DNA from: Gammaproteobacteria bacterium | GTDB taxonomy: Bacteria > Pseudomonadota > Gammaproteobacteria > Steroidobacterales > Rariloculaceae | Length of the DNA: 33,324 nt | NCBI GenBank assembly: GCA_030834065.1 | Contig: JAURFX010000005.1 | Location: 1 to 33,324, forward strand | Reading direction: 5' to 3' | Shown: positions 1 through 33,324 of the stretch, piece after piece | Layout: every line of letters starts with the position of its first letter | Position numbering within the stretch: position 1 is the first letter of the stretch | Notes under the pieces: model-generated | Seen by the model: only the letters and a program-made list of their open reading frames with translations | What the model was told of the DNA's origin: nothing | Database searches by the model: none | Position numbers and translations under genes: made by a program

Positions 1-1
1 A

Positions 2-772
2 ACGCTTTTTTCAGATATGAGCATCTCTACTATTGAAGAGCTTCCCCAGGGAAGAAAGTCGATTGATACGTCGGTTATCTCTGAGGATAAAAGAGCTAAC
101 TTGGTTGAAAGCTTAGAAAAAAATATTCTCGCAAATAATTCACAAATATATTGGGTGTCACCGATTATTAGTGAATCTGAAGCCATTGATGCGCTTGCTG
201 CTGAAGAGATATTTAATAATATAAAGACTTTATTGCCGAAACAAAAGATTGCGCTTATCCATGGAAAGCTTGCATCAGAAAAAAAGGACAAAATCATGGA
301 TCTGTTTATAAAGAATCAAATCAGTATTTTAGTAGCCACAACCTTAATTGAGGTAGGTGTTAATGTTCCAAATGCAAATTGCATGATTATTGAGGGAGTA
401 GAAAGAATGGGTCTAGCACAAATCCATCAGCTTAGGGGTCGAGTAGGAAGAGGAGATCAATCTTCCTATTGCATTTTGATATATAAAAAACCTATTTCAG
501 ATAAAGTAAAAAAACGTCTGGAAATCATTCGTTCTAACACAAGTGGATTTATCATTGCCGAAGAGGACTTTAAGTTAAGAGGGCCAGGAAATATATTTGG
601 AACGCAACAATCGGGGTCCATTGAATTTCAGGTAGCAGATATCAGCGAACATATACATCTCGCTCATCAAGCTAAAGACATTGCGAATCAATTAAAAATA
701 GATGCCCCTCGAGCCACTGATGAAGTTATTGATCGATGGTATTCAGCTGATTCCGAATACTTGCTTGCTTAA
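2..772 (+). CDS. recG: ATP-dependent DNA helicase RecG, C-terminal part (5' truncated by window edge)
   Basis: Open frame extends upstream of the ATG at 17 to the window edge (TLFSDMSISTIEELPQGRKSIDTSVI); helicase motifs ATTLIEVGVNVPNA and QIHQLRGRVGRG, and FKLRGPGNIFGTQQSG, typical of RecG. Confidence 0.93.
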   Translation, partial: TLFSDMSISTIEELPQGRKSIDTSVISEDKRANLVESLEKNILANNSQIYWVSPIISESEAIDALAAEEIFNNIKTLLPKQKIALIHGKLASEKKDKIMDLFIKNQISILVATTLIEVGVNVPNANCMIIEGVERMGLAQIHQLRGRVGRGDQSSYCILIYKKPISDKVKKRLEIIRSNTSGFIIAEEDFKLRGPGNIFGTQQSGSIEFQVADISEHIHLAHQAKDIANQLKIDAPRATDEVIDRWYSADSEYLLA

Positions 773-777
773 ACCTT

Positions 778-1614
778 ATGAATGACTACTTACAATTAAT
801 ACGTTTTGATAAGCCCATCGGTACCTTTTTGCTTTTATGGCCAGCTTACTGGGCACTGTGGCTAGCTTCGAATGGTGCAGTTCAAATGTACGAATTGTCC
901 TTATTTTTTTTAGGTACATTTATTATGCGTTCTGCGGGTTGCGTTATAAATGATTTTTTTGATAGAAAAATAGATATTCATATTGAAAGGACAAAGTTTA
1001 GACCTCTAGCCTCAGGAAGAATAGTGCCATCTCGAGCACTTATCTTTTTTCTTTTCTTGATGTTAATAGCAGCAATCATCGCAGCGATGCTTGGTATAGC
1101 GGTATTTAGATTTGCATTGATTGGTGCTTGCTTAACCATTATTTATCCTCTTTGCAAAAGATTTTTAAGAGCTCCTCAAGCTGTACTGGGGCTTGCTTTT
1201 GCTTGGGGTGTACCGATGGCTTACGTTTTCTATCATGGTTTCGTGCCTTTTGAGGGCTGGGTCCTTTATTTGGTCACCTTTTTTTGGATCGTAGCTTATG
1301 ACACCGCATATGCTCTTGTCGACATAGAGGATGATCTAAAGGTTGGAGTAAATTCAACGGCAATCCTGTTTGGCAAATATGCAAACATCACGATGATGGC
1401 ATTAATGGTGCTATTCTTGCTTGGGCTGAGTTACGTTGGATATCTAAATGAGTTAGAGCATATCTATTATGCTTTAATTGCAATAGCTTCAATTTTTTTA
1501 ATCTATCTTCAAAATCAGTTTGCACAGAAAAAAAGATCTGCTTACTTTAAGTCATTTAAAGCTCATGGGTACTATGGAGCATTTATACTTTTTTCAATTA
1601 TTTTAGCAATCTAA
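778..1614 (+). CDS. ubiA: 4-hydroxybenzoate octaprenyltransferase
   Basis: UbiA motif NDFFDRKIDIHIERTKFRPLASG; multiple TM segments; second Asp-rich region YDTAYALVDIEDD. Confidence 0.93.
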   Translation: MNDYLQLIRFDKPIGTFLLLWPAYWALWLASNGAVQMYELSLFFLGTFIMRSAGCVINDFFDRKIDIHIERTKFRPLASGRIVPSRALIFFLFLMLIAAIIAAMLGIAVFRFALIGACLTIIYPLCKRFLRAPQAVLGLAFAWGVPMAYVFYHGFVPFEGWVLYLVTFFWIVAYDTAYALVDIEDDLKVGVNSTAILFGKYANITMMALMVLFLLGLSYVGYLNELEHIYYALIAIASIFLIYLQNQFAQKKRSAYFKSFKAHGYYGAFILFSIILAI

Positions 1615-1617
1615 AAT

Positions 1618-3081
1618 TTAGTCTTCCTCTGCAGGCTTAACAAAGAAAGACAGTACAACTAAGGCTACTGCGATAATAAAGTAATACTGAATCATAAAGC
1701 TAAAAACAGGCTCTATGGATTCTAATCCTTCATTTAAAGCATCCCCTCCTAAGAGGCCAGCCAATACACCACCGATGGCACTGGCAAGAAACCAAAGCCC
1801 AAACATCTGACCAATATATTTTTTTGGAGCATAGCGTGAGAATGCTGAGAGCCCTATAGGTGATAGTGCTAGCTCACCCCAGGTATGAAGCAGGTATGTA
1901 ATGACCAACCACTGCATTCCTACAGGGGCATTTTCCATAGCAAGACCAGTCGCATAAACCATCACAATAAAACTTATAGCCATAAAGAAAACCCCGATGG
2001 CAAATTTTAATGGTAATGAGGGATTGAGATTTCTGAGTGCTAAATTAGACCAAAGTCCTGCAAAAATGGGTGCAAAAATTACCACAAACATTGGATTAAA
2101 AAATTGAAGCCATCCAACAGGCATAGTAAAACCGTTTACATCTAAGCTCGTGTAGTCTCTTGCAAACATACTCAAGGAGCTCGCTGACTGGTCAAACCCT
2201 GACCAAAAAGCGACCGCGCCAATAAAAAGGAATAAAAGCAAAAATAGATTTTTTCTTTCTTTGTAATTGAGGCCGGCAAAGAAGAATAGGTAGAAAAAAT
2301 AAATTCCTGCAACAGCCGTTAAGAAATATGCAAAATTTTCGGCGAAGCTTCTTGGATCAACAGTAAAAATTCCAAGTAAACCAGCAATTATGACTAAAAA
2401 CATTGCAACCAGCGATACATTCATATACTTGGTTAATCGATTCCTTCTTTCGTCCTCCATATCATTGGGATTCAGACCTGCTTGACCGAGCAAATGGCGC
2501 GTTTTAATAAACTGTATAACTCCAAAAGTCATACCAATGCCTGCAGCACCAAAACCCCAATGCCAGCCAATCTTTTCGCCTAAATAGGAGCAAATGGCAA
2601 AACCAAGCATGGAGCCAATATTGATTGACATATAAAAAATGGTGTAACCCGAATCTCTTTTGTCATCTCTGCCCTCATAAAGCTGACCTACTATCGTAGA
2701 GATATTTCCTTTAAGAAGACCAGTTCCCAAAACCACTAAAATCAAGCCCAAGAAAAAAGTTTGGGTAAAAGGAAGAGCCAGAGTGTAATGCCCAAGCGTA
2801 ATGATGATTGCTCCAACAAGAACAGCTTTTTGATAACCAAGTATGTTGTCTGCGATCCATCCGCCAGGGACAACCATAAGATAAACTAAACCGACGTAGA
2901 TTCCATAAATAGAATTAGCATCAATGGCACTTAAACCAAGCCCAGGATTAATGCCCGTGACTGTACCGGTCATATACAGCACCAACAATGCGCGCATGCC
3001 ATAGTAGGACATTCGTTCCCACATCTCGGTTAAAAAGAGTGTTCTTAATCCAATAGGATGTCCAAAAAAGCTATTATTCAT
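1618..3081 (-). CDS. POT/PTR family peptide MFS transporter
   Basis: FLTEMWERMSYYGMRALLVLYM and GWIADNILGYQ signature of proton-dependent oligopeptide transporters; about 12-14 TM. Confidence 0.9.
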   Translation of the reverse strand: MNNSFFGHPIGLRTLFLTEMWERMSYYGMRALLVLYMTGTVTGINPGLGLSAIDANSIYGIYVGLVYLMVVPGGWIADNILGYQKAVLVGAIIITLGHYTLALPFTQTFFLGLILVVLGTGLLKGNISTIVGQLYEGRDDKRDSGYTIFYMSINIGSMLGFAICSYLGEKIGWHWGFGAAGIGMTFGVIQFIKTRHLLGQAGLNPNDMEDERRNRLTKYMNVSLVAMFLVIIAGLLGIFTVDPRSFAENFAYFLTAVAGIYFFYLFFFAGLNYKERKNLFLLLFLFIGAVAFWSGFDQSASSLSMFARDYTSLDVNGFTMPVGWLQFFNPMFVVIFAPIFAGLWSNLALRNLNPSLPLKFAIGVFFMAISFIVMVYATGLAMENAPVGMQWLVITYLLHTWGELALSPIGLSAFSRYAPKKYIGQMFGLWFLASAIGGVLAGLLGGDALNEGLESIEPVFSFMIQYYFIIAVALVVLSFFVKPAEED

Positions 3082-3847
3082 TGTTTGCTGCCTCTTCTTT
3101 TGATTTAGAGATAATACTAGATAATAGAATCCCTACTTCATAAAGTAAATATACGGGTATTGCGAGTAGGGTTTGCGAGATAGCATCTGGCGGCGTTAAA
3201 AACATACCGATTACAAATGCACCTAAAAATACATAAGGCCTTGCAGATTTTAATTTATCCACTTTAAGCAATCCTGTGCTGACTAACATGACTGTGGCAA
3301 TTGGAACTTCAAACGATATACCAAACGCAAAGAACAGTGTCAGGATAAAGTCCAGATAGGCGCCAATATCAGTCATCATGGTTACCCCTTGAGGTGATGC
3401 TGCTGCAAAAAAACCAAACATTAATGGAAACACAACGTAATAAGCAAAGGCGATACCAAGATAAAAAAGTAAGATACTTGAAACCAACATGGGCAGTGCA
3501 AATTTTTTTTCATTTTTATAAAGGCCTGGGGCGATAAATCCCCATACTTGGAAAATGACGACTGGCATCGCAATAAATAAGGCGACAAAGAACGTAGTCT
3601 TAAAGGGCGTTAAGAAAGGAGAGGCAACTTGCGTTGCAATCATTGTTGCATTTTCTGGAAGCTGACTCATTAAAGGATTGGCAACTAATGAAAATATTTC
3701 TTGTGCAAAGGGTACCAAGCACACAAAGATGACCAATGTTGTAATAAAAGCTTTCATGATTCGTGATCTCAGCTCAATAAGGTGTGAAAGCAGTGTTTGC
3801 TCCTCTTGTGGGGCTGGTTCTTCAGGAGCTATTGAGTTTTCTGACAT
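3074..3847 (-). CDS. tatC: Sec-independent protein translocase TatC
   Basis: LLSHLIELRSRIMKAF and FAFGISFEVPIA, ARPYVFLGAFVIGMFLTPPDAISQTLLAIPVYLLYE motifs; adjacent to tatB/tatA. Confidence 0.95.
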   Translation of the reverse strand: MSENSIAPEEPAPQEEQTLLSHLIELRSRIMKAFITTLVIFVCLVPFAQEIFSLVANPLMSQLPENATMIATQVASPFLTPFKTTFFVALFIAMPVVIFQVWGFIAPGLYKNEKKFALPMLVSSILLFYLGIAFAYYVVFPLMFGFFAAASPQGVTMMTDIGAYLDFILTLFFAFGISFEVPIATVMLVSTGLLKVDKLKSARPYVFLGAFVIGMFLTPPDAISQTLLAIPVYLLYEVGILLSSIISKSKEEAANNE

Positions 3848-3859
3848 GCTGACAATGAA

Positions 3860-4174
3860 CTAGGGATTTTCCGAGGACGCATTTTCAGAGCCTTCCTGAG
3901 ATTTGTTTTGATTGTCGAGGGTTTGTTGTTTTTTTTGCGGTCCAGCTGGAGGAGTATAGGTTGCTGTTCTCGGTGGTGGTGTATAGATTGGGGGCTTTTC
4001 AACATGCGTACCTACTTCCCTCTCTAATTGGTATCTTAATTGCGTAGCTGTTCTTCTTGCTTTGCTTACCCATCTGCCAAGTTGAGATGCAATTTTAGGC
4101 ATTTTCTCAGGCCCCAAGAATAATAGACCCATGATGAGAATGAGCATCACCTCCCAAAAGCCAACATCAAACAT
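3860..4174 (-). CDS. tatB: Sec-independent protein translocase TatB
   Basis: [40 protein letters not shown], typical TatB N-terminus. Confidence 0.92.
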   Translation of the reverse strand: MFDVGFWEVMLILIMGLLFLGPEKMPKIASQLGRWVSKARRTATQLRYQLEREVGTHVEKPPIYTPPPRTATYTPPAGPQKKQQTLDNQNKSQEGSENASSENP

Positions 4175-4407
4175 TATTTGCTCGAGCTTTCTTTTTCTTT
4201 GTGCTCTTCAAATTTTGCATCTTGATTTGAAGATTCAATTTTTTTTTCTTCTTGGCCGTCTTTGTCGTCCATTGCCTTTCTGAAGCTTTTTAGAGCGCCC
4301 CCAAGATCGCCCCCTAAAGTTTTAAGCCTTTTAGTGCCAAAAATCAAAATTACGATGACCAAGATGATCAGTAACTGCCACATACTTATTCCTCCAAGTC
4401 CAGGCAT
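4174..4407 (-). CDS. tatA: Sec-independent protein translocase TatA
   Basis: [42 protein letters not shown], typical TatA; overlaps tatB start by 1 nt. Confidence 0.94.
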
Positions 4408-4472
4408 AATCTCTCCTAAATTATCTTATGAAATACATCATATACAGAAAAACTCTAATTTCTCAATTATAT

Positions 4473-4913
4473 TTAAACATCTAAACAATATGTCATAGGC
4501 CCATCATTACAAAGATTGATCTCCATATGCGAGCCAAAACTACCCTCTGCAACTTGATACCCCAAAAGTAGATTAAGCCTATCAATCAGAGTCTGATAAA
4601 AAAACTGAGCGCTTTGAGGGTCCATAGCGTTATCAAAGCTTGGCCTAAGCCCTTTTTTTAAATTTGCAGCAAGAGTAAATTGAGGAACGACCATAACCTG
4701 AATCTGGGCATCTATGATATTTAAGTTGGTCTTACCCTCGTTATCATGCATCAATCTCAAGGAGGTTAGTTTTTTTATGTACTCATCTATCACAGAATAA
4801 TCATCGTATTTGCTAAATCCTACAAGAATCAAAATGCCATCATTGACCTCAGAGATTACCGAGTCATTGACTGTGACTTTGGCAAACTTAACCTTTTGTA
4901 TAACTGAATTCAT
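4473..4913 (-). CDS. dtd: D-aminoacyl-tRNA deacylase
   Basis: 146 aa; MVVPQFTLAANLKKGLRPSFDNAMDP and GSFGSHMEINLCNDGPMTYCLDV match Dtd signatures. Confidence 0.93.
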   Translation of the reverse strand: MNSVIQKVKFAKVTVNDSVISEVNDGILILVGFSKYDDYSVIDEYIKKLTSLRLMHDNEGKTNLNIIDAQIQVMVVPQFTLAANLKKGLRPSFDNAMDPQSAQFFYQTLIDRLNLLLGYQVAEGSFGSHMEINLCNDGPMTYCLDV

Positions 4914-4933
4914 AATACTATTTTACTGGGCTT

Positions 4934-4942
4934 TGCTACTAT
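4934..4942 (+). promoter_or_regulatory. Candidate extended -10 (TGC-TACTAT) for the TRAP substrate-binding gene
   Basis: TGC at 4934-4936 followed by TACTAT at 4937-4942, 8 nt before the ATG at 4951, inside a 37-nt divergent spacer. No good -35. Confidence 0.3.
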
Positions 4943-4950
4943 AAAACATA

Positions 4951-6027
4951 ATGAACAGAAGAGACTTAATCAAACTAGGGACCATTGGATCCCTTAATGC
5001 TTGCTCTAAGCCAAATCACATAGGGGTAAATGCTCCAACCGATGAATATTTTAATTGGCGTATGGCAACCACATGGCCGCCAAATTTTCCTGGTCTAGGG
5101 GCCGGTGCTTTAAACCTCAAGCGTTACATTGAGGATGCAAGTCAGGGAAGAATAAGAATCGAGCTCTACGCTGCTAATGAGCTTGTCCCCCCCTTTGAGG
5201 TTTTTGATGCTGTCTCACAAGGGTCAATCGAAATGGGGCATTCCGGCGCTTATTATTGGCGAGGAAAAGCAGAGGCTGTTCAGTTCTTTTCATCTGTGCC
5301 CTTTGGCATGAATGCTCATGAGGTTAATGCATGGATTTATTATGGTGGTGGCTTAGAGCTTTGGACTGAGGTCTATGAGCCCTTTGGCGTCATTCCATTT
5401 CCGGCAGGAAATAGCGGTGTTCAGATGGGAGGTTGGTTTAACAAGCGAATAGATACCATCGAGGATTTAATTGGACTGAGAATGCGATTGCCAGGCATTG
5501 GTGGCGAGGTTTTACGAAGAGCCGGCGGCGTTCCTGTGACCTTGCCCGGGGCAGAGCTTTTTACTGCATTGAGCACAGGTGTACTCGATGCGACCGAATG
5601 GGTAGGGCCCTATAACGATATCGCATTTGGACTGCATCAGGCTGCAAGGTATTATTATTATCCTGGTTGGCATGAGCCGGGACCGATCATGGAATGCATT
5701 ATTAACCAGAGTGCTTATGAGGATCTTCCCTCTGATCTCCAGGCTATTGTCCGCGTTGCTTGTCAAGCAGCTAATTTAGATATGATCTCTGAATATAATG
5801 CAAGAAATGCAAGATCTCTAAGTCAGTTAATAAATAATGAGGATGTCGAGATATTGAGCTTTCCCAGAGACGTGCTCAACCAATTAGAAAAATTAACACA
5901 TGAGGTGATCGAGGAGCTTATTGCCAGAGATGCTCAATCGGCAAAGGTTTGGTCAAGTTATCAAGGCTTCATGAGCCAATCCAAGGGCTGGCTAAGAATA
6001 TCCGAAAAATCGTATCTAGCAATCTAA
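4951..6027 (+). CDS. TRAP transporter substrate-binding protein, DctP family (TakP-like)
   Basis: WPPNFPGLGAG, ELVPPFEVFDAVSQGSIEMGHSGAYYW, GVLDATEWVGPYNDIAFGLHQAARYYYYPGWHEPG, typical of TakP-type (2-oxo acid) TRAP binding proteins; twin-arginine N-terminus NRRDLIKLG. Confidence 0.88.
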   Translation: MNRRDLIKLGTIGSLNACSKPNHIGVNAPTDEYFNWRMATTWPPNFPGLGAGALNLKRYIEDASQGRIRIELYAANELVPPFEVFDAVSQGSIEMGHSGAYYWRGKAEAVQFFSSVPFGMNAHEVNAWIYYGGGLELWTEVYEPFGVIPFPAGNSGVQMGGWFNKRIDTIEDLIGLRMRLPGIGGEVLRRAGGVPVTLPGAELFTALSTGVLDATEWVGPYNDIAFGLHQAARYYYYPGWHEPGPIMECIINQSAYEDLPSDLQAIVRVACQAANLDMISEYNARNARSLSQLINNEDVEILSFPRDVLNQLEKLTHEVIEELIARDAQSAKVWSSYQGFMSQSKGWLRISEKSYLAI

Positions 6028-6123
6028 TTGAGAGTAATTTATTTAAGCTTTCCCTTCCATTTTTTTTGATTAAAAGAATCACTCAAGAAAGGCTATTTTA
6101 AGGTTAATTTATGGCTTCCTTTC

Positions 6124-6132
6124 TGCTAGAAT
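6124..6132 (+). promoter_or_regulatory. Candidate extended -10 promoter (TGC-TAGAAT) upstream of the cox operon
   Basis: TGC 6124-6126 and TAGAAT 6127-6132 in the 174-nt gap before coxB; weak -35-like TTAATT at 6104-6109 with 17-nt spacing. Confidence 0.35.
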
Positions 6133-6201
6133 GACACCAAATTTTATAAGTTTTTTATCTAAATTTTAAGAAAACATTCTTATCAAACATAGGAAACAAA
6201 T

Positions 6202-7566
6202 ATGGTCGTAGCATATGCCATTATTTTACTTGTCGTAGGAACAATAATTTTTCACTTTTGGAGCCCTTGGTATTTTACTGAGATTGCTGCAGATTGGGGC
6301 GCGATTGATACTACTGTCGATATAACTTTTCTAATTACAGGTCTTGTGTTTATAGCCGTAAACTTTTTTATGGCTTATTGCATTTATAAATATAGATATA
6401 GCCCTGATAAACGTGCTGACTACGAGCCCGAAAGCCATAAGCTAGAAACTTGGTTAACCATCTTTACGACTGTGGGTGTTGCTGCCCTTTTAATTCCTGG
6501 GCTCTTTGTTTGGGGTGATTTCGTCGAGCCACCTGAAGATGCTTCTGAAGTTGAGGTTGTTGGTCAGCAGTGGTACTGGACTTTTAGGCATCCTGGTGAA
6601 GACGCTGTATTTGGCAATGTTGATATTCGTCATATTGATGTTAATAATCCTTTTGGTATGGATCCGGAGGATCCTGCTGGTAGAGACGATGTATTGGTTG
6701 ATAGCAATGTTCTCCATATTCCGGTAGATCAGCCAGTAAAATTTTTACTTCGCTCAAAAGATGTGCTTCATGATTTTGCCATTCCGCAATTTAGGGTGAA
6801 GATGGACCTAGTGCCAGGCATGATTACCTACATGTGGGCAGACCCTATCAGAGAAGGTACTTACGAGATTTTATGTGAAGAATTATGTGGCGTTGCACAC
6901 TTTGCAATGCGAGGTCGAGTCGTAGTTGAAGACCAAGAGAGCTATGAGACATGGTTGGACGGTTATCCCACATTTCAAGAGGTCCTTGATCGACCTGAAC
7001 CAAACCTCATTGCTGGCCAAGGCGCATATGCGGTCTGCTCAGCCTGTCATGGCGCTGATGGACAAGGCTTGCAGGCACTTAATGCTCCAGATATTAATGG
7101 ACTCGATGCTTGGTATGTTGAAAGACAGGTGAGGTACTTTAAGGAAGGTGTGAGAGGCGCGCATGAGGATGACGTTTACGGAAGAACTATGGCGCCTATG
7201 ATGGCAATGCTCGCCAATGATCAGGCGATCCGCGATGTTGCTGCTTACGTAGCAAGCTTGCCTGCTGTGTATAGTGAGTCGACGGTAACAGGCGATACAG
7301 CCAGGGGTGCAGAGATTTATACCACTTGCTCGGCTTGTCATGGCGATGATGGTCAAGGCATATGGTCACAAGGCGCTCCAAGTCTTGTTGATACCTCAGA
7401 CTGGTATCTGGTGACTCAATTACATAATTATCAAAATAGAGTGCGTGGCTACCATGAGGCAGATATGTTTGGCGAACAAATGCAACTGATGTCAGATATC
7501 CTTAGAGACGAAGAAGACTTCAATGATGTAGTTGCGTACATAAATACTTTAAAAGAAGCGAATTAG
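6202..7566 (+). CDS. coxB: Cytochrome c oxidase subunit II with two C-terminal fused cytochrome c domains
   Basis: CuA motif CEELCGVAHFAM, DVLHDFAIPQFRVKMDLVPG, aromatic motif VGQQWYWTFRHPG; then two heme motifs CSACH encoded at 7036-7050 and 7327-7341. Confidence 0.94.
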   Translation: MVVAYAIILLVVGTIIFHFWSPWYFTEIAADWGAIDTTVDITFLITGLVFIAVNFFMAYCIYKYRYSPDKRADYEPESHKLETWLTIFTTVGVAALLIPGLFVWGDFVEPPEDASEVEVVGQQWYWTFRHPGEDAVFGNVDIRHIDVNNPFGMDPEDPAGRDDVLVDSNVLHIPVDQPVKFLLRSKDVLHDFAIPQFRVKMDLVPGMITYMWADPIREGTYEILCEELCGVAHFAMRGRVVVEDQESYETWLDGYPTFQEVLDRPEPNLIAGQGAYAVCSACHGADGQGLQALNAPDINGLDAWYVERQVRYFKEGVRGAHEDDVYGRTMAPMMAMLANDQAIRDVAAYVASLPAVYSESTVTGDTARGAEIYTTCSACHGDDGQGIWSQGAPSLVDTSDWYLVTQLHNYQNRVRGYHEADMFGEQMQLMSDILRDEEDFNDVVAYINTLKEAN

Positions 7567-7581
7567 AAATCGGAGTTAAAT

Positions 7582-9348
7582 ATGGCATACGTTTCAATAG
7601 CAGATAGAGATCATGAACAAGAGCATCATGATCCACAATCGTTTATTACTAAATATATTTGGAGTCAGGACCATAAGGTCATTGCCATCCAATACGGTGG
7701 CACCGCAATTTTTACGGGCCTTGTCGCCATGGTGCTTTCTAGCATCTTTAGGCTTCAGCTAGGATTTCCCGATGTTTTTCATTTTGTTGATCCTACTGAG
7801 TATTATCAGCTGGTAACCATGCATGGCATGATCATGATTGTTTACATGCTAACTGCATTGTTGCTTGGTGGCTTTGGTAACTATCTAATTCCCCTTCAGC
7901 TTGGTGCAAGGGATATGGTGTTTCCCTTTTTGAATATGCTGAGCTACTGGTTCTTTTTGCTCTCAGTGATCATATTGATGTCTTCATTTTTTATAGATGG
8001 TGGCCCTACCGGAGCTGGGTGGACATTGTATCCGCCGCAATCAATTTCTGAGGGAACCCCCGGCGTAAATGGCGGCATTACATTAATGTTGCTCTCACTG
8101 GCTGTATTTATCATAGCCTTTACTATGGGCGGACTTAATTATGTAACAACGATCCTACAAGCGAGATGTAAAGGTATGACCTTGATGAGAATGCCCTTAT
8201 CAATTTGGGGTATTTTTGTAGCGACTATATTAGGTCTGTTAGCATTCCCAGCATTGCTTGTGGCTGCGATCATGACACTTCTTGATCAACTTGTTGGTAC
8301 CAGCTTCTTTATGCCTGAGATGCTCTCTATGGGTGAGGCGAACGATTACAACGGCGGAAGCCCGATACTTTTCCAGCACTTATTCTGGTTCTTCGGACAC
8401 CCTGAAGTATATATTGTTGCATTGCCTGCCTTTGGTATTGTTTCTGATGTTTTGGCAGTGCATGCGAGAAAAAATATCTTTGGCTACCGTATGATGGTAT
8501 GGGCGATTGTAGCAATCGGTGGGCTCTCTTTTGTTGTTTGGGCACACCACATGTACGTCAGTGGTATGAACCCCTATTTTGGATTCTTCTTTGCCACAAC
8601 AACCCTAATTATTGCTGTGCCAACAGCACTTAAAGTCTATAACTGGGTATTAACACTGTGGAAGGGAAACATTAAATTGACCGTGCCCATGCTTTTTGCC
8701 ATTGGCTTTATCTTTACATTTACGCATGGTGGATTAACCGGTTTGTTTCTTGGAAATGTAACCGTTGACTTGCCGCTCTCAGATACTTACTTTGTGATTG
8801 GTCACTTTCACCTTGTGATGGGCGTATCCCCAATCCTTGTTATCTTTGCGGCCCTCTACCACTGGTATCCAAAATTATCTGGCAAGATGTTTAACGAGAG
8901 ACTCGGCCAGATTCATTTTTGGTGTACGTTAATAGGTACTTATGTGGTTTATCTGCCCATGCACTATATTGGTATCCTTGGAGTGCCAAGAAGATACTTC
9001 GCATACGGTTCTGACTTTATTCCTGAGTCAGCTTATACCCTCAATGAAATTATAACGATCGCTGCAATATTCACCGCTGTATCTCAATTGTTATTTTTTA
9101 TTAATATTTTTTGGAGCCTGAAGTATGGAAAGCCCTCAGGTGGGAATCCATGGAATGCAACTTCCCTTGAATGGCAGACACCAGATACTCCTGCAAAGCA
9201 CGGGAACTGGGGGCATGATCTTCCTGTAGTGTATAGATGGCCTTACGATTATAGTGTTCCTGGTGAGACCGCTGATTTTGTTCCGCAGACTGTTGCTCCG
9301 CGTGATGGTGTCGTGGCTGGACGCAACCACGGAGTTTCTACAGATTGA
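7582..9348 (+). CDS. coxA: Cytochrome c oxidase subunit I
   Basis: WFFGHPEVYIVALPAFGIVSDV, WAHHMYVSGMNP, TYFVIGHFHLVMG; CuB/heme ligands, the HPEVY glutamate and K-channel Lys (PTALKVYNW) present. Confidence 0.96.
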   Translation: MAYVSIADRDHEQEHHDPQSFITKYIWSQDHKVIAIQYGGTAIFTGLVAMVLSSIFRLQLGFPDVFHFVDPTEYYQLVTMHGMIMIVYMLTALLLGGFGNYLIPLQLGARDMVFPFLNMLSYWFFLLSVIILMSSFFIDGGPTGAGWTLYPPQSISEGTPGVNGGITLMLLSLAVFIIAFTMGGLNYVTTILQARCKGMTLMRMPLSIWGIFVATILGLLAFPALLVAAIMTLLDQLVGTSFFMPEMLSMGEANDYNGGSPILFQHLFWFFGHPEVYIVALPAFGIVSDVLAVHARKNIFGYRMMVWAIVAIGGLSFVVWAHHMYVSGMNPYFGFFFATTTLIIAVPTALKVYNWVLTLWKGNIKLTVPMLFAIGFIFTFTHGGLTGLFLGNVTVDLPLSDTYFVIGHFHLVMGVSPILVIFAALYHWYPKLSGKMFNERLGQIHFWCTLIGTYVVYLPMHYIGILGVPRRYFAYGSDFIPESAYTLNEIITIAAIFTAVSQLLFFINIFWSLKYGKPSGGNPWNATSLEWQTPDTPAKHGNWGHDLPVVYRWPYDYSVPGETADFVPQTVAPRDGVVAGRNHGVSTD

Positions 9349-10004
9349 ATACGACCCTGTTATTCTCCTTACTGCTGGCAGCGATTCTGTTTTGGATCTT
9401 TCTCGTCAGCAAGCTTCGTGAAAAGCCATGGCTTGATAAGAGCGTTGCTGCGCCTGATAAGTTTGTGACTTACTCATCAAAACAGCTAGGGCTCTGGGTA
9501 TTTATGGCAGTAGCAACGAGTCTATTCTTATTGTTTATGATTATTTATGCTGAAAGATCTACGTTCCCGGATTGGGTGAGAGTGAGCGATCCAGATATAC
9601 TTTGGTTTAATACTGCCGTTCTTATTTTAAGCAGTGTCGTGCTTCAAAAAGCGCATACCACCCAAGGCAATCCAGCGCTTCAAACTAAATTGCTATGGAT
9701 CGGTTTTGGTCTAACAACGCTTTTTCTAATCGGACAATTTTATGCCTGGAGAATACTGAATGGTGCAGGGATTTATTTAAGTTCTAATCCTGCCAATGCA
9801 TTTTTTTATCTCTTTACCCTTTTGCATGCGCTCCACTTAATTGGTGGAATGTTTGTGCTAGGCAAGGCTTTGGTAAAAGCAAAATCTAAAGACAAGTTAG
9901 TCCAAGATGCTGGTATGGCACTAAGTATTAAGCTGTGTACGACCTATTGGCATTTTCTACTTATTTTATGGTTAGCGCTTTTTTATTTTTTAATTACAAC
10001 TTAA
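9345..10004 (+). CDS. Cytochrome c oxidase subunit III family protein (first paralog)
   Basis: SKQLGLWVFMAVATSLF, GQFYAWRILNGAGIYLSSNPANAFFYLFTLLHALHLIGG, TTYWHFLLILWLALFY; TTG start overlapping the coxA stop. Confidence 0.85.
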   Translation: MNTTLLFSLLLAAILFWIFLVSKLREKPWLDKSVAAPDKFVTYSSKQLGLWVFMAVATSLFLLFMIIYAERSTFPDWVRVSDPDILWFNTAVLILSSVVLQKAHTTQGNPALQTKLLWIGFGLTTLFLIGQFYAWRILNGAGIYLSSNPANAFFYLFTLLHALHLIGGMFVLGKALVKAKSKDKLVQDAGMALSIKLCTTYWHFLLILWLALFYFLITT

Positions 10005-10018
10005 AAGGGGTTTAAGTT

Positions 10019-10693
10019 ATGTCATCAGTGGCAACTCAACAACTTGAAACAGGAGCCAAAGGCTTTGTAAAAGACTGGGAATCAGACAAACAAACATTCC
10101 ATGTGCCATGGGGCAAAGCCATGATGTGGATTTTTTTACTGAGCGACACATTTATATTTTCATGCTTTCTTGTTGGCTATATGAATGTGAGAATGTCGAC
10201 CCGAGTCGAATGGCCACCGGTAAGTGAAATCTTCTCTTTGAGTATGGGCGGTGCGCCGATCCCACTATTATTGATCGCAATCATGACCTTTGTTTTGATT
10301 ACCAGCAGTGGAACGATGGCTATGGCTGTCAACATGGGCTATCGCAGAGACCGTGCCAAAACTGCAGCCCTAATGTTTATCACAGCAGCCTTTGGGGCCA
10401 TATTTGTTGGAATGCAGGCATTTGAGTGGTCGAAGCTCATTATTGAGGAAGGCATCAGGCCATGGGGTAATGACTTTGGCGCCCCGCAATTTGGATCATT
10501 CTTTTTTATGATCACAGGCTTTCATGGGATACACGTAAGCATCGGGGTTATCTACCTTGCCGTCGTTGCCCTAAAAGTGTTGCGCGGTGACTACGAGAAA
10601 AAAGGTTACGAAATTGTTGAGATTACAGGGCTCTACTGGCACTTTGTGGACCTTGTATGGGTATTTATATTTGCATTTTTCTATTTGTGGTAA
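10019..10693 (+). CDS. coxC: Cytochrome c oxidase subunit III (second paralog)
   Basis: WGKAMMWIFLLSDTFIFSCFLVGY, FGSFFFMITGFHGIHVSIGVIYL, GLYWHFVDLVWVFIFAFFYLW. Confidence 0.92.
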   Translation: MSSVATQQLETGAKGFVKDWESDKQTFHVPWGKAMMWIFLLSDTFIFSCFLVGYMNVRMSTRVEWPPVSEIFSLSMGGAPIPLLLIAIMTFVLITSSGTMAMAVNMGYRRDRAKTAALMFITAAFGAIFVGMQAFEWSKLIIEEGIRPWGNDFGAPQFGSFFFMITGFHGIHVSIGVIYLAVVALKVLRGDYEKKGYEIVEITGLYWHFVDLVWVFIFAFFYLW

Positions 10694-10704
10694 GGGGTTG
10701 AATT

Positions 10705-11070
10705 ATGGCTGAAGGACAAGAACATCCACTATCAGTTTATTTTTGGATATGGGGACTTTTATTTATCATTAGTGCATTTTCGTATGCCGTTGACTACTTT
10801 CAATTTCAAGGCATGCTCAGATGGTCACTGATTTTGATTTTCATGTTTTTGAAAGCCGGACTGATCGTTGCGATATTTATGCATATGGTTTGGGAGCGAA
10901 TGGCACTCGCTATGGCGATTATTGGACCGCCGGTTGTTTTACTCTTCCTAATTGGCCTTATGGCGATTGAGGGGGACTATACTGAATCCACAAGATTGGA
11001 GTATTTTGGTGCAGATGCAGGCGTTTACGCCGAGCCCCATTCACTGGCCGCAAGCGAGGAGCATCACTAA
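10705..11070 (+). CDS. Cytochrome c oxidase subunit IV (prokaryotic COX4/CtaF-like)
   Basis: HPLSVYFWIWGLLFIISAFSYAVDYF...LKAGLIVAIFMHMVWERM matches the small oxidase subunit IV family; follows subunit III. Confidence 0.8.
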   Translation: MAEGQEHPLSVYFWIWGLLFIISAFSYAVDYFQFQGMLRWSLILIFMFLKAGLIVAIFMHMVWERMALAMAIIGPPVVLLFLIGLMAIEGDYTESTRLEYFGADAGVYAEPHSLAASEEHH

Positions 11071-11071
11071 T

Positions 11072-11326
11072 ATGAGTACCGGTATAATTTTATTTTTAGT
11101 ATTCCTTTTTATTTGGGCATTATCTTGGAGGTTCCAGATACACTTTGCCATTGGCTTATCGATTGGTTTGGTTCTTGGTTTTTTTATCGCACCAAGCATA
11201 GGTCCATTTGCAGAGCTAGAAGAGATTCCACTTTGGTTGGCCCCAGCACCTTTTATAACAGTGGTTATATTCTTTTTTGCTTATGCTTTTCTAAGCTGGT
11301 GGTTGCTCGGTAGAGACAAAGCTTAG
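11072..11326 (+). CDS. Small membrane protein of unknown function at the end of the cox operon (84 aa)
   Basis: ATG at 11072 directly after the subunit IV stop; MSTGIILFLVFLFIWALSWRFQIHFAIGLSIGLVLGFFIA...FFFAYAFLSWWLLGRDKA, about 3 TM. The ORF-track start at 10952 would overlap subunit IV. Confidence 0.65.
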   Translation: MSTGIILFLVFLFIWALSWRFQIHFAIGLSIGLVLGFFIAPSIGPFAELEEIPLWLAPAPFITVVIFFFAYAFLSWWLLGRDKA

Positions 11327-12693
11327 CTATAAATTCTCTCTGGTAGCCACGTAGCGATCTCTGGGAAGATCGATAGAATAATGAGCGCAATAATTTGGAT
11401 TATCACAAAGGGCATTGCTCCTCTATAGATATCACTTGTCCTCACCGAGCTTGGCGCTACTCCCCTTAAATAAAAGAGAGCAAACCCAAACGGTGGCGTT
11501 AAAAATGAGGTTTGTAAATTAATTGCAATCATTACACCAAGCCAGATCGGATCAATATCTAGCATCAGCAGCACAGGTGCTACGATCGGCACGACCACAA
11601 ACGTAATCTCAATAAAGTCTAGGACAAAACCAAGCAGGAACATCAACAGCATTACACATACCATCGCCGAGAAAGTTCCGCCAGGCAGATTCAGTAATGC
11701 CTCCCTGACTAAGTGATCGCCCCCGTACCCTCTAAATACGAGCGAGAAAAATGAAGCTCCAATTAGAATTAAAAAAACCATGCTCGATACTTTGACAGTA
11801 TTTTGCATAATCTCTTGCAGCTTTTTATTTGTTAATGATCTTTTTGCTAAAGCCAGCAAGAGCGCACCACTTGCTCCAACCCCTGCGGCCTCGGTGGGGG
11901 TAGCAAATCCACCAATTATAGATCCCAGCACCGCAAATATCAGAAGCAGCGGAGCTAAAAGAGAGCGACAGAGTGCTAAAAAGCTTATGCCCGTCTGGTT
12001 TGAATGATCTGGAGCGGGCATGGATTGAGGATTAATTATGGATACTCCTAAAATATAGAGGATGTATAAAAATACCAGTCCAAGACCCGGTATCAGCGAA
12101 CCTACAAAAAGATCTCCTACGCTAACGGTATCAGGAGAGAAGATTCCTTGATCCAGTTGAGCTTGAGAGTACGCAGAGGAGAGCACATCGCCTAATAAGA
12201 CCAAAACGATAGAGGGAGGAATGATTTGCCCGAGTGTTCCTGAAGCACAGATGGTACCGGTTGCTATTTTAGGGTCGTATCCTCTTTTAAGCATACTAGG
12301 CAAGGAGAGCAATCCCATCGTAACGACGGTTGCTCCGACTATTCCCGTGCTTGCCGCCAACAGCATCCCAACAATGGTGACGGAGATCCCAAGCCCTCCC
12401 CTGAATTGTCCAAACAGCTTGCTAAGATCCTCTAATAACTCTTCAGCAATTTTTGCCTTCTCAAGCGTTATTCCCATAAAAACAAAGAGAGGAACGGCCA
12501 TGAGTGTCTCATTATTCATGATCCCAAAGAGCCGATTAGGCACCGTACCAAGAAAAGCGATATCAAATACACCTAATAGTGAACCGATAAAGGCAAAAAA
12601 AAGTGCAACCCCACCTAAGCTAAATGCAACAGGGTAACCAAAAAGAAGTACCGCAATTACCACTAAAAACATCAATATGGCAATCCATTCCAT
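11323..12693 (-). CDS. dctM: TRAP transporter large permease, DctM family
   Basis: LLFGYPVAFSLGGVAL, GIVGATVVTMGLLSLPSMLKRGYDPKIATGTICASGTLGQIIPPSIVLV, motif GGFATPTEAAGVGASGALLLA. Confidence 0.93.
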   Translation of the reverse strand: MEWIAILMFLVVIAVLLFGYPVAFSLGGVALFFAFIGSLLGVFDIAFLGTVPNRLFGIMNNETLMAVPLFVFMGITLEKAKIAEELLEDLSKLFGQFRGGLGISVTIVGMLLAASTGIVGATVVTMGLLSLPSMLKRGYDPKIATGTICASGTLGQIIPPSIVLVLLGDVLSSAYSQAQLDQGIFSPDTVSVGDLFVGSLIPGLGLVFLYILYILGVSIINPQSMPAPDHSNQTGISFLALCRSLLAPLLLIFAVLGSIIGGFATPTEAAGVGASGALLLALAKRSLTNKKLQEIMQNTVKVSSMVFLILIGASFFSLVFRGYGGDHLVREALLNLPGGTFSAMVCVMLLMFLLGFVLDFIEITFVVVPIVAPVLLMLDIDPIWLGVMIAINLQTSFLTPPFGFALFYLRGVAPSSVRTSDIYRGAMPFVIIQIIALIILSIFPEIATWLPERIYS

Positions 12694-12694
12694 C

Positions 12695-13219
12695 TTAATC
12701 GGCCTCTTTAAAAGTTAAATAAGATGTGATGGCTTGCGCAACAGACTCAAGCAAGAGCAAAAACGCAGTTAAGGGAATCATTGATTTCAATAACGGTACG
12801 AAAGGATATGGGAGTCCGCCAGCCTCCCTTGAGGCCTCTCTTATCGACCATGAGCTTGCCATATAATCCCAACAAAAATAAATAATTGCTAATGTAAAAG
12901 GGATAAGAAAAAGGACATTCCCAAGCAGATTAAACAATGCTTGTCTTTTTTTGCTGAAACCTTGAAAAAAGATATCAACACGAACATGTTCATTATGATG
13001 ATAAGTATAGGCTGCACCGAGCATAAATACCGCAGCATGCATCCAGACAATAATTTCTTGTATAAAAATCCATCCCATATCAAACACATAACGCAAAATG
13101 ACAATTCCAAGGGTACCTATCACCATCAATATTGTTAAATTGGAGATGAGCTTTCCTGTAATTAGACTAATTTTAGAGAGATGGATGGGAAGTTTTTCCA
13201 TGTGGAATAAATATACCAT
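12695..13219 (-). CDS. dctQ: TRAP transporter small permease, DctQ family
   Basis: 4-TM protein, QEIIVWMHAAVFMLGAAYTYHHNEHVRVDIFFQGFSKKRQ; directly upstream of dctM. Start may be the internal Met at 13201. Confidence 0.87.
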   Translation of the reverse strand: MVYLFHMEKLPIHLSKISLITGKLISNLTILMVIGTLGIVILRYVFDMGWIFIQEIIVWMHAAVFMLGAAYTYHHNEHVRVDIFFQGFSKKRQALFNLLGNVLFLIPFTLAIIYFCWDYMASSWSIREASREAGGLPYPFVPLLKSMIPLTAFLLLLESVAQAITSYLTFKEAD

Positions 13220-13243
13220 TCATTCAGGCTTATAAGTATGTTT

Positions 13244-14694
13244 TTAGGCTTTCCAGAACGTGGGAGAAATCAGTACTAATAAGGTGAATATTTCCAAACG
13301 GCCAAGGATCATGCTAATTACACAAATCCATTTGTTAAAGTCATTGACGCTCTCATAATTATTTATAACCTCTCCCAGACCAGGGCCTAGATTATTTAAT
13401 GTAGCAGCAATCATAGAAAAGCTTGTCGTATAATCAACACCCGACAACATAACTAAAAAAATGAGCACAAAAAAGGCTATTGAGTAAACGCTAAAGAATC
13501 CCCATACGGCCTCGATAATTTTATTGTCTATTACTCTCTTACCCAGTTTTACCGAATATTGAGCGTGTGGGTGAACAAGTCTCTTGATTTCTCTGGATCC
13601 TTGCTTTAAAACCAGCAACCAACGCACAACCTTCATACCTCCAGCAGTCGACCCTGCGCAGCCACCGATAAAGCTTAGTATGATGAGTAACATTGGTAAG
13701 AAGTCTGGCCATGTCGCAATCTCTGTCACAGAAAAACCTGTGGTAGTCGCAAAGGAAACTGTTTGGAAGATCCCATTGATAACATTTTGATGCAGATTTT
13801 CAGCGCCAAAGGTAAATCCAAGGCTTAGGCTTACAAAAAGACAAGCAAACCCCAGAAAGTATAAATATCCTTTTACCTCGCTATCATCAAAATAAGATTG
13901 AAGACTTTTTCGGTTCCAAGCTAGAAAATGCAAACTAAAGTTTATTCCAGCAATGAGCATAAACACAATGGCAATGATTTCTATAGTCGAGCTATTAAAA
14001 TAAGCAAAACTCTCATCATAAGTCGAAAAGCCTCCAATCGAAACAGTACTAAAGGCATGACAAATAGCATCAAAAAACTCATGCCTGCTAAAAAATAAGC
14101 AAGGGTACAAGCAATAGTAATTGTTAAATAGATGTACCATAAGGCTTTAGCAGTATGGGTTATCCTAGGAGCTATTTTATTTTCTTTAAAGCCACCTGGC
14201 GTCTCAGCCTTATAAAGTTGCATACCACCAACACCTAGAAGTGGAAGTATCGCAACAGCTAAAACGATAATACCTAAGCCTCCAAACCACTGTAATTGAT
14301 TACGATAAAATAGGATGGAGTGAGGCAGTTCATTTATTTGAGTGAGAACGGTTGCACCGGTTGTTGTAATTCCTGAAACAGATTCAAAAATTGAGTCGGT
14401 AAAAGAGATGTCTAGACTTTCAGAGAAAACAAAGGGCAGTGCACCAAATAAACTTAGGGTGAACCAAAAAAGGGCAACAATAAAGAAACCATCTCTAAGC
14501 TTAAGATCATGATTATTATTTCTTTGAGGATAGTATAAAAATGAACCCAGAATCAATGGAATGGCTAGGCTCTGAACAAATATGAACAACTGCTCATCTT
14601 GATAGATCATAGATACAATCATCGGTAATATCATGGTGGCGCTAAATAGTATTAGCAAAGCACCAATAATTTTTTGAATGACTAAAATTTGCAT
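13244..14694 (-). pseudogene. trkH: Trk potassium uptake protein TrkH, frameshifted (two overlapping ORFs 14694-13981 and 14140-13244)
   Basis: N-terminal ORF carries SVSGITTTGATVL and WFGGLGIIVLAVAILPLLGVGGMQLYKAETPG; second ORF carries FFDAICHAFSTVSIGGFSTYDESFAYF and GGCAGSTAGGMKVVRW. Homology switches frame at the A6/T6 run 14072-14077. Confidence 0.85.
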
Positions 14695-14706
14695 AAAGGA
14701 ATACTA

Positions 14707-16080
14707 TTACTTAGATTCGAATAGCTTTTCAACATCATGTATATGTTCTTTTTTCGATATAAATAAAATGACATGATCATTTTCTCTAATGACCGTGTCA
14801 TGATGTGCCATCAAAACTTGGTCATTTCTCAAAATAGCACTTATTGTTGCACCTTCTGGTAATTTAATGTCATCAATCATTCTTCCTACAACCTCAGAGG
14901 TACTTTTATTCCCATGCGCAATGGCCTCGATTGCTTCAGCTGACCCTCTACGCAAGGAGTAAACTTTTACAACGTCCCCTTTTCTTACTTGTTCCAGTAC
15001 AACGCCTAACATGATATGCAAGGGAGATATGGCAATATCAATGGTATCTCCAGAGAGGAGTTCTGAGTATGCTGGCTTATTAATAAGCGCGATGACTTTT
15101 TTTGCTCCCAACCTTTTTGCTAGCATTGAGGATAATATGTTGGCTTCTTCTGCATCGGTAACTGCAACAAAAATATCGGTTTTTTCGATTTGCTCCTCTA
15201 GGAGAAGCTCTTCATTGGCTGCATCGCCATGCAGTACGATCGTTGAATCCAATGCCTCGGAGAGTTTTTTTGCTTGCTCAAGATTTTTCTCAATGATCTT
15301 AACGTCATATTGGCTCTCCAATTGCTTTGCAAGCCTTCTACCAATATTACCTCCACCTGCGATGACGATCCTTTTAATGGGGTCATCTAATTTTCTTACC
15401 TCGCTTAGAACAGATTTGATATCTTTTCTAGCAGCTATAAAAAATACTTCATCACCTGGGCTTACAATAGTTGAGCCATCAGGTATGATTCCTTCTCCTT
15501 GTCGATAGATAGTGACAAATCTTGAGTCTATATCGGGTATATGCTCAGAAATTTCTTTTAATGGCTTCCCAACCAGCGCTCCCTCATGATGGGCTCTTGC
15601 TCCTACCATTCTAATTTTCCCATCAGCAAACTCTAATACTTGTAGCGCACCTGGATACTTAATAAGTTCAGAGATATATTCAGTGATGATTGCTTCAGGA
15701 TTAATGACAAGATCAACAGACAAGTAATCCTCAGAGAAAAGATTCGAGCTGTAATATTCAGTTGCTCTAATTCTTGCAATTTTTTTTGCCTTTTTCCCGG
15801 TTTTTTCAAAGAGTGCATGGGCAACTTCACAGGCAACAATATTTAGTTCATCGCTATTAGTGAGTGCGATAATCATCTCTGCTTCATTAGCACCTGCTCT
15901 TTCAAGGGTATCTGGATGCGAAGCATGCCCAATGACGGTCCTAATATCTAATTTTTCGCTAAGGTCAGCTAATTTTTCGGGGTTATTATCAACCAGTGTA
16001 ACGTTGTTTGACTGTTCTTTGGCAAGACTCGTAGCAACCGTTCTTCCGACCTGACCGGCACCTAAAATGACTATGTTCAT
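14707..16080 (-). CDS. trkA: Trk system potassium uptake protein TrkA
   Basis: Two Rossmann motifs MNIVILGAGQVGRTVA and RIVIAGGGNIGRRLA; two TrkA-C-like regions; adjacent to trkH. Confidence 0.95.
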   Translation of the reverse strand: MNIVILGAGQVGRTVATSLAKEQSNNVTLVDNNPEKLADLSEKLDIRTVIGHASHPDTLERAGANEAEMIIALTNSDELNIVACEVAHALFEKTGKKAKKIARIRATEYYSSNLFSEDYLSVDLVINPEAIITEYISELIKYPGALQVLEFADGKIRMVGARAHHEGALVGKPLKEISEHIPDIDSRFVTIYRQGEGIIPDGSTIVSPGDEVFFIAARKDIKSVLSEVRKLDDPIKRIVIAGGGNIGRRLAKQLESQYDVKIIEKNLEQAKKLSEALDSTIVLHGDAANEELLLEEQIEKTDIFVAVTDAEEANILSSMLAKRLGAKKVIALINKPAYSELLSGDTIDIAISPLHIMLGVVLEQVRKGDVVKVYSLRRGSAEAIEAIAHGNKSTSEVVGRMIDDIKLPEGATISAILRNDQVLMAHHDTVIRENDHVILFISKKEHIHDVEKLFESK

Positions 16081-16088
16081 CGCTCTAC

Positions 16089-18212
16089 TTAATTAACAAT
16101 CTCAAGATTGGCATATAGTAATACCAGCCATTTTACTCCTTTTTCAGCAAACTGCACCTGAACTCGTGCATGCTCATCATCGCCTTCTGCGGTGAGTACA
16201 ATTCCTAAGCCAAACTTTTTATGCATCACTTGTTTGCCAATATAATTCTTTGTGGTGTTAGTACTTGTTGATGGCTTGTTATAACTTTGACTTAGGCTTA
16301 TAAAGTTTTCTTTTTCCTTGATGGGAAGTTCATTAATAAACCTAGATGGAATACAAGATATAAATGATCCAAAAATTCTTCTGTTTCTTGCATAGCTAAG
16401 AAACAATCTCTCTTTTGCCCTGGTTATTGCCACATAGCATAACCTCCGCTCTTCCTCTAATCCATTTAACTCTTGCACTGATCTTTGATGAGGGAAGAGA
16501 CCCTCTTCCATCCCAACTACAATCACATTATTAAACTCTAATCCTTTTGCCGAATGGATCGTCATCAAATTTATGGCATTATCATTATCTTCAGTATCAC
16601 CATTATCAAGAGCTGCGTAGCTTAAAAATGCATCAAGCTGATCAATATCAATGTCCTCATAATCAATACGGAAGTTTTCTGATGCAGAAACAAGCTCAAA
16701 TAAATTTTCAACCTTACTAAATTCTTGTTTAGACTCCAGTGCCTGTTGAATTCCTGTTGCCCTAATGGTCGCCTTAATCTTATCTGGCAGGTCAGCCGAA
16801 GCAATCTCATTTTCGAGATTTGATATCAGTTCAATAAATTTCTGCAAGGAACTACTCGTTCTTGTATTTTGACTTTGATCAATAGAGAGGCATGCATCCC
16901 AAAAAGAGATGCTTTTTTCTTGCGCAATGTCCCTTATCGATTCAAGGGCTTTTTTGCCAATACCCCTTGCTGGGTAATTAATTATTCTAATTAGGGCCTG
17001 ATTATCTGATTTATTAGTGATAAGCCTTAAATATGCAAGCACATCTTTAATTTCAGCACGGTCAAAGAATTTAAAGCCACCATAAATTCTGTAAGGAATA
17101 TTCTCAAAAATTAATCTCTCTTCAAATAATCTTGACTGAGCATTTGAACGGTAGAGGATAGCTATCTCTTTATTTGTTTCCCCTTTATTTTGAAGATTTT
17201 TAATAGTTTCTATAGCGTATTGCGCCTCTTGGGTATCTGAGTCAGCATCAAACAGTTGAATGGGTTCACCTTCAGGTTTCTCGCTCCATAGATTTTTCCC
17301 GAGTCTGTCAAGGTTATTCGATATGATGGCATTGGCAGCTTGGAGAATAATATTTGAAGAACGATAATTTTGTTCAAGCTTGATGAGCTCTGGTTCTATA
17401 TATTCCTTTTTAAATTGCATCAGATTATCTGATTTTGCACCTCTCCATGCATAGATTGATTGATCATCATCACCCACAACAAAGGTTGTAGCCTCTTTTC
17501 CTGATATAAGCTTTACCCATTCGTATTGAATATGATTCGTATCCTGAAATTCATCAATAAGTACATGTTTAAACTTCTTATGATAGAAATCCTTAATGCT
17601 GTCATTATTTTTTAGTAACTCGTAAACACGAAGAATAATCTCCCCAAAGTCAATCAACTGTGCCATGTCGCAGTGAGCCTGATAGCGATTGTATATATCA
17701 TGAAACTCATCAGGACGATGGGGAAAGCGATGCTTTGTGTCTTTTGACCGCAAAGCTTGATCTTTAGCTTGATTAATAAAGTGAGCTACTGATTTGGGCT
17801 CTATAAATTCAGGATTAAAGCCAAGCTCCGTAATAATATTTTTTATTATTTTAAGCTGATCATCGGAGTCAATAATTTGAAAGTTCTTTTTTAGACCGGC
17901 ATTTTCATAGTGCAAACGTAGCATACGATGGCAGATACCATGAAACGTTCCTAGCCATAGCTGAGTAAGATCAACTTTTAAGATTGCTGATGCTCTTTGC
18001 TTCATTTCATGTGATGCCTTATTGGTAAAGGTAACGGCGAGAATATTTTGCTCATGTGCAATACTTTGTTCGATGAGCCATGCAATTCTGTGTATTAAGA
18101 CTCTAGTTTTTCCACTGCCTGCGCCAGCTAAAACTAGAATAGACTTTGCTTTTGAAATAACAGCTTGTTCTTGTGATGAATTCAGTCCTGCTAATATATC
18201 CTGCTCTAACAT
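16089..18212 (-). CDS. uvrD: DNA helicase II (UvrD)
   Basis: LNSSQEQAVISKAKSILVLAGAGSGKTRVLIHRIAWLI, VGDDDQSIYAWRGA, NYRSSNIIL, HSAKGLEFNNVIVVGMEEGLFPH, EERRLCYVAITRA; C-terminal KKFGLG Tudor-like region. Confidence 0.95.
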   Translation of the reverse strand: MLEQDILAGLNSSQEQAVISKAKSILVLAGAGSGKTRVLIHRIAWLIEQSIAHEQNILAVTFTNKASHEMKQRASAILKVDLTQLWLGTFHGICHRMLRLHYENAGLKKNFQIIDSDDQLKIIKNIITELGFNPEFIEPKSVAHFINQAKDQALRSKDTKHRFPHRPDEFHDIYNRYQAHCDMAQLIDFGEIILRVYELLKNNDSIKDFYHKKFKHVLIDEFQDTNHIQYEWVKLISGKEATTFVVGDDDQSIYAWRGAKSDNLMQFKKEYIEPELIKLEQNYRSSNIILQAANAIISNNLDRLGKNLWSEKPEGEPIQLFDADSDTQEAQYAIETIKNLQNKGETNKEIAILYRSNAQSRLFEERLIFENIPYRIYGGFKFFDRAEIKDVLAYLRLITNKSDNQALIRIINYPARGIGKKALESIRDIAQEKSISFWDACLSIDQSQNTRTSSSLQKFIELISNLENEIASADLPDKIKATIRATGIQQALESKQEFSKVENLFELVSASENFRIDYEDIDIDQLDAFLSYAALDNGDTEDNDNAINLMTIHSAKGLEFNNVIVVGMEEGLFPHQRSVQELNGLEEERRLCYVAITRAKERLFLSYARNRRIFGSFISCIPSRFINELPIKEKENFISLSQSYNKPSTSTNTTKNYIGKQVMHKKFGLGIVLTAEGDDEHARVQVQFAEKGVKWLVLLYANLEIVN

Positions 18213-19066
18213 TAAGCAATCAAGATTTGATCAATGACCATAATGATAAATAGAGCTGCAAGGTAGGTAATAGAGTAGGCAAATACAAGCATGTAGTTAT
18301 TTTTATTCGAAACTCGAATTGAATTTATAAAGAGAAAAATAAAACCAAGCATAAGTACATGAGCTCCCCAGAAGTATAGGCTTCCTGACAGTCCAGTTAG
18401 TGTCGGCAATAATGATACAAACCATAGAATGGCCAAATAAAAAGCCATTGAAATTTTTGTGTATTTAATTCCATGTGTGATGGGAAGCATAGGGACTTTA
18501 GCCTTTTGGTATTCATCTTTTTTTGCCAGTGCCAAGGCCCAGAAATGCGGAGGAGTCCACGTGAAAATAATTAGAAACAAGCAAACAGCATTTACGGTTA
18601 TTTCATTTGAAATGGCTACCCAGCCAAGTAGTGGGGGCGTGGCTCCTGAGGCTCCACCAATCACTATATTTTGCGGAGTGTTGTATTTGAGAAGGACGGT
18701 ATAAACAAAAGCATAGCCAATCAATGATAAGAAAGTTAATAAGGCAGTTAGGTAATTTACGAATAGAATTAAAATCATAATTCCAATCATTGCCAACACC
18801 ATGGCAAAGGTAATTGCATTTTTTTCATTGATAGATCCAGTAGCAACGGGTCTATTTTCAGTTCTAGACATTTGGCTATCCGTTTCCTTGTCATAGATAT
18901 GATTGATTACAGCCCCAGCACTTGCCATCAGACCTATACCAATACTTGAGATAATGATTTTAAAATAATCAGGGGCGTTAGGAGAGGCTAGAAACATGCC
19001 AACGACAGCAGTAAAGACTAATAGAAGAACTACTTTTGGCTTGATAAGTTCAATATAGTGAGACAT
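18212..19066 (-). CDS. cyoE: Protoheme IX farnesyltransferase
   Basis: UbiA family, NHIYDKETDSQMSRTENRPVATG, WTPPHFWALALAKKDEYQKAKVPMLP; CtaB/CyoE. Confidence 0.95.
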   Translation of the reverse strand: MSHYIELIKPKVVLLLVFTAVVGMFLASPNAPDYFKIIISSIGIGLMASAGAVINHIYDKETDSQMSRTENRPVATGSINEKNAITFAMVLAMIGIMILILFVNYLTALLTFLSLIGYAFVYTVLLKYNTPQNIVIGGASGATPPLLGWVAISNEITVNAVCLFLIIFTWTPPHFWALALAKKDEYQKAKVPMLPITHGIKYTKISMAFYLAILWFVSLLPTLTGLSGSLYFWGAHVLMLGFIFLFINSIRVSNKNNYMLVFAYSITYLAALFIIMVIDQILIA

Positions 19067-20014
19067 TTATGCGGTAATCTTTCTTTTTGCTTCAACCACA
19101 GTCAGTAATAGTAATGCACCCATCCCATTATGTATCACTGCTAAGTTAAGTGGATAGCCAAATACTACAACACTAATGCCAATACTTATTTGTAGTGAAA
19201 CTGCAGCAAGAATGGTACTGCCAAGCAGATAGGTTTCTTGTCTTTTTCTGAGTCTTAAGCCAAATAAGAAAAGCACTAAACCAACAAAAATTGCACCCAA
19301 TCGATGCGTAAAATGAATAGCCGTTCTAGCTGCATTATCTAGAATACCTCCTTCGTAATCGATACCAATACCATGCCAAGCATCAAATCCTTCTTGGAAG
19401 TCTAGGTTTTCTGGCCACCATTGATTTTGGCAGGTTGGAAAATCAGGACAAGCAATAGCAGCATAATTGGCACTTACCCAGCCACCTAATGCCAACTGCA
19501 GGGCTACTGCACTGAGCGCAATCCAGGATAGATTTACGAGATTTCTATTTGATATTTCTCTAGGCGCATTCTGTCTTTTGATTAGATACAGAATTGATAA
19601 AGTCGTCATACCACCAAGCAAGTGTCCCATCACAATGACAGGCTTTAGAAGCCATGTCACCGTAAGCATACCAAGCATGCCTTGGAGTAGGATGACCGTT
19701 ACCAATATCACTCCAAGCTTTATTGATTTTTTTTCTTTCCAAGAAAAATAAAGTATTAAAAGACTCAGCAAGCCTAGAAAAGAGGCAAGGTATCGATGAA
19801 TCATTTCTCTCCATGCTGCACCCTCATCAAATGGCCTATCTTCTAAAAAATTTTCAAACCCATCTATGTCATTAATTTCATCCGGGACTAATATTTGTCC
19901 ATAGCATCCTGGCCAATCAGGACAGCCAAGACCGGCATCTGTGAGTCTAACCCATGCGCCTAGCATAATTACAATCAGCGCTGTGATTAAGGCTAAATTG
20001 ACAATTTTATCTAA
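19067..20014 (-). CDS. ctaA: Heme A synthase
   Basis: GAWVRLTDAGLGCPDWPGCYGQ, EMIHRYLASFLGLL, GHLLGGMTTLS, ALQLALGGWVSANYAAIACPDFPTC, IHFTHRLGA. Start trimmed to the internal Met (20014), since 20080 overlaps the next ORF. Confidence 0.92.
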   Translation of the reverse strand, partial: LDKIVNLALITALIVIMLGAWVRLTDAGLGCPDWPGCYGQILVPDEINDIDGFENFLEDRPFDEGAAWREMIHRYLASFLGLLSLLILYFSWKEKKSIKLGVILVTVILLQGMLGMLTVTWLLKPVIVMGHLLGGMTTLSILYLIKRQNAPREISNRNLVNLSWIALSAVALQLALGGWVSANYAAIACPDFPTCQNQWWPENLDFQEGFDAWHGIGIDYEGGILDNAARTAIHFTHRLGAIFVGLVLFLFGLRLRKRQETYLLGSTILAAVSLQISIGISVVVFGYPLNLAVIHNGMGALLLLTVVEAKRKITA

Positions 20015-20016
20015 CA

Positions 20017-20217
20017 TTAGATTTGTGCAATGATGTAGTAAGTTGGTAAAAGCAGGGTCGCCATAGAGATCAAAGACCAAAATAAATCAGATAAAGTTAA
20101 TTTCAAGTATAGTGAGTAACAGACCAGCGCAAGGGATAAAATCAAGATAACTGCATAAATTCTAAAGAGAAAATATGGAGATACATCCAATATGCTTATT
20201 AAGTTAATACTTTCCAT
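20017..20217 (-). CDS. Small membrane protein upstream of ctaA (66 aa), function unknown
   Basis: MESINLISILDVSPYFLFRIYAVILILSLALVCYSLYLKL..., 2 predicted TM; packed against ctaA. Confidence 0.5.
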   Translation of the reverse strand: MESINLISILDVSPYFLFRIYAVILILSLALVCYSLYLKLTLSDLFWSLISMATLLLPTYYIIAQI

Positions 20218-20257
20218 GAGATGACTACTGAGCTATAGAAATTATAACAAATTCAGG

Positions 20258-21118
20258 CTATTTGGTAAGCTGATTTACTATTGAATCGACTGAGATATAG
20301 TCTATTTTTCTCTCTGTCTTCGGTTTAGGCCTATGCGACTTTTTGGCTATGATGTAGATACAGTGAGTCGTAACCTCCAGTCCTTGTGGAGGGCCATTTT
20401 TTGTTAAATTTTTGATGAATCTTGCCCATCTAGATATTGAAGTTAAGCCTTTATTTCTTCCATTGGAGCAATTTCTTCCTCCTGAATTGCCTAGATCTTT
20501 GAATAGTTTTTCAATAGAAGAGAATTCAATTTTAAATTTATCTTGATCGATAACAATATCTTGAAAATGGAGATCACTTAACAGCCTAACAAGATCATCA
20601 GCAGCTAAGGCAGGGTGGACATGAATATAATTATCAATCTGCGCCCATGCATTTCTAATTTCTTTTAAATTTTCTTCGCCAAAAAGCGTGACGATAAGCA
20701 ACCCATTTTCATTAAGCGATTTAAATAAATTTTTAAAAATTTTTTCCGGGTGCGACCATGATAGTGCGAGATTAGAGAAAATTAAGTCAACATTTTGTTC
20801 GGGCGTCCAATTTTCAAGGTCATGCCTCGAAAAAGAAATCTTGCTGTTACGATTAATTTTTTTTGCTAAAGCAATCATCTCTTCACTTCGATCTATAGCA
20901 GTAATATTTGACGAAGGAAAAAGTTGTGAGAGATTTAATGAGGATTCACCTAAACCACATCCAAGATCTATTATATTTTTAGGCGTCAAAGCTAATTCGC
21001 CAATTCGCTCTATGAGATTTTCTCTCACGGCCTGATAAAAATAATCTGCCTCAGAAAAGTTATCAGTAGCTAAATCAAATCTTCTTTTTGTATGGATAAG
21101 ATTGGGGAAAGGATCCAT
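20258..21118 (-). CDS. bioC: SAM-dependent methyltransferase, BioC-like
   Basis: IIDLGCGLGESSLNLSQLFPSSNITAIDRSEEMI, VDLIFSNLALSW, FGEENLKEIRNAW, GLTSISRW: BioC/NDUFAF5-like layout, adjacent to bioB. Confidence 0.75.
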   Translation of the reverse strand: MDPFPNLIHTKRRFDLATDNFSEADYFYQAVRENLIERIGELALTPKNIIDLGCGLGESSLNLSQLFPSSNITAIDRSEEMIALAKKINRNSKISFSRHDLENWTPEQNVDLIFSNLALSWSHPEKIFKNLFKSLNENGLLIVTLFGEENLKEIRNAWAQIDNYIHVHPALAADDLVRLLSDLHFQDIVIDQDKFKIEFSSIEKLFKDLGNSGGRNCSNGRNKGLTSISRWARFIKNLTKNGPPQGLEVTTHCIYIIAKKSHRPKPKTERKIDYISVDSIVNQLTK

Positions 21119-21121
21119 TGT

Positions 21122-22120
21122 TTATAAAGGTATATGCTTTTGATTAGGGTTAGGTGCCTCAATGGTAATTCCAAGTTTATTAAGTAATGCTAAGTCTTTA
21201 TCTTCTTCGGGGTTATCTGTGGTTAGAAGTTTTTCTCCATAAAAAATTGAATTTGCTCCAGCAAATAAACACATGGCTTGCTCAGCTTCAGATAGCTTAT
21301 TTCTACCTGCTGAAAGCCTGACATATGACCTTGGTAGAATAATTCTTGTAACTGCTATCATTTTAATGAAATCTAGCTCACTGGCTCCATGTAGCTTTTC
21401 AAAAGGCGTCCCTTTAACTGCTACCAGATTATTGATCGGGACGCTCTCCGGATGCCTCTCCATTTGCGAGAGCTCTACTAACATTTGTATTCTGTCATCT
21501 TCAGATTCACCCATTCCGATGATGCCACCGCAACAAACCTTCATACCGGATTTTCTTACCTCCTGAAGTGTATCGATTCTGTCATCATAAGTTCTTGTCG
21601 AGATTATATTTTGATAATTATCTTTTGACGTATCTACATTATGGTTGTAGTAGTCCAAACCAGCTTCAGCAAGCATCTTTGCTTGATGTGGTTTGAGCAG
21701 GCCTAAAGTTGCACAACATTCAAGATTTATAGACTTAACATATTTAATCATTTCAATAATTTTTTCTAAGTCTTTATCTTTAGGGCCTCTGTAGGCAGCA
21801 CCTAAGCAAAATCTTGTAGCTCCACTTGATTTTGCTTTGTTAGCCTCAGTCTTGACATTCTCTAAATCTAAAAGTTCATGCTTTTCAATCTCGGTATTAA
21901 ATCGAATACTTTGAGGACAATAAGAGCAATCCTCTGGACATGCCCCTGTTTTAATAGATAGCAAGGTCGACATTTGGATACTATTAGATATAAAGTTTTT
22001 TCTCGTGATTGAATGAGCTAAAAAAAGTAAATCATTAAATGGCAATTGTAAAAGTTGCTTGGCTTCATCAAAAATCCAATCATTTCTTGGTTCAGACAAT
22101 ATATCTATATCAAATTTCAT
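21122..22120 (-). CDS. bioB: Biotin synthase
   Basis: Radical SAM motif KTGACPEDCSYCPQS; YYNHNVDTSKDNY; CCGGIIGMGE; VRLSAGRNKLSEAEQAMCLFAGANSIFYGEKLLTT. Confidence 0.97.
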   Translation of the reverse strand: MKFDIDILSEPRNDWIFDEAKQLLQLPFNDLLFLAHSITRKNFISNSIQMSTLLSIKTGACPEDCSYCPQSIRFNTEIEKHELLDLENVKTEANKAKSSGATRFCLGAAYRGPKDKDLEKIIEMIKYVKSINLECCATLGLLKPHQAKMLAEAGLDYYNHNVDTSKDNYQNIISTRTYDDRIDTLQEVRKSGMKVCCGGIIGMGESEDDRIQMLVELSQMERHPESVPINNLVAVKGTPFEKLHGASELDFIKMIAVTRIILPRSYVRLSAGRNKLSEAEQAMCLFAGANSIFYGEKLLTTDNPEEDKDLALLNKLGITIEAPNPNQKHIPL

Positions 22121-22121
22121 T

Positions 22122-22331
22122 TTACCTTCTAAAAAGTAAATTGAGACCTAAGGTAAGAACCAAACTGATTGCTATCATTGATGTGATTGGGATTGATAAA
22201 CTAAAGTTACCTCGCACTATTCGTATATCACCGGGAAGCTTTCCAAACCAGGCAAGCAGATGCGGTTGCCATGATAAAAGCAAGCCAATAATAACGAGAA
22301 TGATTCCTATTAAGATAAATGTTTTAGCCAT
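22122..22331 (-). CDS. DUF2905 family small membrane protein
   Basis: MAKTFILIGIILVIIGLLLSWQPHLLAWFGKLPGDIRIVRGNFSLSIPITSMIAISLVLTLGLNLLFRR matches the DUF2905 pattern (GKLPGDI...PITSM). Confidence 0.85.
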   Translation of the reverse strand: MAKTFILIGIILVIIGLLLSWQPHLLAWFGKLPGDIRIVRGNFSLSIPITSMIAISLVLTLGLNLLFRR

Positions 22332-22382
22332 TAGAAAATCAATTTTGTATGATTACCGAACCAAAAGCAAAGATTCTTAATT

Positions 22383-23246
22383 TTGAAAGACAGAAATTTT
22401 TTAACCTTATCCTCAAGTATTCTCTCCATGACGGTAGCTTTAGTGCTCGTTATTTTAAAGGTTTTTGCCTGGAAGCAAACTCAATCAGTGTCTATATTAA
22501 GCTCATTGGTTGACTCTGGATTGGATATACTTATCTCTTTAGTTACTTTTATCTCAGTGCGAGCATCACTTGTACCTGCAGACCATGATCATAAATTTGG
22601 TCATGGAAAATATCAGGCAATTGCTGCTCTAGGACAGTGCTTACTAATCTTAGCCTCTGTGTTATTTATTTTTTATGAGGCTATTATGCACTATTCAACG
22701 AGACAGCAAGTTTTTCAACCAGAGCTAGGAATCAGTCTGATGGTCGTTTCTTTATTCTTAACTCTCTTGCTTGTTGGTTATCAAAGATTTGTTTATTTAA
22801 GAACAGAATCAATCGCTGTGAAGGCGGATTCGATGCATTATATAACAGATATATTTACTAACTTGCTAGTCATTACTTCTGTATATTTTTCATCGATCTT
22901 GCAGCTGAACCTTATTGATATAATTATTGGGCTAATATTAATGTTCATCGTCCTATATGGTGTAAAAGAAATTCTTTCAGACGCACTTGCGATTTTGACC
23001 GATAAAGAGCTCGATGAAGTTCTAAAAGAGGAAATCAGATGTCTTATACTTTCACACCCTATGTGCCTTGGCATTCATGATCTAAGAACAAGAGACAGCG
23101 GCACAAAGAAATTTATTCAATTTCATATGGAGTTAGATGCTAAATTAAGCTTGGGCAATGTGCATCATATTGACAAAGAGGTAACCGAAAAGATTGAACG
23201 CATAATTCCATCATGCGAGGTCATAATTCATATGGACCCTAGGTAG
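22383..23246 (+). CDS. Cation diffusion facilitator (FieF-like) transporter
   Basis: VSILSSLVDSGLDILISLVTFISV, DHDHKFGHGKYQAIAALGQ, KADSMHYITDIFTNL. TTG start as called. Confidence 0.88.
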   Translation: MKDRNFLTLSSSILSMTVALVLVILKVFAWKQTQSVSILSSLVDSGLDILISLVTFISVRASLVPADHDHKFGHGKYQAIAALGQCLLILASVLFIFYEAIMHYSTRQQVFQPELGISLMVVSLFLTLLLVGYQRFVYLRTESIAVKADSMHYITDIFTNLLVITSVYFSSILQLNLIDIIIGLILMFIVLYGVKEILSDALAILTDKELDEVLKEEIRCLILSHPMCLGIHDLRTRDSGTKKFIQFHMELDAKLSLGNVHHIDKEVTEKIERIIPSCEVIIHMDPR

Positions 23247-23257
23247 AAAAAGTTAAG

Positions 23258-23890
23258 CTACTGCTCAGCTCTCTCCATTGCTACCAACTCATCAACCAAT
23301 CTTAGAAGATCGGGATAATCACCTGCCATTGTTGCGTTCGTGACATATTTGCCATTCACAACGACCGTCGGAACGCTTGAAATTCTATATCTTCTTGAGA
23401 GCTCATCGGCTCTTTGCATACGAGTAAAGACAGCAAAAGATTCAAAGGTTTGATTAAATTCATCGGGCATTACGCCATATTGTGCAAAGAAATCTACCAA
23501 CGCATTTGTTTCGGTAAGCATGTTTCTATTGACATGAATTTCTCTAAATATTGGTGTATGCACATCATCAATCACATCAAGCAATTCTGCAGTAAAGTAG
23601 ACTTTTGCGTGCGTTTGAAGCACATTGTTCCAAACCGCTGGAATTCTAATAAAATTTACATCCTCTGCCAGCGTTTCTTTCCAGTTTTCTAGATAAGGGT
23701 CAAAGGTATAGCAATGCGGACATCCGTACCAAAAAATTTCTGCAACCTCAACTTGATCAGGAGAAGAGCTTGTAGGTTGAGTAGGCGATAGTCTTTGATA
23801 GTGGGTACCAAGGACAAATTCACTATTTTGTGCGTTAGCAGGCCCAAAAAATATCAAACCAATAAGTAATGTATTTAAGATTTTATTCAT
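23258..23890 (-). CDS. dsbA: Thiol:disulfide interchange protein DsbA
   Basis: Signal peptide then EIFWYGCPHCYTFDPYLENW (CPHC active site) and cis-Pro loop ISSVPTVVVNGKYV. Confidence 0.94.
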   Translation of the reverse strand: MNKILNTLLIGLIFFGPANAQNSEFVLGTHYQRLSPTQPTSSSPDQVEVAEIFWYGCPHCYTFDPYLENWKETLAEDVNFIRIPAVWNNVLQTHAKVYFTAELLDVIDDVHTPIFREIHVNRNMLTETNALVDFFAQYGVMPDEFNQTFESFAVFTRMQRADELSRRYRISSVPTVVVNGKYVTNATMAGDYPDLLRLVDELVAMERAEQ

Positions 23891-23895
23891 AAGTA

Positions 23896-24507
23896 CTATC
23901 TTAACCCTTGTACGTAATTAGATACAGCCTGAACCTCTTCCTGCGTAAGACGTGTTGCAATATCTCTCATTACTTCAACAGACCCAATGGTTTGTCTTGT
24001 TCCATTTGCATAAGCATTTAAAGAAAGTGCTGTGTATTGTGCATGCTGCCCTGCAAGGGAGGGATAACCAGCAAGTGGATTTCCTCGACCATCAGGACCA
24101 TGACATGCGGTGCATGCAGGCACCCCTCTTTCAATGTCACCACTTAGATAAATAAGTTGCCCAAGCTCTATAGAGTCTGGTGAAGCTGATTTAGGAGTCA
24201 TTACCTGATTTGCATAGTATGCTGATAAATCACTAATATCCTGATCGGTTAGGTTTGATGCAAACGCAATCATAAGCGGTGCAAGCCTTTCACCATCACG
24301 TATTGCAGTAATTTGGGTTTGCAAATAAGACTCATGCTGTCCAGCAATCGAGGGCCATGCACCCATCATGCTGTTACCATCAGCACCATGGCATGCTGCA
24401 CAGGTAGCTGACTTCACTTGTCCGGCGTTAGGGTCTCCACCTTGTGCCGAAAGCATACTCGAAGTTAATAATAAAAAAAGGAAAACAAAAATATTCGCAA
24501 ATCTCAT
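23896..24507 (-). CDS. Diheme cytochrome c4
   Basis: Signal peptide; CAACHGADGNSMMGAWPSIAGQHESYL and CTACHGPDGRGNPLAGYPSLAGQHAQY, duplicated c4-type domains; next to dsbA. Confidence 0.92.
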   Translation of the reverse strand: MRFANIFVFLFLLLTSSMLSAQGGDPNAGQVKSATCAACHGADGNSMMGAWPSIAGQHESYLQTQITAIRDGERLAPLMIAFASNLTDQDISDLSAYYANQVMTPKSASPDSIELGQLIYLSGDIERGVPACTACHGPDGRGNPLAGYPSLAGQHAQYTALSLNAYANGTRQTIGSVEVMRDIATRLTQEEVQAVSNYVQGLR

Positions 24508-24597
24508 AATCTTTTACTCTCGAAAATAGTGCTAAGCTTATGCAAGCTGTCGTTAAATTTGATTAATTGTACACCATGAGCAAAGAGAATTTATATT

Positions 24598-25215
24598 TTG
24601 AAAGAAAAAAGTAACGTGAACTTAGATCTTAAAATTTTTTCCTCATCAGAGTTTCTTTTGAGCGCTTCTAAAATAGAAGAAATGCCGAAGGACAAAGGCG
24701 TAGAAATTGCTTTTGTAGGTCGATCTAATTCTGGAAAGTCTTCATCTATTAACGCTATTCTTAGCAGAAAATCCCTTGCAAGGACCAGTAAGACTCCTGG
24801 GAGAACTCAGCTCATTAATGTTATTAGATTGACAGAGCATTTGAGATTAATTGATTTACCAGGCTATGGGTTTGCAAAGGTTAAGGAGAGTATAAGGGTC
24901 GGCTGGGAAAGAATGCTTACTGATTATTTTATAAAAAGACAGAGCTTAAAACTTATTCTTATAACTGTAGACATTAGGAGAGGGATACAAGAGCTAGATC
25001 AAGTCATGATATCGCTGGCAGAGGAGAATGGGCTAAAGGTTTATATTGTATTTACTAAGATAGATAAAGTAAGTCGAAATGATAGAGATAAATGCAGATA
25101 TCAGTCCTTATCGCTTTATCCTCAGCATTCAATCTTTTTTACTTCGAGCATAAAGAATATTGGTTTTGATGAGGTTAAAAAATCCATAGTTACTGATTTA
25201 AGTTTAATGGGCTAG
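24598..25215 (+). CDS. engB: YihA/EngB family ribosome biogenesis GTP-binding protein
   Basis: FLLSASKIEEMPKDKGVEIAFVGRSNSGKSSSINAI, RTSKTPGRTQLINV, LIDLPGYGFAKV, TKIDKVS. TTG start as called. Confidence 0.94.
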   Translation: MKEKSNVNLDLKIFSSSEFLLSASKIEEMPKDKGVEIAFVGRSNSGKSSSINAILSRKSLARTSKTPGRTQLINVIRLTEHLRLIDLPGYGFAKVKESIRVGWERMLTDYFIKRQSLKLILITVDIRRGIQELDQVMISLAEENGLKVYIVFTKIDKVSRNDRDKCRYQSLSLYPQHSIFFTSSIKNIGFDEVKKSIVTDLSLMG

Positions 25216-27882
25216 GCCCCAGTTTTTTTCAATACCCACATCAACAACTAGAGGGACAATTAGACTGGCAACTTGTTCCATAATTTTTTTAATTTTTTCA
25301 GCTTCTTGCTCTGCTGTGTCACGAGACGACTCAAAAATCAACTCATCGTGAACTTGCATGATCATTTTTGTATGATTTTCATTTTCATAAAGATTATGAA
25401 GTTCTATCATTGCAAGCTTAATAATATCAGCAGCACTTCCCTGCATCGGGGCATTAATCGCAGCGCGCTCAGCATATTGTCTTAAGTTGTAATTTTTGGC
25501 ATCAATATTTTCTATAAATATTTTTCTTCTAAACATGGTTTCTATGTATTTATTTTTTCGAGCATATTCTTTCGTTTCCTCTAAGAAATTTTTAACATTC
25601 GGAAATTGTTTAAAGTAATGTTCTATATAATCTTTTGCTTCATTTTGAAATATACCTAATTGCTTAGATAGGCCGTACGGAGACATTCCATAAATAATTC
25701 CAAAATTGATTGCTTTTGCACTTCTTCTCTCCTCGGGTCCAACATCTTTTGGTTTAAGACTAAATATTTGGCAAGCAGTCATCGTGTGAATATCTAAACC
25801 GCTATTGAAGGCTCTTACTAAATTTTTATCTTGAGATAAATGGGCAAGAATCCTTAGCTCTATTTGTGAATAGTCTGCAGCAATTATCATAGAGTTTTCT
25901 TCTGCGATAAAAGCTTCTCTAATTTTTCTTCCCTCATTAGTTCTGATAGGAATATTTTGAAGATTAGGATTCGATGAAGAAAGTCTCCCGGTGACTACAT
26001 TAGCTTGGTGATAGGATGTATGAATACGATTAGTGGCTGAATTTATTTCTAATGGAAGCTTATCGGCATAAGTAGATATAAGTTTTGATATAGTCCTGTG
26101 TTCTAGGATTTTTTTTGGAAGTTCGTAGCTGACTGCTAAATCTTGTAATACTGATTCTGACGTTGAGGCCTGTCCTCCCGGAGTCTTACCTAGGATGGGA
26201 AGTTCCAACACTTCAAATAAAATTCTTTGGAGTTGCTTTGGAGAGGATAAATTAAATTCTTCTCCAACTTCAGTAAATACCTCATCCTCAATTTTTTTAA
26301 TTATTTTTTTTAGTTCTTGGCTTTGCTGACTAAGTTTTTTTTCATCAAGCAATACGCCCGTGCTTTCAATTCTTTGTAAGATCTTGATTAAAGGCTCATC
26401 TATCTCATAGTAGATTTTTTCAAGATTCTTATCTTGGCTAATTTTTTTTGAGAGTGTTTTATGTAATAAGTAGGTTATATGTGCATCTTCAGCAGCATAT
26501 TGAGTTGCCCTCTCTACTTCGACCTCATTAAAACATATCTGCTTTGCCCCTTTACCAGCAACTTCTTCATAGGTGACTGGATTAATACCTAAATATTTCA
26601 AGGATACCGAGCTTAAGTCATGCTTATTCATCGACGGGTCTAATAAGAATGACTCAATCATGGTGTCAAATAATTTGCCCTGAAACTTTAAGCCATATCT
26701 CTCTAATATATGCATATCATACTTTATATGATGACCTATTTTGGTAATCTGCTCGTTCTCAATGATTCCTTTAAGCAAATTCAGTGCGGTATTAAAATCT
26801 ATTTGTTTTTGGTCTGATTTATGTGCCAACGGAACATAATAAGCATGATTTTCATCTGAGCAAATTGAAAAACCTACTAGCTCCGCATCTTTATAATTCA
26901 GGCTTGTAGTTTCAGTATCAATAGCAAAAATTTTCGTCTTTTTAATATTATCAATTACTTTAATTAATCCTTCTTTATCATTAATCATTTGATAGTCATG
27001 ATTAAATTGCTTGGCAGGTGTTTTTAAATTATTAGTAAATCTTTTTTTAATATGATTAAGTTCATAATCATCAAGAATAGGTAAAAGCTTATCGATATCT
27101 GGAGGCTGCCGAAGAAAGTCTTGAATCTTATGAGTAAGATCGACTTTGGTATCAATGGTTACAAGCTGTTTAAAAAGAGGTAAATCAGATAAAGCATTTT
27201 TAATTTTATCTACAATACTTTTCTTGCCTTCAATCCCGTCAAGATTTGTTATAAGGTTTTCTAGCGTTACAAATTCCTCTAATAATTTTTGAGCAGTTTT
27301 TGGACCCACTCCTTGCACGCCTGGAATATTATCTGATTGGTCTCCAATCAGGGCCAGATAGTCAATAATCTGGTTGGGTTTAACGCCGAACTTCTCCAAT
27401 ACACCTTTTTCATCAAGTAAATTCTGCGTATTACTGTTTATGATCCTGATATCTTTAGTTACGAGTTGAGCCATATCTTTATCTGAAGTCGATATCAGAA
27501 CATCAAGATCTAAGCCCTCAGCTTTTTTAGCAATAGTACCAATGACATCATCAGCTTCAACGCTAGGGATAATGAGTGTTGAAAAATTTAGAGCATTGAT
27601 TATATTTTTCAAAGGCTCAATCTGTTCTCTTAAATCTTCAGGCATTTTTGATCTATGCGCTTTATATTCTTGATAGAGTTCATTTCTAAAAGATCCACCA
27701 GGCGCATCAAATACAACAACGAAATATTCAGGATCATAATCATCGATTAGCTTAAAAAGCATGTTAATCACACCAGTAATTGCTCCTGTTGGTACACCCG
27801 ATGTTGTCGATAAGTCAGGCAGGGCATGATAGGCGCGATAAAGATAACCAGAGCCGTCTACAAGTATCAATTTTTCTTTCAT
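25204..27882 (-). CDS. polA: DNA polymerase I
   Basis: 5'-3' exo (DGSGYLYRAYHALP), 3'-5' exo (AIDTETTSLN, GHHIKYDMHIL, YAAEDAHIT), polymerase (ADYSQIELRILAHLS, RRSAKAINFGIIYGMSPYGLS, QVHDELIFE). Confidence 0.97.
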   Translation of the reverse strand: MKEKLILVDGSGYLYRAYHALPDLSTTSGVPTGAITGVINMLFKLIDDYDPEYFVVVFDAPGGSFRNELYQEYKAHRSKMPEDLREQIEPLKNIINALNFSTLIIPSVEADDVIGTIAKKAEGLDLDVLISTSDKDMAQLVTKDIRIINSNTQNLLDEKGVLEKFGVKPNQIIDYLALIGDQSDNIPGVQGVGPKTAQKLLEEFVTLENLITNLDGIEGKKSIVDKIKNALSDLPLFKQLVTIDTKVDLTHKIQDFLRQPPDIDKLLPILDDYELNHIKKRFTNNLKTPAKQFNHDYQMINDKEGLIKVIDNIKKTKIFAIDTETTSLNYKDAELVGFSICSDENHAYYVPLAHKSDQKQIDFNTALNLLKGIIENEQITKIGHHIKYDMHILERYGLKFQGKLFDTMIESFLLDPSMNKHDLSSVSLKYLGINPVTYEEVAGKGAKQICFNEVEVERATQYAAEDAHITYLLHKTLSKKISQDKNLEKIYYEIDEPLIKILQRIESTGVLLDEKKLSQQSQELKKIIKKIEDEVFTEVGEEFNLSSPKQLQRILFEVLELPILGKTPGGQASTSESVLQDLAVSYELPKKILEHRTISKLISTYADKLPLEINSATNRIHTSYHQANVVTGRLSSSNPNLQNIPIRTNEGRKIREAFIAEENSMIIAADYSQIELRILAHLSQDKNLVRAFNSGLDIHTMTACQIFSLKPKDVGPEERRSAKAINFGIIYGMSPYGLSKQLGIFQNEAKDYIEHYFKQFPNVKNFLEETKEYARKNKYIETMFRRKIFIENIDAKNYNLRQYAERAAINAPMQGSAADIIKLAMIELHNLYENENHTKMIMQVHDELIFESSRDTAEQEAEKIKKIMEQVASLIVPLVVDVGIEKNWGLAH

Positions 27883-28022
27883 TGAGAATTTTCTAAAGCT
27901 TTATAAGACAAAGCCTCAGAGACAGTATTTTCAGAATTCTCTGGAATGTATAATTCGCCTGTTTGACCACATCCCCATAAAAAAAATAAGAGTAGGACTG
28001 CATTCAAAGTAATTTTTTTCAT
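27879..28022 (-). CDS. lptM: Small lipoprotein, LptM/YifL-like (47 aa)
   Basis: Manual translation: MKKITLNAVLLLFFLWGCGQTGELYIPENSENTVSEALSYKALENSQ*; signal plus lipobox Cys and CGxxGxLYxPE pattern. ATGA overlaps with both argH stop and polA start; below the ORF track cutoff. Confidence 0.78.
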   Translation of the reverse strand: MKKITLNAVLLLFFLWGCGQTGELYIPENSENTVSEALSYKALENSQ

Positions 28023-29200
28023 TTATAAAGCTTAGCAATTGCCTGATACGCCTCTCTAAAACTTATTCCCTCATCTTGAACCATTCTGAAAGCTTTTTCT
28101 GTTGCATAGAGGCGATCATCTAAGGTTATATTTTCAGGAATAAATACAACGTTTTCAAGTGAGAAGGCAACAGCTTGAATTGTCTCTATTGTAATATCGA
28201 TACATCTAAATAAAGGTGCTTTTATTCTCTGTAAGTCTCTATGATAGCCAGAGGTTAATTTACTTGTAATTAAGAAAATTTCTTGGATTGTAGCAATCGG
28301 GATGGAAGAAGCGGATCTTGCAAGCTCAAAAATATCAGGATTCTTTTTCTGAGGCATAATTGATGAACCCGTAGTTATCTCATCCTTTAATTTAACAAAA
28401 CCGAATTCTTGAGAATTAAATAGAATAATATCAGAGCATAGCTTACTTAGATCGCATAAGATTAAGCTACATTCAAATGCCATAGATGCCTCAAGCTTTC
28501 CTCGGCTTACTTGTACTGAGGTAACAGGATGCTGGGTTTTACTAAAATGAAGTAATTTGGTAGTCAGTTCTCTGTCAATGTTAAGCCCAGGGGTCCCATA
28601 ACCTGCTGCCGAACCTAATGGATTAAGCGAGCAATTTTCTCTAAGCTGAGCAACTCTATGCTTATTTTGATTGAGTTCAGATATAAAGCCTTGTGCCCAT
28701 AATTGTACTGAGCTTGGCATGGCGTGCTGTAAATGGGTGTAGCCCGGAATTGCAATTTGGCCAAAATTTGCATTTAAATAATTTAGCGATTTAATCAGAT
28801 CATCTATCGCCTTAGAAATCTGATTACAAACATCCATAAGATATAGTCTTAAGGCGCATAGCAATTGATCATTTCGAGATCTTCCAAGATGAATTTTTCC
28901 ACCTAACTGATCAAGCTTCTTAGTCAGTGCATTTTCAATAGCTGAATGACAATCCTCATCTTGAGCTGAAATATTCCATTGCCCTTGTTGAAATAATATG
29001 GCTAATTCATTTAACGCATTTACAATTTGATCAAGTTCACCATCTTTAAGGTATCCTTGAGAGTGAAGCATTTTTGCATGCGCATCACTACCTTTTAAAT
29101 CATAAGGAATTAATCTTTTATCCAGTTGGCTGTCTTCAGCTGAAGTGTAGTTCAAAATTAAATGATTAAGCTCAATACCTTTATCCCAAAGCTTGGTCAT
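28019..29200 (-). CDS. argH: Argininosuccinate lyase (short form, 393 aa)
   Basis: EDCHSAIENAL, KIHLGRSRNDQ, PGYTHLQHAMP, signature GSSIMPQKKNPD. Confidence 0.92.
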   Translation of the reverse strand: MTKLWDKGIELNHLILNYTSAEDSQLDKRLIPYDLKGSDAHAKMLHSQGYLKDGELDQIVNALNELAILFQQGQWNISAQDEDCHSAIENALTKKLDQLGGKIHLGRSRNDQLLCALRLYLMDVCNQISKAIDDLIKSLNYLNANFGQIAIPGYTHLQHAMPSSVQLWAQGFISELNQNKHRVAQLRENCSLNPLGSAAGYGTPGLNIDRELTTKLLHFSKTQHPVTSVQVSRGKLEASMAFECSLILCDLSKLCSDIILFNSQEFGFVKLKDEITTGSSIMPQKKNPDIFELARSASSIPIATIQEIFLITSKLTSGYHRDLQRIKAPLFRCIDITIETIQAVAFSLENVVFIPENITLDDRLYATEKAFRMVQDEGISFREAYQAIAKLYK

Positions 29201-29202
29201 AT

Positions 29203-30129
29203 TTACGCCTTTTGTTCTTCTTTAGTGAGAGACTCGATATCTTTTACTACTAAAGTTCCTGTGCCTTCATTAGTAAAAATTTCTAATAAGATACTATCAG
29301 GTAATTCATGTGAAATGATATGTACACGGTTAACACCCGCCTTGATTGCACTCTCGATTGCAGCTACTTTTGGAAGCATTCCATCCATTAATTTTCCTGT
29401 CACCTTCATTTGGTTTAATTGTTCAAGGTCAATATAAGAAATGAGCGAAGAGGGATCTTTAACGTCTTCAAGTATTCCAGGAGCTCCTGTAGCTAGGATC
29501 AATTTTTCTGCTCCTAGTTGTGATGCAATTGCGGCTGCTACCGTATCAGCATTAATATTTAAAAGAGTCCCATGCTCGTCTGAGGATAGTGGAGATATAA
29601 TTGGAACTAAATCGCTATCTAATTGTTTATTGATTACTGATACATCCACAGAATCAATGTCACCAACAAATCCAAAATCTATCGATTCTGCACCCTTTTT
29701 AACCAAAGGTCTTTTGTGCGCCTTAATTAAGCCACAATCAACGCCGCTTATGCCAACCGCATGGATACCTAGATCACGACAACAAGCTAAAATTTGAGTA
29801 TTAATTTGTCCATTGAGTACCATAATCGAAACTGCAAGTGAGTCGGCATCCGTTACCCTTCTGCCATCAACTATTTTTGTTGAGAGGCCCAGGGCCTTTT
29901 CTAGTGCTGTTGATTGAGGTCCGCCCCCATGAATGACCACAGTTTTAATCCCTAAATTTTGCAGTATTCCAATTTGCTCCATAAATCTTAGAGTACTCTC
30001 TTTATTAGTAAAAACCTCGCCCCCTGCTTTAATTACAAAGGTCTTTTTTTTGTAAAGCTTGATATAAGGTACCGCATGCTTTAGCGCACTAATCATTGTC
30101 ATTCTCTCTTTGGCAACATTCATCATCAT
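29203..30129 (-). CDS. argB: Acetylglutamate (or N-acylglutamate) kinase
   Basis: FVIKAGGEVF, VVIHGGGPQSTALEKALGL, NINADTVAAAIASQLGAEKLILAT, GKLMDGMLPKVAA. Start trimmed to the ATGATGATG at 30129 that overlaps the argF' stop. Confidence 0.88.
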   Translation of the reverse strand: MMMNVAKERMTMISALKHAVPYIKLYKKKTFVIKAGGEVFTNKESTLRFMEQIGILQNLGIKTVVIHGGGPQSTALEKALGLSTKIVDGRRVTDADSLAVSIMVLNGQINTQILACCRDLGIHAVGISGVDCGLIKAHKRPLVKKGAESIDFGFVGDIDSVDVSVINKQLDSDLVPIISPLSSDEHGTLLNINADTVAAAIASQLGAEKLILATGAPGILEDVKDPSSLISYIDLEQLNQMKVTGKLMDGMLPKVAAIESAIKAGVNRVHIISHELPDSILLEIFTNEGTGTLVVKDIESLTKEEQKA

Positions 30130-31130
30130 TAAACTCCTAATAACATGTGATAGAGGACCGCCATTTGTGCCCATAATCTATTATTTGCTTGCTTTAATAC
30201 AATGCTCCTCTCACTATCAATTACGCTATCTGATACCACAACATTTCTTCTTACAGGAAGGCAATGCATAAATTTGCAAGTTGAATTTGTATCAAACCAA
30301 TCATCATTGACGCACCAATTTTTATATTTAGCTCTAATTTCTCCTTCTTCGCTATTTCTTCCGTAATAAATAGGCGATACCCATGATTTTGCATAAATAA
30401 TATCAGCGCCATTCATACAAGATTTTTGATCATGACTAATACTTAATTTACCGCCATTTTGATTGGCAAGATCTTTTGCAGCTCGCATAATTGCATCAGG
30501 AAGTATGTATTCCTCAGGACATAATAGAGTGACATCCATACCTCTTTTTGTTGCCATTTTAAGAGTAGATGCAGGGACAGCAAGAGGAAGAGCTTTAGGA
30601 TGATAAGCCCAGCTTAGGATAAATTTACCCTCCTTTTTTGGTATAGTTAATTCATCTAAAGTTTTCCAATCAGCAAGGCTTTGGCAGGGATGCTGGATAG
30701 CGCTTTCCATATTGATTAGAGGCTTATCGATTAATTTATAAATTTTATTAAAAAACTTATCATCAAGATCATCAGCAAGGCTCTCTTGCTTGGCGAATGC
30801 TCTAACACCAAGAATATCGGCATAGGATGCAATGACTGGCAGTGCCTCCCTAATATGCTCTGCCTTATTGCCATCCATTACAGCTCCATCTTCGAGCTCA
30901 AGATTATGTATTGCCATGTCCGGGCTCACCATGAAGCTATTCCCCCCAAGTCTGGCCATACCCGACTGAAATGAGGTCATCGTTCTTAGCGAGGGACTTA
31001 GAAAGAGCAGAGCTAAAATTTTCCCTTTTAATGCATCAGGCTCTGGGTGTTTTTGTAATCTTTGTGCGAGCATCAATAACTGATCTATTAATTTAGGATC
31101 GAGATCAGCAATATCATTAAGAAACTTCAT
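30129..31130 (-). CDS. argF': N-acetylornithine/N-succinylornithine carbamoyltransferase family (ArgF')
   Basis: SPSLRTMTSFQ, VMDGNKAEHIREALPVIASYADILGVRAFA, NMESAIQHPCQSLADW, FMHCLPVRRNVVVSDSVIDS: features of the N-acyl-ornithine transcarbamylases rather than canonical ArgF (STRTR / HCLP...E). Confidence 0.82.
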   Translation of the reverse strand: MKFLNDIADLDPKLIDQLLMLAQRLQKHPEPDALKGKILALLFLSPSLRTMTSFQSGMARLGGNSFMVSPDMAIHNLELEDGAVMDGNKAEHIREALPVIASYADILGVRAFAKQESLADDLDDKFFNKIYKLIDKPLINMESAIQHPCQSLADWKTLDELTIPKKEGKFILSWAYHPKALPLAVPASTLKMATKRGMDVTLLCPEEYILPDAIMRAAKDLANQNGGKLSISHDQKSCMNGADIIYAKSWVSPIYYGRNSEEGEIRAKYKNWCVNDDWFDTNSTCKFMHCLPVRRNVVVSDSVIDSERSIVLKQANNRLWAQMAVLYHMLLGV

Positions 31131-32265
31131 GACATACCTCTTTTAGAGTTTCGATAAATATCTCAACTTCCTCAACTGAAAGTGTTAGAGGTGGAAGAAG
31201 TCTTATAGTGTTTTTAAAAGAGCTGCTACCTACAAGAATATTTTTATCAAGCAATCTTGCTTTGATCTCGCCTGCGAAATCTGAAACAAGGCCAATGAGT
31301 AAACCTTTTCCTTGTACTTGTGTAATAGGGGGAACCAAACATCCTTTCATTAGCAATGCTGAAACTCGCGAAATATTTTCAAGAAAAGACTTATCTTGAA
31401 TTTTAGAGGTTACAAAACTAACGGCAGCTGAAGCAAGTGGTCCGCCTCCGAATGTTGAGCCCAAATCTCCTGGGCCCAAGGCCGATGCAATTTCCTTTGA
31501 TACAAGAACAGCCCCCACAGGGATACCGCCCCCCAAACCTTTTGCAAGGGTAATCATGTCAGGCTTTATATTATAAAGGTTGCTACAAAAAACCTCTCCA
31601 CAACGAGCCATGCCACACTGCACCTCATCGGCAATCAGCAATACTTTATGATCTTTGCACTTTTGCTCGAGTGCGCTGATATAACTTTGATCAAATGCAT
31701 AGGCGCCTCCAATACCTTGAACCGGCTCAATAATAACTGCAGCCACATCATTATCAATCTTATTTAGGCCCTCCACAGAGTCTCTTTCTATAAATTCGAC
31801 ATTCATGGGCTTATTGGGGAAGCCATACCATTTCTCATTTCCCCAGGTCACTGCTGCGGCAGCGGCAGTTCGGCCATGAAACGCATGCTTAAGACTGACC
31901 ACTTTTTTTCGGTCACTACTCATCTTAAGTGCAATTTTTAGAGCATTTTCATTAGCTTCTGCGCCGCTATTAACAAAAAAAACTTTATCAACGCTGTCCG
32001 GAGCTAAGCTTATAAGTTTTGTAGAGGCTTCTTCCCGAATTGGAAGATTTACAGCATTCGATTGAAAAATAAGATCTTTAAGCTGCTTTGATAAGAAATC
32101 ACTAAACTGCTCATTGCCATAGCCTAGCGAAGTGACTGCATGTCCTCCATACATATCTAAAATTTTTCGACCATCTTCGGAATAAATATAGGATCCGCTT
32201 GCATGGCTAGGTATAAAATTTAAAAAGGGATAAACCTCATTTAATTGCTTTAACATTTTCACCAA
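31117..32265 (-). CDS. argD: Acetylornithine aminotransferase family (class III)
   Basis: LDMYGGHAVTSLGYG, FFVNSGAEANENALKIAL, FHGRTAAAAAVT, LLIADEVQCGMARCGEVFC, TLAKGLGGGIPVGAVL. Confidence 0.9.
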   Translation of the reverse strand: MVKMLKQLNEVYPFLNFIPSHASGSYIYSEDGRKILDMYGGHAVTSLGYGNEQFSDFLSKQLKDLIFQSNAVNLPIREEASTKLISLAPDSVDKVFFVNSGAEANENALKIALKMSSDRKKVVSLKHAFHGRTAAAAAVTWGNEKWYGFPNKPMNVEFIERDSVEGLNKIDNDVAAVIIEPVQGIGGAYAFDQSYISALEQKCKDHKVLLIADEVQCGMARCGEVFCSNLYNIKPDMITLAKGLGGGIPVGAVLVSKEIASALGPGDLGSTFGGGPLASAAVSFVTSKIQDKSFLENISRVSALLMKGCLVPPITQVQGKGLLIGLVSDFAGEIKARLLDKNILVGSSSFKNTIRLLPPLTLSVEEVEIFIETLKEVCHEVS

Positions 32266-33317
32266 CCTGTAGAAGCCGACAAGAGACCGGTTGACTCATT
32301 AAATTTGTTTAATTTATTAGCCCACTGAATGGACCCACCTGCGGCACCTTTAATTAAGTTATCGATCACACAATTAACAATAATCGTTCCTCTTTGTTGT
32401 TCAATAAAAATTTCAGCATAATTTGTACCGGCTACATCTTTAATCTTTGGGGGAATATTAAGTATTTTTACAAAGTAGCTGTCCTTATAAAAATCTGAGA
32501 ATAATTTTTTTATGCTCATAGTATCTATTTTATTCTTTGGTCGGTAGGAGATGCTTGAATGTATTCCTCTTACAAAGGGTCCCGAATGCGGTAAAAAGTC
32601 TAATTGAATTTCTCGATTAAATGAATGCTTTACTAAATCTTCTATTTCAAATTGATGTCTATGATTAAGAGCGGAGTAAGCATAAAAATTTTCATTTCTA
32701 AATGGATGATGCGTGTTATTTTTTGGTGCAGCCCCTGAGCCACTGCTTCCAGTTACAGAATGTACAAGAAAATAATCTTCATGATCATTTAGCAAGAGCA
32801 GAGGAACCATGGCTAACAGTATGGAAGTAGAAAAGCAGCCAGGATGAGCGATCCGAGATGTAAAATCTTTTGTTATCTCTGGGATGCCACAAGTAAAACT
32901 CTGGTGTATTTCATGAGCAAGAGGCTTGATCCCATAGAGCGTTTCATAGGTTGCTAAGTTACTAAATCTAAAATCTGCAGAGGTATCAACAATCTTGAGA
33001 TCAATGTCATGATTGTTAGCTAATGAAATAATTTCTTCAAGGATATTGGCAGTGCTTCCATGGGGTGCTGCAGACAAAATAGTCACTTTAGATTCATTTG
33101 CTATAGCCTGTTTTAGTGAACTAAAATTTAAAAACTTTTGGTCTTTAGTTAATTTATGCTTTAAATGAGTGAAATGATCTGCAATGGTTTCACCTGCAAA
33201 ACTATTAGACATTACTCCCTTGAGAGAAAAATGAGGATGGTCGAGTGTTAATCTTATAAGTTCTCCTGATACATAACCTGTGCCACCTACGATATAAATT
33301 GAAATATTCTCTTCCAT
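32259..33317 (-). CDS. argC: N-acetyl-gamma-glutamyl-phosphate reductase family
   Basis: IYIVGGTGYVSGELIRL, active-site AHPGCFSTSILLAM, VHSVTGSSGSGAAPK, PFVRGIHSSI. ATG is preceded directly by an in-frame TAG (33318-33320), so the 5' end is complete. Confidence 0.92.
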   Translation of the reverse strand: MEENISIYIVGGTGYVSGELIRLTLDHPHFSLKGVMSNSFAGETIADHFTHLKHKLTKDQKFLNFSSLKQAIANESKVTILSAAPHGSTANILEEIISLANNHDIDLKIVDTSADFRFSNLATYETLYGIKPLAHEIHQSFTCGIPEITKDFTSRIAHPGCFSTSILLAMVPLLLLNDHEDYFLVHSVTGSSGSGAAPKNNTHHPFRNENFYAYSALNHRHQFEIEDLVKHSFNREIQLDFLPHSGPFVRGIHSSISYRPKNKIDTMSIKKLFSDFYKDSYFVKILNIPPKIKDVAGTNYAEIFIEQQRGTIIVNCVIDNLIKGAAGGSIQWANKLNKFNESTGLLSASTGW

Positions 33318-33324
33318 CTAGGCC

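Follow-up and report, generated by a model that had tools for sequence, protein, structure and literature searches.

In the arginine operon at one end of this contig, a transcarbamylase gene, here termed argF', raises the question of which ornithine its product carbamoylates: the free amino acid, its N-acetyl form, its N-succinyl form or some other N-blocked ornithine. The window, i.e., the whole stretch of DNA analyzed (33,324 nucleotides), belongs to a draft genome of 1.17 Mb (104 contigs; completeness, 82.6%). Named relatives retrieved with the ArgF' protein were mostly gammaproteobacterial metagenome genomes, Woeseiaceae among them.

The argF' operon and the family of its transcarbamylase

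The argF' open reading frame was found on the minus strand; the opposite strand is riddled with stop codons there. As seen below, it forms part of an operon with the order argC-argD-argF'-argB-argH, which runs from 33317 to 28019 on the minus strand; upstream of argC, only 7 bases remain before the end of the contig.

32259..33317, minus strand: argC, N-acyl-gamma-glutamyl-phosphate reductase (TIGR01850, 274 bits, above cut-off)
31117..32265, minus strand: argD, acylornithine transaminase family (TIGR00707, 323 bits, under the cut-off of 410)
30129..31130, minus strand: argF', 333-aa N-acyl-ornithine transcarbamylase with the succinyl-type signature A/P/V (NF003384, 362 bits)
30906..30908, minus strand: codon of His75, replacing the 80's-loop Trp of AOTCase and SOTCase (alignment)
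30861..30863, minus strand: codon of Ala90, equivalent to Xanthomonas Glu92 and Bacteroides Pro90 (alignment)
30585..30587, minus strand: codon of Pro182, equivalent to Xanthomonas Asn185 (alignment)
30237..30239, minus strand: codon of Val298, equivalent to Xanthomonas Lys302 (alignment)
29203..30174, minus strand: argB, N-acylglutamate kinase without acetyltransferase domain (TIGR00761, 213 bits; PF00696 only)
28019..29200, minus strand: argH, argininosuccinate lyase (TIGR00838, 298 bits, above cut-off)

The argB reading frame opens within argF'; the true start of argB is likely at or below 30129, where an ATG overlaps the stop codon of argF'.

ArgF' passed the NCBIfam N-acetylornithine carbamoyltransferase model NF003384 (cut-off, 288 bits) and fell under every OTCase and ATCase cut-off, with 160 bits against a cut-off of 281 for TIGR00658. 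The SMG motif of the OTCase DxxxSMG loop was looked for in the ArgF' sequence, and none was found. The segments reported in the initial annotation (SLRTM, MDGNKAEH, HPCQ, HPKALPLAVP and HCLPVRRNVVVSDSVIDS) were all present in the minus-strand reading frame, where SxRT corresponds to S47-L-R-T50, HPxQ to H147-P-C-Q150, HxLP to H289-C-L-P292 and the conserved Arg of strand beta4 to R110. The annotation had measured SLRTM against S-x-R-T-R; the published transcarbamylase motif is, however, SxRT (PMC4581275), and Met51 falls outside it, at a site that is Leu in 87 of the 96 clade members described below. Both the proline-rich loop HPKALPLAVP and the 120's region align gap-free to AOTCase and SOTCase. 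In whole-sequence scores, ArgF' resembled Xanthomonas AOTCase (241-243 bits) more than Bacteroides fragilis SOTCase (187 bits).

Specificity residues and phylogenetic placement

Three residues of X. campestris AOTCase, Glu92, Asn185 and Lys302, set this enzyme apart from SOTCase, in which the equivalent positions hold A/S/P/V/Q, P and V/I/E, respectively (PMC4581275). Acyl specificity can be switched by a single residue at the Glu92 position, and GapMind regards S, P, A and V there as succinyl-preferring (PMC7311316). In our alignment (Xanthomonas numbering), ArgF' carries Ala, Pro and Val at the three positions, all of the succinyl type, and A92 and P185 were invariant across the 96 distinct members of its clade. 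The initial annotation had placed Ala at the acyl-specificity position, and this residue indeed aligns with Xanthomonas Glu92 and Bacteroides Pro90. It is neither ambiguous nor new, since Ala is already listed in the published SOTCase residue sets (PMC4581275, PMC7311316), and Ala at position 92 is thus an expected succinyl residue. Ala is also found at this position in the AOTCase structure chain 3l02. Acetyl-like and succinyl-like segments do occur side by side, as had been pointed out, but this carries little weight as evidence, because the three specificity positions agree with one another. Likewise, HPCQ had been taken as an acetyl-type mark; because the succinyl-signature clade of ArgF' has HPCQ too, the motif is not diagnostic of acetyl specificity.

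In B. fragilis SOTCase, the succinyl group is bound by H176, R178 and R278 (PMC4581275, Table 1), which align to H177, K179 and R294 of ArgF', and Lys at the R178 position was also present in one Bacteroidota sequence. A feature absent from the initial annotation concerns the 80's loop, in which the Trp contributed by the neighboring subunit (W75 in SOTCase, W77 in AOTCase) is replaced by His75 in ArgF'; His occupies this position in 90 of the 96 distinct clade members and Trp in the other 6. The loop residue varies even inside families, human OTCase having His there (PMC4581275), which makes it plausible that His75 serves as a working substitute for Trp. A predicted structure of ArgF', built on 7 sequences, reached a pLDDT of only 55 and was set aside.

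Compared with the Xanthomonas-type AOTCase, ArgF' shares approximately 41% identity, the knotted-type loops and the CP-binding motifs, but it lacks Glu92, Asn185, Lys302 and Trp77. With the Bacteroidota SOTCase it has in common the succinyl-type residues at the three positions, the proline-rich loop, SxRT, HPxQ and HxLP, as well as the equivalents of Glu142, Lys236, His176 and Arg278; it differs in its separate clade and in having Ala for Pro90, His for Trp75 and Lys for Arg178. Two Pro90 succinyl-signature proteins, from Bacteroides finegoldii (L233) and Parabacteroides distasonis (L235), are annotated as acetylornithine carbamoyltransferases.

A tree of 62 rows was inferred with IQ-TREE under LG+C20, and a second run was made without the outgroup. 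In both, the AOTCases, the Bacteroidota SOTCases and the ArgF' clade each lay on one side of a fully supported branch. All 96 distinct members picked by the A92-type signature formed one clade, so that the signature is no chance occurrence, and the OTCase rows fell outside this clade; the tree proposed as a check in the initial annotation therefore does not place ArgF' inside canonical ArgF. Overall, ArgF' belongs to a fully supported third clade, distinct from both Xanthomonas AOTCase and Bacteroidota SOTCase. The ArgF' clade and the Bacteroidota SOTCases were sisters in the free tree (support, 99/94), but the alternative grouping with AOTCase was not rejected (p-AU, 0.76) and had a slightly higher likelihood. 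The tree is thus compatible with either sister, and succinyl specificity may have arisen once or twice.

Among 399 evenly drawn Pseudomonadota genomes, ten besides the own genome matched ArgF' at an E value of at most 1e-45, all at 39-43% identity, and those of the ten that were placed in the tree have the acetyl signature. Inside the ArgF' clade we also observed three diverged transcarbamylase paralogs (L033, L035 and L037, from genomes G025, G070 and G036), whose hosts have an AOTCase as well. Their CP motifs are altered (SxRT to SFHT, HxLP to ALPL or TLPL), and they have Ala, Arg or Lys at position 92; they may use a new substrate or have lost activity.

Two arginine gene packages and the partner gene X

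A protein at least 50% identical to ArgF' was found in 111 of the 147 genomes searched, the own genome included. These are referred to as A92 genomes, the signature itself having been read in those among the 111 whose loci were fetched. Other genomes of the order have an AOTCase with E92/N185/K302 (Q302 in two), and two gene packages thus alternate inside a single gammaproteobacterial order. For tests of partner genes, 18 genomes were chosen, 8 with AOTCase and 10 of the A92 type. The NAGS domain PF04768 was present in all 8 AOTCase genomes and in none of the 10 A92 genomes, and a search of the own genome (82.6% complete) likewise gave no NAT domain. Neither ArgJ nor an ArgA above cut-off was detected in any of the 18, and the GNAT of the Bernardetia arginine operon, taken as the Bacteroidota synthase, was absent from all 13 genomes tested for it. 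Another GNAT, encoded downstream of argH in genome G048, matches the acetyltransferase part of ArgA weakly, but it occurs in three loci only and was rejected as a general synthase. In other genomes of the same order, G029, G033 and further members of families f9 and f13, there was no ArgF'-like match at an E value of at most 1e-20; these are possible canonical OTCase users or arginine auxotrophs.

The two packages also differ in their deacylases. In six loci, AOTCase adjoins an ArgE' that shares 44-54% identity with the Xanthomonas sacchari protein, whereas no close ArgE' was found among the M20 proteins examined from A92 genomes. In the own genome (82.6% complete), the M20 matches were DapE, a secreted M20D protein and one distant third match only, with no ArgE-like M20 protein found. 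DapE is also the only clear M20 deacylase of G048 and G085, two closed genomes with one further, very weak match each; some other A92 genomes are richer in M20 proteins (13 matches in G080). There is no dedicated desuccinylase in the A92 genomes examined, and the statement holds for these genomes alone.

ArgB, ArgC, ArgD and ArgH of the own operon are nearer to those of a Bacteroidota operon than to those of acetyl-type operons, with identities of 35% versus 25-28% for ArgB and 33% versus 25-26% for ArgC. The order argC-argD-argF'-argB-argH is shared with the operon of Bernardetia; the Bacteroidota system differs in its GNAT synthase, in place of which X is encoded here, and the ArgF' operon has no M20 gene. 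In relatives, the operon reads argR-argG-X-argC-argD-argF'-argB-argH, in which X is a P-loop protein of approximately 355 aa that reached the cut-off of no Pfam or NCBIfam family.

L098:2735-3802: X, between argG and argC
L214:3311-3943 (own genome, contig C81): X, incomplete copy in argR-argG-X; the contig ends inside X

That C81 ends inside X is as expected if contig C64 continues C81 after a gap. At a threshold of at least 50% identity, X was found in 109 of the 111 A92 genomes and in none of the 36 others, counts that are not independent since the genomes are related. In one exception (G134), the argF' contig starts 2.3 kb upstream of argF', so that the position of X would be off the contig; the other exception is G016. 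A complete argR-argG-X-argC-D-F'-B-H operon was also seen in a record titled Thermoanaerobaculum sp. and labeled Acidobacteriota (L088), through either inter-phylum transfer or mis-binning.

A genome of another Pseudomonadota class (G414, read over 1.81 Mb of about 2.6 Mb) carries an argR-X-argC-argB operon on contig 23 (L249:8089-11739), with identities of 58% for X, 55% for ArgB and 43% for ArgC. No ArgF'-type transcarbamylase lies beside it, and argG, a canonical argF and argH are grouped at a separate site. Therefore, it is the N-acylglutamate steps that X accompanies, not the transcarbamylase, as would suit an N-acylglutamate synthase; since X stands alongside a canonical OTCase there, it need not make the succinyl form.

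An AlphaFold2 model of X had a pLDDT of 91.6. Its best Foldseek matches in the PDB were dethiobiotin synthetases, at a TM score of approximately 0.4, and the DUF1611 structure 2obn was also in the list; sequence and profile searches of the PDB gave nothing convincing. The P-loop domain of X is thus similar in the fold search to BioD (3of5) and 2obn, whereas its strand-rich N-terminal half lies outside the top matches and no family cut-off is reached. X is not a known acetyl- or succinyltransferase. Paralogs of X at approximately 30% identity (L203, L205, L206, L207 and L219) overlap or abut an M20 gene in the five loci examined and gave weak DUF1611 (PF07755) scores where tested. DgcN, a DUF1611-type protein, is reportedly a D-glutamate N-acetyltransferase. 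A survey of the Mariana Trench described dgcN in Woeseiales (PMC12363236); those genes may correspond to X or to its paralogs.

Proposed pathway, alternatives and meaning

From the family, operon, signature, clade and partner gene distribution, all read from sequence, we infer the substrate of ArgF' and the roles of X and DapE as follows. ArgF' most probably acts on N-succinylornithine (probability of roughly 0.77), carbamoylating N-succinyl-L-ornithine with carbamoyl phosphate to yield N-succinylcitrulline. With Ala90 and Pro182, both small, instead of Glu92 and Asn185, the enzyme would have space for the succinyl group, whose carboxylate would be bound by His177, Lys179 and Arg294. N-Succinylglutamate would be made by X and converted by ArgB, ArgC and ArgD to succinylornithine, and the succinyl group would later be removed by DapE, to which no clear alternative was seen in the genomes examined. 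Succinyl arginine synthesis with a new candidate N-acylglutamate synthase is our best reading of the clade's pathway. The fuller proposal, that X is a non-GNAT N-succinylglutamate synthase, and so a new first enzyme, working with a third SOTCase clade and with DapE as the N-succinylcitrulline desuccinylase, is held tentatively, at slightly less than even odds. An acylated ornithine, possibly succinyl, and a third subclade had been suggested in the initial annotation, and residues, tree and gene context favor both. Counting against the succinyl reading are the higher overall score to AOTCase, the tree that allows AOTCase as well as SOTCase as sister, His75 in place of Trp and the occurrence of X beside a canonical OTCase in G414. 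ArgF' would work like an SOTCase, yet it is not filed as a plain member of that family, because the Trp is replaced and the tree allows either sister clade.

Retention of the acetyl pathway, with ArgF' as an N-acetylornithine transcarbamylase and Ala90 a product of neutral drift, would agree with the greater overall similarity to Xanthomonas AOTCase and with the unrejected tree that unites the two clades. Nevertheless, all three diagnostic residues are altered together, two of them (Ala and Pro) are invariant across the clade, and neither NAGS-kinase nor a close ArgE', both present in the AOTCase genomes tested, turned up in the A92 genomes examined; we regard this explanation as unlikely. More doubtful still is an action on another N-acyl or N-blocked ornithine, in which His75 and X would shape a third kind of intermediate. 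The almost clade-wide change of Trp to His and the lack of resemblance of X to the known acyltransferases could be read in that way, but the succinyl-binding residues are retained and DapE is a desuccinylase. As a member of the transcarbamylase superfamily within an arg operon, ArgF' might also be a canonical enzyme acting on free ornithine; however, its scores are far under the OTCase cut-offs, it has the proline-rich loop of the knotted enzymes, and the OTCase rows lie outside its clade. Moreover, no source of free ornithine was found, because ArgJ was missing from the genomes tested and a close ArgE' from the M20 proteins examined, and we give this explanation very little credence.

What is new here is not so much the Ala as the third clade, the host group and the partner gene X. 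Our literature search found succinylated arginine synthesis described in Bacteroidota only, and no report for Gammaproteobacteria turned up. Proteins of the ArgF' clade are labeled acetylornithine enzymes by the NCBI model. A gap finder limited to NAGS, ArgJ and the GNAT synthase would probably score the A92 genomes as missing the first step, for which X is a directly testable candidate. If the proposed pathway is true, the succinyl route would be the standard one for much of the gammaproteobacterial order to which Woeseiaceae belong.
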